A stretch of 64,000 nt of DNA. Source: Mycolicibacterium lutetiense (GTDB taxonomy: Bacteria; Actinomycetota; Actinomycetes; Mycobacteriales; Mycobacteriaceae). The stretch covers positions 434,001 through 498,000 of the forward strand of contig NZ_JAGIOP010000002.1 in assembly GCF_017876775.1 (NCBI RefSeq). The letters are read 5' to 3'. Both the position numbers and the translations under genes were made by a program. Under the pieces are notes generated by a model. The model ran no database searches. It was given only the letters and a program-made list of their open reading frames with translations, and was not told the origin of the DNA. Position 1 is the first letter of the stretch, and every line of letters begins with the position of its first letter. Of the stretch, positions 1-64,000 are shown in pieces.

Positions 1-83
1 ACGTACCTAGTAGACTGTCGTGCATGCGCTGCGCAGCCCGTTCGCACGGCCATTTCGTCTACACCCTGCGCTGAGGAGGCACC

Positions 84-1061
84 ATGTACTACCAGAGCGC
101 ACATCGCCGGTCCGCCCCGATCCTGGCAGCCCTAGGGGTCTCGGCATCGCTGCTGACTGGCCCTGTCGCGATGGCGGACCCGCAAAGTCCACCACCGCCC
201 ACGCCCTTCGAGTCGGCGCCCACTCCAGACCCGGCGCCACCGCCAACAGCCGGACCTGTCGCTGGGACGGCTGAGCCCGGCCCGCTACCAACGCCGTTCA
301 CACAACCGTTGAGCTCCGACACTGCTGCCGGACAGAACCCGCTCCCGTTCACGGGCCAACCTCCGTTCCTTCCGCCATCGTTCAATCCGGTCAATGGTTC
401 GACAGTCGGTGTCGCAAAGCCGATCTACATCAACTTTCAACGCCCGATCGCCGATCGACAGATGGCGCAAGACGCAATCCGCATCTCCTCCAATCCACCC
501 GTCCCCGGCAAGTTCTACTGGATGAGTGACACCCAAGTCCGATGGCGGCCAATCGATTTCTGGCCCACCGGCACAGTCGTCAATGTCGATGCCGCCGGCA
601 CCACATCCAGCTTCCGCGTCGGTGACGCACTGGTCGCCACGATCGACGACAAGACCCACCAAATGCAAGTAGTCCGTAACGGCAAACTGGAGAAGACGTT
701 CCCGGTATCACTGGGGAAACCGGGTTACGCGACACCGAACGGCACCTACTACGTGCTGGAGAAATTCCCCGACATCATCATGGACTCCTCGACCTACGGG
801 GTTCCGGTGAACTCGGCTGAAGGCTACAAACTCAAGGTCCAAAACGCCGTCCGCATCGACAACAGCGGCATCTTCGTGCACAGCGCGCCCTGGTCGGTAG
901 CCGACCAAGGAAAACGCAATGTCAGCCATGGCTGTCTCAACCTCAGCCCTACCAACGCGCAATGGTTCTTCGACAACTTCGGCAGTGGCGACCCCGTGGT
1001 CGTCAAAAACTCCGTTGGCATCTACAACCAACCCGATGGAGCGCAAGATTGGCAGATCTAG
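84..1061 (+). CDS. Secreted L,D-transpeptidase (YkuD domain)
   Basis: Predicted L,D-transpeptidase of 325 aa that forms 3-3 peptidoglycan cross-links outside the membrane. Residues 1-31 look like a signal peptide ending in AMA, followed by a Pro-rich linker to about residue 90, an Ig-like domain at about 90-180 and a YkuD catalytic domain at about 185-310. The family motif is visible: His266 in IFVHSAPW and SHGCLNLS with His282 and the nucleophile Cys284. ATG 84 is preceded by a clear GAGGAGG ribosome site. Domain order matches mycobacterial Ldt enzymes with one Ig domain; I cannot say which numbered paralogue it is. Confidence 0.9.
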
Positions 1062-1379
1062 GCGAGATCGGCTGCCCATCGACCCACACGGCAGCCTGAG
1101 CGGGACTCCCCACAACATCCTCCGTGCCACATGCGTCCCGGCGCCGGCTGACGCTTGACACGGCCGCGATCATCACGGTGTGCACCAACATAATTGGACT
1201 GTCCTCGACAGTCGACTACCCATGCGGGCACGCAGCACAACAACCTTGCACGCCACCGTCTGAGGTCGCTGGGCCGTCCACATGATGCCCAATAAGATTG
1301 CGGACGTGGGTTTGTTGGCGCCGCGCTCGGGGTAGGCCATCGGAACTGCGGATTCCGATAGTAGAAGGAAGGTCACCCA
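1062..1379. other. Intergenic stretch, no gene seen
   Basis: No convincing coding region on either strand. It presumably holds the promoter of the Cys-rich protein gene, whose ribosome site GAAGGAAGG lies just before ATG 1380. Confidence 0.5.
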
Positions 1380-1787
1380 ATGAGCACCTCAGCCACCATC
1401 CTCGAAACTCACCCCCGCACGATCGCTGAAGACTTCCGGACAGTCTTGGCCGCCTGCCTCGACGCCTGCCTGGACTGCTCTCAAGCGTGCACTCAATGCG
1501 CCGACGCGTGCCTCAGCGAGCCAGCTATCGACACACTCACCGCCTGCATCGCAGCCAACCTCAACTGCGCCGACATCTGCACCGCTACTGCAACCATCAA
1601 CGCCCGACAAACAGGATTCGACCCCGAACTCGCCCCAGCTCTAATCGCAGTCTGCGCAACCGCATGCCGAGTCTGCGCCGATGAATGCCAACGCCACTCA
1701 TCGCATCACCAACACTGCAAATTCTGCGCCGACGAATGCCGAAGGTGCGAACAGGCATGCCGCGCCCTCATCGAACAATTCAGCTGA
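1380..1787 (+). CDS. Cys-rich four-helix-bundle copper-binding protein (DUF326/Csp-like)
   Basis: Protein of 135 aa with 18 cysteines arranged in repeated CxxxC and CxxC patterns (for example CLDACLDCSQAC and CADECRRCEQAC), the pattern of DUF326/Csp-type helical bundles that store many Cu(I) ions in the core. There is no signal peptide, so a cytosolic store is likely. A His cluster (HSSHHQHC) sits near residues 108-115. The start has a good ribosome site. Copper storage is inferred from the family; a degenerate ferredoxin is excluded by the absence of a compact 4Fe-4S motif. Confidence 0.8.
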   Translation: MSTSATILETHPRTIAEDFRTVLAACLDACLDCSQACTQCADACLSEPAIDTLTACIAANLNCADICTATATINARQTGFDPELAPALIAVCATACRVCADECQRHSSHHQHCKFCADECRRCEQACRALIEQFS

Positions 1788-2328
1788 CCGCCTCGAAAAT
1801 CGAAGCATCTCGGCCATCTCGAACCCGCCCCGCTCCAAACCCGGGTACACCTCGGCTCTCGCCCGGGGGCTCAGTCGACTGCGCATTCTCGACCCACCGC
1901 GTGCGACGCCCGTGGCCACCTGGTCATGGATGCTGACCTACGGTGCTGGAGGCGGGCAAAACCGCCCATCCGCGTTGCAAGCCCACTGACCCGATGAGGG
2001 GGACAAGTCGAGCCCAGCGACCAGGAACTCGGTTCCACACCGGCCCACAGCTATCCGCATACATTGCATCCCATCGGTCTGCGGACCGCTGATCCCGACA
2101 TATTCGCCCGTCCATGCTCCGCAGACCGCCCTGCAGGCAGCAGGTCTCATGCCGATTCAAGGCCTGCCCACGGCGTCTCGGGGTACTCGATCACGACGGC
2201 ATACGGGAGTATGTAGTAGCTCAGGATTATCGAATCGAAATCTGCAGAAGATTGGGGACTTTAGGCACTAGTCGCCGCAGCGGTGGCGGTGCGACCGTAG
2301 GTGGAGGATGACACGAAAGGGAACTCCC
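1788..2328. other. Intergenic stretch, no gene seen
   Basis: About 540 bases without a convincing gene. Overlapping open frames on both strands have no recognisable motifs or ribosome sites. The promoter of the small secreted protein is presumably at its right end. Confidence 0.4.
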
Positions 2329-2568
2329 ATGAAGACTCATTTCCACCATCTGCTGACGATCAGTGCAGCAACCCTCGGCGCCGCGGCAGCGATTAGCGCT
2401 CCTGCTGCAGGGGCGGCTCCGCAAGAATGCTTGCAGCCATCTCCCGGAGTGCACGAATGCACCTCGCCGGGGCACGCACAAATCCACGTGCCGCCACCGG
2501 CCCCCAACTACCCCAACTACCAAGGCGGGCCAGGGGGCGGTCCCCCGCATCTGCCTTGGATCGGCTAG
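2329..2568 (+). CDS. Small secreted Pro-rich protein
   Basis: Predicted exported protein of 79 aa with unknown function. ATG 2329 is chosen over the upstream ATG 2308 because AAAGGGA sits at the right distance before it. Residues 1-28 form a signal peptide (hydrophobic AAATLGAAAAISAPAAGAA core). The mature part has two Cys (CLQPSPGVHEC) that could form one disulphide, and a Pro/Gly/His-rich tail. Such short secreted proteins are common in mycobacteria; I do not recognise a named family. Confidence 0.65.
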   Translation: MKTHFHHLLTISAATLGAAAAISAPAAGAAPQECLQPSPGVHECTSPGHAQIHVPPPAPNYPNYQGGPGGGPPHLPWIG

Positions 2569-2850
2569 CTCTCGCATCGTCAAACAGCCCGCGCACGCGT
2601 GCCCTTGATGGCCGAAAGTTGCAGCACCGGGCCAGGTGTACCGTCACGCCTGGCCGGATCGTCGATCCTTTGGCGGTCACACCGTCGCTTGTGACCGGTC
2701 GCAAGCAGGGTTGCTCTTTGGCGCGGGGAGCGCCCGTGAAGAACCCGAGATCCTATGCCCGACACGGCAATCGTGTGATCCTGACCGGCCAGCCTCGCCA
2801 TACAAGAGCTTCCGTCACACTCGAAAACGATTCGCATCAAGGAGACCGTT

Positions 2851-3105
2851 GTGATGATTTGGAACGACCACGACATGGGTTGGTGGGGTTATGCCGGGAT
2901 GGGGATAGGCATGGTGCTGTTCTGGGCCCTGTTGATTCTCGCGATCGTGGCGTTGATCCGACTCATCACCAAACCGCTGCAGTCTTCGACCGCAGCGGTA
3001 CCCACGCCCGAACAGGTCCTGGCTGACCGGCTCGCGCGCGGGGAAATCACCGAGTCGCAGTACCGCGAGAAATTGGCCGTTCTCCGGGACCACCCGCCAC
3101 AGTGA
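2851..3105 (+). CDS. SHOCT-domain small membrane protein
   Basis: Protein of 84 aa with one transmembrane helix at about residues 17-40 and a C-terminal SHOCT-type motif (about 52-78: LADRLARGEITESQYREKL). SHOCT domains are short C-terminal helices linked to oligomerisation. The N-terminus is rich in Met, Trp and Gly (MGWWGYAGMGIGM), often seen in small proteins near metal-stress genes, which fits the nearby copper-binding protein. AAGGAG lies 7 nt before GTG 2851; ATG 2854 is an equal alternative start. Confidence 0.75.
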   Translation: MMIWNDHDMGWWGYAGMGIGMVLFWALLILAIVALIRLITKPLQSSTAAVPTPEQVLADRLARGEITESQYREKLAVLRDHPPQ

Positions 3106-3485
3106 AACGCTCATGACTGCCCTGCAACACACCGCTGCGCGGCGTTCCGACGACGATCGCCGCGTCGCAACAGCGCATCGTTTTCAGCAAGGTCGAGGAC
3201 CCCAGCGTGGTCGCAAGCATCGACAGCTCGCGTCGCGCCAGATCGCGCCCAGTGCGTTCCACCGTATCGTCACGTGCCTACCCCATTTGTAGAAGTGCAC
3301 CACGGTCTTTCGCCATCCATTTCGAATTCGATGCTGCCAGCGGGCAACCGGTTCGCTGAGCCGCGCAATAGGCGCTGCTACAGTCCGTGGTGCGGGTCGA
3401 CACCGTAACCACCGTCCCGCGCGGCGGCAAGCGATGCGCCGCATGATCGCGCAGGGGTGACGATCAGGTCACCGATTCGCCTCCG
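3106..3485. other. Intergenic stretch left of the Tn7-like genes
   Basis: No gene is supported. The left end of the Tn7-like element should lie here or slightly further left, but I could not find a terminal repeat matching the right-hand side. Confidence 0.35.
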
Positions 3486-4286
3486 TTGCAGCGTTTCCCG
3501 GTGGGCGGTGTCAGCCCGCTCTACCTTCGTGTCGTGTCCAACGCCGGACGAGTGACAGCGAAAACCCGCCGCAGCGGTCAGGTCGAATACCGGCCCGCTG
3601 AGGGACTGCCCGTCGCCTGGGCAGGTGCAGGTGAGCTCGGGTCGGTGCCGTTCGAAACATGCGCTCCCATCCGCAAACCCGCCTCCTACAAGGGGCAGAA
3701 GAACTTCACCGGGCAATGGTGGAGCGCCACAACCGGCACGCATCTGGCCTTTGACTCCTGGGTTAAACGTGATTTCCTCATTAGCGCCGATTTTGATCCG
3801 GCGGTCGTGGCCATCTCGGTGTGGCCGTTCACGTTCCAGTTCAGGTCACGCTCGGGAAAGCTGCGCGATCACACTCCGGACGTGTTCTTGCGCTTTGCGG
3901 GCGGGAATGCCTCGCTGGTCGACGTGCGCACAACAACATCGGCCAGTGAGCGCGACAATGAGGCATTCGCCGCTGCTGCTGCTCTGTGCGAGGGCGCCGG
4001 GTGGTCCTATCTGCGGGCCGCCGAACAGCCCGTTGTCCGTGCCGCGAATCTGCGCTGGCTCGCCGGCTACCGCCATGGGCGAAACCGTGACCACGTCGTG
4101 GCTGCCACGATCGACAGCCGACTCGCCGAGGGACCGCTGTGCATCGACTCGCTCGCCGCCGCGGTCGGCGAACCAATCGCCGTGTTGCCCACCATCTATC
4201 ACCTGCTGTGGACACACGAGGTTGTCGCCGATGTCGACACCGCACCGCTGAGCGGCCACACACTGATCGAAACCGGCCAGACATGA
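3486..4286 (+). CDS. tnsA: TnsA-like transposon endonuclease
   Basis: TnsA-family nuclease (266 aa from TTG 3486) that would cut the 5' ends of the transposon while TnsB cuts the 3' ends. The actinobacterial TnsA pattern is present: a THLAFDSWVKRDF segment, DFDPAVV, then TPDVFLRF and VDVR for the second acid and the basic residue. The usual Glu of the first motif (ES.LE) is read here as Asp (FDSW). The stop overlaps the tnsB start (ATGA). The start is uncertain; GTG 3501 is an alternative. The closing 60 residues look like a winged-helix partner-binding region, which is inference. Confidence 0.75.
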   Translation: MQRFPVGGVSPLYLRVVSNAGRVTAKTRRSGQVEYRPAEGLPVAWAGAGELGSVPFETCAPIRKPASYKGQKNFTGQWWSATTGTHLAFDSWVKRDFLISADFDPAVVAISVWPFTFQFRSRSGKLRDHTPDVFLRFAGGNASLVDVRTTTSASERDNEAFAAAAALCEGAGWSYLRAAEQPVVRAANLRWLAGYRHGRNRDHVVAATIDSRLAEGPLCIDSLAAAVGEPIAVLPTIYHLLWTHEVVADVDTAPLSGHTLIETGQT

Positions 4287-6352
4287 CCATCGAACGAGGC
4301 CGAATCTCTGTTGGCGACTTCTGCCACTACGACGACACCCTGTGCGAACTGATCGCCACCGACGGGATGATCGCCAAACTGCGCCGCGAAGACGGCCGAC
4401 ATATCGCGATCAAGATCGCTGAACTGTTCGACGACAAGTCATTTCGTGTGATGCCCTCCACACTGCGGCGACGACCCCTGCCGCCCGATGACTTCGACTC
4501 GCTGCCCAGCGACGTGCGTAACCGCGCGCTGCACTGGGAACACCACATCAGCGAGGTCCTCGATGGGCGGCCCGTCGGTTCGGACGTAGCAGCTCGAATC
4601 CGCGACGAGTACAACGTCGCGGCAACCTCTTTAGGCCAGCGTGAACGCACCAAAGTGGCGGAGTTGCGCGCCGACGGCACCCCCGTGAACCTGAAACACT
4701 TTCAACGGCTGCGGCGCCGTTACGAAAAGACTGGCCTGGAAGGGTTGATCGATCTCCGCCACCGGCGCCACACCTCGACCACCGGCCGGGTCGACGACCG
4801 ATACGTCGGAATTCTGCTTGAGGTGCTCGCCGAGAACACGCTTCAGTCGACGCGCACCCAAACGGCATTGAAGTGGCATGTCGATCAGCGCGCAGCTGAA
4901 CGGTTCGGCCCAAATCTGCCCATTCCGTCGCACGCGACGTTTCACCGACTGCTGCGGCGGCTACCGCAAGCCCGCCACGCCACCGGGTCGGCACGAACCC
5001 GCCAGAGCAAAAGCCATCAACCTGACGGCGTGCACGGTACAGTGACCGCCACCCGCCCGGGCGAGTGGATGCAGATCGACACCACACCCTTCGATGTCAG
5101 CATCCGATTGGACGACACCGTGACTGGGCGCGTCGAACTGACCATCCTCGGCGACATAGCCACCCGCACCATCGCGGCCGCGGTGTTGCGGCCCACCACC
5201 AAAGCAGTCGATGCCGCGCTGTTGCTGGCCAAGTCGATGACCCCAGAACCCATGCGCCCCGGATGGGTTGAGGCGGTGCGAATGTCGAACTCGGTCCTGC
5301 CCTATCACGTCATGCGGTCACTCGATGAACGACTCGAACATGCTGCGGCCCGGCCGATCATCATCCCGGAGAACATCGTCTACGACAACGGTGCGGTGTA
5401 CCTGTCGGCCACGTTCCGCTCAGCATGCCGCTCGCTCGGCGTCAGCATGCAACCCGCCCACAAGGATCAGCCCACCGACAAACCCGTCGTGGAGCGGGCT
5501 TTCGGCTCGGTCAAGACGCTCTTCGCCCAATATGTCACCGGGTATCTCGGATCATCGGTGGAACACCGCGGCAAAGGCGCCGACAAAGCCGCGGTGTTCT
5601 CGCTCCCCGAACTGCAAGATCTCCTCGATGAGTGGGTCGTGGTGTGCTGGCAGAACCGCCCACACGAGGGCTTGCGGGATCCGCTGAACCCCAAACGTCT
5701 GCTCACCCCCAACGAAAAGTACAGCGCCATACTCGGATACAGCGGCTATGTTCCCACCCCGCTCAGCGGTGATGATTACATTGCACTGCTGCCCCGCACG
5801 TACCGGGTCATCGGCGCATCCGGGATCAAGATCGGCCACCGCGTCTACCAAAGCGACGAACTCAACCCCATCCGCGGTCAACTCTCCGGCGTGACGGGCA
5901 AAGGCAAATGCTGGCGAGTGCACTACGACCCCTACGACATCAGCCGCGTGTGGGTGCGCAACCACCACGGTGAAGGCTACCTGCAGGCCTACTGGACCCA
6001 ACTGCACACCATGCCCGAACCGTTCGGCGCCGCGATATGGGATTACGCGCGTCAACTCGAATCCGAACGAGGCCAACGTGGCGACTCCCAGGAAAACATC
6101 AAAGCCGCCGTCGACGATCTGCTCCAACGCGCCAGCACCGACCCTCCCAAACCGTCACGGCGCCGCACCGCCAAACAGGACCGGCGCATCGTGGCCCGCA
6201 CCCGCGCAGCAGCCCAACAACCACCCACCATCGCTGCTGGGCCACAAGAGGTCTGGCCCGAACCGTTGGCCGCCGAGGCCCCACCCGAAGACGTCGCCGA
6301 TGTGATCCCCCTACCGGTGTTCGATGCAGAGAAGGAAGCCCAAACATGGTGA
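4283..6352 (+). CDS. tnsB: TnsB-like DDE transposase
   Basis: Transposase of 689 aa with an rve/RNase H fold core and Mu-type C-terminal region. The catalytic triad reads Asp266 (WMQIDTTPFD), Asp368 (IVYDNGAVY) and Glu404 (KPVVERAFGS), giving DD(35)E spacing. N-terminal helix-turn-helix segments (LKHFQRLRRRYEKTGLEGL) should bind the transposon ends. The start is the ATG inside the ATGA overlap with tnsA; a longer upstream open frame only shadows tnsA. Its stop overlaps the tnsC start. The C-terminal tail from about residue 590 is charged and likely contacts TnsC. Confidence 0.9.
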   Translation: MTIERGRISVGDFCHYDDTLCELIATDGMIAKLRREDGRHIAIKIAELFDDKSFRVMPSTLRRRPLPPDDFDSLPSDVRNRALHWEHHISEVLDGRPVGSDVAARIRDEYNVAATSLGQRERTKVAELRADGTPVNLKHFQRLRRRYEKTGLEGLIDLRHRRHTSTTGRVDDRYVGILLEVLAENTLQSTRTQTALKWHVDQRAAERFGPNLPIPSHATFHRLLRRLPQARHATGSARTRQSKSHQPDGVHGTVTATRPGEWMQIDTTPFDVSIRLDDTVTGRVELTILGDIATRTIAAAVLRPTTKAVDAALLLAKSMTPEPMRPGWVEAVRMSNSVLPYHVMRSLDERLEHAAARPIIIPENIVYDNGAVYLSATFRSACRSLGVSMQPAHKDQPTDKPVVERAFGSVKTLFAQYVTGYLGSSVEHRGKGADKAAVFSLPELQDLLDEWVVVCWQNRPHEGLRDPLNPKRLLTPNEKYSAILGYSGYVPTPLSGDDYIALLPRTYRVIGASGIKIGHRVYQSDELNPIRGQLSGVTGKGKCWRVHYDPYDISRVWVRNHHGEGYLQAYWTQLHTMPEPFGAAIWDYARQLESERGQRGDSQENIKAAVDDLLQRASTDPPKPSRRRTAKQDRRIVARTRAAAQQPPTIAAGPQEVWPEPLAAEAPPEDVADVIPLPVFDAEKEAQTW

Positions 6353-7395
6353 GAAAACGCGCGGTCGCAGAGTCAGACGACGACCAATCAGACGGCGGCG
6401 ACGTACGCCGACTACCCGCAGTCACCCTCGATGGATGGCGGCACTTCGTCAAATCCAAACCGATCACCTTCGATCTGCTCGACCAGGACAAGTACCACCA
6501 ACTCAGTGGCAACGCCCAACTCGACTACGACGACCGAAGAATGGCCTACCACTCCGAATTGGTGACCATCGAAACCTCGGTGGTCCGGCGCATCACCCGC
6601 CAAGGCCGCCTACTGACCCTGCTCAACCAACGCGAAGGCGGCGCCCGCCGCTCCATGATCGTCTCCGGGCCCTGGGCCAGCGGCAAAACCACCACCATCA
6701 AACTTCTGGGCAAGATCCACGAGCAAACCGTGTGGCGACGCTATCCGGGCCAAGACCGCATCCCCGTCGTCTACATCACCACCCCACCCAAAGGTTCCCC
6801 ACGCCAACTGGCCGCCGAGTTCGCGCACTTTCTGGGCCTGCCGACCCGCGCCCGCCACAACACCACCGACATCGCCGACGCGGTCTGCCGCGTACTCACC
6901 GACGCCCGAACTGAACTGGTCATCGTCGACGAGATACACAACCTCAACCTGGCCAGCGCCGCCGGCGAAGACATGTCCGATCACCTGAAATATTTCAACG
7001 AACACATGCCCGCCACCTTTGTCTACGCGGGCATCAACGTGGAGCGTTCCAACCTGTTCGCCGGCGTGCGCGGGCGGCAGATCTCTGGACGATCAGTGCT
7101 CATCCAAACCGGGGTGTTCGGCTTCGACGACGAATGGAAATCCCTTGTCGCCACGCTGGAGTCAGCTCTTCGACTCTACAACCACCGGCCCGGAACACTT
7201 CTGCGCAATGCCAAGTATCTGCACCAACGAACAGGTGGTTCCATCAGCAGCCTCAGTCACCTGGTCCGGGCCAGCGCGATCACCGCCATCCTTGCCGGCG
7301 AAGATGCCATCACCCGCGCCACTCTCGAAGACACCGTCATCGACCACGCCGCCGAGTCGGTCACCAGTAGACCCACAGTCGCCAAAGCGATCTAG
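6346..7395 (+). CDS. tnsC: TnsC/TniB-like AAA+ ATPase
   Basis: AAA+ ATPase of 349 aa that would link the target selector (TniQ) to the transposase. Walker A is GPWASGKTT with Lys114; Walker B is ELVIVDEIHNL with Asp195-Glu196. ATG 6346 overlaps the tnsB stop by 7 bases, and the longer open frame upstream is only a shadow of tnsB. The family assembles filaments on target DNA. The N-terminus (about 1-60) probably carries the TnsB/TnsA contact region. Confidence 0.88.
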   Translation: MVRKRAVAESDDDQSDGGDVRRLPAVTLDGWRHFVKSKPITFDLLDQDKYHQLSGNAQLDYDDRRMAYHSELVTIETSVVRRITRQGRLLTLLNQREGGARRSMIVSGPWASGKTTTIKLLGKIHEQTVWRRYPGQDRIPVVYITTPPKGSPRQLAAEFAHFLGLPTRARHNTTDIADAVCRVLTDARTELVIVDEIHNLNLASAAGEDMSDHLKYFNEHMPATFVYAGINVERSNLFAGVRGRQISGRSVLIQTGVFGFDDEWKSLVATLESALRLYNHRPGTLLRNAKYLHQRTGGSISSLSHLVRASAITAILAGEDAITRATLEDTVIDHAAESVTSRPTVAKAI

Positions 7396-7399
7396 CGCC

Positions 7400-8329
7400 A
7401 TGACATCCCTCACTGCAGCCCTGCAATCCCCCGCCCGGAGCCTTCCGCGGCGCGTCAAGCCTCTGCCCAACGAAGTTCTTGACGCATACCTGAGCCGACT
7501 CGGAGACGCCAACGGGATCGACCGATACAAACTGTTGACGTTGCTGGGCGGCCGGGACGGATCGCTGCGTGGGGGGCTGTCAATCGCGGCCCGGATCAGC
7601 GACCGCGGGATCGCCTTCGCGCTCCCGGAATTGCGGACACCCGCCGACCTGATCACCTATCCCGAACTCATCGGCCGGCCACGCGCCGCGTACACCGGGC
7701 CCGCGTGCCCCCAATGCGCCTCCCGACACGGAATTCGCAACTACTTCCCCCGCGTCTGGACCACCCACGACAATGTTCTGTGCGCCAAACACGGCATGTG
7801 GCTCAACGGCCCCCTGTTCAAAACCGACACCGGCCGTCCGGCCATCACACTTACCGGCGCCACAAAACACGACATCACCCTCGCCCATCAGCGCCACCAA
7901 CAACTGATCATCGAGCGCGGGCGCCAGCTGACCCGCCAGGCGATCGCCGACGCCTACACCATCATGGAGCACTGGAACCATTGGACCCTGCTGCCCTCCG
8001 TCGCCGAACGCAGCTGCGAACTAGAACTCGATCCCGCCCGGCGCGGTGCCAGCACCGTCGTACGCAATGCGGCGACCTACCCCGAAGCGGTCGCCCTCGC
8101 CACCGAACTGACCAACTCCCGCCATCGCCGACGGCTCGTGAGCGGCCCCCGCCACAGAGTCGCCTACGTCTACGCCGAGATCTGCATGACCACCATCGGC
8201 GAATTTCCATTGCCGCACCGGGCATTCGAGGCGCTCCACCAGTGGAGACAATCCCTGATCGAGCGGCGCGACAATCCCGATGCCCACGAACCAATGCCAG
8301 AAGTCGAGCAGCTTTCCACGCGCATGTGA
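7400..8329 (+). CDS. tniQ: TniQ-family target-selection protein
   Basis: TniQ/TnsD-type protein of 309 aa. The N-terminal TniQ region starts with PLPNEVLDAYLSRLG, followed by a zinc-finger pattern CPQC...CAKHG at about residues 108-137. It starts 4 bases after the tnsC stop, in the same operon. In Tn7-like systems such proteins recognise the target DNA or a guide complex. The protein is short, closer to TniQ than to full TnsD, and no CRISPR array or cas gene is seen here, so any guide or attachment site is unknown. Confidence 0.82.
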   Translation: MTSLTAALQSPARSLPRRVKPLPNEVLDAYLSRLGDANGIDRYKLLTLLGGRDGSLRGGLSIAARISDRGIAFALPELRTPADLITYPELIGRPRAAYTGPACPQCASRHGIRNYFPRVWTTHDNVLCAKHGMWLNGPLFKTDTGRPAITLTGATKHDITLAHQRHQQLIIERGRQLTRQAIADAYTIMEHWNHWTLLPSVAERSCELELDPARRGASTVVRNAATYPEAVALATELTNSRHRRRLVSGPRHRVAYVYAEICMTTIGEFPLPHRAFEALHQWRQSLIERRDNPDAHEPMPEVEQLSTRM

Positions 8330-8574
8330 CGGCAAGGGCACCCGACCCGCAGAATGGTTGGAATGCGCGGTCGCTGGGTGCGCAACGGCCGAGCGCCGTG
8401 CAACTGCGTGGCCGTCAATCGCCGCACCAGGTCGCTGTCTGTCTGCAGCGAAGAACCGCAACCGGTGGTAACCCGCCGCCGTTTATGCAACCTTCTGTCA
8501 GTCCTCGGTGACATAGTCGAGCGTTGGTCTGCGGTGCCGCATCACGCGGTGTCGGCGGGAGATGAGGATGGCAA

Positions 8575-10356
8575 ATGGATGTACGCCGGGTAGATATCGA
8601 GCACTTTCGCGGAATCGCGCGGATGTCGTGGCGGATTCCGGCAGGCACGGGGTTCGTAGCGTTGATCGGCCCCGGCGATAGTGCAAAATCGACCATCTTG
8701 ACCGCGATCGACATGGCGCTCAGCGATCGCTGGAACCTGGCCATCAGCGATACCGACTTCTATCTGGGCGACGTCGAGGTGCCAATAATGATTCGGGTCG
8801 CACTCAGCGATGTTCCGGCGGCAATCCGGCGCCACGACACACTCGGGATGTCGCTCGCCGGTATCGATCATGCCGGGGACCTTTACGAGGATCCTGACGA
8901 TGGGCTCGACCCATGTCTCGTTGTCGATCTCACGATCGACAAGCATCTCGAACCGGTTTGGACCGCGCATCGCCCGAACAAGCAAGCCCCTCCCGTCGCC
9001 GTTACTGCCTCCGCGCGCCAGATCATCGGGGCCTTCAAGGTAGATGAGCGGATAAACACGCATCTACGGTGGTCGCGCGCGTCGGCACTCGGCCGACTCA
9101 CCGACGCTGCACACCGCGCAGACGAACTGCTGCTCAACGCCAACAGAGCAGCCCGCAAAGCGGTCTCGGGCGCCATCCCGGTAGAGCTCGCTGAACTGGT
9201 CGGCACCGTCCAACAACGCCTTCACATTCTGGGCAGCGGCGAGTTCACAGACCTGCAGCCCGGCCTTGACCTATCCCTGTCCACGGCGTCAGGCAACCTC
9301 GCTCTCTACGAGGGTGCGGTGCCGCTCAGCAACTATGGACTAGGTACCCGCCGGTTGGCCGGCGTAGCGGCACAACAGTTGGCCAACGAAGGCAAGGGCG
9401 TCATCCTCGTCGACGAAGTCGAGTACGGCCTCGAACCTCACCGCCTCGTCAGCCTTCTGGCCAATATCAAGAAATCTGCGTCGCTGACGCTGGTCACCAC
9501 TCATTCGCCGACTGCACTGCGACACCTCAACGTTGACGACCTCGGGATCGTACGGATGAGCTCAGCGGGAACCCTGACCGTGAGCTCGTTCGCAGCCGAA
9601 CACACCGAATTGCAGCGACTAATCAGAAGCTCGCCCGAAGCATTTCTGGCGCGACGCGTAGTGCTCACCGAGGGCAAGACCGAATATGGATTCCTTCTCG
9701 AACTACTCCACCAGTGGGACGAAGAAGTGACCGCGGCAGGTCTGCCCTCGTCTGCGGCTATCGGCGTTGTGGCAGTGGAAGGCAGCGGTGGTGCCACCAT
9801 CGACTGGGCAAGGGTGCTGACCCAGGTCGGTTACGACGTCGTTGTCTTCATCGACAGCGACGTCCCCAAAGACCGCGCCGCGGCGGACGAACTCGAGGCG
9901 GAAGGCGTCGCAGTCATCCGGTGGAGGTCCGACCATCACATCGAACGCGCAGTTACCGACGCGCTGACTGCTTCCGAACTCACTGCCCTGATCGCGCGAG
10001 CCATCGAACTGGCCGATGACCCGTCCGCATCGCCAAACAACTACCTGGCTCAACTCAAAACCCGCGGCTTACCCCCCAGCACAACGACACTGGCGGCCGA
10101 GACCTGGGTCGCTGACGGCGTTGGTATCGAAGCTGCCCGCGAAATTGTAGCGACCGCAGCCCACAAATCCGGATGGTTCAAGCGCGTCGATAAGGGCCGC
10201 GCCCTGGCAAGGTTCCTGCAAGGTGCCCGAGGCTATCCGGACTCCGATACCGCATCAAAGATCGTCGCACTTCGCGCCGCGATTTTTGCGCCCTACGACG
10301 CCACGCCTTACAGCGAGCCTGATGCCGCTGCCATCGCGGAGCTGGCCGGACAGTGA
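8575..10356 (+). CDS. OLD-family ATPase/TOPRIM nuclease, GajA-like (Gabija)
   Basis: Protein of 593 aa: N-terminal ABC/SMC-type ATPase followed by a TOPRIM nuclease domain. Walker A reads GPGDSAKS at residues 32-39, with Lys38 kept but Ala37 in place of the usual Gly. Later ATPase motifs are GVILVDEVEYGLEPH and TLVTTHSP. The TOPRIM acids are Glu366 (LTEGKTE) and Asp427/Asp429 (FIDSD). Length, domain order and a helicase gene overlapping its end by GTGA match Gabija GajA (class 2 OLD), a DNA nuclease of an anti-phage system. ATGAGGA lies 6 bases before the ATG. Specific assignment to Gabija is inferred from architecture. Confidence 0.82.
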   Translation: MDVRRVDIEHFRGIARMSWRIPAGTGFVALIGPGDSAKSTILTAIDMALSDRWNLAISDTDFYLGDVEVPIMIRVALSDVPAAIRRHDTLGMSLAGIDHAGDLYEDPDDGLDPCLVVDLTIDKHLEPVWTAHRPNKQAPPVAVTASARQIIGAFKVDERINTHLRWSRASALGRLTDAAHRADELLLNANRAARKAVSGAIPVELAELVGTVQQRLHILGSGEFTDLQPGLDLSLSTASGNLALYEGAVPLSNYGLGTRRLAGVAAQQLANEGKGVILVDEVEYGLEPHRLVSLLANIKKSASLTLVTTHSPTALRHLNVDDLGIVRMSSAGTLTVSSFAAEHTELQRLIRSSPEAFLARRVVLTEGKTEYGFLLELLHQWDEEVTAAGLPSSAAIGVVAVEGSGGATIDWARVLTQVGYDVVVFIDSDVPKDRAAADELEAEGVAVIRWRSDHHIERAVTDALTASELTALIARAIELADDPSASPNNYLAQLKTRGLPPSTTTLAAETWVADGVGIEAAREIVATAAHKSGWFKRVDKGRALARFLQGARGYPDSDTASKIVALRAAIFAPYDATPYSEPDAAAIAELAGQ

Positions 10357-11843
10357 CAACCGCACCGCTCATCTCCAGGTTTCCGTGCTCCGTGGAACTT
10401 GCTGCCGGCGGCGGCAAGACGTGGCTTCTCGTCGATACCGTCCGCCAAGTCGCTGGAGGCTCGGGAAAGACATTGGTGCTCACCCACACGCACGCAGGTG
10501 TGCATTCCATTCGAAACAAGATGCGCACGCTCGGTGTAGCTTCTGACGCGGCACACGTTGGCACCATCACCAGCCTCGCATTCGAACTCGTGCGTAGCTA
10601 CTCCCGCATCGCCGGAATGGACGTTCCCCCCATACCGGACTGGGCAGACTCTAACGACTACATCGAGGGTGCGCGCCGCGTCATGCGGAACCCTCACGTC
10701 CGCGACGTGTTCAAGGTCAGCTATAGCCATCTGCTGGTCGACGAGTACCAAGATTGCTCGCTGGCCCAGCACATGCTGGTGACCGAGTTCTCCCATGTCA
10801 TCTCGAACTGCGCCGTCTTCGGAGATCCCCTGCAGGGCATCTTCGGCTTCCGCGACCCGCTCGTCGACTGGAACACCGACGTGCTCCCCCACTTCCCCGC
10901 CCATTCCTTCGACTACTTCCCCCGCCGGTGGATGGAGCACAATCAACCGCTCGGGCACTGGCTTTACCGGATGCGCGATCGATTGCGCCCTGGAGCGTCC
11001 CTGACCATCGACAACGATGCTCCCTCAGGCGTCACCTTCATCAAAGGAACACCGCGGAGAACGGAACTCATACAGGCCGCATTGCGGCCTCGTCCCGACG
11101 GCGAATCGGTCGTCATCATCACACCGCCCGACAAAACGTCAGCCCGAACGATCGCGGCCCAACTCAAGGGCACGTACGGCACCATGGAAGATGTCCGGGG
11201 CACGTTCATGATTGACGCCCTAACCGAACTAGAGAACGCCGCACCGGAGCGCCGCGCACGGTGGCTGGCCGACATGGCGAAGTCGTGCTTCACGGGCTAC
11301 GCAAACGTAAACAAGACGGTGCTCAACAAGCTTGCGACTGGGCAACCCGTCGCCGGTCTGACCCGGCCCGGGCTTGAACAGACACTCGCCGCATTCGACC
11401 GTGTCCTGACCGACCCCACCTTCGCCGTGATCAGCGACGCCATGCGGGACATCCGCTGCGCGAAAGAAGCTCAACTGCATTCCCGTGAAGCGTGGACCGA
11501 CATCGCCGCCGCCCTTGAACGATGTGGTACTGACCCCGAGCGGTCGGCCGTTACCGAACTCGGCCGCATACGTGATCGCCTCCGCCACAGCGGCCGGCCA
11601 GCCACCGCTCGGGTTGTCTCACGCACAGCGCTGATAAAGGGACTCGAGTTCGACCACGTGATCGTCGCAAACCTTGAACGACAAACCGACCACTGCAATC
11701 TCTACGTAGCACTCAGCCGAGCGCGCAAAACACTCACGATCATCGGCAAGGACAACACGATCACCATCACCGAGACGAAACGAACGCCCAATACAAAAGG
11801 TGGACGGTCGACCTCCGACGCGCCCAGGAACGCCAGTCATTGA
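10353..11843 (+). CDS. UvrD-like helicase, GajB-like (Gabija)
   Basis: Superfamily 1 helicase of 496 aa, close to the usual GajB length. Motif I is AAGGGKT (Lys22), motif II VDEYQD at 129-134, motif III VFGDPLQGIFGF, and motifs V/VI ALIKGLEFDHVIVAN and YVALSRARKTL. It lacks the large extra 1B/2B domains of full UvrD. GTG 10353 overlaps the nuclease stop, so the two are translationally coupled. In Gabija the helicase joins the GajA tetramer and helps sense or process invading DNA; that role is inferred here. Confidence 0.83.
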   Translation: MTTAPLISRFPCSVELAAGGGKTWLLVDTVRQVAGGSGKTLVLTHTHAGVHSIRNKMRTLGVASDAAHVGTITSLAFELVRSYSRIAGMDVPPIPDWADSNDYIEGARRVMRNPHVRDVFKVSYSHLLVDEYQDCSLAQHMLVTEFSHVISNCAVFGDPLQGIFGFRDPLVDWNTDVLPHFPAHSFDYFPRRWMEHNQPLGHWLYRMRDRLRPGASLTIDNDAPSGVTFIKGTPRRTELIQAALRPRPDGESVVIITPPDKTSARTIAAQLKGTYGTMEDVRGTFMIDALTELENAAPERRARWLADMAKSCFTGYANVNKTVLNKLATGQPVAGLTRPGLEQTLAAFDRVLTDPTFAVISDAMRDIRCAKEAQLHSREAWTDIAAALERCGTDPERSAVTELGRIRDRLRHSGRPATARVVSRTALIKGLEFDHVIVANLERQTDHCNLYVALSRARKTLTIIGKDNTITITETKRTPNTKGGRSTSDAPRNASH

Positions 11844-11846
11844 CAT

Positions 11847-12485
11847 GTGACATTTGCAGGAATATTCTCATCAACTATGTCACGTCCGGACGAGGTGCAG
11901 CTCGAAAAGCTGGGCATGATTGCTTCCGAACTGCAGGAGGTGATCGCCGAGCGTGGCTACCGTGTTGACGTCGCACTGAATGTCGATCCTGCATTTGGCA
12001 GCGGGCAAGCCCGGGCGTGGCTATTGCGCGACCTCGTGATGGATGCGATCGATGAATCGGCATCACGCGTCGGCGTTGAATTCCAGACAATCAACGGTGG
12101 CGGCCGAGAACTGCAAACGGTAGGTAACGGCGTCATCCACCGCTTCCGTTGCAAGAGTGCATCGCGGATTTCCGACGATCAGATCGAGGTCCTCGCGAGT
12201 TCAGACTCGCCCCTGGTCGTAGAGGAGGGCGGGATGTACGCGGTTGAGCCGTGGATCTTCGGGTACATCTCGTCAAGCCCTACAATGCTCGACGAAGTGT
12301 TCATCGCGCCAATCCTGGATTTCGTCGAGGGCAATCCGGGGCACTTCGACTTGGGTCGTCCAATACAGTTGCTCGGCTCCGAACTGCCGCCTAAGGGCTC
12401 GGGCTTCAAGCCTTCCGACGAAGGTCTGGAAGGTTTTGGGGATGACGACGTGGCGTCCGGTGACGCAGACAGCGACAGCGCCTGA
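11847..12485 (+). CDS. Hypothetical protein, partner of XRE-ImmA gene
   Basis: Unrecognised soluble protein of 212 aa from GTG 11847, or 202 aa from ATG 11877; neither start has a strong ribosome site. There is no signal peptide or membrane segment. The C-terminal 35 residues are acidic and disordered-looking (EGFGDDDVASGDADSDSA). It lies 3 bases after the helicase gene and 42 bases before the XRE-ImmA start, so it may belong to either module. Small unknown genes commonly pair with XRE-ImmA regulators, for which it may be the protease substrate or partner; this is inference. Confidence 0.65.
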   Translation: MTFAGIFSSTMSRPDEVQLEKLGMIASELQEVIAERGYRVDVALNVDPAFGSGQARAWLLRDLVMDAIDESASRVGVEFQTINGGGRELQTVGNGVIHRFRCKSASRISDDQIEVLASSDSPLVVEEGGMYAVEPWIFGYISSSPTMLDEVFIAPILDFVEGNPGHFDLGRPIQLLGSELPPKGSGFKPSDEGLEGFGDDDVASGDADSDSA

Positions 12486-12527
12486 CACGACAGATATCGC
12501 GTGAACTCATATCGAAAGGAGTTCGGA

Positions 12528-13742
12528 GTGCGACGGCAGAACGATCTCGGTGAGCGCATCAACAGGCTGCGCCTCGTCGCCGGCATCGGTCAAGTCGAGT
12601 TCGCCGAGCAACTCGGCATCGCCAACGGGTCGGTATCAAAGATCGAGAACGGCAGGATGCTGGTCTCAGACAATCTTATCGAGGACATCGCCAAAGTACT
12701 CGATTGCACCGCAACGTTTTTGAAGGCACCTGAAGTGGTGGGCCCAAGCACTCGCCCATGGTTGCGTGCGTACGCCGATGCGTCAAAGAAAGCGGTTGAC
12801 CAGCAGGCTGCAGACTGCGTTGTTGCCACTGAAGTCATTGAATTACTCCACCTTCGGCGCATACCTGATCAGATCCCGATCTTCCAAGACAGTCTGTCTG
12901 ACGATGACGCTATTGAGCAGTTCGCGATTGACGCGCGCGCCGCGGCCCAACTCGGCGAGAACGATGTCGTCGGAAATTCGATCCGCGCGGCGGAACGGCT
13001 TGGATGCCTAGTCCTTCCGATGCGTAACGAACTTGGCAGACATCTAGGCCTTTCGCTGCGCGCCGGACAAGTCCCTGTGTTGTGCGTCAGTCAAGCCGCA
13101 GAAAGCGGAACCCCCGGCAGCGTCCCAGGCGATCGGCAAAGATTCACTGTCGCACATGAGATTGGCCATTTAGGGCTTCATGCAGGATTGGGTCCCCCCG
13201 AGACTGCAGAGGAAGCGAATCGTGTTGAGAAACAAGCACATCACTTCGCCGGTGCATTTCTCTGCCCGGGCGACGCACTCCTGCAAGATCTCCGCGATGA
13301 AGGCGGGCGCGTCACACTTCGCGCACTATCGCGGCTGAAAGAGCGATGGGGAGTCTCAATTAAGGCTCTTGTCATGCGATTTCAGAGTCTGGGTGTCATC
13401 GACACAGACCACGCCCGAAGCCTCTACAAGCAGATCTCAGCACGAGGCTGGAACAAATCCGAGCCGGTACACGTCGGTCCTGAGGACGCGATATGGCTCA
13501 AACGTGCAATCCAGCAGTCCGCCGCTGGATCGGCCGACAGCTTACAGTCAGCGTCACGATCCGTGGGCATCGGCATGTCCCATTTGCTTCGCTGGACCGA
13601 GTGGGTGCCCGACGTCGACCGCGAATCTGCACCAGTGCTAGAGATCGACCGGGCAAAACGAGCCCGCCGACGGCAAGCTGCACAAGACAACCATGGCTCC
13701 GTAGGTTCTGTCTTACCACTAGCGGGGAAGCGCCAACGCTAA
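12528..13742 (+). CDS. XRE-family regulator fused to ImmA/IrrE metallopeptidase
   Basis: Protein of 404 aa with an N-terminal XRE helix-turn-helix (about residues 7-62, FAEQLGIANGSVSKIENGR) and a central ImmA/IrrE-type zinc peptidase with HEIGH (His210, Glu211, His214) and a downstream EKQAHHFAGAFLCP segment. GTG 12528 is chosen because AAAGGAG lies 7 bases before it; the open frame extends to GTG 12501. This class cleaves or controls repressors in mobile elements (as ImmA does in ICEBs1) and can act in stress- or phage-response switches. It is the last recognisable cargo gene. Confidence 0.82.
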   Translation: MRRQNDLGERINRLRLVAGIGQVEFAEQLGIANGSVSKIENGRMLVSDNLIEDIAKVLDCTATFLKAPEVVGPSTRPWLRAYADASKKAVDQQAADCVVATEVIELLHLRRIPDQIPIFQDSLSDDDAIEQFAIDARAAAQLGENDVVGNSIRAAERLGCLVLPMRNELGRHLGLSLRAGQVPVLCVSQAAESGTPGSVPGDRQRFTVAHEIGHLGLHAGLGPPETAEEANRVEKQAHHFAGAFLCPGDALLQDLRDEGGRVTLRALSRLKERWGVSIKALVMRFQSLGVIDTDHARSLYKQISARGWNKSEPVHVGPEDAIWLKRAIQQSAAGSADSLQSASRSVGIGMSHLLRWTEWVPDVDRESAPVLEIDRAKRARRRQAAQDNHGSVGSVLPLAGKRQR

Positions 13743-14369
13743 AGTATCCGCTGGTCACGACGACTGGCCTTCCTTGCCCGCGCCAGCATTTTGCACGTCC
13801 GTGTCATAGCCGCCTAGGGGAACGTCCACGCTTCACTGCGACGGCTAGTCAACCTCGATCCCGAACGATCACAGGGCGGTGCACAAGGATGCTCAATCCA
13901 TCGGGAGCCGACGGGCGACTAATGGGCATCGAAAAAGTGAGAAGCCTCTAGGGCGCATTTCCCAGTCTATCGGTTCCGTGCAGGTCAGAACTCTGCCGTG
14001 GGCACCGATTGATTGAGAAATGACACCGGCACAACGTGAGAGCTGTCCGATTCTGCCCTGTTTTCCGGAACCATCTGAGAGTCGAGTTGAGCCTGGTCGC
14101 TCGGGTGTTTTCCGACAGATGAACGGGCTGAGCGGTCTGTGCGACTCTCCGGATCCGCGACTACCTGACAGCGCCGGACTGGCATTCTGGAACCATCTGA
14201 TTGTGCCGGATTCCGATGGCATCTTCGCGGACCGGGCCATGGCTGATGCCCCTCCCCTCCGGGCTTCACTATGCCTTATACGTCACGTGACGTTTATGTT
14301 CCGGTATGGCTTAAATGCGGGAGGAGCGTGAATTGTCTTCTCGACCATGGGGTTTCGGGGTTGAATGGG
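13743..14369. other. Long noncoding stretch, likely right end of the Tn7-like element
   Basis: No gene is supported. It contains two copies of a motif sharing GGAACCATCTGA at 14,068 and 14,190, each followed or preceded by related GATT(C/G)TGCC and TTCCG words, which may be TnsB binding sites of a transposon end. The exact terminus is not identified. Confidence 0.4.
14063..14204 (+). repeat. Pair of direct repeats, candidate transposase-binding sites
   Basis: TTCCGGAACCATCTGAGAGT near 14,063 and TTCTGGAACCATCTGATTGT near 14,185 agree at 17 of 20 positions and are about 121 bases apart in the same orientation. Tn7-like ends carry several TnsB sites of about this size. No matching site was found left of tnsA, so the role is unproven. 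Confidence 0.4.
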
Positions 14370-14666
14370 CTAACGGGGGAACTCAAGGAGCCTGTGGCAG
14401 TCGCGTAGCTCCTGGTCGACGATGTCGATGGCCGAGGTGTGCGAGAGGAGTACCAGTGTCTTGAATTGGTCGAAGGTGATGCGGCGGCCGGCGAGCTCGA
14501 TGAGCCGAAGGATGAATTCGCGGTCAGGTGTCGCGCCTTCGATGATGCTGTCTGCAATGGCGTCGTACACCGCGCGCTGCTGAGTGGCCGACAAGTCACT
14601 GCCGTGCAGCAGCTCGGCCAGCAAGGCCAAGCTGTCGGGTTCATCGTTGCAGGCCTTGCGACTCAC
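14370..14666 (-). CDS. Small hypothetical protein
   Basis: Open frame of 98 aa on the minus strand starting at GTG 14666. The composition is protein-like and helical (SATQQRAVYDAIADSIIEGA and GRRITFDQFKTLVLLSH), with no signal peptide or membrane segment, but I do not recognise a family. No strong ribosome site is visible. It sits between the transposon cargo and phoU and could be host or cargo. Confidence 0.45.
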   Translation of the reverse strand: MSRKACNDEPDSLALLAELLHGSDLSATQQRAVYDAIADSIIEGATPDREFILRLIELAGRRITFDQFKTLVLLSHTSAIDIVDQELRDCHRLLEFPR

Positions 14667-14841
14667 TCCGACAGTCTATGTCGCATGTCCCATCCGAGAG
14701 CGTGGTTTTGTCACTGTGACACTTCTCCCTCCGGGTTGCTGACGGGAAAGTCACTGATGCACTTCGCTTTTGGGTTGATTTGATCGACAATGTTGACTGT
14801 TCCATCAATGTGCGCCGACACTCACCTCATTCGTGATCGAG

Positions 14842-15486
14842 TCAGGGCTGGCGTGTTCCGGTGGTTTGGTAGATGACGCGGTTGGCGACGTCGACGGCGT
14901 GGTCGGCGAACCGCTCGTAGTAGCGACTGAGCAGAGTGACGTCGACAGCGGCCGTGGTGCCGTGCGTCCATCGGTGGTCCAGGACTTTTGTGAACAGGTG
15001 CCGGTGCAGGTCGTCCATCGCTTCGTCGTCGGTGGCAAGTTGTGCGGCCCTGTCGGGATCACGTGAGAGCACAACGGTTTTCGTGTCCTGACTGATGCGT
15101 ACGGCGAGGCGACCCATCTCTGTGAAGTATCCGGCAACCTCACTGGGTGCCGCGACCTCAGGGTGACGGCGGCGACTGATGCGGGCAACGTGGGTGGCCA
15201 GCGCTCCCATACGGGCAATATCGGCGACGTCGTTGAGGGAACTCACCACCGCCCGTAGATCACCAGCGACTGGGGCTTGGCGGGCCAGGATGGTGAACGC
15301 GTCGGTTTCCAGCCGGGTGCACTCACAGGTGATATCGCTGTAGTCGGCGATCACGGCTTCGGCGATCTGCAGGTCGGGTGCAAGTAATGCATCGGTGGCG
15401 CGGGCCATGGCCTCGCCAGTGCGGTCGCACAGCTCGGCCATGCGGGCGTTGAGATCGTCGAGCTGCCGGTGAAACACAGTGCGCAT
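14842..15486 (-). CDS. phoU: PhoU-family phosphate regulator
   Basis: Protein of 214 aa made of two PhoU helical-bundle repeats (about 10-95 and 110-205). It begins [12 protein letters not shown], and the metal-binding-type motifs [19 protein letters not shown] and [17 protein letters not shown] match PhoU. PhoU dampens PhoR/PstSCAB signalling when phosphate is plentiful. ATG 15486 is chosen because homology begins there; the open frame runs further upstream to 15591. The next gene upstream on the same strand is a degenerate receiver domain, and no pst or phoR gene is in the window. Confidence 0.88.
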
Positions 15487-15587
15487 AGGCATTGAGAGTA
15501 AGGGGCGGCCCCGCAAGCCTCCAGAGGCCCCACGGCAAGTAGCAGGTAAACGCGCAGCGCCGCAACGCTGGACTTGGCTCGTATGTA

Positions 15588-15986
15588 TCACGTCGGCCGG
15601 TGGTGGCGGGTCCAGGCACTAGACCCCTCAGCGCACAGCGACACCGCCTCGACGATCTCGGCGCGGGAGGCCTGTGTCGATAACCATTGGGCCACACCGT
15701 CATCGACCACCCCGTCGGTCAACGGACGGCGAGGATTCGCCGATACCACCAGGACCCGTGTCGGCAGGCCCTCGTCATGCACCGCCGTGGCGATCGCCGC
15801 ACCCCGCAGACCGGGCAACTGCTCACCGACAAGTGCCACCTGAGGACGACGCGCCCGAATCAGCTCAAGCGCGGCCACCCCATCAGCAGTCTCTCCCAGC
15901 AGCCGCATCCCGCTGCCGCGCAGGATCTCGGACCACACCGCCCGCAATGGTGAATCATCACCTACCACAACCCGAATCAGGCCCAC
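15588..15986 (-). CDS. Degenerate response-regulator receiver domain protein
   Basis: Stand-alone receiver-like protein of 132 aa. The N-terminal acidic pair (VVVGDDSPL, residues 10-11) and the Ser of VLVVSANP are kept. The position of the phosphoacceptor Asp (PDVVLLD.RMPG in the family) reads [12 protein letters not shown], and the late Lys is also missing. It is therefore unlikely to be phosphorylated normally. It has no output domain, so it may act by protein contact. It lies about 100 bases upstream of phoU on the same strand. Confidence 0.7.
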
Positions 15987-16184
15987 CGGCCACCGCCCTT
16001 ACCGCTCATCGTCACAGCTGCGCGTTTGCCTGCGCAGTCAGTGCAAATGCCACAATGCTTTCGACCACAGGGTGCCCACCTGTTCCCTGCTCAGTGCAAC
16101 TAATCCAGACTGGAAACGATCCATTAGCGGCGGTTCGTCGGCATGGTTGGCAGCGAGACGCAATTGAGGTGCACTGATCCGAGG

Positions 16185-16604
16185 TCAGATGTGACCGCTG
16201 CTGCTCGGGCCGGTGCGGGGGCCGTAGCGTTCGGCGTAGGCCTGGTGGATGTGCGCATTCTTCTTGCGTGACAGTTCGTCGATGAGCGCCGGGTTCAAAC
16301 CGTGTTTGACGAGCATGTGACGGCGCCACACCTTGTTCAGTGCGTGGGAGAAATACACGAACGGAATGAAGATGGGCACGGTCATGCTGGCGTGCAGATA
16401 GAGCGACATCGGGATGAACCAGATCGGCGCCAGGACGAGGACCGCCGGAATCGCGACGCGAACCATCATCCGGACCGTGGCTCCGGGGCCCGCCAGGTCG
16501 TTGGCCACCCAGTCGCGCATCGAGTTGGGCAGCCGTTTGCCGTAGCAATACCCGATGTACTGCAGCGGACGTGGCTTCGTGCGTGGGGTTTGACCGGTGG
16601 GCAT
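16185..16604 (-). CDS. DUF5313 family membrane protein
   Basis: Mycobacterial-type DUF5313 protein of 139 aa. The signature LQYIGYCYGKRLPNSMRDWVANDLAGPGA in its N-terminal part (residues 13-42) is followed by two hydrophobic helices (about 45-62 and 68-90) and a conserved charged tail ending AERYGPRTG. ATG 16604 is used because similarity starts there; the open frame extends across the divergent promoter. Function is unknown. It is transcribed away from the ArsR-SulP pair. Confidence 0.75.
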   Translation of the reverse strand: MPTGQTPRTKPRPLQYIGYCYGKRLPNSMRDWVANDLAGPGATVRMMVRVAIPAVLVLAPIWFIPMSLYLHASMTVPIFIPFVYFSHALNKVWRRHMLVKHGLNPALIDELSRKKNAHIHQAYAERYGPRTGPSSSGHI

Positions 16605-16630
16605 TGCTGTAGGGTAACCCGCACAAGCAT

Positions 16631-16652
16631 GGATTGCTAATCTCCTCAATCC
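16631..16652. promoter_or_regulatory. Candidate ArsR operator upstream of ArsR-SulP
   Basis: GGATTGCTAATCTCCTCAATCC contains a 6-bp inverted repeat (GGATTG/CAATCC) and the word TTGCTAA, which is shared with sites at 33,663, 40,931 and 41,355. It lies 26 bases before the ArsR start and between divergent genes, as expected for an autoregulatory operator. Confidence 0.45.
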
Positions 16653-16677
16653 GTCAAACGCCAAAAGGGGTTCCGCG

Positions 16678-17055
16678 ATGGTCGGCAATGTCTTAGACGG
16701 TCCCGAGAGGCCGCTGTATGAGGTCAAGGCCAACCTCTTCAAAGCGCTCGCGCATCCAGCGCGGATCCGGGTGCTCGAGATCCTGTCCGTCAACGATGAG
16801 CCGACCCCGGTCAGCGAGATCCTGGCCGCCAGCGAAATCGAACCGACCCTGCTCTCGCAGCACCTCGCGGTCCTCAAACGCCACCACGTGGTCAGCGGGC
16901 ACCGCGTCGGTAACGCGGTGTACTACACGATCGCGCACCCCAAGGTCGCCGAGCTGCTGCTCATCGCCCGAACGTTCCTGGCCGACACCCTCACAGCCCA
17001 GCGAGATCAGCTCGATGTCATGAGCTCGCTGCCGCCGATTGGTATGGGTCGATGA
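16678..17055 (+). CDS. ArsR-family transcriptional regulator
   Basis: Winged-helix ArsR/SmtB regulator of 125 aa. The core is NLFKALAHPARIRVLEILS, the recognition helix region EPTLLSQHLAVLKRHHVVSGHR and the wing GNAVYYTIAHPKV. The classical metal-binding ELCVCDL motif is absent, so the signal is not an obvious metal. ATG 16678 follows a weak AAAGGGG site. The stop overlaps the SulP transporter start (ATGA), so it probably controls that gene. It closely resembles the second ArsR protein at 40,970. Confidence 0.85.
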   Translation: MVGNVLDGPERPLYEVKANLFKALAHPARIRVLEILSVNDEPTPVSEILAASEIEPTLLSQHLAVLKRHHVVSGHRVGNAVYYTIAHPKVAELLLIARTFLADTLTAQRDQLDVMSSLPPIGMGR

Positions 17056-18713
17056 TTGGTGTTGCCCGTGACAGTGTTACCCGCCTGCTGCCGAAACGCG
17101 CGGATTACACCGACCTGAAGCGGTCGTGGCGGCGCGACGTGCTGGCCGGCCTGACGGTCGGGGTGGTGGCGTTGCCTTTGGCGCTGGCATTCGGGATCAG
17201 TTCGGGGGTGGGAGCTGCCGCCGGGCTGGTTACCGCCGTCGTGGCAGGGGTAGTGGCCGCGGTGTTCGGCGGCTCGCACGTGCAGGTCTCCGGGCCGACA
17301 GGCGCGATGGCCGTGGTGCTGGCACCCATCGTCACCCACTACGGGCTGGGCAGCGTGGCGCTAGTCACCGTGTTGGCAGGGGTCTTCGTCATCCTCGCCG
17401 GAATCACTGGTCTGGGACGGGCGGTAACCTTCATCCCTTGGCCGGTGATCGAAGGATTCACACTCGGCATCGCGATCATCATTTTTCTGCAGCAATTGCC
17501 GGCGGCGCTTGGGCAGACGGTCCCTGCCGGCCAAGCCCCACTCGCCGCCGCGGTCACCGTCGTTTCGCACGCCAACTGGGTCGCGGCGTGGCCCGCGCTG
17601 GCGGTGGTGGTCCTGGTGGTCGCGCTCATGATCGCGCTGCCGCGGCTACATCCCGCGGTGCCGGCATCCCTGCTGGCCGTTGTGGCAGCCACCGTCATGG
17701 TGGTGGGCCTGCGGGTGCCGGCGACCCGCATCGGTGCATTGCCCTCGCAGCTGCCCGTGCCGGTGTGGCCGCAGGCCGACCTGGAGGTGCTGCAAACCCT
17801 GGCCGGTGCGGCCTTGGCCATCGCCGCCTTGGCCGCGATCGAATCGCTGCTGTCGGCGCGCGTGGCCGCGACCATGTCCCCGTCCGGACCCTATGACCCC
17901 AACCGTGAACTGGTCGGTCAGGGCTTGGCGTCGGTGGCCTCCGGAGTGTTCGGCGGGATGCCGGCCACCGGGGCGATCGCACGCACCGCAGTCAATGTGC
18001 GGTCCGGAGCGCGGACTCGCGTGGCGGCGATCACCCACTCGGTGCTGCTGCTCGCAGTCGTATATCTGGTTAGCGGCCCGGTCGGGGCGATCCCGCTCGC
18101 GGCCCTGTCGGCGGTGCTGATGGTGACCGCGTGCCGGATGATCTCGGGCCACACGATGATGCGGATCCTGCGCTCCACTCGCTCGGCCGCGGTGACCTTT
18201 GTGCTCACCGCAGCGGTCACGGTGTGTTTCGATCTGATCCAGGCTGTCGAAATCGGCATCATCGCGACCGCGCTATTCGCATTGCGTACCCTGGCCCGGC
18301 GCAGCAGCGTCACCCGCGAGGAACTGCCCAGGCCGGCGGTACCTGGCGATGAGAAAATCGCGCTGCTGCGGCTTGACGGAGCAATGTTTTTCGGTGCCGC
18401 CGAACGGATCTCGTCGGCTATCATCGATGACCATCATCCCGATACGACGGTGGTGATTATCCGGCTGTCCCAGCTCGGCATGCTCGATGCAACCGGGGCC
18501 AACACTTTGGCCGAGATCGCTGAAGACCTCGAATCACGCGGAATCACCGTCATCATCAAAGGCGTCCAACCCGAGCACCGAAACCTGCTGACCAATATCG
18601 GCATTATCGACTCATTGCGGCACGAGAACCATCTCATTGATGCCCTCGATGAGGCCATTGCCCATGCCCGCAGCCACACAACACCAAGGCTCGCAGCACA
18701 CCCACACCCGTAA
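17052..18713 (+). CDS. SulP-family anion transporter with STAS domain
   Basis: Inner-membrane SLC26/SulP transporter of 553 aa. It has about 10-12 hydrophobic segments in residues 30-415, beginning LAGLTVGVVALPLALAFGISSG, and the family GPTGAMAVVLAP motif. A cytoplasmic STAS domain covers about residues 435-540 (RLSQLGMLDATGANTL). Substrates in the family include sulfate, bicarbonate and other anions; bicarbonate or dicarboxylate is possible but cannot be read from sequence. It is translationally coupled to the upstream ArsR regulator, which lacks metal-site cysteines. Confidence 0.88.
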   Translation: MIGVARDSVTRLLPKRADYTDLKRSWRRDVLAGLTVGVVALPLALAFGISSGVGAAAGLVTAVVAGVVAAVFGGSHVQVSGPTGAMAVVLAPIVTHYGLGSVALVTVLAGVFVILAGITGLGRAVTFIPWPVIEGFTLGIAIIIFLQQLPAALGQTVPAGQAPLAAAVTVVSHANWVAAWPALAVVVLVVALMIALPRLHPAVPASLLAVVAATVMVVGLRVPATRIGALPSQLPVPVWPQADLEVLQTLAGAALAIAALAAIESLLSARVAATMSPSGPYDPNRELVGQGLASVASGVFGGMPATGAIARTAVNVRSGARTRVAAITHSVLLLAVVYLVSGPVGAIPLAALSAVLMVTACRMISGHTMMRILRSTRSAAVTFVLTAAVTVCFDLIQAVEIGIIATALFALRTLARRSSVTREELPRPAVPGDEKIALLRLDGAMFFGAAERISSAIIDDHHPDTTVVIIRLSQLGMLDATGANTLAEIAEDLESRGITVIIKGVQPEHRNLLTNIGIIDSLRHENHLIDALDEAIAHARSHTTPRLAAHPHP

Positions 18714-18777
18714 GGCTGTCGAGCAGCTCCACATGACAGCCATTCCTGACAGCGCCAGGACAAAAAGGACCCCTTCA

Positions 18778-19218
18778 ATGAATTCAACCGATCCCCACGT
18801 CGCAGAAGAAGCGAGCCTGCACACCGCAGCCGTACACCGCGCTCCCAACTCCGCCAGCGCCGCGCCAGTACCGCATTTACCGTTGGGAGGGCCGGGAACC
18901 ATCGCGGGCTCAGGTGTGCTGGTGATCACCCGCGGACCGTCGGTGGGTGGGCGATTCCTGCTCACCAATCCGGTCACCTCCGCCGGTCGCCACCCCGACA
19001 GCCCGGTGTTTCTCGACGACATCACCGTCAGCCGCCGCCATGCCGAATTCCGCTGGCTCGACGACGAATACTGGATCATCGACTCCGGCAGCCTCAACGG
19101 CATTTACGTCAACCAAGTGCCAGTGCAGTCTCTGCCCTTGTCTAGCGGCGATGAAATCCAGATCGGCAAATTCCGGCTCACCTTCACCTGCCGACCGGAA
19201 ACGGAACCACACCCGTAA
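18778..19218 (+). CDS. GarA-like FHA-domain protein
   Basis: Protein of 146 aa with an FHA domain in residues 60-140: AGRHPDSPVFLDDITVSRRHAEF, DSGSLNGIYVN and GDEIQIGKFRLTF. These match the mycobacterial GarA/OdhI phosphothreonine-binding regulator of 2-oxoglutarate metabolism. Unlike GarA, the N-terminal tail has no ETTSVFRAD-type PknB/PknG phosphorylation motif; it is Ala/Pro/Ser rich. ATG 18778 follows AAAAGGA. It lies 64 bases after SulP and may share its transcript. It probably binds a phosphorylated partner, which is unknown. Confidence 0.8.
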   Translation: MNSTDPHVAEEASLHTAAVHRAPNSASAAPVPHLPLGGPGTIAGSGVLVITRGPSVGGRFLLTNPVTSAGRHPDSPVFLDDITVSRRHAEFRWLDDEYWIIDSGSLNGIYVNQVPVQSLPLSSGDEIQIGKFRLTFTCRPETEPHP

Positions 19219-19708
19219 TATTGTGCTGCCCACAGTATTCGCCATACGCACTTCAACTTCGCTCAGCCGCTTCGGATCTGGCCGGATCTGGTCGAGCGAA
19301 CTCGGGGCTGGCATTTACGGAGCATGGCGGCTCCGGCGCCCGTCAAACACCGCACATCCCAACCACATTCCCGGTCGCGCACTCAATCCTGAAAGCCGCC
19401 CGTCAGCCGCTCCACGCTATGGGTGCCGTGGCGTAACACAGGGCACCCAATCACGCAGTCGAGGGGCAGGCGGAACCGGTTGCGGGACCCTGACGAACGC
19501 CAGGCTGAAGCACCCGACTCACCTGATCCAGAACTGCCGTTCGGGATCGGGCACATCTTCGAGCGGCTGAGCAACTAGATGCCGAGAGTGACTTCTACGC
19601 AATGGAACTGGCGATGGATTGAACGAGTTAACGAAGCAACCCACGCACCTTCGCCGCATTGGGCACGCGCCCACATCCGCCGGGCCCGGACAGGCTAGGC
19701 TTGCCGGG

Positions 19709-19757
19709 GCGGCGTCGGGGCTGAACCATCGAATTGTCCTTGAGGCCCCGACGCCGC
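19709..19757. terminator. GC-rich hairpin, possible terminator
   Basis: GCGGCGTCGGGGC and its exact complement GCCCCGACGCCGC form a 13-bp stem around a 23-base loop. No T-run follows, so it could be an intrinsic terminator of the mycobacterial type or a structured RNA. Confidence 0.4.
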
Positions 19758-20014
19758 TCACCTTGGCGCGCCTGGCCCCAGAACCCGTATGGAAAGTTCG
19801 GTCTGAACTATTCGATAGCGGCCGACGACCACCCATCTGGCCCGCACCTGACAACAACCAACATGTCAGGTCACGAACCCAGATTGTTTGGCCTTGCCGA
19901 ATTTCCGTGTAAGCCAAGTAAGATGGCGTGCGCGCAGCGCGAACCTTGTGGTGCTGGTCCGGATCATTTCGCCGGCTTAGCGGCCTTCTCCTGGCCGAAG
20001 ACTCGGGCTCCCCA

Positions 20015-20032
20015 ACCAAGCGATTGCTTGGT
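20015..20032. promoter_or_regulatory. Palindromic operator over the thiolase promoter
   Basis: ACCAAGCGATTGCTTGGT is a perfect 7-bp inverted repeat with a 4-base spacer. It is followed directly by TAGTAT, a plausible -10 box, 9-14 bases before ATG 20046, giving an almost leaderless transcript. A TetR-type repressor would block this promoter. The arms CAAG/CTTG recall the KstR2 site, but the spacing differs. Confidence 0.5.
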
Positions 20033-20045
20033 AGTATGGGCCCTC

Positions 20046-21197
20046 ATGTCAGATGCATACATCGTGGACGCCGTACGGACACCAGTTGGTAAGCGGGGCG
20101 GAGGCTTGTCGCACGTCCATCCAGCGGATCTCGGAGCGTCGGCGTTGGACGCCTTAATGCGCCGTGCGGACCTCGACCCAGGCGCCGTCGAGGATGTCAT
20201 CTTCGGCTGCGTCGATACGGTCGGCCCACAATCGGGTGATATTGCGCGCACCTGCTGGCTTGCTGCCGGTTTGCCCGATCACGTGCCTGGGACGACGGTG
20301 GATCGCCAGTGCGGTTCATCGCAACAGGCAGTGCATTTCGCCGCGCAGGCCGTCATGAGCGGCACCATGGACATCGTCGTGGCAGGCGGTGTGCAGAATA
20401 TGAGCGCCGTACCGATCTCGTATGCGATGACCGCCGGGCAGTCGCTGGGATTCGACGATCCGTTCAGCGGGTCGACCGGGTGGCGTGCTCGGTATGGCAC
20501 ACAGGAAGTCTCGCAGTTTCGCGCGGCGGAGTTGATCGCGGAGAAGTGGGGATGCACCCGAGCTTCAATGGAAGCCTTCGCGGTCGGCAGCCACGAACGG
20601 GCGTTGGCTGCCCGTTCAGAAGGACGTTTCGATCGCGAGATCGCACCTGCATTTGGACTTGACACCGATGAAGGTCCCCGTCAACCAGACTGGCAGAAAA
20701 TCCACTCGCTACCGACGCTGGTGGAGGGCGGGCAACACACCGCTGCCTGTGCCAGCCAGATCTCGGATGCCGCTGCGGCGCTGTTGATCTCCAATGAACG
20801 CGGCCTGAACACCCATAATCTCGTGGCGCGCGCCCGGATTCACCATCTGTCGGTCCGGGCCGCCGACCCGGTATGGATGCTCACCGCCCCGATACCCGCC
20901 ACGGCGCACGCCCTGGCGAAAACCGGAATGTCTATTGACGACATAGACCTGTTCGAGGTGAATGAAGCCTTCGCGTCAGTGGTGCTGGCATGGCTGGCCG
21001 AAACGGGCGCCGATCCCGCGCGACTCAACGTCAACGGCGGCGGGATCGCGCTCGGCCATCCATTGGGCGCCACCGGCGCACGCGTCATGACCACACTTCT
21101 TCACGAACTGGAACGCACCGGTGGACGGTTCGGGATGCAGGTCATGTGTGAAGGCGGCGGGCAAGCCAACGTCACCATCATCGAACGTCTCGGATAA
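20046..21197 (+). CDS. FadA6-like acetyl-CoA acyltransferase (thiolase)
   Basis: Thiolase of 383 aa. Catalytic motifs: DRQCGSS with nucleophile Cys89, NEAFA, GGGIALGHPLGATGAR and CEGGGQAN with the second Cys. The N-terminus (AYIVDAVRTPVGKRGG) and internal NMSAVPISYAMTAG region closely resemble mycobacterial FadA6, which acts in cleavage of the cholesterol C/D rings. It would remove acetyl-CoA from a beta-keto acyl-CoA. ATG 20046 is used; the open frame upstream lacks similarity. The start lies just after the operator at 20,015. Confidence 0.82.
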   Translation: MSDAYIVDAVRTPVGKRGGGLSHVHPADLGASALDALMRRADLDPGAVEDVIFGCVDTVGPQSGDIARTCWLAAGLPDHVPGTTVDRQCGSSQQAVHFAAQAVMSGTMDIVVAGGVQNMSAVPISYAMTAGQSLGFDDPFSGSTGWRARYGTQEVSQFRAAELIAEKWGCTRASMEAFAVGSHERALAARSEGRFDREIAPAFGLDTDEGPRQPDWQKIHSLPTLVEGGQHTAACASQISDAAAALLISNERGLNTHNLVARARIHHLSVRAADPVWMLTAPIPATAHALAKTGMSIDDIDLFEVNEAFASVVLAWLAETGADPARLNVNGGGIALGHPLGATGARVMTTLLHELERTGGRFGMQVMCEGGGQANVTIIERLG

Positions 21198-21247
21198 CCA
21201 TGAACCACGGTCTCTCATCGCCGCGATTGAAACGTGTTCTAACCTGA

Positions 21248-21418
<171 letters not shown>

Positions 21419-21749
21419 CAGGAGCCATTCGTCATCGATGGTCTGTTGGCCCCAAGTTCTGGGAGCACACGATGCGCCCCGGGCATACGTCCAGTCCCGT
21501 TGCATTCTGCTGCGATCCAAGCTGGACCGGTGAACTAAGCTGCCTGATACACGGTCGGACTTGTCGCGGGGTGCAGTGGCGAGCCCGACCGTGTCGACAT
21601 GTTGTAGGCACAAGTATCCGGTACCGAAAAGGCCCGCCCCCTTCCCTCGGCCGCCCTCGCGGTGATCGCGAAGCGCATCTGCACCTACACCTGCGGCGGC
21701 GCAGTGGGGCGAGAACGCTGCGGCAAAAGGGCCCGTCCGGGGCGCGCGC
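21419..21749. other. Degraded sequence between thiolase and tnpB remnants
   Basis: No intact gene. Open frames exist on both strands but without family motifs; it is probably decayed insertion-sequence DNA. Confidence 0.35.
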
Positions 21750-22124
21750 CAGACGGCGCGGACTGTCCGACGCGGCACTGGGCACCCCGCGCCGGCATGT
21801 CCTACAAGACTGGCTGGTGCGGATGGAGTCTGGTAGTGGCCGACCGCTGGTTTTGCCTCGTTGAAAACCTGCCACGCCTGCCGGCATGTCCAAGACATCG
21901 ACTGGGCCGAGTACTGGGCCTGTGATGCCACCGCTGGTGGTTGCGGTACCGTCCACCAGCGCGACGATTGCGCCGCCATCAACCTCGCACGCTACGACGA
22001 AACACCTAGTGTCGTCGGCCCAGTTGGGGCCGCCGTCAAGCGTGGAGCCGACCGTGAGACCTGGCCAAGCCGGGCAGGTGGCTGTGAAGCGCGGAAGGGA
22101 CGGAGCCGCAACGCTGCCGAATAA
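21750..22124 (+). pseudogene. Frameshifted C-terminus of a TnpB-type protein (IS607/IS605 family)
   Basis: The C-terminal third of an actinobacterial TnpB is readable across three frames: GLSDAALGTPRRH, then YKTGW..SLVVADRWF, then KTCHACRHVQDIDWAEYWACD with HQRDDCAAINLARY and VGPVGAAVKRGADR. The zinc-ribbon CxxC...C pattern and the DDCAAINLAR motif identify it. At least two frameshifts and loss of the N-terminus make it non-functional. No left or right end or tnpA was found. Confidence 0.7.
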
Positions 22125-22263
22125 CCCCGAGACCGGGCGCGAGTCGCGTGACCACTAAAGATCGCTCACGTGCAACGGCTGTATCCCCTAACCACCCGCT
22201 CCCACGGCTACAGCCGAGTACGGTGATCTGCATCACCACTCAGCCTCCGAGGGAGGTCGACCA

Positions 22264-22545
22264 TTGCCCACGACCCGTGAACTTCATGATCTCATCGGTG
22301 GACTCCAACGCTGCGTGGGTGCGCTAGCCGCCCGCTACGGCGAGAGCGCTGCGATGCGACGCGTTGAAAATGACGCCGAATGCCTACTGACCGACGTCGA
22401 CCGTCTCGACATCGACTCCGACGAAATGGAATCGGGGCGCAAGCGCGCGGACCAACCCCAAGAAAAGATCGTCATCGCCGACACTGCCTACGACCCCACC
22501 TTCTGGCGTGGTGTCGACGATGAAGGACTCGGCGGCGCCCGCTAG
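22264..22545 (+). CDS. Small conserved-looking hypothetical protein
   Basis: Protein of 93 aa starting at TTG 22264, supported by GAGGGAGG about 8 bases upstream. The sequence is helical and charged (LHDLIGGLQRCVGALAARYG, then VENDAECLLTDVDRLDID), with a conserved-looking YDPTFWRGVDDEG near the end. There is no signal peptide or membrane segment. I do not recognise a family. It stands alone between the tnpB remnant and the next thiolase. Confidence 0.6.
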   Translation: MPTTRELHDLIGGLQRCVGALAARYGESAAMRRVENDAECLLTDVDRLDIDSDEMESGRKRADQPQEKIVIADTAYDPTFWRGVDDEGLGGAR

Positions 22546-22695
22546 CGCCAGCACCAGTTCGCTCTGTCTGGACTAGCGACCCGGTAATCCAGCGCGGCCG
22601 CGGCAAAGTTGACCTAGTTAACCAACTGCTTTATGTTCAGTCACATTGCCCTCCGTTCGGGGCGGCAACTGCCTCCCCATCCCGAAGGAGAAGTC

Positions 22696-23856
22696 ATGGC
22701 TGAAGCCGTCATCGTCGAGGCTGTCCGCTCACCGATCGGAAAGCGCAACGGCGACCTGTGCGGTGTGCATCCGTCGGAGCTGTCGGCCCAGGTGCTCAAC
22801 GGTCTGGTGCAGCGCGCCGGAATTGATCCCGCCCTCGTCGACGACGTCATCTGGGGCTGCGTCATGCAGGCCGGTGAGCAGGCCCTCGACATCGCCCGCA
22901 CCGCCCTGCTGACCGCGGGTTGGCCCGAGACTGTCCCCGGTGTCACTGTCGACCGCCAGTGCGGTTCCAGCCAGCAGTCCCTGCACTTCGCCGTAGCCGG
23001 CGTCATCGCCGGGCACTACGACGTCGTCGTCGCCGGTGGCGTCGAGTCGATGTCACGCACCCCGATGGGATCCTCACTGGCCAGCGGCGGACACCCCTAC
23101 CCGGAGGCGTTCCGGGAGCGCTACGACCACAAGACCCCCAACCAGGGGGTCGGCGCCGAGATGATCGCCGAGCAGTGGGGCCTGTCGCGCACCCAGCTCG
23201 ACGAGTTCTCCCTGCGGTCGCATGAAAAGGCCGCAGCCGCACAGGATGCCGGTGCCTTCAAGGATCAGATCGTGGGGATCAAGGTAAAGGACGCCGACGG
23301 CAACGACAGCACAGTCTTGGAGGATGGCGGCATCCGCCGCGGCGGCACGGTCGAGTCCATGGCCGCCATCAAGCCGGCCTTCACCGAGGACGGCGTGATC
23401 CACGCCGGTAACTCCAGCCAGATCTGCGACGGTTCGGCCGCGCTGCTGGTGATGTCCGCGGAGAAGGCAAAAGACCTGGGGCTCAAGCCACTTGCCAAGG
23501 TGCACACCGCGGTGCTCGCCGGCGCCGACCCGGTCATCATGCTGACCGCGCCGATCCCGGCCACCCAGAAGGCGCTGGCCAAGTCCGGCCTGAGTGTCGA
23601 CCAGATCGGTGCGTTCGAGGTCAACGAGGCGTTCGCCCCGGTGCCGATGGCCTGGCTCAAGGACATCGGCGCCGATGAGGAGCGGTTGAACCCCAACGGC
23701 GGTGCGATCGCGCTGGGCCACCCGCTCGGCGGCTCCGGCGCCCGTATCCTGACTACCCTGCTGTACCACATGCGGGACAACAACATTCAATACGGCCTGC
23801 AGACCATGTGCGAGGGTGGCGGCCAGGCCAACGCGACCATCCTGGAGCTTCTTTAG
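22696..23856 (+). CDS. Acetyl-CoA acyltransferase (FadA3-like thiolase)
   Basis: Thiolase of 386 aa with DRQCGSS (Cys89), NEAFAPVPMAWL, NGGAIALGHPLGGSGAR and CEGGGQAN. It resembles the mycobacterial beta-oxidation thiolases that begin [19 protein letters not shown] (FadA3 type as I recall them). It would cleave beta-ketoacyl-CoA to acetyl-CoA. ATG 22696 is fixed by GAAGGAG 7 bases upstream. Codon use is cleaner and more GC-rich than the neighbouring remnants, suggesting an intact, expressed gene. Confidence 0.85.
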   Translation: MAEAVIVEAVRSPIGKRNGDLCGVHPSELSAQVLNGLVQRAGIDPALVDDVIWGCVMQAGEQALDIARTALLTAGWPETVPGVTVDRQCGSSQQSLHFAVAGVIAGHYDVVVAGGVESMSRTPMGSSLASGGHPYPEAFRERYDHKTPNQGVGAEMIAEQWGLSRTQLDEFSLRSHEKAAAAQDAGAFKDQIVGIKVKDADGNDSTVLEDGGIRRGGTVESMAAIKPAFTEDGVIHAGNSSQICDGSAALLVMSAEKAKDLGLKPLAKVHTAVLAGADPVIMLTAPIPATQKALAKSGLSVDQIGAFEVNEAFAPVPMAWLKDIGADEERLNPNGGAIALGHPLGGSGARILTTLLYHMRDNNIQYGLQTMCEGGGQANATILELL

Positions 23857-23981
23857 CCTCCACGCATCTTCCGGCCAGGCTGCCGCACGCGGGTGGTACG
23901 GCCTACCCCGAGTGTGACTCGCTGGCGCTATTGCTGTTGTGCCATTGGGGTCACCGTCGCTGTTGACGATGGCGCCAACGC

Positions 23982-24018
23982 GCTAGAGCCTGCGTAGCAT
24001 TGTTGCGCAGGCTCTAGC
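23982..24018. terminator. Strong hairpin, probable terminator
   Basis: GCTAGAGCCTGCG pairs perfectly with CGCAGGCTCTAGC across an 11-base loop. It lies 126 bases after the thiolase stop and has no T-run, as is common for GC-rich actinobacterial terminators. Confidence 0.6.
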
Positions 24019-24161
24019 CGCAGTAGACCAAGTCCATCTGGCTTTGATCGCATTGTTCCGCTCGATTACCGGGACGCTGAGATTTGAGGGCCTTCGATGA
24101 CTGCAGATCGACGTGAGACGAGGGCGACCCCGCATCCGGTAGTTGCAGAGTTTCTAATATG

Positions 24162-24180
24162 CGTATCCTGTAAGGATACG
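24162..24180. promoter_or_regulatory. Palindromic operator candidate
   Basis: CGTATCCTGTAAGGATACG has perfect 8-bp arms around GTA and lies 20 bases before the start codon at 24,201, where a repressor would block transcription or the ribosome. Confidence 0.5.
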
Positions 24181-24200
24181 ATCGCGGAAACGAGATAACG

Positions 24201-25076
24201 ATGGCGCACAACAGTCCCGGCGGCGCAGGTGGTACGACCGTCGAAACCGATCCCGATGACGACGGCATCGACATTGGCATCCTGGGTTCAGATAGATGTC
24301 GTAAGCCCACCGGCGCAACAGTTTTGGATCGCTCCGCGTGGGTGGCGATGGAAAACTATGCCGCTCTAGTGCGTGAACGGACTGCGATCCGCGCCGGGTG
24401 TCTACCCTTGGTTCAAGGTAGCGTCGACGCCATTGCGACGCGAATCGCAGGACTATCTGACTGCGTGTCGGCCGTCTTCGTCGTTGGGTTGGATCCGTCT
24501 GACTCGGCGTGCGTGCAACTCAAGGCGGCGAGCCTGCGAGGCCCGCTCGTCGTCAGTGAATCAGATCTGGTTGCCGCAGCATTGAGTGCTGCGGTAATCA
24601 CCACACTGCGCCGTCACGGTATCGCGCGGCGATCCGAGCGGGTCGTGGTGACCAACCCTGAGACCCTGCCCCGGTTGTCGCGGCTATTGCGTAGCGCGGG
24701 GGTGGCGAAGCTGACGACCTGGAATGAGCCCGACTCAGCGGACCTACGGGCTCTCGTCGCCCAGCATGACGTCCTCGTCGACTTGGCCGGAACTGCGGCC
24801 GATACCACTGCGCCTGGGCGGACCCTGCGCCTGCCACGTGACCTGTTCGACTACGGCGGCCTTGTGCTGCCCGGGTTGCTAAGTGCCCTGCGCGATCACC
24901 CGGTTAAGAGCGTCACGATGGATGTACTGGCCGCCTGTGCGCAGGCGCTGACGGCGGTCACCCCGCTCGATCGCATACTTCCTGCGCTGACCGAACCACT
25001 ACTGGTGCCTACCATCGGCACGGAAGTGGCCCGAACACTCGGACAGGGCTCGCAAACTGGACGCGACTCGTGCTAA
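24201..25076 (+). CDS. Malic-enzyme-like NAD-binding-domain protein (paralogue 1)
   Basis: Protein of 291 aa, clearly paralogous to the one at 41,409: both share a W.AME.YA.LV..RT.IRA segment, a C..AV...GLD segment, VLVDLAG, APGRTLR and D.FDYGGLVLPGLL. The layout from about residue 90 onward resembles the Rossmann domain and C-terminal tail of short malic enzymes (FPYGALDARA.. and ILP....LVP.I). The catalytic Tyr/Lys domain is not recognisable, so enzymatic activity is doubtful. Start ATG 24201; GAAACGAG upstream is a weak ribosome site. Confidence 0.5.
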   Translation: MAHNSPGGAGGTTVETDPDDDGIDIGILGSDRCRKPTGATVLDRSAWVAMENYAALVRERTAIRAGCLPLVQGSVDAIATRIAGLSDCVSAVFVVGLDPSDSACVQLKAASLRGPLVVSESDLVAAALSAAVITTLRRHGIARRSERVVVTNPETLPRLSRLLRSAGVAKLTTWNEPDSADLRALVAQHDVLVDLAGTAADTTAPGRTLRLPRDLFDYGGLVLPGLLSALRDHPVKSVTMDVLAACAQALTAVTPLDRILPALTEPLLVPTIGTEVARTLGQGSQTGRDSC

Positions 25077-25752
25077 AGGCCCTTCGGAGGCGGCCGCCGG
25101 CCCACACCCAGGCTGGGCCGATTGCTTAGAAAAACCGGTCCCCGGACGGTGCGTCCCGTTCTACCTCTCCCCCACCGAAATCGGGTACTTCAGCTGAGGC
25201 TGAAGGAAGTCTTCACCCGCCGCCGACACATCACCTCAACCAGCTCGTTGATGTCCGCTGACGGCAACTACGGACGCCGCGAAAGGTCTGGGTTCGTCGT
25301 GGTGCTACGCCGATATCGACGTCTTCGAGGGGCCCAACGCGGTCAGTTGTTGAACTCGTACCAAACCTGAACCAGGCGCGACCAAATACCGCGAACCAAT
25401 TAGGTCGCTGCCAGCCCGCAACCCCCAAGCTGGTGAATGGGCGGCGCCGTCGCGGATGAATTGACATGCGACAATGCGGCGCAACCGGTTTGTTGAGGCC
25501 CTCTTGACGCGTGACCGGAGAGTGGTACGGTCATCTCAACCATTAATAACCAATTGGGTGTTAAATGGTTTCTGCACGTGTGGTTGGCCGATGACTGGGC
25601 TGGCGGCCCAACGCAACTCCAGGTTTGAAGGAGGTCCTCACAAATGATCGCGCCGCTTGACAGCATCAGCTGGGTGGAGTGTCGGCCCATGGGGCCCGAC
25701 TTCTGACAGCTGCACGCTCATCTGAGGTGTCGTTCGCGCTCGTAACCGACAT
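25077..25752. other. Intergenic region with a TetR-type operator
   Basis: No supported gene in about 680 bases. It contains the imperfect palindrome at 25,538-25,570 upstream of the broken aminotransferase gene. Confidence 0.4.
25538..25570. promoter_or_regulatory. Imperfect palindrome upstream of aminotransferase
   Basis: AACCATTAAT and its near-complement TTAAATGGTT flank a perfect CCAATTGG core. This size and layout suit a TetR- or GntR-family operator for the aminotransferase gene that starts at 25,792. Confidence 0.4.
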
Positions 25753-25791
25753 ATGAACCCCAGCCACCAAGTCTGCGGAAGGAATTTCCGG

Positions 25792-26332
25792 ATGCCCACA
25801 CATCGCATCGACCAGCCTCAAAATCCAGTTGAAGTTATTGCGCTGAACTCGTTCTCATCCAAGGATCAGGTCGCTCTGGATGCGCAGACACGCAGCCTCA
25901 TCGAGCGGAGACAACGGGTCATGGGACCCGCGTACCGGCTGTTCTACACAGTGCCGCTGCAGCCGGCCCGAGCGCAGGGCACCAAGATCGTCGATGTGTA
26001 CGGCGACGAGTATTTGGATGCGTACAACAACGTCGCCAGCGTCGGGCACAATCATCCCCGGGTGGTCGAGGCTGTCGCTCGTCAGTTGCGGCTCATCAAC
26101 ACCAATACCCGGTATTTGCAACGGGACATCATCGAATATGCCGAGAGTTTGGTCTCGGCGCACGACGCGGATTTGGCCAACGTGATGTTCACCTGCACCG
26201 GCTCGGAGGCCAATGACCTAGCTGTGCGGATGGCCCGCCAGGTCACCGGCGGGACCGGCATCATTGTCACCGAATATGCCTACCACGGATGTACTCGCGA
26301 CGTCGCCTCGTGGTCGCCCGCTTCCGGTGTAG
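25792..26332 (+). pseudogene. Class III aminotransferase, N-terminal fragment
   Basis: N-terminal 180 residues of a PLP-dependent class III (omega/GABA-type) aminotransferase: VDVYGDEYLDAYNNVASVGHNHPRVV, LINTNTRYL, FTCTGSEANDLAVRMAR and TEYAYHGCT are textbook family segments. ATG 25792 follows GGAAGGA. The frame runs into the left inverted repeat of an IS3-family element at 26,333 and stops soon after. The C-terminal piece survives beyond the element, but the middle with the PLP lysine is missing. Confidence 0.85.
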
Positions 26333-26399
26333 GGGACTGCCCCCGGTTTGGTTGACTCCTGACCTGTGAGGATTCGTCCTTGCTGGAAGGATCAATCTC

Positions 26400-26696
26400 G
26401 TGCCGAAACCGTTCCCTGCTGAGTTCCGTGCTGACGTGATCGCCGTGGCCCGCAAGGGTGAGGCGCCGATGCGCCAGATCGCGAAGGACTTCGGGATCTC
26501 GGAGGCCTGCTTGCACCGCTGGCTCAAGATTGCTGATCGTGAGGACTGTGTCGACCGGCCCGCGTCTGCGGCAACCCCTGATGACGTAGCCGCCCAACTG
26601 CGTGAAGCGCACAAGCGAATCAAGCTCCTCGAGCAGGAAGCCGAAGTGATGCGCCGCGCGGTGGGCTACCTCTCCCGGGATGCCAACCCAAAATGA
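26400..26696 (+). CDS. IS3-family transposase OrfA
   Basis: DNA-binding subunit of 98 aa with a helix-turn-helix (MRQIAKDFGISEACLHRWLK) and a leucine-zipper-like C-terminus (LREAHKRIKLLEQEAEVMRRA). It starts at GTG 26400, and its stop overlaps the orfB start (ATGA). It acts with OrfB to bind the element's ends. Confidence 0.85.
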   Translation: MPKPFPAEFRADVIAVARKGEAPMRQIAKDFGISEACLHRWLKIADREDCVDRPASAATPDDVAAQLREAHKRIKLLEQEAEVMRRAVGYLSRDANPK

Positions 26697-27559
26697 TGTA
26701 CCCGCTGGTCCTCGACCTTGCCGATGACGGTGTGCCCGTCACGGTGACCTGCCGGGTCCTTGGCTTCTCCACCCAGGCGTTCTACAAGTGGCGTAAAGCA
26801 CCTCTGTCCCAGCGAGATTGGGATGACGCGCACCTGATCAACGCCGCGCGCGATATCCACGCCGATGACCCCGCCTTCGGGTACCGGTTCATCGCCGACG
26901 AACTGCCCGGTCGCGGGATTACCGCCGGCGAAAACCGGGTTGCACGGCTGTGCTCCCAGGAGCGCATCTGGTCAGTCTTCGCCAAGAAACGTGGACTGAA
27001 CCGTCGATCCGGCCCGCCAGTTCATGACGACCTCGTAGAGCGTCTGTTCAGCGCCGAGGCCGCCAACCAGGTGTGGCTGACCGACATCACCGAGCACCAC
27101 ACCGATGAAGGCAAGCTCTACCTCTGCGCCATCAAAGACGTCTATTCCAACCGGATTGTGGGCTACTCGATCGACTCACGGATGAAGTCCTCCCTGGCGG
27201 TGGCAGCCCTGGAACATGCGGTGGCGCTGCGCTCACCTGTTGCGACGATCGTTCATTCCGACAGGGGCAGTCAATTCAGGTCACGAAAATTCGTTCAAGC
27301 GCTGTCGCATAACGGATTACATGGATCGATGGGCCGCGTCGGTGCATGCGGGGACAACGCCGCCATGGAGTCGTTTTTCGCCCTTCTGCAGCGCAACGTT
27401 CTTGACCGGCGACGCTGGGCTACCCGAGCCGAACTGCGCCTGGCGATCGTGGCTTGGATCGAGCGGACCTACCACCGACGCCGCCGCCAACGGGCCCTCG
27501 GCAGGCTCACCCCGATAGAGTTCGAACTGCTCCACACACCAGTCGCAACCGCGGCCTGA
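26693..27559 (+). CDS. IS3-family transposase OrfB
   Basis: Catalytic integrase-type subunit of 288 aa with an HTH_21 region (AFGYRFIADEL) and rve core. The DDE residues are in WLTDITEH, VHSDRGSQF and AAMESFFALLQ. The orfA and orfB frames overlap by 4 bases at ATGA, so OrfB may be made by coupling rather than only by frameshifting. The gene appears intact and the element could be active. Confidence 0.88.
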   Translation: MMYPLVLDLADDGVPVTVTCRVLGFSTQAFYKWRKAPLSQRDWDDAHLINAARDIHADDPAFGYRFIADELPGRGITAGENRVARLCSQERIWSVFAKKRGLNRRSGPPVHDDLVERLFSAEAANQVWLTDITEHHTDEGKLYLCAIKDVYSNRIVGYSIDSRMKSSLAVAALEHAVALRSPVATIVHSDRGSQFRSRKFVQALSHNGLHGSMGRVGACGDNAAMESFFALLQRNVLDRRRWATRAELRLAIVAWIERTYHRRRRQRALGRLTPIEFELLHTPVATAA

Positions 27560-27599
27560 AATTCACACCCCCCGAGTCAACTGAACTCGAGGCAGTCCC

Positions 27600-27797
27600 A
27601 AATGCCTGATCCGCATACCGCGCAGATCTTCGTCAACAACCTGCGAGGGCGTAAAGTCATCACGAGCATGGCCGGTCAGTTTGGAAATGTTATCAAAGTC
27701 AGACCACCCCTGACTTTCGATCAATCTGACGTCGATCGATTTCTGACTGAATTCGATTACGTTGCACGCCAACTCGCTGCAGGCGACCGAGTCGGTG
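27600..27797 (+). pseudogene. Class III aminotransferase, C-terminal fragment part 1
   Basis: This resumes the aminotransferase near its C-terminus: TAQIFVNNLRGRKVITSMAG and NVIKVRPPLTFDQSDVDRFL are the conserved small-domain strand and Arg-containing motif of class III enzymes. It is cut at 27,797 by the IS21-family element. The frame continues exactly after the element when one copy of the 6-bp duplication is removed. Confidence 0.8.
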
Positions 27798-27956
27798 TGT
27801 CGCCTGCCAGGAGCATGGGACCAGCGTGAGCTGATTTTGCCAGGGTGATGGGACCACCTGGATTGCCAGTTATGGGACCACCGGCGCGTCGCGTCGGTGG
27901 TCTCTTCATCTGTTCGTTTGATCGCCGTGACGGTCCAAGTCACGGAGGCGGCGGGC

Positions 27957-29582
27957 ATGGCTTTTCGGGAGGTCAGTGTGAACGAGATCAGGGAAGTGCT
28001 GCGGGTGTGGCTGGGGGTCGCCGGGTTACCGGCACCGGGTTACCGCACGATCGCCGCGCATTGCGGCGTGGACCGCAAAACGGTGCGTCGCTACGTCGAG
28101 GCCGCGCAAGCGGCTGGTTTGCGTCGTAGCGACAGCGTCGAGGGTGTCGATGACGGGTTGATCGGGGTGGTCGCCGACGCGGTGCGCCCAGTGCGACCGG
28201 ATGGCCACGGCGCGGCGTGGGAACAGTTGGCGGGGTTCGAGGAGCAGATCACCGCGTGGGTGGCCGGCGACGGTGATCAGCGGCCGTTGACGATCACCAA
28301 GATCCACACCCTGCTGGCCCGCCAAGGCGTCATGGTTCCGTATCGGACGTTGAACCGATTCGCCGGTGAGCGTTGTGGTTTCGGCCGCAAGGACACCACG
28401 GTACGGGTCAGCGATGGGGATCCTGGGGTGGAATGCCAGATCGATTTCGGCTACCTCGGGATGCTCACCGATGCCGCCGATGGGCGGCGCCGCAAGGTGC
28501 ACGCGTTGATCTTCACCGCCGTCTACTCCCGGCACGTGTTCGTGTGGTTGTCCTATTCGCAGACCTTAGCGGCGGTGATCGCCGGATGTCAGGCAGCGTG
28601 GGAGTTCTTCGGCGGCGTGTTCGCGGTGCTGATCCCGGACAACTTGACACCGGTGATCACCGCCGCGGATGCCATCAATCCTCGGTTCTCCCAGGGGTGG
28701 CTCGACTACGCCAGCCATGTCGGATTCCTCACCGACCCGGCCCGGGTGCGATCCCCCAAGGACAAACCGCGGGTGGAACGGGCGGTGCAGTACGTGCGCG
28801 GAAACTTCTGGGACGGTGAAACATTCACCAGCCTCGATCAGGCGCAGCAGGCCGCGACCGCATGGTGTGCGGGTACTGCCGGTACCCGCATTCACGGCAG
28901 CACCTGTGCACGTCCCCTGGAGGTGTTCACCTCCGCCGAGCAGGCCCTGCTGCTGCCGGTACCGGGTGCCTACGACGTGCCGGTGTTCAAGGCGGTCAAG
29001 GTGCACCGCGACTTCCACGCCGAAGTCGGCAAAGCGCTGTACTCGTTGCCCGAGCAATGGATCGGCATCACGTTGGACGTTCGTGCCGACAGTGAGCTGG
29101 TGAAGTTCTATCACCGCGGCAAGCTGGTGAAAGTCCATCCCCGCCAGCCGCCGGGCGGCCGCAGCACCGACCGAAATGACCTGCCCGAACACAAAGCCGT
29201 CTACGCGTTGCGGGACCTCGAGGCGTTGATCGCCACCTGCTCCGCACACGGCCCCAACATTGGGATCTACGCCGAACGCATCCTCGATGATCCGCTGCCC
29301 TGGACCCGGATGCGCACCGTCTACCGACTCCAAGGCCTCGTGCGCCGCTACGGCGCCGAGCGCGTCGAGCAAGCATGTTCGCTCTCGTTGGACCTCGATG
29401 TCGTCTCGGTCAACAAGATCGCCTCCATGCTGGAGCGCGGCACCGACGCCACCACCCCGGAACTGCCGCGAGCAGTCGGACACGATGCCACTCGGTTCAC
29501 CCGCAGTCCAATCGAATTCAGAACCATCACAACATCATTGACCGTCGTCATCGACGAGCCGACAACCCCGGAGACCTGCTGA
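27957..29582 (+). CDS. istA: IS21-family transposase IstA
   Basis: Transposase of 541 aa with an N-terminal helix-turn-helix (GYRTIAAHCGVDRKTVRRYVEAA) and an rve catalytic core with Asp in VECQIDFGYLG, Asp in VLIPDNLTPVI and Glu in KPRVERAVQYVRG. ATG 27957 follows GGAGGCGG; an upstream GTG gives a longer frame without support. It is one base apart from istB. Confidence 0.9.
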   Translation: MAFREVSVNEIREVLRVWLGVAGLPAPGYRTIAAHCGVDRKTVRRYVEAAQAAGLRRSDSVEGVDDGLIGVVADAVRPVRPDGHGAAWEQLAGFEEQITAWVAGDGDQRPLTITKIHTLLARQGVMVPYRTLNRFAGERCGFGRKDTTVRVSDGDPGVECQIDFGYLGMLTDAADGRRRKVHALIFTAVYSRHVFVWLSYSQTLAAVIAGCQAAWEFFGGVFAVLIPDNLTPVITAADAINPRFSQGWLDYASHVGFLTDPARVRSPKDKPRVERAVQYVRGNFWDGETFTSLDQAQQAATAWCAGTAGTRIHGSTCARPLEVFTSAEQALLLPVPGAYDVPVFKAVKVHRDFHAEVGKALYSLPEQWIGITLDVRADSELVKFYHRGKLVKVHPRQPPGGRSTDRNDLPEHKAVYALRDLEALIATCSAHGPNIGIYAERILDDPLPWTRMRTVYRLQGLVRRYGAERVEQACSLSLDLDVVSVNKIASMLERGTDATTPELPRAVGHDATRFTRSPIEFRTITTSLTVVIDEPTTPETC

Positions 29583-29583
29583 C

Positions 29584-30381
29584 ATGACCAACCATCGTGC
29601 ACCTGCCGACCCCGTCGGCGCGGACCTGACCCGACTGCTCAAAGCGCTCAAGCTCGGCGCCCTTGCCGACACCCTGCCCGAACGGGCCGCGTTGGCCCGC
29701 CAGCACAAACTGAGCCACATCGGGTTCCTCGAAACACTGCTCGCCGACGAGGTGTCCCGACGCGAATCCCGTTCAGCCGGATTGCGATCATCCAAGGCCG
29801 GACTCGATCCGACGATGCGGTTCGACTCCTGGACTGCACAGGACGACCTACGCTATGACCGCACCCTGCTCGGCGACCTGACCTCGCTACGATTCCTTGA
29901 CGCCGGACAGTCCGCGATCATCCTCGGGCCCGTCGGCGTGGGCAAGACACATCTAGCAACAGCACTGGGGCACATGGCGATTCGTCGCCGCCATAGCGTT
30001 CTGTTCGCCCGATCCGACAAACTGTTCACCCGGCTGCGCGCCGCCCGCCTGGACAACACCGTCGACGCCGAGATCCGCCGGCTGGCCACCATCGACGTCC
30101 TCATCATCGACGACTTCGCGCTGCGGCCCCTCGGCGCCACCGAAACCAGCGACTTCTACGAAATCGTCGTCGAACGCCACCGCGCCAAGACGACCATCGT
30201 GACTTCCAACCGTGAACCCTCCGAATGGCTGACCATGACCGCCGACACGCTGCTGGCCCAATCAGCGATCGACCGACTCACCGCCACCGCTCACACCCTC
30301 GTCATCGAAGGACCGTCCTACCGCCAACGCAACCGCCCCGGCCCGCTTGACCCAGACCAAGGTGACGAGCATCCTCAATGA
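29584..30381 (+). CDS. istB: IS21-family helper ATPase IstB
   Basis: AAA+ DnaC-like ATPase of 265 aa with Walker A GPVGVGKTHLA and Walker B VLIIDDFALRPL. IstB forms decamers that bend target DNA and stimulate IstA. The gene is intact and begins one base after istA. Confidence 0.92.
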   Translation: MTNHRAPADPVGADLTRLLKALKLGALADTLPERAALARQHKLSHIGFLETLLADEVSRRESRSAGLRSSKAGLDPTMRFDSWTAQDDLRYDRTLLGDLTSLRFLDAGQSAIILGPVGVGKTHLATALGHMAIRRRHSVLFARSDKLFTRLRAARLDNTVDAEIRRLATIDVLIIDDFALRPLGATETSDFYEIVVERHRAKTTIVTSNREPSEWLTMTADTLLAQSAIDRLTATAHTLVIEGPSYRQRNRPGPLDPDQGDEHPQ

Positions 30382-30448
30382 CGCGCCACGGTGGTCCCAT
30401 CCTCCTGGCAATCAGGTGGCCCCATCACCCTGGCAAGCGACATCGGTG

Positions 30449-30579
30449 CAAGCTCAGCGCGGCGCGCGCCGGCCGTTGCATCGGCGATTCCTTCCACCCA
30501 CGGTTATCAGCGCGAAGATCTGCGACGGATGGTCAAAGAGGAGCTGCGACAAGTGATCGAGAGCGGCAACCAGAACTGA
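30449..30579 (+). pseudogene. Class III aminotransferase, C-terminal fragment part 2
   Basis: The last 43 codons of the aminotransferase frame, running ASSARRAPAVASAIPS to VIESGNQN and stop 30,577-30,579. Joining it to the piece ending at 27,797 restores one frame of 111 codons including the stop. The tail is likely a host-specific extension beyond the conserved domain. Confidence 0.7.
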
Positions 30580-30982
30580 TCGGCACCATTCCGCTGCGGC
30601 TGCCCCGACTAATTTCGGTATCGTCACTGCCGACTGTAGGAGGGTACGCAGAGTTGAGGGTGGGTGCGCAACGCACCAGAGCAGGAAAACGGTGGCCGCG
30701 GCCCCCGCAGAAGGTGTTGGGATCTACGAGACCTTGCCTGCTGGTACCCGGATGATCTAACCGCCATTGCGCAGCGTGTCTGGTGCTGCCGTGAGCTAAA
30801 CGGCTGGGCAAGTGCGCCGATTTGCGTTTAGCCGTACACCGATCAAAAGCACCCAACCCTGTATGCGCCCGTCCGGATTCTCAGGCCATCACCATGTGGT
30901 CGTTCGTGGCTAGATGGGTCTCTGTGCGCACCTACTTCGACCCCCCGATGTGGTGCTAGGTCGGCCGGGGCACGGCAACGAG
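30580..30982. other. Intergenic stretch, no gene seen
   Basis: About 400 bases between the broken aminotransferase gene and the 3' end of icd (convergent). No supported gene or clear hairpin. Confidence 0.4.
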
Positions 30983-32203
30983 TTAGCTCGCGAGCTTCTT
31001 TTTGAGGTTGTCGGCGATCGCAGTAAGAAACTGATCGCTGGTCAGCCACGGTGTATCGGGTCCGATCAATACCGCTAGATCCTTTGTCATTTGGCCAGTT
31101 TCGACGGTACTGATGACCGCCCCCTCCAGCGTTTCGGCGAACGCGATGACCTCCGGGGTGTTGTCGAGCTTTCCGCGATGCTGCAGGCCTCGGGTCCACG
31201 CGAAGATCGATGCGATTGGATTGGTAGAGACCTGTTTGCCCTGCTGATACTGGCGGTAGTGGCGGGTTACGGTGCCATGGGCGGCTTCGGCCTCCATGGT
31301 CTTGCCGTCTGGTGTCATCAATACAGACGTCATCAGGCCCAGCGAGCCATAGCCCTGGGCCACCGTGTCCGATTGGACGTCGCCGTCGTAGTTTTTGCAT
31401 GCCCACACGTAGCCGCCCTCCCATTTCAGGCAGGAAGCCACCATGTCGTCGATCAGCCGGTGCTCATAGGTGAGCCCTTTGGCGTCGAACTGTTCGCGGT
31501 ACTCGTCGGTGAAGATGCGCTCGAACTCGTCCTTGAACATCCCGTCGTAGCCTTTGAGGATGGTGTTCTTTGTCGACAGGAACACCGGATAGTTCTGCTG
31601 CAGAGCGTAGTTGAACGAGGAGCGCGCAAAGTCCTGGATGGACTTGCGGAAGTTGTACATGCCCATGATGACGCCGCCGTCTTCGGGGATCTTGACGACG
31701 TCGTGCACCTGCGGCTCGCTGCCGTCATCTGGAGTGAAGGTGACCGTGAAGGTGCCGGGCTTGTCGACCTTGGTGTTGAAGGCACGATACTGGTCGCCGA
31801 AGGCGTGGCGGCCGATGATGATCGGTTTGGTCCACCCGGGAACCAGTCGTGGCACATTATCGATCACAATGGGAGCACGGAAAATGGTGCCGCCCAGAAT
31901 GTTTCGGATCGTGCCGTTGGGTGACAGCCACATCTGTTTGAGGTTGAACTCTTTGACGCGGGCCTCGTCGGGGGTGATGGTCGCGCACTTCACGCCGACC
32001 CCGTGGTGCTTGATGGCTTCGGCGGCGTCGATGGTGACTTGATCGTCGGTGGCGTCGCGGTGCTCGATGCCCAAGTCGTAGTAGTCCAGGTCGATGTCGA
32101 GATTCGGCAGGATCAGCTGCTCTTTGATCATCTTCCAGATGATTCGGGTCATCTCGTCGCCATCGAGCTCGGCGACCTTACCTACGACTTTGATCTTGGG
32201 CAT
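30983..32203 (-). CDS. icd: NADP-dependent isocitrate dehydrogenase (Icd1 type)
   Basis: TCA-cycle enzyme of 406 aa that converts isocitrate to 2-oxoglutarate with NADPH. The eukaryote-like dimeric class is clear: [21 protein letters not shown], the [10 protein letters not shown] and LSPNGTIRN substrate motifs, [11 protein letters not shown], and [11 protein letters not shown] with [12 protein letters not shown] for NADP. ATG 32203 follows AAGGAGG; the open frame continues upstream without similarity. It is codirectional with the FadA5-like thiolase 200 bases upstream. It is a second copy type to be expected beside the usual chromosomal icd genes. Confidence 0.93.
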
Positions 32204-32403
32204 GCGGGTGTGGATCCTCCTTGCAGTGAATGCCGTTTCCGGCGGGGCCGGCGGGCACCGGTTGGGCGTGTTGAGGACCTGACGGATTGACCACCTCATC
32301 GGGGCCGCCGCGGTCCGTGCGATCATCGCCCTCCTCGTCCGAGCAGGACGTGACATGGGGATGATCGGTAGCCCTCAGTCCAGTTGGGGGAGGTCGTCAT
32401 TGG

Positions 32404-34354
<1,951 letters not shown>

Positions 34355-34358
<4 letters not shown>

Positions 34359-36331
34359 ACGCCGCACCCCCGGCGGCCATCATCGACCCGCCCGACAGGC
34401 AACGACGGTCTGCGGCCGGTGCGGCGGTAGGCGGGATTGCCACCTCGTGTCTGGGTGTGGTCGGGGTCATCGCTGGCGGGGCGGCAATATTCACAGCGGT
34501 GCCGTCAGTTCATGTCGGCTGGCTGCTGCCACTATCGGGGGTCTATCTAGAGCTGGACCGGCTCGCGGGATTCTTCATCGCCCTGGTGGGCGCCGTGACC
34601 ATCCCCGTGGGGGTATATGCAATCGGCTATGCCCGCCGCGAACGGCTGGGCGCGGTCACCATGGCCGCACTGCCCGTGTTTGCGGCCGCGATGCTGCTGG
34701 TACCCGCAGCGGGGTCGGTGACCACGTTCCTGTTCGCGTGGGAACTGATGGCGGCGACCTCGCTGGTGTTGGTACTCGCCGAACACACCCGACCCCAGGT
34801 CCGGTCTGCTGCCCTGATGTATGCGGCAATGACGCAGCTGGGGTTCGGCGCCATCCTGGTCGGGTTGTTGGTGTTGTCGGCTGCCGCCGGCGGTGACCGG
34901 TTCGCCATGTTGTCGCAGGCTCCCGAAGGTGTCCGGTCGGCGGTATTTGTGTTGACGGTGGTCGGGTTCGGATCCAAGTCCGGTCTGCTGCCGCTGCATG
35001 CCTGGCTCGCCCGCGCACACCCGGAGGCCCCCAGCCCGGTGTCGGCCCTGATGAGCGCGGCGATGGTCAACCTCGGCATATACGGCATCGTGCGGTTCGA
35101 TCTTCAGCTGCTGGGCCCCGGCCCACGGTGGTGGGGTGTGGTGCTACTGGTGCTCGGCGCCTGCTCGGCGGTCTATGGAGTGCTGCAGGCCACCGTGGCC
35201 ACCGATCTCAAACGGCTGCTGGCCTTCTCAACCACCGAGAACATGGGGTTGATCGCGGTCGCACTGGGCAGCGCGACCTTATTCGCCGCCGCCGGGGCAC
35301 AGGAGCCGGCGACGGTGGCAATGGCCGCAGCACTACTGCATCTCACCGCGCACTCGGCGTTCAAGGCCCTGGCATTTATGGGAGCCGGGTCAGTGCTCGC
35401 CGCCACCGGGCTGCGTGATCTGGACCGCCTCGGCGGACTGGCCCGAGTGATGCCGGGCACCACACTGTTGTTCGGGCTGGCCGCCCTCGGTGCGGCCGGG
35501 TTGCCGCTGGGCGCGGGGTTTGTCAGTGAGTGGCTGCTCATCCAGTCGTTGATACATGCCGGGTCCGGGCACGACACACTGCTGGCGTTGGCGGGGCCTC
35601 TGGCCGTGGGCGCGGTGGCACTCACCACCGGGCTGGGTGTGGCCGCCATGGTCAAGGCATTCGGCATCGGGTTTCTGGCGCGGCCGCGATCACCGGGTGC
35701 GCGGGCCGCGCGAGAAGCGCCGCCCAGCATGCTGGTGGGGATGACCGTCGCCGCCGCGGCATGCCTGGTGCTGGCTTTCGCCCCGTTCGTGACCGCACCG
35801 GTACTGGCGCGGGTTCTCGATGAGCTGCCGGCCGCCGCGGCCGTGGGATTCACCGATTTCGGCGCGGTGGTGCGGTTGCCCGGCCTGGGCAGCTCGGTCG
35901 CGCCCGGGATGATCGCCGCGGCGTTGGTGATTGCGGTGGCCTCCGCGGTCGGAGTGTCAGGATGGCGCTCACAGCGACGCCCAGCCCCGGCGGTGCTGCC
36001 GCTGTGGGCGTGCGGCGCCGAGGCGCTCACCGCCCGAATGCAGTACACGGCAACCTCGTTCGCCGAGCCGCTGCAGCGCGTCTTCGACAATGTGCTGCGC
36101 CCCGATACTGACGTCGAAGTCACCCATGCCACCGAATCGCGCTACATGGTCGAGGCCGTCACGTATCGGGCGCGGATCACCGACGCCATCGAAACCCGGC
36201 TCTACACTCCGGTGATCGCAGTGGTGCGGGCACTGGCCGAGGTGGTGCGCCGTGCGCATACCGGCAGCGTGCACCTCTACCTTGCTTTGGGCGCTCTCGG
36301 CGTACTGGTCGTTGTGGTGGTGGCGCGATGA
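34355..36331 (+). CDS. HyfB/HycC-like proton-pumping membrane subunit
   Basis: Antiporter-like membrane subunit of 658 aa from GTG 34355, which overlaps the previous stop (GTGA). About 14-16 hydrophobic helices. The Proton_antipo_M core carries FLFAWELMAATSLVLVL with its Glu, KSGLLPLHAWLARAHPEAPSPVSALMS with its Lys, and a Lys/His-bearing AHSAFKALAFMGAG. The long C-terminal part (from about 560) includes a cytoplasmic stretch, as in HyfB/HycC. Similar to Rv0083. Confidence 0.85.
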
Positions 36332-37281
36332 CAGCGATGGCCTTCGTCGCCGGCGCCGCGCAATTGGTGACCGTCATGGCGGGCGCTCCCCTACTGGTCG
36401 GGGTGATGCGTCAGGTCCGCGCCGCGTGGGAGGGCCGTGCCGGTGCAGGTGTCGGACAGCCGTGGCGCGATCTACGCAAACAACTTGGCAAGCAACAGAT
36501 CACACCGCAAGGCACCACCGTCGTGTTCGCCGCCGCACCGGCCGTCCTGGCCGGCACAACGCTGCTTATCGCTGCGGTCATTCCGATCGTAGCCACCGGA
36601 TCCCCGCTGGACCCGGCTGCGGATCTGTTCGCCGTGGTCGGCCTATTGTTTGTCGGCACGGTCGCATTGAGTCTCGCCGGTATCGATACCGGCACCGCGT
36701 TCGGCGGGATGGGCGCCAGCCGCGAGATCACCATCGCAGCGCTGGTTGAACCAACCATTCTGCTCGCAGTGTTCGCCCTGTCGATTCCTGCAGGGTCGGC
36801 GAATCTAGGTGCGCTGGTGGCCAATACACTGCAGCACCCTGGTCAGGTCGCGTCGCTGACCGGTCTGCTGGCGTTCGTGGCATTGGCGGTGGTGATTCTC
36901 GCCGAGACCGGCCGGTTGCCGGTGGACAACCCGGCGACCCATTTGGAGCTGACCATGGTGCACGAGGCGATGGTGCTCGAATACTCCGGGCCACGGCTGG
37001 CGTTGATCGAATGGGCCTCGGCGATGCGGTTGACGGTGCTGCTGGCCCTGGTGGCGAATCTGTTTGTGCCGTGGGGCATCGCCGAGGCAAACCCCACCGC
37101 GGTGGAGTTGCTGCTCGGAATCGGGGCCATTGCGGCCAAGGTGGTGGTGCTGGCGGTGACGCTGGCCACGATGGAGGTGTTTATCGCCAAGTTACGGCTG
37201 TTTCGGGTGCCCGAACTGTTGGCCGGGTCGTTTCTGTTGGCCCTGCTGGCGGTCACGTCGGCCAATTTCTTCACCGTGTAA
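36328..37281 (+). CDS. hycD: HycD/HyfC (NuoH-like) membrane subunit
   Basis: Protein of 317 aa with about 8 membrane helices, matching the NuoH/HycD family that anchors the Fe-S arm: PWRDLRKQLGKQQITP, MGASREITIAALVEP and ETGRLPVDNPATHLELTMVHEAM with the conserved acidic loop. ATGA overlap with the previous gene. It should form the quinone- or ion-channel interface of the complex. Confidence 0.88.
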   Translation: MTAMAFVAGAAQLVTVMAGAPLLVGVMRQVRAAWEGRAGAGVGQPWRDLRKQLGKQQITPQGTTVVFAAAPAVLAGTTLLIAAVIPIVATGSPLDPAADLFAVVGLLFVGTVALSLAGIDTGTAFGGMGASREITIAALVEPTILLAVFALSIPAGSANLGALVANTLQHPGQVASLTGLLAFVALAVVILAETGRLPVDNPATHLELTMVHEAMVLEYSGPRLALIEWASAMRLTVLLALVANLFVPWGIAEANPTAVELLLGIGAIAAKVVVLAVTLATMEVFIAKLRLFRVPELLAGSFLLALLAVTSANFFTV

Positions 37282-37293
37282 GGGGCCACATCC

Positions 37294-37956
37294 ATGACTG
37301 ACGCGATGTTTATGACCCTGATCGATCTGGCCGCCGGCGCGTTGATGTTGACGGCGGTGCTGATCGTGTGGCGTCGCGACCTGCGCGCCATCGTCGGGCT
37401 ACTGGCCGCACAAGGGGCGGCGCTGGCCACCATCGCGGCGGTGGCGGCCATCCACCACGGCGATCCGGTGCTGCTTGCCGTCGCGGTGGTGGTGGCGGGG
37501 CTGCGCGCAATCGGTCTGCCGTGGCTGCTGGCCCGTACGCTGGCCGCCGAAAATCCCGGACAGCGTGAGGCCACCCCGCTGGTCAACACCTCCAGCTCCC
37601 TGCTGATTGCCGCCGGACTCAGTGTGGCCGCATTCTCCCTTACACGTCCGGTCGTCACGCTCGACCCCACACCCATGACCCAGGCCGCACCGGCCGCGTT
37701 CGCCGTGGTGTTCATCGCACTGTTCGTGATGGCTACCCGCCGCCACGCCGTATCTCAGGCAGCCGGCTTTCTGATGCTGGACAACGGAATTGCCGCCACA
37801 GCGTTCCTGCTGACCCTCAGTGTGCCGTTGATCGTCGAACTCGGAGCCTCGCTGGACGTGCTGTTCGCCGTCATCGTCATCGGGGTCCTGACAGGTCAGT
37901 TGCGCCGCGCGTTCGGCGGCGCCGATCTCGACCAACTACAGGAGCTGCGCGACTGA
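37294..37956 (+). CDS. hycP: HyfE/HycP-like membrane subunit
   Basis: Protein of 220 aa with about six or seven hydrophobic helices and almost no charged loops, resembling HyfE/NuoK-type subunits (Rv0085/HycP counterpart). It ends one base into the next start (ATGATG at 37,956). The helix 3-4 Glu region of NuoK is not clearly seen. Role: small membrane subunit between HycD and the antiporter-like subunits. Confidence 0.75.
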
Positions 37957-39425
37957 TGACTGTTCTGCTCCTGGCCGCCATCCTTGCACCCGCTGCCGCC
38001 TCCCTGATCGCCGTGGTGGTGGGGTGGCACCGCGCCACCGCGGCGCTCACCGTGGCCGCCGCGGCCACAGTGTTGACCTGCGGGGCGGTATTGGGCTGCC
38101 GCGTCGGCACGGGTGCGCATCTGGCAGTCAGCGGGCTGCTGCGCGCCGACGCGCTGACGGCCACCATGCTGATCGTCATCGGCATCGTGGGCACCTTGGC
38201 CACCGCCGCCAGCATCGGCTACATCGACACCGAACTCGACCACGGTCACACCGACGCCGCCGGGGCGCGGCTGTACGGGGTGCTCACTCCGGCATTTCTG
38301 GCCGCGATGGTGACTGCGGTGTGCGCCAACAACATCGGCATCATCTGGGTGGCCATCGAAGCCACCACCATCATCACTGCGTTCCTGGTTGGGCATCGGC
38401 GCACCCGCACCGCGTTGGAAGCCACCTGGAAATACGTCATTTTGTGCTCGGTAGGGATCGCGGTGGCATTTTTGGGCACGGTGCTGCTCTACTACGCGGC
38501 CCAACACGCCGGGGCGCCCGCGGCGCACGCACTCAACCTCGACGTGCTGGGCGCCTACGCCGCCACACTGGATCCGGACGTGACCCGGCTGGCTGGCGGG
38601 CTGCTGCTCATCGGCTACGGCGCCAAGGCCGGACTGTTCCCCTTTCACACCTGGTTGGCCGACGCCCATAGTCAGGCCCCGGCACCAGTCAGCGCCCTGA
38701 TGAGCGGGGTGCTGCTGTCGGTGGCATTCTCGGTCCTGATCCGGCTCAAACCCGTCATCGACCTCAGCGTAGGTCCGGGCTATCTGCGTAAAGGCCTGCT
38801 GCTGGTGGGCCTGGCCACCCTGCTCATCGCAGCGCTGATGCTGACGGTGACCGGTGACCTCAAACGGATGCTGGCCTATTCGTCGATGGAAAACATGGGG
38901 CTGATCGCCATCGCGGCCGCCGCCGGCACCGGTCTGGCGATCGCGGCGCTGCTGTTGCACGTGTTGGCCCACGGTCTCGGCAAGACCGTACTGTTTCTGT
39001 CCGCCGGCCAACTGCAGGCCGCCCACGACGGCACCGCGATCGCCGACATCACCGCGGTCGTGCGACGATCGCGGCTGATCGGGGTGTCCTTTGTGGTCGG
39101 CACGATCGTGCTGCTCGGGCTGCCGCCGTTTGCGATGTTCGCCAGCGAACTGGCCATCGCCCGCGCACTGGCCGATGCCCGGCTGGCCTGGGTTCTCGGT
39201 GCGGCGATGATCGCGATCGCGATCGCCTTCACCGCCCTGGCCCGCAACACCGGCCAGATGATGCTGGGGCTACCCGACCCTGACTCACCGCCAATCACCG
39301 CGCCGGCCTCGGTGACCGCAGCACTGCTGGTCGGTGTCGGCGGCTGTGTGGCACTGGGCGTGACCGCCGGCCCGCTCACCGACCTGTTCACCACCGCCGC
39401 CACCTATCTGGGAGCCCTACGATGA
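37956..39425 (+). CDS. hycQ: HyfF/HycQ-like proton-pumping membrane subunit
   Basis: Second antiporter-like subunit (NuoL/M/N family) of 489 aa. Core motifs: IGIIWVAIEATTIITAFLVG with its Glu, KAGLFPFHTWLADAHSQAPAPVSALMSG with its Lys, LAYSSMENMGLIAI and VLAHGLGKTVLFLSAG. About 14 helices. Overlaps both neighbours in the operon. Counterpart of Rv0086. Confidence 0.87.
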   Translation: MTVLLLAAILAPAAASLIAVVVGWHRATAALTVAAAATVLTCGAVLGCRVGTGAHLAVSGLLRADALTATMLIVIGIVGTLATAASIGYIDTELDHGHTDAAGARLYGVLTPAFLAAMVTAVCANNIGIIWVAIEATTIITAFLVGHRRTRTALEATWKYVILCSVGIAVAFLGTVLLYYAAQHAGAPAAHALNLDVLGAYAATLDPDVTRLAGGLLLIGYGAKAGLFPFHTWLADAHSQAPAPVSALMSGVLLSVAFSVLIRLKPVIDLSVGPGYLRKGLLLVGLATLLIAALMLTVTGDLKRMLAYSSMENMGLIAIAAAAGTGLAIAALLLHVLAHGLGKTVLFLSAGQLQAAHDGTAIADITAVVRRSRLIGVSFVVGTIVLLGLPPFAMFASELAIARALADARLAWVLGAAMIAIAIAFTALARNTGQMMLGLPDPDSPPITAPASVTAALLVGVGGCVALGVTAGPLTDLFTTAATYLGALR

Positions 39426-40897
39426 CACCGGACTGGATGCGCGAAAGGGTCAGCGGCGACGCGCTGGCCGAGCGGACCGAAGAACTATTGACCGCCGGAT
39501 TCCGGCTGGCGCTGGTCGCCGCACACGACGACCGCGACACCCTGCGCATCGTCTACCTGTTCCTGGCAGGCTGGCCCGACCGGCGCGTCGAGCTGGAATA
39601 CGTAGTACCCGCCGCGGATCCGGTACTGCCCTCGCTGGCCTACCTGTCGTTCCCGGCTAGCCGGTTCGAACGCGAAATGGCCGACTTGTACGGCATCCGG
39701 CCACTGGGCCATCCCCGGCCGCGCCGCCTCGTGCGCCACGCGCACTGGCCCGACGACTGGCACCCCATGCGGGCGAACGCCACATCCGCACCGCACTTCG
39801 GGCGCGCCGCAGGCTTCCCGTTCGTCACCGTCGAAGGCAGCGGCGTCTATGAGATCCCGGTCGGCCCCATCCATGCAGGGCTGATCGAACCCGGCCACTT
39901 CCGGTTCTCGGTAGTCGGCGAGACGGTGCTGCGGCTCAAAGCCCGGCTGTGGTTTGTGCACCGCGGCATCGAGAAACTCTTCGAGAGCCGCCCCGCCACC
40001 GGCGCGACCGACCTGGCCGAACGCATCAGCGGCGACACCTCGGCCGCCCACACCCTGGCCCACAGCCTGGCCATCGAAGATGCGCTCGGCATCGAACTAC
40101 CCGACGAAGCACACCGGCTACGAGCCATGGTCGTGGAACTGGAACGGCTCTACAACCACGCCACCGATCTGGGTGCGCTGGCCAACGACGTCGGCTTCGG
40201 GATCGCCAATGCCCACGCCCAGCGCATCCGCGAACAGCTGCTGCGCATCAACGCCGCCGTCACCGGCCACCGATTGCTGCGCGGGGCCATCGCACCAGGC
40301 ACAGTGACCCTGCGGCAGCTGCCCGACCCTGCCCAACTGCGCGATATCGCCGCCGACCTGGCCGAAACCGCCGCCCTCAGCCTGGGCACCAGCATGGTCT
40401 ACGAACGCTTCGCCGGCACCGCCGTCCTCGACCGCGACGACGCCCGCGGCATCGGCTGCCTGGGATATATCGCCCGGGCCAGCGGCCTGCGCACCGACGC
40501 CCGCCTTGAACACCCCACCACCGCGCTGCCCATCACCGAGATCAGCGCGACCACCGGCGACGTGCTGGCCCGCTACACGGTGCGCCGCGACGAATTCGCC
40601 GCATCAGCGGCCTTGACCGGTTACCTCATCGACGCCCACACCGGCCCCCTGCACCACAACGCCGCCCCCTCTCCCCACGGGGCAAGCAGCGGCATCGGCA
40701 TCACCGAGGGATGGCGCGGCACCATCGTGCACCGCGTCGAACTCGGCCCCGACAACACCATCACCCGCGCCAAAATCGTTGACCCATCCTGGTTTAACTG
40801 GCCCGCGCTGCCCACCGCCATGGCCGACACCATCGTCCCCGACTTCCCCCTGGCCAACAAAAGCTTCAACCAGTCCTATGCCGGCAACGACCTATAA
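39422..40897 (+). CDS. hycE: HycE/HyfG-like large subunit lacking NiFe ligands
   Basis: Fusion of a NuoC-type N-terminal domain (about 1-130, ASRFEREMADLYGI) and a NuoD/HycE large-subunit domain (about 140-491, VHRGIEKLFESRP). In hydrogenases the first ligand motif is CGICG near AHS; here it reads ERISGDTSAAHT. The C-terminal DPCxxC reads DPSWFNW. The whole protein has only one Cys (Cys in IGCLGY). It therefore cannot bind a NiFe centre and fits the energy-converting-hydrogenase-related (Ehr) class. Electron donor and acceptor are unknown. Confidence 0.87.
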   Translation: MTPDWMRERVSGDALAERTEELLTAGFRLALVAAHDDRDTLRIVYLFLAGWPDRRVELEYVVPAADPVLPSLAYLSFPASRFEREMADLYGIRPLGHPRPRRLVRHAHWPDDWHPMRANATSAPHFGRAAGFPFVTVEGSGVYEIPVGPIHAGLIEPGHFRFSVVGETVLRLKARLWFVHRGIEKLFESRPATGATDLAERISGDTSAAHTLAHSLAIEDALGIELPDEAHRLRAMVVELERLYNHATDLGALANDVGFGIANAHAQRIREQLLRINAAVTGHRLLRGAIAPGTVTLRQLPDPAQLRDIAADLAETAALSLGTSMVYERFAGTAVLDRDDARGIGCLGYIARASGLRTDARLEHPTTALPITEISATTGDVLARYTVRRDEFAASAALTGYLIDAHTGPLHHNAAPSPHGASSGIGITEGWRGTIVHRVELGPDNTITRAKIVDPSWFNWPALPTAMADTIVPDFPLANKSFNQSYAGNDL

Positions 40898-40927
40898 CCC
40901 CACCTCAACAGTTCCGGTAACCTCATT

Positions 40928-40946
40928 AAGTTGCTAAGATTAGAAA
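40928..40946. promoter_or_regulatory. ArsR operator candidate before the second ArsR gene
   Basis: AAGTTGCTAAGATTAGAAA carries the TTGCTAA half site of the 33,661 palindrome and the start of its other half (ATTAG). It lies 24 bases before the ArsR start, consistent with autoregulation. Confidence 0.5.
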
Positions 40947-40969
40947 TTAACCGTATTAGGAGGCCCGTC

Positions 40970-41314
40970 GTGGCAGGCGCGCACCAACCGCTCTACCGGA
41001 TGAAAGCCGAGTTCTTCAAGACGCTCGGCCATCCCGCTCGCATCCGGGTACTCGAGCTGCTCAGCGTGCGCGAGCACACCGTGGCCGAGATGCTGCCCGA
41101 AGTTGGCATCGAACCGGCCAACCTGTCGCAGCAACTGTCCATTCTGCGGCGCGCGGGTCTGGTGACCGCGCGCCGGGAGGGATTGACCGTGACCTACGCA
41201 CTGGCCTCACCGCGGGTCACCGAACTGCTCGTCGTCGCTCGCGCCATCCTCACCGGTGTCTTGACCGGCCAGGCGCAACTGCTCGACGACGAACTCGGCG
41301 CGCCCGCCGGCTGA
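40970..41314 (+). CDS. ArsR-family regulator, Rv0081-like
   Basis: Winged-helix regulator of 114 aa: LYRMKAEFFKTLGHPARIRVLELLS, then EPANLSQQLSILRRAGLVTARREG and an AILTGVLTGQAQLL helix. It is very close to M. tuberculosis Rv0081 as I recall it, the hypoxia-response hub encoded next to the hyc-type genes. In M. tuberculosis it precedes the operon; here it follows. No metal-binding Cys motif. GTG 40970 is set by AGGAGG 6 bases upstream. Confidence 0.88.
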   Translation: MAGAHQPLYRMKAEFFKTLGHPARIRVLELLSVREHTVAEMLPEVGIEPANLSQQLSILRRAGLVTARREGLTVTYALASPRVTELLVVARAILTGVLTGQAQLLDDELGAPAG

Positions 41315-41352
41315 GTCGCCACCATCCGCGGCAACGCCGACGCACGCCAACT

Positions 41353-41370
41353 ACTTGCTAACTTTCTTAA
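41353..41370. promoter_or_regulatory. ArsR operator candidate before malic-enzyme-like gene 2
   Basis: ACTTGCTAACTTTCTTAA begins with the nine-base half site ACTTGCTAA found in the 33,661 palindrome. It lies 39-56 bases before the start at 41,409 in an A/T-rich patch. Confidence 0.5.
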
Positions 41371-41408
41371 TTACACAGTTCCGATAAACCTCTTGGTGGG
41401 TGATCTCC

Positions 41409-42251
41409 ATGACGAACAACGCAGCAACCCGCATCCCGACCCCCGATGTGACCGCCAGTAACAAACCGACAGTGGGGGTGGCCGCGGTGCGCTCACCGAT
41501 CCCGCCCATGCCCCAGCGGGACTGCTGGACGGCGATGGAGGACTACGCCGGGCTTGTCAGCGACCGCACCAACATGCGTGCAGTGCCCCTGCCGCTGATC
41601 AGTTCCGAGGCCGCCGCGGTGGCCGCGCGACTATCCCAGCTTCCGGTCTGCCTGGACGCGGTGCTGCTCATCGGCCTGGACGCCACGACGGCCGGGCAGG
41701 TGCAGACCGCTGTCGGCGCCGCCGGCGGCCCACCGGTGATCACCGAGCTCGACGCGACCACTGTCGCTGTGGCCGCGGCGGCTTGCGCAGTGCTCCGTGA
41801 CCGAGGCGTCACGTCGCGTCGCGGCGAAATTGTCGTGACCGGCCCGGAAAACGCGCCGCGACTCGGGCCGCTGCTCGCCGCGCTCGGCATTGCAGCGATG
41901 ACCACCTGGCGCCGCTACGACGCCGAGGACTATCCCCTGAGACGGCTGATGGCCCACAACGACGTGCTCATCGACCTCGCTGGAATCGGCGACGAGCGCG
42001 CCGCACCTGGGCGCACCCTGCGCATGCCTGCTGACCCCTACGATTTCGGCGCGCTGGTCGTGCCCGGATTGCTGGCCGGATTGTGCGGGCAGGGGCGCAG
42101 CCCCGTAACGATCGAGCTGTTCACCGCCTGCGCTCGAGCATTGACACTGCTCACCCCGACCAATCAGGTGCTGCCCGACCTCAATGAGCGGCTCCTGGTG
42201 CCCGCCATCACCTCCCGAATCCACCGCACACTCGCCACTACCCCGGCCTAG
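41409..42251 (+). CDS. Malic-enzyme-like NAD-binding-domain protein (paralogue 2)
   Basis: Protein of 280 aa, paralogous to the one at 24,201. Segments such as [57 protein letters not shown] and [24 protein letters not shown] follow the NAD-binding half of short malic enzymes, but the catalytic Tyr and Lys region is not recognisable. It may be a pseudoenzyme. It lies 59 bases before pckG in the same direction. GTG 41400 is an alternative start. Confidence 0.55.
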
Positions 42252-42310
42252 CCTCACCAACCCATCAGCGCCGACCCGTCCACGTCGACAGTCACCCACG
42301 GAGGACCACC

Positions 42311-44137
42311 ATGACCATCACCGCGATCACCGGTTCCGACCAGGCGCCGACCACCCGCCTGGCAATCACCGACTGGGTCGCCACCGTCGCCGCACTCACC
42401 ACGCCCGATCACGTGGTGTGGTGTGACGGCAGCGACGACGAATGGCAACGCCTGACCACCCACCTGGTCGACAAGGGCACTTTCGTCCGGTTGACGCGCA
42501 AGCCGAACTCATTTTGGTGCACCTCCGACCCCGAGGACGTGGCACGGGTGGAGGACCGCACCTTCATCTGCTCTCAACGGTCAGAAGACGCCGGACCCAC
42601 CAACAACTGGATGGACCCGGTCGACATGAAAACCGTGATGACAGAGGAATATCGGGGTGCGATGGCCGGACGCACCATGTATGTGATCGCATTTTGCATG
42701 GGACCCCTCGACGCCGCAGAACCCAAATTCGGTGTGCAGATCACCGACTCCGAATACGTCGCAGTATCCATGCAGATCATGACCCGCTCCGGCACACCAG
42801 TGTGGGAGAAGCTTGACGCCGGCGCTGACTACGTCCGCTGCCTGCACTCCGTCGGCGCCCCCCTTCAGCACGGGCACGCCGACGTGCCCTGGCCGTGCGA
42901 TCACACCAAATACATCTCGCACTTCCCCGAAGAACGCGCCATCTGGAGCTACGGATCGGGCTACGGCGGCAACGCCCTGCTCGGCAAGAAATGCTATGCG
43001 CTACGCATCGCGTCGAAGATGGCCCACGACGAGGGCTGGCTCGCCGAGCACATGCTCATCCTCAAACTCACCTCGCCCGAGCAGCAGGTGCACTACATTG
43101 CCGCTGCCTTCCCCTCCTCATGCGGCAAGACCAACATGGCCATGTTGTCCCCGACACTGCCTGGCTGGACCGCCCAGACCATCGGCGATGACATCGCCTG
43201 GATGCGCTTCGGCGCCGACGGGCGGCTCTACGCAGTGAACCCAGAGGCCGGCTTTTTCGGTGTGGCCCCCGGCACCGGCTCCCACACCAACCCCCACGCC
43301 ATGGCCACCATCGAACGCGGCAATTCCATCTTCACCAACGTCGCTCTCACCGACGACGGCGACATCTGGTGGGAAGGCATGGCGACCGACACACCCGCAC
43401 ACCTCACCGACTGGAAACGCCGGGACTGGACACCTCAGTCGAACACGCCTGCCGCCCACCCGAATTCGCGCTATTGCACCCCGATCGCGCAATGCCCCAC
43501 CGCAGCACCGGAATGGAACGACCCTGCCGGGGTGCCCATCTCGGCCATCTTCTTCGGAGGACGACGTGCCACCACCGTGCCGCTCATCACCCAATCCCTG
43601 AACTGGCAGCACGGGGTATTCCTGGCCTCCACCCTGTCCTCCGAAACCACCGCCGCCGCCACCGGCACGGTCGGCCTCGTACGCCGCGACCCCATGGCAA
43701 TGCTGCCGTTCTTGGGATTCCACGTCGGCGACTACTTCCAACACTGGCTCGACATCGCCACCAAAACAGACCCCGCAAAGCTGCCGAAGATCTTCTACGT
43801 CAACTGGTTCCGCCGCGACGACAACGGCAAATTCCTGTGGCCCGGCTTCGGCGACAACATCCGTGTCCTCAAATGGGCGCTGCAGCGCATCGACGGCAGC
43901 GCAGACGCAGTCCGTACTCCGATCGGTGACATACCGACCGTCGGCAGCCTCGACCTCACCGGACTCGGTGCAGACCACACGCTGAAACAGGTCGCGGCCG
44001 CACTCAACGTCAGCCCCCTGGACTGGTCGACCGAACTACAGTCGATCAAACAGTGGTACGCCGACATCGGCGACAAACTGCCCCAGGCTCTGCGGCACGA
44101 ACTCGCCGCCCTCAAGAACCGTATCGGGACGGACTGA
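42311..44137 (+). CDS. pckG: Phosphoenolpyruvate carboxykinase (GTP)
   Basis: Full-length GTP-type PEPCK of 608 aa, interconverting oxaloacetate and PEP with GTP/GDP. Signatures: GPTNNWMDP, the substrate-binding [18 protein letters not shown], the P-loop [14 protein letters not shown], the metal-site IGDDIAWM and [17 protein letters not shown] 42311 is preceded by GGAGGACCACC. In mycobacteria it supports gluconeogenesis from fatty acids and cholesterol and, in hypoxia, the reverse carboxylation. Its place beside the thiolases, icd and the redox complex fits that. Confidence 0.95.
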
Positions 44138-44192
44138 CGGCATCGAAACGGTTCCTCCACCATCCCCACCACGGCGCACTAGATTGGCAAGC

Positions 44193-44855
44193 ATGTCCGA
44201 GACGCATTTCGACGAGGACGCCGAGCTCGTCGATCGCGTGATCGGCCCCGGCCAACCTCAACGCGTCGGCAGTTTTCGCTATTACCTCTCCGAGCAACGG
44301 TGGGAGTGGGCGGACGCCGTAGCCCAAATGCATGGTTACTCGCCTGGCACCATGCCCCCGACCACAGAGCTACTCCTCAAACACAAACACCCCGACGACC
44401 GTGAACGCGTTACCCGCGCATTCGACAAGATTCTGCGCGGAGAACCGTTCAGCAGCCGCCACCGAATCATCGATACCCACGGTCGCACACACTGGGTCGT
44501 CGTTGTTGGCGACCGGCTGTTAGCCGACGACGGAGGACTGCTCGGCGCCAGCGGGTTTTACATCGATGTCAGCGACGCAATGCAATCGGACCTCACCGAA
44601 GCCGTCGCCGAAATCGCGGCGTCACGCGCCGAAATCGAACAGGCCAAAGGCATCCTCATGATGTCGTACCGCATTGATGCCGACCGAGCCTTCGAACTTC
44701 TCGTGTGGCGATCGCAGGAAACCAACACGAAAGTCCGCGACATTGCGCTCCAATTCATGCAGGCGGTGACGGGCATCGAGTTCAGCGCAGACACCACGCA
44801 ACAGATCGATCGGATACTAATCAACCTCCCTGTAGCCAGTCCCCAACAACCCTGA
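44193..44855 (+). CDS. PAS-ANTAR regulator
   Basis: Protein of 220 aa: an N-terminal PAS domain (about 20-125, with RYYLSEQRWEWADAVAQMHGY and the HPDD segment), a short coiled helix, and an ANTAR RNA-binding domain (about 140-200: ASRAEIEQAKGILMMSYRIDADRAFELLVWRSQETN). ANTAR proteins prevent transcription termination by binding paired hairpins. ATG 44193 is chosen over TTG 44184. Its RNA target is unknown; it lies 55 bases after pckG. Confidence 0.88.
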   Translation: MSETHFDEDAELVDRVIGPGQPQRVGSFRYYLSEQRWEWADAVAQMHGYSPGTMPPTTELLLKHKHPDDRERVTRAFDKILRGEPFSSRHRIIDTHGRTHWVVVVGDRLLADDGGLLGASGFYIDVSDAMQSDLTEAVAEIAASRAEIEQAKGILMMSYRIDADRAFELLVWRSQETNTKVRDIALQFMQAVTGIEFSADTTQQIDRILINLPVASPQQP

Positions 44856-46085
44856 GCACCAGCAGGACTCGACCTGAGACCATCGCAACGGCCGCACAAA
44901 ACCAGACCTTATATTGCTACCGGAACTTACGCAGGCCCCTAGACCAATAGCTCGAATAGGCGCGCCTAGGGCAGCACATTTCGCTCCCCGCTACAAGGCA
45001 CACGCGACCTTGTGGCGGTCGGTCGAGCGTCGTTCTTGGCCGGAAACTGTTCCAGCACTGGTGTTTTCAGCTAATTCCTGCTATTCTTAGCCTGCCCTTC
45101 CAGGGTTATTCCTCGAAGTAGTCCTCCCAAATTGAGGAATAGGAGTCGGCCAACCTTGCATTCCCTTGCGGTCGATTCCCTGTCAGGCTGCCGGACTTGC
45201 CGCAGGCTGTTGCGGTCGAGTCCGGCAGTCTGACTGGACCGGCGAACGTCTAACCAGAGGTGAATCTAGACTTGGTCTGACACACCGAGCTTGAATCGCC
45301 CAGCCGAGCATCTACCGGCTGGAAAACGTCGCGTGTGCCGGCGTGATACGAATTGTTGGAGTCCACGATCGAGATGACTACCGCGCGATGCTCCACGTCC
45401 TCGTTGACCAGGTGCCGCTTTTCGGCCGTGCCGAGCCACATGCGTACGCCCGGGCGACTGACGACCTCCATGGCAAGGCCGACCACCGAAATCGACACGG
45501 TGGCAAAATGATTGGCCGGTGGGCTCTGCTCAAGATCATCTCACTCGACTCCAAAGGACACCCCACCGTTGGACACTGGCCAGTCGCGTTGGACGACTTC
45601 AACGAGGTAGACACCGACGCGCTCGTCTTCGGCAACCAGCCTGCGGTTGCTCTTCGGTGGCTGAGGTTTAGTTCGGCCCGCCTTCCTCTTGCGACCACGG
45701 TCCTATCTCCTCAAGTACGAGACGTGCGGATTGCCGTTTGGTCCAGGGCTGTTCGGGGCGGGCGTTCGTCACGACCGACTGGTGCGGCAGCTGAGCGTCG
45801 CTGCCGGAACGCCAGGGAACGTCCGGCGCTCTCAGGCCCTTCCGGATTCCGTCCGAGACTCTCATACCATTGCGGATAGACCTGCCCATAGTCATCCGCA
45901 ACTACTTGAGAGCGGGTACGCATCGATGAATACGTCACAGTGACGATTTGTCCATTGGTGCCTTGTGTGTCATATTCGATTGCTGTGCAGGAACTTTGGG
46001 CTCCCACCCAATGAGGTGGGAGTCGGCGGCATCTTCAAGTGCGCGCCCGGTGATAGCGTCATCAGTGACCGCAAGGGGCTGACGG
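44856..46085. other. Long region without a clear intact gene
   Basis: About 1.2 kb. It contains a strong nested inverted repeat at 45,182-45,234. On the minus strand at about 45,250-46,007 there are open pieces in different frames (including IVTVTYSSMRTRSQVV and AVVISIVDSNNSYHAG) that could be a decayed gene, but I recognise no family. Confidence 0.35.
45182..45234. terminator. Nested inverted repeat, terminator or structured RNA
   Basis: GTCAGGCTGCCGGACT pairs with AGTCCGGCAGTCTGAC (15 of 16 positions). Inside the loop CCGCA and TGCGG form a second stem. It stands alone in intergenic DNA, 327 bases after the PAS-ANTAR gene. Confidence 0.45.
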
Positions 46086-46421
46086 ATGGTTGTTGGGGTG
46101 AGACGGAGTCGGTGGCGAGTTGCACTGCTCCTGCCTCCGATGGCCGCGGCGACTCTCGCCGCCGGATGCTCTGGCGATCCAGGCCGATCGATCGCATCGG
46201 ACGATCCAGTGACAACGCTGCCTGTTCCGGCCAACATGCCACCGTTCCCATTTCCCAGCGATGTTCCACCGGTGCCGCTGCCTAGCGCCGTGCCCACTGT
46301 CCAGCTGCCGAGCGACATCCCGCGGGCTCAACTTCCGGCCGATGTACCCCAAATCGAGTTGCCCGCTGCGATTCCCCGGATCCAATTACCCTCCGCGGTC
46401 CCGCCTATCCCCTTTCCGTGA
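46086..46421 (+). CDS. Pro-rich repeat lipoprotein
   Basis: Predicted lipoprotein of 111 aa. Residues 1-28 form a signal peptide ending in the lipobox LAAGC (acylated Cys28). The mature part is almost entirely a short degenerate repeat of the form LP(S/A)(D/A)(V/I)P, such as LPSDIPRAQLPADVPQIELP. No catalytic domain. It would be a surface-exposed, extended protein. ATG 46086 lies after GGGGCTGACGG, a weak ribosome site. Function unknown. Confidence 0.65.
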   Translation: MVVGVRRSRWRVALLLPPMAAATLAAGCSGDPGRSIASDDPVTTLPVPANMPPFPFPSDVPPVPLPSAVPTVQLPSDIPRAQLPADVPQIELPAAIPRIQLPSAVPPIPFP

Positions 46422-46585
46422 ACCCCGGCCTCTAGGGGCAAGTTTCATCACTGTGACGGATTGTGTTTCGGCAGAGCCACAATCCTGCACCGTGAACGCA
46501 GGTGGCAGGGTACCGGTTATTCGTGATGAGCGGGTCCCGCGGATCGATGATGTGCAGGTGAGAGTCGAACCGCAACAACATCCCG

Positions 46586-47302
46586 CTAGAGCACCTCTGG
46601 CACGGCGACATCGCCCTGCTGGTGGATTATCAGCTCCTCGGCCAAGTCATACGACATATAGAAGCGGCCGTTGCCGTTGCCGAACCCGGGTGGGTGCTGG
46701 CCCCAGCTCTGCTCAAAGCCAAGCAGTTTCTTGGATGGGATGATCTCGGTGGCGAGGTACTCGTGCCCGCCGGATTCACCGGATACGGCGCTGTGGACGA
46801 TGCCGTCCGGTCCGGTGGACGACATGTCGTCGTACCAGGCGGTCCCACACAGGACCGGTTGGCGGGACAGGGCGCCCAGGAAATCATCGAATGTGAATGT
46901 CCAGGAGTAACTGGAGATCACCCCGACCGCTTTCCACCATTTCATCAACCCGATCGCGCTCGAACCTTCGTCGTCGGGTGGATACTGGCCGACGTACGGG
47001 TTACGCAAGGTGGATTCATGATAGTTGCGGATGCCGTCGTCGTTTCCGAGGTAACTCGTCCCTGCTTTGCCGATCGGAGCCACGGCGTTGAACTTGCGGC
47101 GGCTGCTAATCGCGTAGGCGGTGTTGAGCATGTTCGTCCCACTGAACCCGACACAGCCCGACAGAAAGTACTGGTCGACGTGCGGGGCGTTCATTGCGTG
47201 CCGGACGTGCCGAGTCGGCAATCCCGCGGCTCTGATGAAGGCGTGGTCTCGCGACTTGGGGTCGTGATGAACGATGCGGCCAAGATTCCCTGATGCGCTC
47301 AT
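46586..47302 (-). CDS. Papain-like (C1-type) cysteine peptidase homologue
   Basis: Protein of 238 aa with the landmarks of a C1-fold peptidase: a nucleophile region LSGCVGFSGTNMLNTAY (Cys50), a His region ESGGHEYLATEI (His180) and FEQSWG (residues 197-201) in place of the usual NSWG. It has no signal peptide. Similar proteins occur in actinobacteria and their phages. ATG 47302 follows GGAGG. The Asn-to-Gln change in the third motif makes activity uncertain. It lies beside the IS3 left end at about 47,345. Confidence 0.65.
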   Translation of the reverse strand: MSASGNLGRIVHHDPKSRDHAFIRAAGLPTRHVRHAMNAPHVDQYFLSGCVGFSGTNMLNTAYAISSRRKFNAVAPIGKAGTSYLGNDDGIRNYHESTLRNPYVGQYPPDDEGSSAIGLMKWWKAVGVISSYSWTFTFDDFLGALSRQPVLCGTAWYDDMSSTGPDGIVHSAVSGESGGHEYLATEIIPSKKLLGFEQSWGQHPPGFGNGNGRFYMSYDLAEELIIHQQGDVAVPEVL

Positions 47303-47436
47303 TGGAAGCCTCCATGGTGGTCATGATCGCGTGCCGGCATTGATGTGTCGGACACGTTGAGGTGGGCCCCTCGTAGTGGTCCAGTCGTTGTGCGACTCTG
47401 TTGCCCAGGTTTTGGGCAGGAAGAATCGACGACGAC

Positions 47437-47724
47437 ATGGCAGCGAACAAGCGCCGGCGGCATACGCCGGATCAGATCATCCGCAAGCTCGCCGAGGGCA
47501 ACAAGCTCCTCGGGACCGGGCAGGAGCTGGCCGAGGTGTGCCGGCACCTGGAGGTCACCGAGTCGACCTGGCATCGCTGGGTTGCCCAGTACGGCGGCAT
47601 GAAGGCCAACGAGGCTAAACGGCTCAAGGAACTCGAAGCCGAGAACGCCCGGCTCAAGAAGCTGGTCGCCAACCAGGCCCTCGACATCGACATGCTCAAG
47701 GAAATCTCGTCGGGAAACTTCTGA
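47437..47724 (+). CDS. IS3-family transposase OrfA (outer element)
   Basis: Protein of 95 aa with a helix-turn-helix (TPDQIIRKLAEGNKLLGTG, VTESTWHRWVAQYGG) and a leucine-zipper tail (LKELEAENARLKKLVANQALDIDMLKE). Start ATG 47437. It binds element ends with OrfB. Confidence 0.85.
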   Translation: MAANKRRRHTPDQIIRKLAEGNKLLGTGQELAEVCRHLEVTESTWHRWVAQYGGMKANEAKRLKELEAENARLKKLVANQALDIDMLKEISSGNF

Positions 47725-47747
47725 CCCCGAACCGCAAACGCAGCGCC

Positions 47748-48314
47748 GTGACGGTGCTGCGTGAGCGGTTCGGGGTATCTGAGCGTCGAGCCTGCACGGT
47801 GGTCGGCATTCACCGCTCCACGATGCGTCTGCAACCAGCACCGATCACCGCTGAGGAAGCCGAGCTGCGGGCCTGGCTGCAGAAATTCTCCACCGACCGG
47901 CCCCGCTGGGGCTGGCGACGAGCGGCGATTGCAGCACGAAGAGCGGGCTGGGTCGTCAACAACAAGCGTGTCCGCCGGCTGTGGCGCGAGGAGGGCCTGC
48001 GAGTCCCGCAGCGCCGCAAGAAGAAACGCCTGACCGGCATCGGGACCGTGGTCGGGGCGATGTGCCCGATCTGTCCGAACGTGATCTGGGCGATGGACTT
48101 TCAGTTCGACACCACCGCCGACGGGCGCACCATCAAGATGCTCAACATCATCGACGAGTTCACCCGCGAGGCCCTGGCGATCCACGTCGATCGCGCCATC
48201 AACGCCGACGGCGTCGTCGACATCCTCGACCAACTGGTCGACCAACATGGGGCGCCGCACTACGTGCGCTTAGACAACGGACCTGAGTTCGTCGCCCACG
48301 CTGTCAACGACTGG
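47748..48314 (+). pseudogene. IS3-family OrfB, N-terminal part (outer element)
   Basis: Encodes the HTH region (RWGWRRAAIAARRAG) and first two catalytic acids (WAMDFQFDTT and VRLDNGPEF) of an integrase-type OrfB, ending at VNDW where the nested unit is inserted. Removing that unit and one TGG joins it directly to CRFNGTGS at 51,155, restoring the full frame. Confidence 0.85.
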
Positions 48315-48368
48315 TGAATCACCCCGGGTTTGATGCACACCTTCTTTCGAGGGAAGGTAGTTCGCATC

Positions 48369-48680
48369 ATGCCGAAGAGATACGACGAGGAGTTCAAGGC
48401 CCGAGCGGTCCGGTTGGTCACTGACCATCTCGAGGAGTACGACACCCGCACCGCCTGCATCACCGCGGTCGCCAAGCGGTTGGGAGTGTCCTACGAAACG
48501 CTGCGGCGGTGGATCAACCAAACTGAGGTCGATACCGGGGTCCGCGACGGGGTATCCACCGACATCTCGCGCGAGAACCGGGAACTCAAGCGTAAGAATC
48601 GTGAGCTTGAGGAAACGATCGAAATCCTCAAGGCGGCAACAAGTTTCTTCGCGCGGGAGAGCGACCCGCGACGCCGTTGA
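48369..48680 (+). CDS. IS3-family transposase OrfA (inner element, copy 1)
   Basis: Protein of 103 aa: MPKRYDEEFKARAVRLV opening, helix-turn-helix GVSYETLRRWINQ and a coiled tail ENRELKRKNRELEETIEIL. ATG 48369 is chosen; an upstream ATG in the same frame lies inside the end repeat. Overlaps orfB (ATGA-type). Confidence 0.85.
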   Translation: MPKRYDEEFKARAVRLVTDHLEEYDTRTACITAVAKRLGVSYETLRRWINQTEVDTGVRDGVSTDISRENRELKRKNRELEETIEILKAATSFFARESDPRRR

Positions 48681-49321
48681 TCTGTGCGTTCATCGCCGAG
48701 CATCGTGCTCGGTTCGGGGTCGCTCCGATCTGCCGCGTGCTCACTGAGCACGGCTGCAAGATCGCTCCGAGAACCTTCTACGCCTGGCTGTCGCGGCCCC
48801 CGTCAGCGCGGGCCTTGTGGGACACCGTCATCACCGAGGTGATGGCCGGCTACTACGAGCCCGACGAGGCGGGCCGCCGCAAGCCGGAGTCGTTGTACGG
48901 CGCGGTCAAGATGTGGGCTCACCTGCAACGCCAGGGCATCACGGTGGCCCGCTGCACCGTGGAACGCCTCATGCGGGCCAACGGATGGCAGGGGGTGACC
49001 CGGCGCAAAAAGGTCCGCACCACGATCGCTGACCCGGCCGCAGCCCGCGCTGCGGATCTGGTCAAACGCCGGTTCCGGGTGCCCGCCCCCAACATGCTGC
49101 TCGTCGCCGATTTCACCTACGTGCGACTCGCCTCTGGGGTGTTCGTCTACACCGCGTTCGCCATCGATGCCTACGCGGGGCGGATCGTGGGCTGGACGTG
49201 CTCGGCCAGCAAGGAGGATCGGTTCGTACGCCAAGCCATCCGGCACGCCGCGCTACTCAGAATGAGTCAGGGCAATCCGTTGCTGGGCAACACTATTCAT
49301 CATAGTGATGCGGGGTCGCAG
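48677..49321 (+). pseudogene. IS3-family OrfB, N-terminal part (inner element, copy 1)
   Basis: N-terminal 215 residues of OrfB with the HTH_21 region and catalytic Asp in LVADFTYVRL and HHSDAGSQ. The frame is broken by the IS30-family element at 49,322. The remainder (YTSVRFGETLSLSG onward) follows at 50,804 after one CAG copy. Confidence 0.85.
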
Positions 49322-50800
49322 GGCGGATTCAACTGGTCGTCGCAACACCTTGATCACGGAGGTGTGGTGTGGCCAAGCGTAAGGACGCGGAATCGGTTGG
49401 TAGGCGACGGCAGTGGGCGGCTGACCGTGCGTTGCGGCCTGCGATGCGCTCACCAGGGCGCCCGGACCCGTCGCGGTCGGTGCAGCGTCAGTTTTGGCGG
49501 CTGATCGCCCAGGGTGTCTCCACCGACGACGCAGCCGCAGAGGTCGGCGTGTCGACACCGGTGGCGACCAGGTGGTTCCACCACGCTGGCGGCATGACGC
49601 CGATCAGTCTGGATGAGCCCACGGGCCGGTATCTGTCGTTCGCCGAGCGGGAGGAGATCGCACTGCTACGCGCCCAGGGCGCCGGGGTGCGTGAGATCGC
49701 CCGCGAGATCAAGCGTGACCCCTCGACAGTTTCGCGGGAACTGCGGCGCAACGCAGCCACCCGCAGCGGCACGCAGGTGTACCGCGCAGGGGTGGCGCAG
49801 TGGAAGGCCCAGCAAGCAGCAAAGCGCCCGAAACCCGCGAAACTGGCAGTCAACCCGCAGCTGCGTGAGTACGTGCAGCAGCGGCTCGATGGCAGTGTCC
49901 GCGGACCCGACGGCACCGCCGTCGCAGGTCCGCAGACCAAGGCCTGGAACGGCCGCAACAAGCCGCACCGACAAGACCGACGGTGGTCGACAGCATGGAG
50001 CCCGGAACAGATTGCCCACCGCTTACCGCTGGATTTCCCCGATGATGAGTCCATGCGCATCAGCCATGAGGCGATCTATCAGTCCTTGTTCATCGAGGGG
50101 CGTGGGGCGCTCAAACGGGAATTGGTCGCGTGCCTGCGGACCGGTCGTGCGCTGCGGGTCCCGCGGGCCAGGACACAGAACAAACCGCAGGGACATGTCA
50201 CCGCGGACGTCGTGATCAGCAAACGCCCTGCCGAAGCCGCCGATCGCGCAGTTCCTGGGCATTGGGAGGGTGATTTGATCATCGGTGCGGGCCGGTCGGC
50301 GATTGCCACCGTGGTGGAACGCAAGAGCCGCTCGGTGATGCTGGTTCACCTTCCCCGCCTCGAGGGGTGGGGTCTGGCGCCGCCGGTGAAGAACGGGCCG
50401 GCGCTCAGCGGCTACGGCGCCGAGGCGATGAACGCTGCCCTGATCGCCTCACTGGCACAGCTACCCAAGCAGCTGCGTCAGACGTTGACATGGGACCGCG
50501 GCAAAGAGTTGGCCGCGCACGCCCAGTTCACCTTCGACACCGGAACGAAGGTGTTTTTCGCCGACCCGCACTCGCCATGGCAGCGGCCTACCAACGAGAA
50601 CACCAATGGCGTTCTGCGTCAGTACTTTCCGAAAGGCACCGACTTATCTCGATGGTCGGCTCAAGACCTCGAAGCGGTCGCACTGACGCTCAACAACCGA
50701 CCCCGAAAGGTCCTCGGCTGGAAGACTCCCGCCGAAGTCTTTGCCCAACAGCTACACTCACTCCAACAACCCGGTGTTGCAACGACCGATTGAACCCGCC
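49322..50800 (+). mobile_element. IS30-family element (copy 1)
   Basis: Element of 1,479 bp. The inverted repeats GGCGGATTCAAC..GGTCG on the left and GGCGGGTTCAAT..GGTCG on the right match at 24 of 28 positions. CAG flanks both sides (49,319-49,321 and 50,801-50,803) as target duplication. Confidence 0.92.
49369..50793 (+). CDS. IS30-family transposase (copy 1)
   Basis: Intact transposase of 474 aa. N-terminal helix-turn-helix regions (DDAAAEVGVSTPVATRWF and the IS30-type YLSFAEREEIALLRAQGAGVREIAREIKRDPSTVSRELRRN), then an rve core with Asp in WEGDLIIG, Asp in TWDRGKEL and Glu in PTNENTNGVLRQYFPK. GTG 49369 follows GGAGG. The protein ends just inside the right repeat. Confidence 0.92.
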   Translation: MAKRKDAESVGRRRQWAADRALRPAMRSPGRPDPSRSVQRQFWRLIAQGVSTDDAAAEVGVSTPVATRWFHHAGGMTPISLDEPTGRYLSFAEREEIALLRAQGAGVREIAREIKRDPSTVSRELRRNAATRSGTQVYRAGVAQWKAQQAAKRPKPAKLAVNPQLREYVQQRLDGSVRGPDGTAVAGPQTKAWNGRNKPHRQDRRWSTAWSPEQIAHRLPLDFPDDESMRISHEAIYQSLFIEGRGALKRELVACLRTGRALRVPRARTQNKPQGHVTADVVISKRPAEAADRAVPGHWEGDLIIGAGRSAIATVVERKSRSVMLVHLPRLEGWGLAPPVKNGPALSGYGAEAMNAALIASLAQLPKQLRQTLTWDRGKELAAHAQFTFDTGTKVFFADPHSPWQRPTNENTNGVLRQYFPKGTDLSRWSAQDLEAVALTLNNRPRKVLGWKTPAEVFAQQLHSLQQPGVATTD

Positions 50801-50803
50801 CAG

Positions 50804-51121
50804 TACACCTCGGTGCGGTTCGGAGAAACCCTGTCCCTGTCGGGGCTGATCCCGTCAATCGGAACGGTCGGGGACGCCTTCGACAACGCCCTGGCCGAAA
50901 CGACCATAGGGCTGTACAAAACCGAAGCCATCCGCGACGACTCGCCATTCCGACGGGGCCCGCTGCAACGGCTGGCCGACGTCGAGATGCTCACCGCCGA
51001 CTGGGTGCACTGGTACAACACCGATCGGCTCATGCACCGCCTGGGCCGCATCCCACCGACCGAATACGAGGCCATCTACTACGCTACAAACACAGCCCAA
51101 CCAGAGGCTGCACACCCATAA
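50804..51121 (+). pseudogene. IS3-family OrfB, C-terminal part (inner element, copy 1)
   Basis: Carries the third catalytic acid region (DNALAETTIGLYKTE) and C-terminal DWVHWYNTDRLMHRLGRIPPTEYE of OrfB, separated from its N-terminus by IS30. Confidence 0.85.
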
Positions 51122-51154
51122 CCACGTGTGCATCAAACCCGGGGCGATTCATGG

Positions 51155-51415
51155 TGCCGGTTCAACGGCACCGGCTCACTGTTCATCGACCCCGGATCCC
51201 CTTGGCAGAACGCCTGGATCGAGTCGTTCAACGGCCGACTGCGCGATGAGCTGCTCAATTCCTGGCGCTTCGACTCACTGCTGGAAGCCCGGGTGATCAT
51301 CGAAGACTGGAGGATCGACTACAACGCCAACCGCCCCCACTCCGCCCACGGCGAACTCACCCCAGCCGAGTTCGCCCTACAGTGGACCACGACCCACCAA
51401 CCCCAAGCCGCATAG
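51155..51415 (+). pseudogene. IS3-family OrfB, C-terminal part (outer element)
   Basis: Continues the orfB broken at 48,314: CRFNGTGSLFIDPGSPWQNAWIESFNGRLRDELLN with the catalytic Glu, ending LTPAEFALQW. It follows the right TGG duplication directly. Confidence 0.85.
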
Positions 51416-51731
51416 CGACTGGACCACCGAATGGGTCCCCCTCAACGTCTGTCCCGGATCTGGCGCGACTGGGAAAACCATACGACTGGGGCAAACGCCA
51501 TGAGTGAGTAGTCGACTACTCGAATTTGTATGCCCGACAACGCCTCACATCGACGCCTGCGTCCGTATGGATAGCGGCTTCTCCGGCCGTCATAGGGCGC
51601 CCGGTTCCTGACGGTAGCGCCGCTGCAGGTTTAGGACGTGGCGAAATTGAGTAGTGCGTTACGTATGCCATACGGGACATGCTGCGCGACAGTAACTTGA
51701 TACGACGGTGTAGAAGCGGAGGTATGAGTTC

Positions 51732-52017
51732 GTGACCCAAGCCAATTTCACAGTCCGTGTGGCGCTCGTCGGCTACACCGGGTTGCTTGGCGACATCGTC
51801 CGGCAGGCCATCAAAGAGGCACCCGACCTCGTCCTGGTCGAGCAGCTGACAACACCTGGTCCGGATCTGGATCTGTTACCGGTCGACGCTGACTTCATTC
51901 TGTGGAATGAGGCCGACGAAACCCGAATCGCCGAGTGGCTCAAAGGATTGACGCACCGCCACTCCCCTCGTGTGCTGGCTACCCTCAGCGATGGTCAGCA
52001 AGCCGCGCTGTGGGAGC
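51732..52017 (+). pseudogene. Small unknown gene, 5' part, interrupted by copy 2
   Basis: GTG 51732 (after CGGAGG) begins a protein of about 123 aa once the insertion is removed: VRVALVGYTGLLGDIVRQAIKEAPDLVLVEQL suggests a Rossmann or receiver-like alpha/beta fold. The frame is cut after LWE by the inverted nested unit, with AGC duplicated at 52,015-52,017 and 54,855-54,857. The present reading frame runs on into the element and stops at 52,085. Family not recognised. Confidence 0.7.
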
Positions 52018-52047
52018 TGAATCGCCCCGGGTTTGATGCACACGTGG

Positions 52048-52365
52048 TTATGGGTGTGCAGCCTCTGGTTGGGCTGTGTTTGTAGCGTAGTAGATGGCCT
52101 CGTATTCGGTCGGTGGGATGCGGCCCAGGCGGTGCATGAGCCGATCGGTGTTGTACCAGTGCACCCAGTCGGCGGTGAGCATCTCGACGTCGGCCAGCCG
52201 TTGCAGCGGGCCCCGTCGGAATGGCGAGTCGTCGCGGATGGCTTCGGTTTTGTACAGCCCTATGGTCGTTTCGGCCAGGGCGTTGTCGAAGGCGTCCCCG
52301 ACCGTTCCGATTGACGGGATCAGCCCCGACAGGGACAGGGTTTCTCCGAACCGCACCGAGGTGTA
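52048..52365 (-). pseudogene. IS3-family OrfB, C-terminal part (inner element, copy 2)
   Basis: Mirror of 50,804-51,121, with the same encoded residues. Separated from its N-terminal part at 53,848 by IS30. Confidence 0.85.
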
Positions 52366-52368
52366 CTG

Positions 52369-53847
52369 GGCGGGTTCAATCGGTCGTTGCAACACCGGGT
52401 TGTTGGAGTGAGTGTAGCTGTTGGGCAAAGACTTCGGCGGGAGTCTTCCAGCCGAGGACCTTTCGGGGTCGGTTGTTGAGCGTCAGTGCGACCGCTTCGA
52501 GGTCTTGAGCCGACCATCGAGATAAGTCGGTGCCTTTCGGAAAGTACTGACGCAGAACGCCATTGGTGTTCTCGTTGGTAGGCCGCTGCCATGGCGAGTG
52601 CGGGTCGGCGAAAAACACCTTCGTTCCGGTGTCGAAGGTGAACTGGGCGTGCGCGGCCAACTCTTTGCCGCGGTCCCATGTCAACGTCTGACGCAGCTGC
52701 TTGGGTAGCTGTGCCAGTGAGGCGATCAGGGCAGCGTTCATCGCCTCGGCGCCGTAGCCGCTGAGCGCCGGCCCGTTCTTCACCGGCGGCGCCAGACCCC
52801 ACCCCTCGAGGCGGGGAAGGTGAACCAGCATCACCGAGCGGCTCTTGCGTTCCACCACGGTGGCAATCGCCGACCGGCCCGCACCGATGATCAAATCACC
52901 CTCCCAATGCCCAGGAACTGCGCGATCGGCGGCTTCGGCAGGGCGTTTGCTGATCACGACGTCCGCGGTGACATGTCCCTGCGGTTTGTTCTGTGTCCTG
53001 GCCCGCGGGACCCGCAGCGCACGACCGGTCCGCAGGCACGCGACCAATTCCCGTTTGAGCGCCCCACGCCCCTCGATGAACAAGGACTGATAGATCGCCT
53101 CATGGCTGATGCGCATGGACTCATCATCGGGGAAATCCAGCGGTAAGCGGTGGGCAATCTGTTCCGGGCTCCATGCTGTCGACCACCGTCGGTCTTGTCG
53201 GTGCGGCTTGTTGCGGCCGTTCCAGGCCTTGGTCTGCGGACCTGCGACGGCGGTGCCGTCGGGTCCGCGGACACTGCCATCGAGCCGCTGCTGCACGTAC
53301 TCACGCAGCTGCGGGTTGACTGCCAGTTTCGCGGGTTTCGGGCGCTTTGCTGCTTGCTGGGCCTTCCACTGCGCCACCCCTGCGCGGTACACCTGCGTGC
53401 CGCTGCGGGTGGCTGCGTTGCGCCGCAGTTCCCGCGAAACTGTCGAGGGGTCACGCTTGATCTCGCGGGCGATCTCACGCACCCCGGCGCCCTGGGCGCG
53501 TAGCAGTGCGATCTCCTCCCGCTCGGCGAACGACAGATACCGGCCCGTGGGCTCATCCAGACTGATCGGCGTCATGCCGCCAGCGTGGTGGAACCACCTG
53601 GTCGCCACCGGTGTCGACACGCCGACCTCTGCGGCTGCGTCGTCGGTGGAGACACCCTGGGCGATCAGCCGCCAAAACTGACGCTGCACCGACCGCGACG
53701 GGTCCGGGCGCCCTGGTGAGCGCATCGCAGGCCGCAACGCACGGTCAGCCGCCCACTGCCGTCGCCTACCAACCGATTCCGCGTCCTTACGCTTGGCCAC
53801 ACCACACCTCCGTGATCAAGGTGTTGCGACGACCAGTTGAATCCGCC
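52369..53847 (-). mobile_element. IS30-family element (copy 2)
   Basis: Mirror of 49,322-50,800, with the same inverted repeats and CAG duplications (52,366-52,368 and 53,848-53,850 on the complementary strand). Confidence 0.92.
52376..53800 (-). CDS. IS30-family transposase (copy 2)
   Basis: Intact transposase of 474 aa, the same protein as copy 1. Both copies could therefore supply IS30 transposase. Confidence 0.92.
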   Translation of the reverse strand: MAKRKDAESVGRRRQWAADRALRPAMRSPGRPDPSRSVQRQFWRLIAQGVSTDDAAAEVGVSTPVATRWFHHAGGMTPISLDEPTGRYLSFAEREEIALLRAQGAGVREIAREIKRDPSTVSRELRRNAATRSGTQVYRAGVAQWKAQQAAKRPKPAKLAVNPQLREYVQQRLDGSVRGPDGTAVAGPQTKAWNGRNKPHRQDRRWSTAWSPEQIAHRLPLDFPDDESMRISHEAIYQSLFIEGRGALKRELVACLRTGRALRVPRARTQNKPQGHVTADVVISKRPAEAADRAVPGHWEGDLIIGAGRSAIATVVERKSRSVMLVHLPRLEGWGLAPPVKNGPALSGYGAEAMNAALIASLAQLPKQLRQTLTWDRGKELAAHAQFTFDTGTKVFFADPHSPWQRPTNENTNGVLRQYFPKGTDLSRWSAQDLEAVALTLNNRPRKVLGWKTPAEVFAQQLHSLQQPGVATTD

Positions 53848-54492
53848 CTGCGACCCCGCATCACTATGATGAATAGTGTTGCCCAGCAACGGATTGCCCT
53901 GACTCATTCTGAGTAGCGCGGCGTGCCGGATGGCTTGGCGTACGAACCGATCCTCCTTGCTGGCCGAGCACGTCCAGCCCACGATCCGCCCCGCGTAGGC
54001 ATCGATGGCGAACGCGGTGTAGACGAACACCCCAGAGGCGAGTCGCACGTAGGTGAAATCGGCGACGAGCAGCATGTTGGGGGCGGGCACCCGGAACCGG
54101 CGTTTGACCAGATCCGCAGCGCGGGCTGCGGCCGGGTCAGCGATCGTGGTGCGGACCTTTTTGCGCCGGGTCACCCCCTGCCATCCGTTGGCCCGCATGA
54201 GGCGTTCCACGGTGCAGCGGGCCACCGTGATGCCCTGGCGTTGCAGGTGAGCCCACATCTTGACCGCGCCGTACAACGACTCCGGCTTGCGGCGGCCCGC
54301 CTCGTCGGGCTCGTAGTAGCCGGCCATCACCTCGGTGATGACGGTGTCCCACAAGGCCCGCGCTGACGGGGGCCGCGACAGCCAGGCGTAGAAGGTTCTC
54401 GGAGCGATCTTGCAGCCGTGCTCAGTGAGCACGCGGCAGATCGGAGCGACCCCGAACCGAGCACGATGCTCGGCGATGAACGCACAGATCAA
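53848..54492 (-). pseudogene. IS3-family OrfB, N-terminal part (inner element, copy 2)
   Basis: Mirror of 48,677-49,321; broken at HHSDAGSQ by IS30. Confidence 0.85.
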
Positions 54493-54800
54493 CGGCGTCG
54501 CGGGTCGCTCTCCCGCGCGAAGAAACTTGTTGCCGCCTTGAGGATTTCGATCGTTTCCTCAAGCTCACGATTCTTACGCTTGAGTTCCCGGTTCTCGCGC
54601 GAGATGTCGGTGGATACCCCGTCGCGGACCCCGGTATCGACCTCAGTTTGGTTGATCCACCGCCGCAGCGTTTCGTAGGACACTCCCAACCGCTTGGCGA
54701 CCGCGGTGATGCAGGCGGTGCGGGTGTCGTACTCCTCGAGATGGTCAGTGACCAACCGGACCGCTCGGGCCTTGAACTCCTCGTCGTATCTCTTCGGCAT
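54489..54800 (-). CDS. IS3-family transposase OrfA (inner element, copy 2)
   Basis: Same 103-aa protein as 48,369-48,680. Intact, so OrfA could be made even though OrfB is split. Confidence 0.85.
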   Translation of the reverse strand: MPKRYDEEFKARAVRLVTDHLEEYDTRTACITAVAKRLGVSYETLRRWINQTEVDTGVRDGVSTDISRENRELKRKNRELEETIEILKAATSFFARESDPRRR

Positions 54801-54857
54801 GATGCGAACTACCTTCCCTCGAAAGAAGGTGTGCATCAAACCCGGGGTGATTCAAGC

Positions 54858-54943
54858 TCACTCCACATCGGATCGAGCTCGGCGCCCTCTCCCCGGCCAC
54901 TCTCGTAGACACAATCCGCGGCAGCTGGGCAGACGGGCCATGA
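54858..54943 (+). pseudogene. Small unknown gene, 3' part
   Basis: Completes the gene begun at 51,732: after removing the insertion and one AGC, the frame reads LWELTPHRIELGALSPATLVDTIRG and stops at 54,941-54,943, giving 123 residues. Confidence 0.65.
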
Positions 54944-55045
54944 TCACTGCGGTCGGGCCGGAGGTCAGTTGACCCATGTACCAGGCACTCCGGGCGACGA
55001 GCGAAACGCTCAAACAGTTCCTGGACAATCAGCTCGCATTGCGGG

Positions 55046-55147
55046 GCCCCGCACAACGACGAATTGGTCCGGATGGAGGGAATACCGGCGATGTTTTCCT
55101 TCACCGACCCCGACGGCAACGGCTTGGTCTATCTCGAGGACACCTGA
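55046..55147 (+). pseudogene. C-terminal scrap of a VOC/glyoxalase-type protein
   Basis: About 33 codons ending VRMEGIPAMFSFTDPDGNGLVYLEDT and a stop carry the DPDGN...E signature of the last strand of vicinal-oxygen-chelate proteins. No N-terminal part is seen in frame; an unrelated frame from ATG 54976 overlaps it. Confidence 0.5.
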
Positions 55148-55201
55148 CCACAGGTGCCAAACGGGTGCCCCCAGCACGAGGGCGATGGAAGGATGACCTC
55201 C

Positions 55202-55948
55202 ATGACTGTGGTTCTGGTGCATGGCAATCCGGAGACTGACGCGATCTGGGGGCCGCTTGTCGAGGCGCTCGGTCGCGATGATGTGGTGCGGCTGTCGCCG
55301 CCAGGGTTCGGTGCGCCACTCCCCGACGGCTTTCCGGCGACCTTCCTTGCCTACCGGGACTGGCTCGAAGACGAGCTGGAGAACATCGACGGACCCCTCG
55401 ATGTCGTCGGGCATGACTGGGGCGGCGGCCATGTGATGAGCGTCGTGATGCATCGGCCCGAACTGGTGCGCAGCTGGGCCACCGATGTCATCGGTGTCCT
55501 GGACCCCGACTATGTGTGGCACGACATGGCCCAGGTCTGGCAGACGCCCGGAGAGGGTGAGCAACTCGTCGACGCCATGCTCGGTGGAACCGTCGAGGAC
55601 CGCGCCGCCCAAATGGCCGCGCTGGGCATACCGATCGACATCGCGACTTCGGTCGCCGCCGACCAAGGCCCAGAGATGGGGCGCGCGATCCTCTCGCTGT
55701 ACCGCTCGGCCCGCCAACCCGCGATGGCGGAGGCCGGGCGAGCGCTGGAGAACGCTCGGGCCCGGCCGGGCCTTTCCCTGCTCGCCACCGATGATCCCTA
55801 CATCGGCTCCGACGAAATTCGACAGCGTGCTGCGACGCGGGCCGCTGCACGCACGGAGGTGCTCGACGGGCTCGGTCATTGGTGGATGGTGCAGGACCCG
55901 GCTCGTGGCGCGGCCGCCCTCACCCGGTTCTGGGACGGGCTCGGCTAA
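55202..55948 (+). CDS. Alpha/beta hydrolase (epoxide hydrolase/dehalogenase type)
   Basis: Alpha/beta hydrolase of 248 aa: oxyanion-hole HGNPET, nucleophile elbow GHDWGGG with Asp as nucleophile, which points to epoxide hydrolases or haloalkane dehalogenases rather than esterases, and a catalytic His in LGHWWMVQDP. ATG 55202 is chosen with GGAAGG 9 bases upstream; ATG 55193 directly abuts that site. Substrate unknown. It is followed 73 bases later by the kinase gene. Confidence 0.82.
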   Translation: MTVVLVHGNPETDAIWGPLVEALGRDDVVRLSPPGFGAPLPDGFPATFLAYRDWLEDELENIDGPLDVVGHDWGGGHVMSVVMHRPELVRSWATDVIGVLDPDYVWHDMAQVWQTPGEGEQLVDAMLGGTVEDRAAQMAALGIPIDIATSVAADQGPEMGRAILSLYRSARQPAMAEAGRALENARARPGLSLLATDDPYIGSDEIRQRAATRAAARTEVLDGLGHWWMVQDPARGAAALTRFWDGLG

Positions 55949-56021
55949 ATCTGTTCAAGGCATCGCCGGCCCGACGAACACCTGTTCGCGCCCGATTTGC
56001 CGTGCTTTGTAGGCTTCGAAT

Positions 56022-57869
56022 ATGCCGTTCAATGCCGGTGACGTCTTTGCCGGGTACACCATTGTGCGGCTTTTGGGCGCCGGTGGCATGGGTGAGGTCT
56101 ACCTGGCCCAGCATCCGCGACTGCCTCGTCTGGATGCACTCAAGATCCTTTCGGTGAACACCACGCGCGATGAGGAGTTCCGCGCCCGGTTCACCCGAGA
56201 GGCAGAGTTGGCCGCAACGTTGTGGCATCCGCACATCATCGGGGTGCACGATCGTGGCGAGTTCGACGGCCGGCTGTGGATCTCGATGGACTACGTCGAA
56301 GGCACTGACGCCAAGCACTTGATCGAGCAGCACCCGTCTGGAATGCCCTTGCCGGACGTGGTGGAGATCGTGACGGCAGTCGCCGAAGCCCTCGACGTCG
56401 CGCACGAACGGAACCTGCTGCACCGCGACGTCAAACCGGCGAACATCCTGGTCACTCCTCCGTCGGGGAGTGCCCGGCGACGCATACTGCTCACCGATTT
56501 CGGCATCGCCCGTGAGGCCGACGACGTCAGTGGCCTCACGGAGACCGATGTGGCCATCGGTACCGTCGCGTATGTAGCGCCCGAGCAGCTCACCGGAAAG
56601 ACGCTCGATGGCCGAGCAGACCAGTACGCCCTGGCGGCGACCGCCTTCCATCTGTTGACCGGAACGCCTCTCTTCGACGACGCCAATCGCATCATCGTGG
56701 CCGGCAACCACCTCTATGCACCTCCGCCCCGGCTGTCCGAGCGTCGTCGCGACCTCGCCCATCTCGACGCCGTGATGGCGAAGGCGCTGGCGAAGCAACC
56801 CGGTGAGCGCTACGCGCGGTGCCTGGACTTCGCCCGGGCGCTGGGCGGGAGCACGGAGGTGTCGACCGCGCCCCAGCCGGTGCCGGTGCGGGATTCCGAG
56901 CCGACGCCCCCTGATACGGGTGGGCACACCGCCCCGCTCGAGATCTCCGACGTCCGTGAGCGGAGCAGCTCACCGGAGACGATGCGGTTGGCCATGCTCA
57001 CATTCCTGGGCACCGCCCGCGACGTTCAGAAGAGACCATCCGGACCTGACGGCGAAGAGGAGGTCTGGACCTTCCGCGTGGAGCGATACGAATCGACCGG
57101 TGAAGCGCACACCGTCGTGCCGGTCGAGCTACGTGGCAACTCCATTACGGGTGAACTTTCCGACGGGGATGTGGTGGAGGTCAGCGGCCCCTGGGATGAC
57201 CGAACGCTGTTCGCCGACTCGGTGGTCAATCATTCGGCCGGGACCCGCGGACGCCGCCGGCGCAACTCGGTCGAAGTGAAGCCAGGTAGTCGCCGCCGGG
57301 CTTTGACGTCCCGTCCGGTGCGCATCGTCCTGATTCTGGCCGTGGTCGCGATGATCGTTGCCACGTCCATCTTTCTCATCCGCGGTGGGGGCTCGTCCGG
57401 GTACAGCGCCCCGCCGCCGATCGTGACGCCCGAGAGTGCGACGGTGTTCTCCCCCGGCGGCTCACCGGACCATCCGGATCAGGCGGGTCTGGCCGTCGAC
57501 GGCGACCCGGATACGTCGTGGTCCACCGATATCTACCAGGATGCCGCGCCGTTCCCGGCCTTCAAAGAAGGCGTCGGCCTGATCCTTCAGCTCCCCTCGC
57601 CGACCGCGTTGAGCGAGGTGACGATCGACGTGCCCAGCACCGGAACAGAAGTCCAGGTTCGTGCGGCCGACAGTGCCCACCCGAACAGCCTGTCCGACAC
57701 CACCGAGCTGACGCCGTACGTGGCGTTACAGCCGGGAGAAAACACCATCACCGTCGACAATCCGACGGAAACCTCCAACGTGCTGGTGTGGATTTCGAAG
57801 TTGGGCACCACCGATGGGCAGAGCCGCACGAGCATCTCAGAGATCATGCTGCGGGCCACAGGCGATTGA
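56022..57869 (+). CDS. Membrane Ser/Thr protein kinase with extracellular discoidin-like domain
   Basis: Protein of 615 aa. Kinase domain about 10-275 with the Gly loop [13 protein letters not shown], Lys in [22 protein letters not shown] and APEQL, so it should be active. Then a Pro-rich juxtamembrane linker and a beta-rich cytoplasmic segment (about 320-405), a Lys/Arg stop-transfer stretch, one transmembrane helix at about 433-454, and an extracellular domain (about 470-615) resembling F5/8 type C carbohydrate-binding modules ([27 protein letters not shown]). It probably senses a cell-wall ligand. ATG 56022 has no strong ribosome site. Confidence 0.87.
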
Positions 57870-58402
57870 TCGGTGGCTGCGTGGCTGCGTGGCTCCGTTG
57901 GCCGACGCCGCCCAGTGGCCGAATGTAATCGGCTGAATAGCGTTAAGCCTGCGGCGGCGGATGATCCCGGCCGGGCGATCCGCCGTATGTGGCGAAGTGA
58001 TGGTGCCTCAATCGGTTGGCGGGGGCGTGAAACGGGTATTACTCAACCACGGAGTTGTGTGCTGCCGGCGGCCCAGAACGCTGAGGTTCCGGTGGTTCAG
58101 AACGCAGCTGCCGGGACCGACCTCATCCTGCCTCCACGTTGTGTGCAGTGGCAACGCCCCGCAGGTTCTGCGCTCCCGCCCCGCGGCAACCTCCCTGAGT
58201 TCGTCGTACCGGCTCGCCGCCGCTTAGCGATCGGAGTAACAGAGGATCTCCCGCGTGCGCGGGCCATGAACACCGAGAACCAAGGAGTCCGCATGAGCGC
58301 CGGTGAAAGATCGCCCATTAGGTAGAGGCACCAGGGACGCCTTCGAACACTGACCCGGGCAAACCCGCCCACAAACATCTACACCGAAACTAGGTAAACG
58401 CC
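57870..58402. other. Intergenic stretch
   Basis: No supported gene in about 530 bases. A short tandem repeat (TGGCTGCG three times, the last imperfect) lies right after the kinase stop at 57,874-57,897. Confidence 0.4.
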
Positions 58403-58582
58403 ATGATCGTCCTCGGAATCGTCATGATCGTTCTGGGGCTACTCCTCCCCAGTCTCGTCCCCACATTCGCCTTCGCCCATGTCGTACTTGTCATCGGGGT
58501 CATCCTGCTGGTCGTCGGCCTGCTCATGATGCTGATGGGGCGGACGGGTCACGCCGTCGGCGGTCGACGCCACTACTACTGA
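58403..58582 (+). CDS. DUF6131-type small membrane protein
   Basis: Protein of 59 aa: two hydrophobic helices (about 1-24 and 28-48) and the C-terminal signature GRTGHAVGGRRHYY typical of DUF6131. ATG 58403 is preceded by TAGGTAAACGCC, a weak ribosome site. These tiny actinobacterial membrane proteins have no known function and often look stress-induced. Confidence 0.75.
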   Translation: MIVLGIVMIVLGLLLPSLVPTFAFAHVVLVIGVILLVVGLLMMLMGRTGHAVGGRRHYY

Positions 58583-58733
58583 CCGACCCACGGTCATAGC
58601 CGACGACACGGTGCCGACGGCTGCAATCAGCTCCGTGCCTGTCCCCGCTGAGCCGCAGATGGTACGACAACGCCCTGGGGCGCAACCGATTTCACAGTCG
58701 ACCTCGCGTTCCCACAAGTCCGAAGGAGCCGAG

Positions 58734-59018
58734 ATGGCTACCAGCAGTAACGTTTTCATCGTCTTCGTGGTGTTCGCGGTGGCAATGCTCATCGCGGTCT
58801 TCGCGTGGGTGGCGGGCAACAAACGCAGTCAGAAGCCGACATCTGTGCGGCCCCAGCCTGGGGTCTGCCGCAGCCGGGCGACGTCCACCGCAACGCGGCG
58901 CCGACCTCCCCTGAGCAGTTCAACGACCCAGTGGGACCACGCGGACACGATGGATACAGACCCACAGCCACCCCAGACGTGCACCCCTCCTGACGGCAAG
59001 GACCGCCAGAACAATTGA
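58734..59018 (+). CDS. Small single-pass membrane protein
   Basis: Protein of 94 aa from ATG 58734, fixed by GAAGGAG upstream. Residues 6-28 (VFIVFVVFAVAMLIAVFAWVAG) form one membrane helix, followed by NKRSQKP. The remaining tail is Arg/Thr/Pro-rich and low-complexity, unlike the coiled helices of similar proteins, so a frameshift near residue 40 is possible. Function unknown. Confidence 0.6.
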   Translation: MATSSNVFIVFVVFAVAMLIAVFAWVAGNKRSQKPTSVRPQPGVCRSRATSTATRRRPPLSSSTTQWDHADTMDTDPQPPQTCTPPDGKDRQNN

Positions 59019-59134
59019 CTAGCCGGCGGAAGGCCACATGCCCACGGACGCATACGGCCCGGCGTGGGTTTCATCGTGGCGAGCGACGGCTACCCAGCTG
59101 GTCGTCAGCAGCATTTTCACTGACTGGAGGATAG

Positions 59135-60256
59135 ATGCCCCGGACGGTCGGCATTGAGGAAGAGTTCCACCTTGTCGACCTCACGACCAGGCGGTTGGCA
59201 GCGCGCGCACCAGAGCTGCTGCAACTGCTGTCTGACAGTTATGTGGCCGAATTGCAGGGCTGCGTCGTGGAGACGAACGGCGGCGTGGTCAGTACGCTTA
59301 CGGAACTGCGGGCTGATCTGACAGCGAGACGCCGAGTCCTCGTCGATACGGCGTCTACTCTCGGGTTGGGCGTGGTTGCCGCAGGCGCTGTTCCTTTGTC
59401 GGTGCCCAGTGAGATGCGCGTGACCCAGACTTCCCGCTATCAGCAGATGCTTGCCGACTATCAGCTGTTGGCGCGCGAGCAACTGATCTGCGGTACCCAG
59501 ATTCACGTGGGAATCGACGACCGCGACGAGTCGGTCCTGGTGGCCGGCCGAGTCGCGGCATATGTTCCGACTCTGCTCGCATTGAGTGCGAGTTCACCAT
59601 TCTGGTCCGACGGATCTGACACCGGCTATAGCAGTGTCCGCACACTGGTTTGGCAACGATGGCCCACCACCGGTTTGGCTCCCCCGGCCACGTCAGCCGC
59701 GGAGTACGACACGTTGATCTCCAATCTGGTTGCGACCGGGGTGATTAGCGACGCAGGGATGTCATACTTTGACGTTCGCCCGGCCCTGCGAACGCCCACG
59801 TTGGAGCTGCGCGTGTGCGACAGCTGCCCGCGGGCCGACACCATCGTCCTGATCGCGGCCCTGTTCCGCGCGCTCGTAGAACGCGAAGTCGAGGGCCTAC
59901 GCGCCGGGGTGCCTGCCGCCATAGTGGTCCCTCCGCTCGGCCGCGCCGCGTTGTGGCGGGCTGCCCGATCTGGATTGGAAGCCGATCTAGTGGACTTGAT
60001 AGATCCGGCGAGTCGCCCCGCGGGCGATGTGGTCACCGACTTGGTCCAGATGCTCCGCCCACAGCTGCAGGCGTCCGGAGATTGGCAGGCCGTTGAGGAA
60101 TTGGCGCAGCAGGCGCTGGCAGACGGTAGTTCTGCGGCCCGGCAGCGTCGCGCCATGCGCGTGCGCAACAGCCTGCTCGACGTCGTGGACCACCTCGTCG
60201 CCGAGACCGCAGGCGTCGGGTCCGATGCGCACTGTAGTCAAGCTGGATCGGCGTAG
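59135..60256 (+). CDS. GCS2-family glutamate-cysteine ligase (YbdK-like)
   Basis: Carboxylate-amine ligase of 373 aa. GIEEEFHLVD near the N-terminus and CGTQIHVGIDD around residue 126 are the ATP and metal-binding signatures of the YbdK/GCS2 family. It would join glutamate to cysteine or a similar amine. Actinobacteria make mycothiol rather than glutathione, so another product is possible, as with EgtA in ergothioneine synthesis, but no egt genes are nearby. ATG 59135 follows GGAGG. Confidence 0.83.
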   Translation: MPRTVGIEEEFHLVDLTTRRLAARAPELLQLLSDSYVAELQGCVVETNGGVVSTLTELRADLTARRRVLVDTASTLGLGVVAAGAVPLSVPSEMRVTQTSRYQQMLADYQLLAREQLICGTQIHVGIDDRDESVLVAGRVAAYVPTLLALSASSPFWSDGSDTGYSSVRTLVWQRWPTTGLAPPATSAAEYDTLISNLVATGVISDAGMSYFDVRPALRTPTLELRVCDSCPRADTIVLIAALFRALVEREVEGLRAGVPAAIVVPPLGRAALWRAARSGLEADLVDLIDPASRPAGDVVTDLVQMLRPQLQASGDWQAVEELAQQALADGSSAARQRRAMRVRNSLLDVVDHLVAETAGVGSDAHCSQAGSA

Positions 60257-60360
60257 GATCACAACTATCGGCGGTACTTCGTACACGCAACCATTTCGAG
60301 TGTGTCATCGCTGATTTGAAGGATAGGACCGCTTCACGCAGTCCGGGCAGGAGCGTCATC

Positions 60361-60918
60361 ATGACGCCACAGCAGACACGCAAAAATGATCAGAACTCCA
60401 CCGTGCCGGCGCGTACGCCACGCCTGCGGTTGAAACCCAAGGCACCCCAAAGCGGCTATGTTGACGGGGCTTGGTGGCCGCACAGCGACGACCTCAGTGC
60501 CGAGCTACCAGACCTGTTGGCCGTGCTCTCGGTACGTCTGGGCCGCATCGAACGGGTGATGTATCACCTGAAGGCATGGGCCAACGCACCACGAAAGCTC
60601 ATCACCGGAGGGCGCGCGGTGCGCTTGGATGGCTATCGGCGTCAACCGATCAACACCATTGAAGTTCTCGGGCTCGACGGTGACCGGCTCACCCTACTGG
60701 TGATTCCGCCGCATGCCGACGCCGACGACGCTCACCGCACCATGATGACCGCAGCGCAACCCCACAACGCCGCGACCGTCGACGGATTGCTCATGATCAG
60801 CCAGCGAGAACGTGACAGCCGCACGCAGGCATCCAATGCTCAAGAGCGCTGGGAGTCAGAAGGCGGAATGACGCGGCGAGTGAATCTCGAACGTGACTCG
60901 ATGCTCACTCGGCACTAG
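60361..60918 (+). CDS. DUF5994 family protein (paralogue 1)
   Basis: Protein of 185 aa of a mycobacterial family: PRLRLKPKAPQSGYVDGAWWPHSDDLSAELPDLL, then RGAVRLDGYRRQP-type and the HADADDAHRTMM segment. No signal peptide or membrane helix. ATG 60361 is used; an upstream TTG 60316 lengthens it without similarity. It faces a paralogue at 61,170 on the opposite strand. Function unknown. Confidence 0.75.
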   Translation: MTPQQTRKNDQNSTVPARTPRLRLKPKAPQSGYVDGAWWPHSDDLSAELPDLLAVLSVRLGRIERVMYHLKAWANAPRKLITGGRAVRLDGYRRQPINTIEVLGLDGDRLTLLVIPPHADADDAHRTMMTAAQPHNAATVDGLLMISQRERDSRTQASNAQERWESEGGMTRRVNLERDSMLTRH

Positions 60919-60923
60919 CCGCG

Positions 60924-61127
60924 CTATGTGCGGTGATGAAATAGCCCGTGAGGCTTGCGCTTCTCGTCTCCGGCCACCTCAGCCCAGCTGTCCGCCGGAT
61001 AGGTCGCGGGCTGCATCGTTCCGGCTCGGACAACCTCCAGTGACCCGTCGGCGTGTTTGACGTAGCGATCGCCGAAGCGGGCAAACTCATCAGTGATGCC
61101 GTCGTTGCGCGTTACTTGTACAGTCAT
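60924..61127 (-). CDS. Small hypothetical protein
   Basis: Protein of 67 aa starting at ATG 61127 (MTVQVTRNDGITDEFARFGDRYVKHADGSLEVVR), probably a small beta-sheet protein. No family recognised. Lies between the two convergent DUF5994 genes and ends 6 bases from the first. Confidence 0.55.
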   Translation of the reverse strand: MTVQVTRNDGITDEFARFGDRYVKHADGSLEVVRAGTMQPATYPADSWAEVAGDEKRKPHGLFHHRT

Positions 61128-61169
61128 GGTCAAATCCGATCCCTGACGACATCGCCAGCGTTGTGGTCT

Positions 61170-61721
61170 TCAGAATGCGGTCACCGGATGCGTATTCGGG
61201 GACGCGCTGTATGGTTTGGGTATTTCTGATTCCCAGCGCTGCTGGGCAGCGCTGGCTCGGTCCAAGCTGATCCGGACGCGCGGGTCGATTCCGAGAAGGC
61301 GATCCACCCGGGTCTCGTCGCAGGGATGTGCGGCCCTCATCATCGTCGTGTGCGCGTCGGAGGCTTCCGCATGCACAGCCAAGACCAGCAAATCGAGTCG
61401 ACGGAATCCAGGTCCTAGCAGGCTGATGGTTGAGATCGGTTGGCGCTCATACCCGTCCAGCTTGACTGGACCGCTGCCAACGTAGAGTTTTCGCGGCGCG
61501 GGCCGCCAGTCAGACAATCGGTAGAGCACCCGTTCAACTTGCCCCAGCCTGACCGGCAGCCCTACTAGAAGGTCGGGAAGTTCAGCACAGAGATCATCAC
61601 CGCGAGGCCACCATGCCCCATCGACGAACCCACTGCGTGGCGCCGTCGGTTTCAACCGCAACCTCGAAATACGCGACAAGCCTTGCGGCCGTTGCCCATT
61701 CTCAACCACTTGTAGCGTCAT
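61170..61721 (-). CDS. DUF5994 family protein (paralogue 2)
   Basis: Protein of 183 aa sharing SRLRLKPTAPRSGFVDGAWWPRGDDLCAELPDLL, VKLDGYERQPI and HAEASDAHTTMM with the paralogue at 60,361. ATG 61721. It precedes the small hypothetical gene on the same strand and may be cotranscribed with it. Function unknown. Confidence 0.75.
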   Translation of the reverse strand: MTLQVVENGQRPQGLSRISRLRLKPTAPRSGFVDGAWWPRGDDLCAELPDLLVGLPVRLGQVERVLYRLSDWRPAPRKLYVGSGPVKLDGYERQPISTISLLGPGFRRLDLLVLAVHAEASDAHTTMMRAAHPCDETRVDRLLGIDPRVRISLDRASAAQQRWESEIPKPYSASPNTHPVTAF

Positions 61722-61939
61722 GTGGACGCCCCCATCTATGGCCGATCGAATCGGCTTTATTGAATTGATGCTCTCAAACCCGAATGGGCAATCTGCAATG
61801 ACGGAGCACCAACACGTTTAACGGTACTCGCAGTCACATGAAAAAGCGAGAGTCGAGACTGCATTGGGCCAGGCTCACAAACATCTGTCGAGCCGGCGAT
61901 GAAAGGCGACGGGAGTGTCAATCCTCAACTGAACAAGCA

Positions 61940-62854
61940 TTATTGACGGCGATCATCACGAATCGTGTTGCATGGAGGGCAATTTTGCACAGCAATGCGC
62001 CAGACTGGCTGCGCACCCGGTTCGAGCAGACGCTTGGGGTGCATGCCGTCGACCTGGCCGATGAACGGCGGATGGATGCTGTAGCCGAGCATGCGTCGGA
62101 TGTCCTCGGAGACCGCGCGCACGGTGTCGCGGGTCATCGACAACGTGAACGCTTCCTGCGGCCGCAGCCACGGTTCGCAGTACTGCGCCGTCAGCGCCAG
62201 GCGAGCGTTCGAGGATCGGTTGGCGCCTCCCCCGTGCCACAGCGTCCCGGGAAAGAACACGCACGACCCAGCGCTCATCACCACCGGTTCACGTTCGTCA
62301 GGCTCGGGCAATCGATCGCCCCACTCATGGCTGCCCGCGACGATGTCGGTGGCGCCGTTGTCGGCGGTGAAGTCATCGATCGCCCAGATTGTGGCTGCGC
62401 CCAAGGCTTTTCGTGGCCTGGGCAACGGGTAGAAGCCGTCGTCAGTGTGCAGCATCTGCGCCTGCTCCCCCGGCAGGATCTTGATCACCTGCAACATCGA
62501 CAACAGGTAGTTCGGCATGAACAACCGATCCAGCAGCGCCAGCACGCGCGGATGGTCGGCGATCCGGTCGCAGCTGCGGGTCTTGTTCAGCACGCTGTAC
62601 ACCCGCTGGGTGGCGTGTCCTTCAAACCCGTTGCGGCCCGGCAGATCCAACAGTGGACCCACAGATTCCCGAATCTCGTCGAGCTCGGCCGCAGTGAGCA
62701 GATCAGGCAGGATCACGTATCCGTCGCGCAGCACCGCCGCCAGGTCTGCGTCTGCTACCGCAGGGTCCACCTGCTCGCCACTACTGCGGGTCCGCCGGTA
62801 GGTACCGGCCAGGTCGCCGGCCAACTCCGTCAACGAGGTCACTTCAGTGCTCAT
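61940..62854 (-). CDS. Phytanoyl-CoA dioxygenase (PhyH) family protein
   Basis: Fe(II)/2-oxoglutarate oxygenase of 304 aa. The iron site is visible as HTDDGFYPL (His, Asp) and the distal His in LWHGGGANRS; the 2-oxoglutarate Arg is in NARLALTAQY. Members hydroxylate acyl-CoAs or small natural products. It is divergent from a TetR gene across 35 bases containing a palindrome, so the TetR protein is the likely regulator. ATG 62854. Confidence 0.85.
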   Translation of the reverse strand: MSTEVTSLTELAGDLAGTYRRTRSSGEQVDPAVADADLAAVLRDGYVILPDLLTAAELDEIRESVGPLLDLPGRNGFEGHATQRVYSVLNKTRSCDRIADHPRVLALLDRLFMPNYLLSMLQVIKILPGEQAQMLHTDDGFYPLPRPRKALGAATIWAIDDFTADNGATDIVAGSHEWGDRLPEPDEREPVVMSAGSCVFFPGTLWHGGGANRSSNARLALTAQYCEPWLRPQEAFTLSMTRDTVRAVSEDIRRMLGYSIHPPFIGQVDGMHPKRLLEPGAQPVWRIAVQNCPPCNTIRDDRRQ

Positions 62855-62866
62855 GGGTCACCCTCA

Positions 62867-62898
62867 CCGAAACATAACTGACTTCTGTTATGGTTCGG
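62867..62898. promoter_or_regulatory. TetR operator between phyH-like and tetR genes
   Basis: CCGAAACATAAC and GTTATGGTTCGG form an 11-of-12 inverted repeat with an 8-base spacer. The right arm covers the ATG at 62,890, implying a leaderless or very short leader transcript and tight autorepression. Confidence 0.65.
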
Positions 62899-63477
62899 AC
62901 TATGGCACGCGCGCCGGTCGGACGTCAACAACTTCTCGACGCGGCCCGCGAGGAACTCGTCGCCGGAAACGGTGCCTTCGAACTCAGCGGGCTGACCCGC
63001 CGCGCCGGGTTGAGCACCGGCGCGCTCTACCACCACTTCGGATCAAAGAGTGGTCTGCTGACGGCGATCTATGAGGGCTTCTACGACGGGCTGCGACACG
63101 CGATCGCCGATGCTCACCTGCCCAACGGCGACTGGGCTACTCGGGAACGCGACCGCACCCACCGTTTCGTCGCCTATCACCTCGCCGACCCGCTGGCGCC
63201 GATCCTGCTCAACCGCACGGCCAGCGACCCGCAGCTCACCGAGCTCGAGGCTGCCTACGTTCATGACCTCATGGACAACGCCGCCGTCAACATCCGCCAC
63301 GGCCAGCAACTGGGTGAACTCCCAACGGACCTGGACCCCGACAGCGCGGGCGCTTACGTCATCGGCGGCCTGCGCCACGGCATCGCACAACAGCTCCGGG
63401 TCACCCCGACGCCGAGTTCCGATCAAGCCACACAAACGCTGTGGCGCTTCACCGCTGCCGTCCTCGGCATCACCTAG
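62890..63477 (+). CDS. TetR-family regulator
   Basis: Protein of 195 aa with the TetR N-terminal domain: RQQLLDAAREELVAGNG, LTRRAGLSTGALYHHFGSKSGLLTAIYEG (recognition helix). The C-terminal ligand domain is all helical. Starts at ATG 62890 or 62902; the operator overlaps the first. Divergent from the PhyH-like gene it likely controls. Confidence 0.87.
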   Translation: MVRTMARAPVGRQQLLDAAREELVAGNGAFELSGLTRRAGLSTGALYHHFGSKSGLLTAIYEGFYDGLRHAIADAHLPNGDWATRERDRTHRFVAYHLADPLAPILLNRTASDPQLTELEAAYVHDLMDNAAVNIRHGQQLGELPTDLDPDSAGAYVIGGLRHGIAQQLRVTPTPSSDQATQTLWRFTAAVLGIT

Positions 63478-63485
63478 ACCGAGAG

Positions 63486-63872
63486 TCAGCTTCGGTCGTC
63501 TTGACCGCGGCCGGCGATCCGGCTCAGGGTGGAGATGCCCGGGAGGTTCGTCAAGGTCCGGAAGACGTCGTTGCCCGTGTTGATCAGCGATTCGAGCTGT
63601 GGCAGGAGACGGTCCAGGGTGCGGAACATCGGGTCGGCCATGGCCATGTACCGTTCGGTCCGGTCGATCGTCATGTTGAGGCGTTCGGTCGCGACCGCAA
63701 GATTCTCGAGGAGATCGGGTAATTGGGCGGCAAGTTGAGCTGACGCCGGCGGAATGCGCATGGCGCCGCTCGCCACCGCCTGTGCAGCACCGACCGCGGA
63801 CTGGGCCGTCTCGACCGCCGCCTGAGCGGCCGACCTAAGGTCGCTGGGTTTAGGTACCTTCTGGCTACTCAT
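63486..63872 (-). CDS. Hypothetical helical protein
   Basis: Protein of 128 aa, Ala-rich and amphipathic (SDLRSAAQAAVETAQSAVGAAQAV, LPDLLENLAVATERLNMTIDRTERY), likely a coiled-coil or phasin-like helical protein. No signal peptide. A similar layout is seen in unnamed mycobacterial proteins. Convergent with the TetR gene. Confidence 0.65.
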   Translation of the reverse strand: MSSQKVPKPSDLRSAAQAAVETAQSAVGAAQAVASGAMRIPPASAQLAAQLPDLLENLAVATERLNMTIDRTERYMAMADPMFRTLDRLLPQLESLINTGNDVFRTLTNLPGISTLSRIAGRGQDDRS

Positions 63873-63946
63873 ACCGTTAACTGTCCCCCCACATGGGTCA
63901 CGTCATCACCAATATGCTCGAGCTGACCCGCACGAGAGGAACTCGC

Positions 63947-64000
63947 ATGAGCACATCCCCGACACCGATCGACCCGGACGCACCGGTGCTGGTGACGGGC
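63947..64000 (+). CDS. Start of a probable NAD(P)-binding Rossmann enzyme (partial)
   Basis: Only 18 codons are inside the window: MSTSPTPIDPDAPVLVTG. The APVLVTG ending is how extended SDR/epimerase-type enzymes begin their first beta strand and dinucleotide motif. AGAGGA precedes the ATG. Confidence 0.45.
   Translation, partial: MSTSPTPIDPDAPVLVTG

Follow-up and report, generated by a model that had tools for sequence, protein, structure and literature searches.

Tn7-like transposition genes in Mycolicibacterium lutetiense are followed by genes reminiscent of Gabija phage defence and by an XRE-ImmA gene, raising the question of whether the defence pair is cargo of a transposon and whether the XRE-ImmA gene acts as its switch. 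The window analyzed here covers 64,000 nucleotides (positions 434,001 to 498,000 of contig NZ_JAGIOP010000002.1, hereafter C2). Within it, eight genes lie in series and in one direction, tnsA-tnsB-tnsC-tniQ and then an OLD nuclease, a UvrD helicase, an ORF for an unknown protein, and an XRE-ImmA gene, and this series was confirmed as real, beyond chance. The original prediction, which was made from the DNA letters, had placed these genes correctly and had read the first four as a Tn7-like core, and family matches and motifs uphold that reading. We consider it likely that the locus is a Tn7-like element of the actinobacterial branch with two independent modules, one Gabija and one RosmerTA-like, between tniQ and position 14025, and that it probably occupies C2:379396-448025.

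The Tn7-like core

All four genes of a Tn7-like core are present together:

3534..4286, + strand: tnsA-like endonuclease (NCBIfam NF033179 TnsA_like_Actin, 224 bits, cut-off 110)
4283..6352, + strand: tnsB DDE transposase, 689 aa (Mu-transpos_C 1.5e-8; motifs QID/YDNG/KPVVE)
6346..7395, + strand: tnsC AAA+ ATPase, 349 aa (TniB 7e-17; Walker A GPWASGKT)
7400..8329, + strand: tniQ target-selection protein, 309 aa (TniQ profile 1.3e-6)

Profile searches were given the longest ORFs, some with additional N-terminal residues. The tnsA ORF opens at 3486 and spans 3486-4286, but the GTG at 3534 is the likelier start, since the alignment with relatives begins only at about residue 13-21. When TnsA was aligned with seven relatives, PD and DVR were common to all eight rows. 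Five other genomes of the genus encode a TnsB with 66-69% identity, and the same five show 80-82% identity for TnsC and 47-52% for TniQ. From the host and the TnsA family, we infer that the element belongs to the actinobacterial branch of the Tn7-like transposons. Following the established roles of these proteins, TnsA and TnsB would cut and join at the element ends, while TnsC would bridge to the target that TniQ would pick.

A nuclease-helicase pair matching Gabija

The two genes behind tniQ are directly adjacent and overlap by GTGA, which is common to the TGA stop of the one and the GTG start of the other:

8575..10356, + strand: gajA, ATPase and OLD TOPRIM nuclease, 593 aa (PADLOC GajA PDLC04168 3e-163, residues 1-568)
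10353..11843, + strand: gajB, UvrD-like helicase, 496 aa (PADLOC GajB PDLC04173 2e-130, residues 6-471)

GajA joins its ATPase to an OLD-type TOPRIM domain (OLD-like TOPRIM profile 6e-7) in which the EGKTE and DSD motifs are present, and GajB contains the helicase motifs GGGKT/DEYQD/LSRA and matches the UvrD profile at 3e-15. The pair had been proposed to be of the Gabija type, and this assignment held when the HMM check was run, as the GajA and GajB models match near full length. By inference from these domains, a complex of the GajA nuclease and the GajB helicase would attack phage DNA. Across the genus, gajA and gajB are adjacent at six of the seven other gajB loci (with gajA in two pieces at one of the six), while the seventh consists of a gajB piece only. 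GajA identity is 38-48% at the six of these loci that were fetched but rises to 70-71% for database records under the names Mycobacterium kansasii and Mycolicibacterium peregrinum, and a scan of the genome contigs with GajA returned a single distant locus (L007, 34%).

We also considered that the pair might represent a related OLD-helicase system rather than Gabija. A search of solved structures with the single GajA sequence returned the bacterial OLD-family endonuclease 6p74 only, with no GajA among the matches, and NCBIfam gave no match above the cut-off. A profile of 24 relatives did reach solved GajA entries, 8jq9 and 8sm3 among them, with E-values between 3e-8 and 1e-7, over residues 275-389 only, with the retron Ec83 ATPase and PtuA scoring slightly better (about 3e-9 versus 3e-8). 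However, these better-scoring matches are confined to residues 270-334, whereas the match to solved GajA starts at the ATPase signature and reaches the TOPRIM domain; moreover, the PADLOC models match nearly end to end, and a UvrD helicase is the partner expected in the Gabija architecture. A system other than Gabija is, in our view, improbable. The pair is like Gabija (GajAB) in its adjacent OLD-type ATPase-TOPRIM nuclease and UvrD helicase with near full-length PADLOC matches, and unlike it in that this GajA is only weakly similar to the solved GajA.

Ends and probable extent of the element

The right end was mapped within the window:

13885..14025, - strand: right end of the Tn7-like element (terminus TGTC at 14025; boxes at 14019(-), 13959(+), 13943(-), and 13890(+))
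14026..14370, no strand: right flank outside the element, a repeat array found near tyrosine-recombinase genes in other genomes

This site first appeared as the fourth-ranked match of a matrix built from the ends of the 69% relatives, and the right-end layout of a sister transposon was then seen to fit it, with CTGACCTGCA at offset 37. A composite, TGTCNNTTCTCA-N25-CTGACCTGCA, which was composed after this fit was seen, occurs once in the 6.35-Mb genome (0 mismatches, 3 allowed) and in none of 100 shuffles of the window. The right end lies 283 bp past immA, so all four cargo genes are inside the element, including the Gabija pair, as had been claimed; the interval originally proposed had the right gene content but stopped 283 bp too early. 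Repeats at 14063-14200 were rejected as transposase boxes, being outside the right end and recurring near tyrosine-recombinase genes elsewhere (those in L154 and L155 were recognized by eye, not by family search).

A genome-wide search with the terminal sequence of the right end identified a matching left end at C2:379396, 54.6 kb before the window, with 3 mismatches. The search also gave two sites on C1 and C3 that have 3 mismatches, but neither begins with TGTC. A matrix made from the four right-end boxes only located three left-end boxes at C2:379402, 379422, and 379454, spaced by 20 and 32. The sister mycobacterial Tn7-like element (L045, L121-L124) has spacings of 20 and 31; it resembles the present one in this arrangement and in the offset of CTGACCTGCA but differs in its size of 10.3-14.5 kb and its TnsB identity of about 49%. 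Both termini, the right one in the window and the left one outside it, are thus TGT-type ends with transposase-box arrays, and a single left-end-like and a single right-end-like site beginning with TGTC turned up in the genome. The whole element probably runs from C2:379396 to 448025, about 68.6 kb, in which case copper-resistance-type genes lie in its left part and integrase and transposase-related genes lie inside it.

The flanking sequences, CATGG on the left and CCGGC on the right, show no matching 5-bp target duplication at this copy, and therefore either the junction has been altered or the two ends are of different origin; for the same reason, we infer rather than observe that both ends came from one insertion. 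The original prediction had the element spreading its cargo, and for this copy continued mobility is thus no more than a possibility. In a search of 198 genomes (its own included), the right flank was found in three others, and in all three it lies 73-88 bp from a 29-31-bp motif of the left flank, with the order kept. Left of tnsA, separate stretches of the DNA are collinear with genome G087, where no TnsB match was found nearby, and the left part may thus have been added later. Long-flank searches for an empty site mostly gave common genes, one search also giving the G087 collinearity. A nearer left end was sought between tnsA and a point 40 kb left of the window, with a 5-bp-duplication filter, the ends of the 69% relatives, and the right-end boxes, and nothing convincing was found. 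A conserved GGCGTGTC before tnsA in relatives was dropped as a candidate end, the ends there being about 2-9 kb away.

The missing duplication would also suit an immobile relic, in which the end at 14025 and the left boxes 68.6 kb away stem from different insertions. The probable length, which exceeds that of the relatives whose two ends were located (10.3-14.5 kb, about 31, 31, and 37 kb), and the integrase and transposase-related genes inside it point the same way. Yet all four tns genes are open with their motifs in place, only one TGTC-starting site of each kind turned up in the genome, and the flanks are close together in three other genomes, and we regard a relic as somewhat unlikely.

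Related elements and their cargo

Among the eight relatives with both ends (five sisters and three close relatives), five have direct 5-bp duplications, two, from one genome, have them swapped, and one has none. The GTTGA-flanked element of G195 carries HmaA, HmaB, HmaC, and a DpdE-like helicase, and such different defence cargo in relatives agrees with the earlier remark that Tn7-like elements often carry defence genes. That Tn7-like elements can carry defence genes, Gabija among them, has been published before; a 2021 survey, which describes an Actinobacteria-dominated clade of such transposons, counts OLD/Gabija in 338 elements and ImmA in 295 (PMC8649781). The clade has the same TnsA-B-C-TniQ set, TGTC ends with box arrays, and variable cargo, as well as the 5-bp duplications seen in relatives of this element. 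The present copy differs in its larger size (the probable 68.6 kb), in its lack of a matching duplication, and in its location at an array of repeats close to tyrosine-recombinase genes.

The XRE-ImmA gene and its partner

The remaining cargo consists of two genes and an operator-like sequence:

11847..11883, no strand: operator-like sequence GTGACA-N25-TGTCAC, covering a promoter-like region as well as the following gene's start codon
11877..12485, + strand: first gene of the module, 202-aa protein (at least 103 proteins at E 0.001)
12501..13742, + strand: XRE and ImmA/IrrE (M78) metallopeptidase, RmrA-like antitoxin/regulator, 413 aa (PADLOC RmrA 3e-61)

The ORF of the 202-aa protein opens at 11847, and the database copy begins at the ATG at 11877; its structure model (pLDDT 86) has a predicted fold closest to restriction-endonuclease-like (PD-(D/E)XK) proteins. 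The XRE-ImmA protein matches Peptidase_M78 (1.4e-13) and HTH_31 (1.6e-8) and has a HEIGH motif, and a GTG at about 12528, behind AAAGGAG, may be its real start. Across 396 genomes of the genus, the two genes are paired at all six loci found. The operator-like sequence is exact at five of the six, and the sixth (L110) has one mismatch, as judged by eye. A whole-genome search placed it exactly at this one site, and with up to 2 mismatches allowed, no copy precedes gajA or tnsA.

The two genes resemble RosmerTA (RmrT-RmrA) toxin-antitoxin systems, in which an XRE and M78 peptidase antitoxin adjoins a conserved partner gene. RosmerTA partners (RmrT) are diverse (PMC10440598); unlike them, the partner family here, a putative toxin by analogy, matches no library searched (Pfam, PADLOC, NCBIfam, and PHROGs, at the limits used).

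The original prediction had placed Gabija under the possible control of a proteolytic switch, with the 202-aa protein and XRE-ImmA regulating gajAB in a single four-gene operon. The four genes do share a strand, with 3 bp from the gajB stop to the first start codon of the 202-aa protein's ORF, and in the database the nearest relatives of GajA (85%) and the 202-aa protein (89%) are each reported on a 29265-bp contig from the same source, perhaps one contig. At one of the seven other gajB loci, L114, a distant ImmA-like gene (26%, E 6e-17) adjoins gajA upstream, so an ImmA-Gabija link may exist at some loci. Against this, no gajAB was found in the 8-19 kb fetched at each of the five other genus loci of the two-gene module, and the partner gene is absent at all seven other genus gajB loci (six with gajA). 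Moreover, a conserved promoter/operator-like sequence of the module's own, with no second exact copy in the genome, begins directly behind gajB at the same 3-bp distance. The switch is therefore not borne out, and a four-gene operon of this kind is improbable. Because the module occurs elsewhere without Gabija, the supposed switch is more likely a separate passenger, and the partner gene and immA appear to form a module of their own, complete with a promoter/operator-like sequence.

In such a module, XRE-ImmA would repress the module's own promoter through GTGACA-N25-TGTCAC and would restrain the partner protein until a phage or stress signal frees it. As a tentative possibility, the module might be a new actinobacterial immune system, in which a PD-(D/E)XK-like effector is freed when ImmA stops repressing the conserved 37-bp operator, and which passes between islands and Tn7-like elements without depending on Gabija.

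Implications

Our analysis places a chromosomal Gabija pair in a Tn7-like element with a right end mappable to the base. In relatives of the element, the genes behind tniQ encode defence systems of quite another kind. Co-occurrence data are needed before an XRE-ImmA gene next to a defence pair is interpreted as the switch of that pair, and a partner protein family with a testable candidate operator is now defined. If the 68.6-kb reading is true, the same element carries both metal resistance and phage defence.

Transposon core and right end of the element

The eight genes tnsA, tnsB, tnsC, tniQ, gajA, gajB, hyp (encoding a 202-aa protein) and immA (the XRE-ImmA gene directly after it) all lie on the + strand where the original prediction had placed them, with their motifs in place according to sequence and profile matches. 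Among 297 genus genomes (own counted), 117 matched TnsB at a cut-off of E 0.001; TnsB is 66-69% identical in five genomes besides our own (the close relatives) and about 50% identical in many more. The tnsA-B-C-tniQ order is kept in all five close relatives, while no gajAB match was found in the 18.8-19.5 kb around these genes. Among the stretches fetched, tnsA is broken into two pieces in L038 and was matched in its later part only in L039. TnsA of the window carries a DVR motif (3900-3935) at the position of the classical (D/E)XK motif; DVR is common to all eight aligned TnsA rows and therefore does not reflect decay of the window copy alone.

A right end first surfaced as the fourth match of a matrix built from the ends of the close relatives:

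14025, - strand: right-end terminus, TGTCAT-TTCTCA; CTGACCTGCA stands at offset 37, and a second box lies 76 bp further

This layout is the same as that of the sister family (mycobacterial Tn7-like elements, TnsB about 49% identical), whose right-end boxes are 77 bp apart, and close to that of the element in G195. A composite right-end pattern, composed after the site had been seen, occurs once in the whole genome (6.35 Mb, 3 contigs), even with 3 mismatches allowed, and 0 times in shuffles of the window. Since the terminus lies past gajA, gajB, hyp and immA, all four are inside the element, as originally proposed. Outside it, at 14026-14370, lies a repeat array of GGAACCATCTGAGAG and variants; the same array is found elsewhere (L155, L154) near apparent tyrosine recombinase genes. 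In G013, a Tn7-like left end lies near the motif CATAATGTAGCTTATCGG.

Inferred left end and size of the element

Sister-family elements span 10.3-14.5 kb, sit at differing sites and have TGTC ends, with left-end box spacings of 20 and 31 bp. Eight elements were available with both ends (five sisters and three close relatives): five show direct 5-bp duplications (TGAAT, GCACG, ACTCC, GTTGA, CGTGA), the G002 element shows none, and two, both in one genome, have swapped flanks (CTATC/TCTCG). The latter are two copies of one 10.35-kb element (G102, L045 and L121), and their flanks look as they would after recombination between both copies.

From 40 kb left of the window up to tnsA, no convincing left end was found. 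A genome-wide search with the right-end terminal sequence identified TGTCATTTCTCAACTAATCGA at position 379396 of contig C2 (+ strand, 3 mismatches), on which the window spans 434001-498000; two other sites with 3 mismatches lacked TGTC. At C2:379396, three boxes with spacings of 20 and 32 score 20.1, 15.8 and 14.5 on a matrix trained on right-end boxes only. Elsewhere in the 124 kb scanned, apart from the four boxes used for training, only a palindromic pair near C2:432750 scored as high. The flanks, CATGG (left) and CCGGC (right), have no target duplication in common. Among 198 genomes searched (own counted), the right flank was found in our own and in G020, G176 and G171; in these three, a left-flank motif of 29-31 bp accompanies it, in order and at a distance of 73-88 bp. 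From the sequence, we read C2:379396 to the right end as one 68.6-kb insertion whose junction has changed since.

Ten large ORFs on the left side were picked for a Pfam scan: three encode E1-E2 ATPases, two of which have heavy-metal-type domains, three encode transposase-related proteins, and the other four a multicopper oxidase, a histidine kinase, an MFS transporter and a phage-type integrase. The stretch leading from the inferred left end to tnsA (C2:379396-437000) also holds DUF326 and YkuD genes and is collinear in part with genome G087.

Gabija and the hyp-immA module

In the window element, Gabija stands in place of the Hma-type cargo of two other elements, namely HmaA, HmaB, HmaC and a DpdE-like helicase in G195 (31.1 kb, GTTGA flanks), and HmaA, an HmaB-like ORF and a DpdE-like helicase in G002. 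At E 1e-20 or better, 8/396 genus genomes (own counted) have a GajB relative, and GajA was matched in 4/148, our own being the sole strong match. Among the seven other gajB loci, gajA is split into two pieces at L117, and L119 has just a piece of gajB.

The hyp gene is present in 6/396 genus genomes (own counted), with an XRE-ImmA gene directly after it at all six loci (49-74% identity in the other five). The original prediction had placed Gabija under the possible control of an XRE-ImmA proteolytic switch, which the distribution does not support: no gajAB match was found in the 8-19 kb fetched at each of the five other hyp loci, and hyp was not found at any of the seven other gajB loci. At one locus (L114, 6448-7335) a distant ImmA-like gene (26%) lies directly upstream of gajAB, without hyp. 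In L108, the hyp-immA pair is preceded by a TrwC relaxase gene (1973-7324) and followed by a type IIG-like restriction-methyltransferase (12592-16314).

An operator-like GTGACA-N25-TGTCAC lies 5' of hyp, exact at five of the six loci and with one mismatch in L110, and is found at one place in our own genome. In the window it starts 3 bp after the gajB stop and overlaps both the hyp start codon and a promoter-like TTGACA-N17-TATTCT (by eye). The 37-bp stretch is only partly symmetric: 18 of its 37 positions are symmetric in the window, against 20-28 at four other loci. Given its position, this sequence would serve for autorepression of the module by the XRE domain. The predicted fold of Hyp comprises three helices, then strands (model pLDDT 86). 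According to the NetFlax work, one RosmerTA, an ImmA-type antitoxin with a membrane-depolarising toxin, was validated as anti-phage, and RosmerTA partner genes are diverse (PMC10440598).

Relation to known Tn7-like elements

Gabija and ImmA in Tn7-like elements are already known from published counts of 338 elements with Gabija and 295 with ImmA, in a work that describes members of an Actinobacteria-dominated clade as then experimentally uncharacterised (PMC8649781). What is new here is the mapped ends, the lack of support for the switch, and a hyp partner family with its operator-like sequence.
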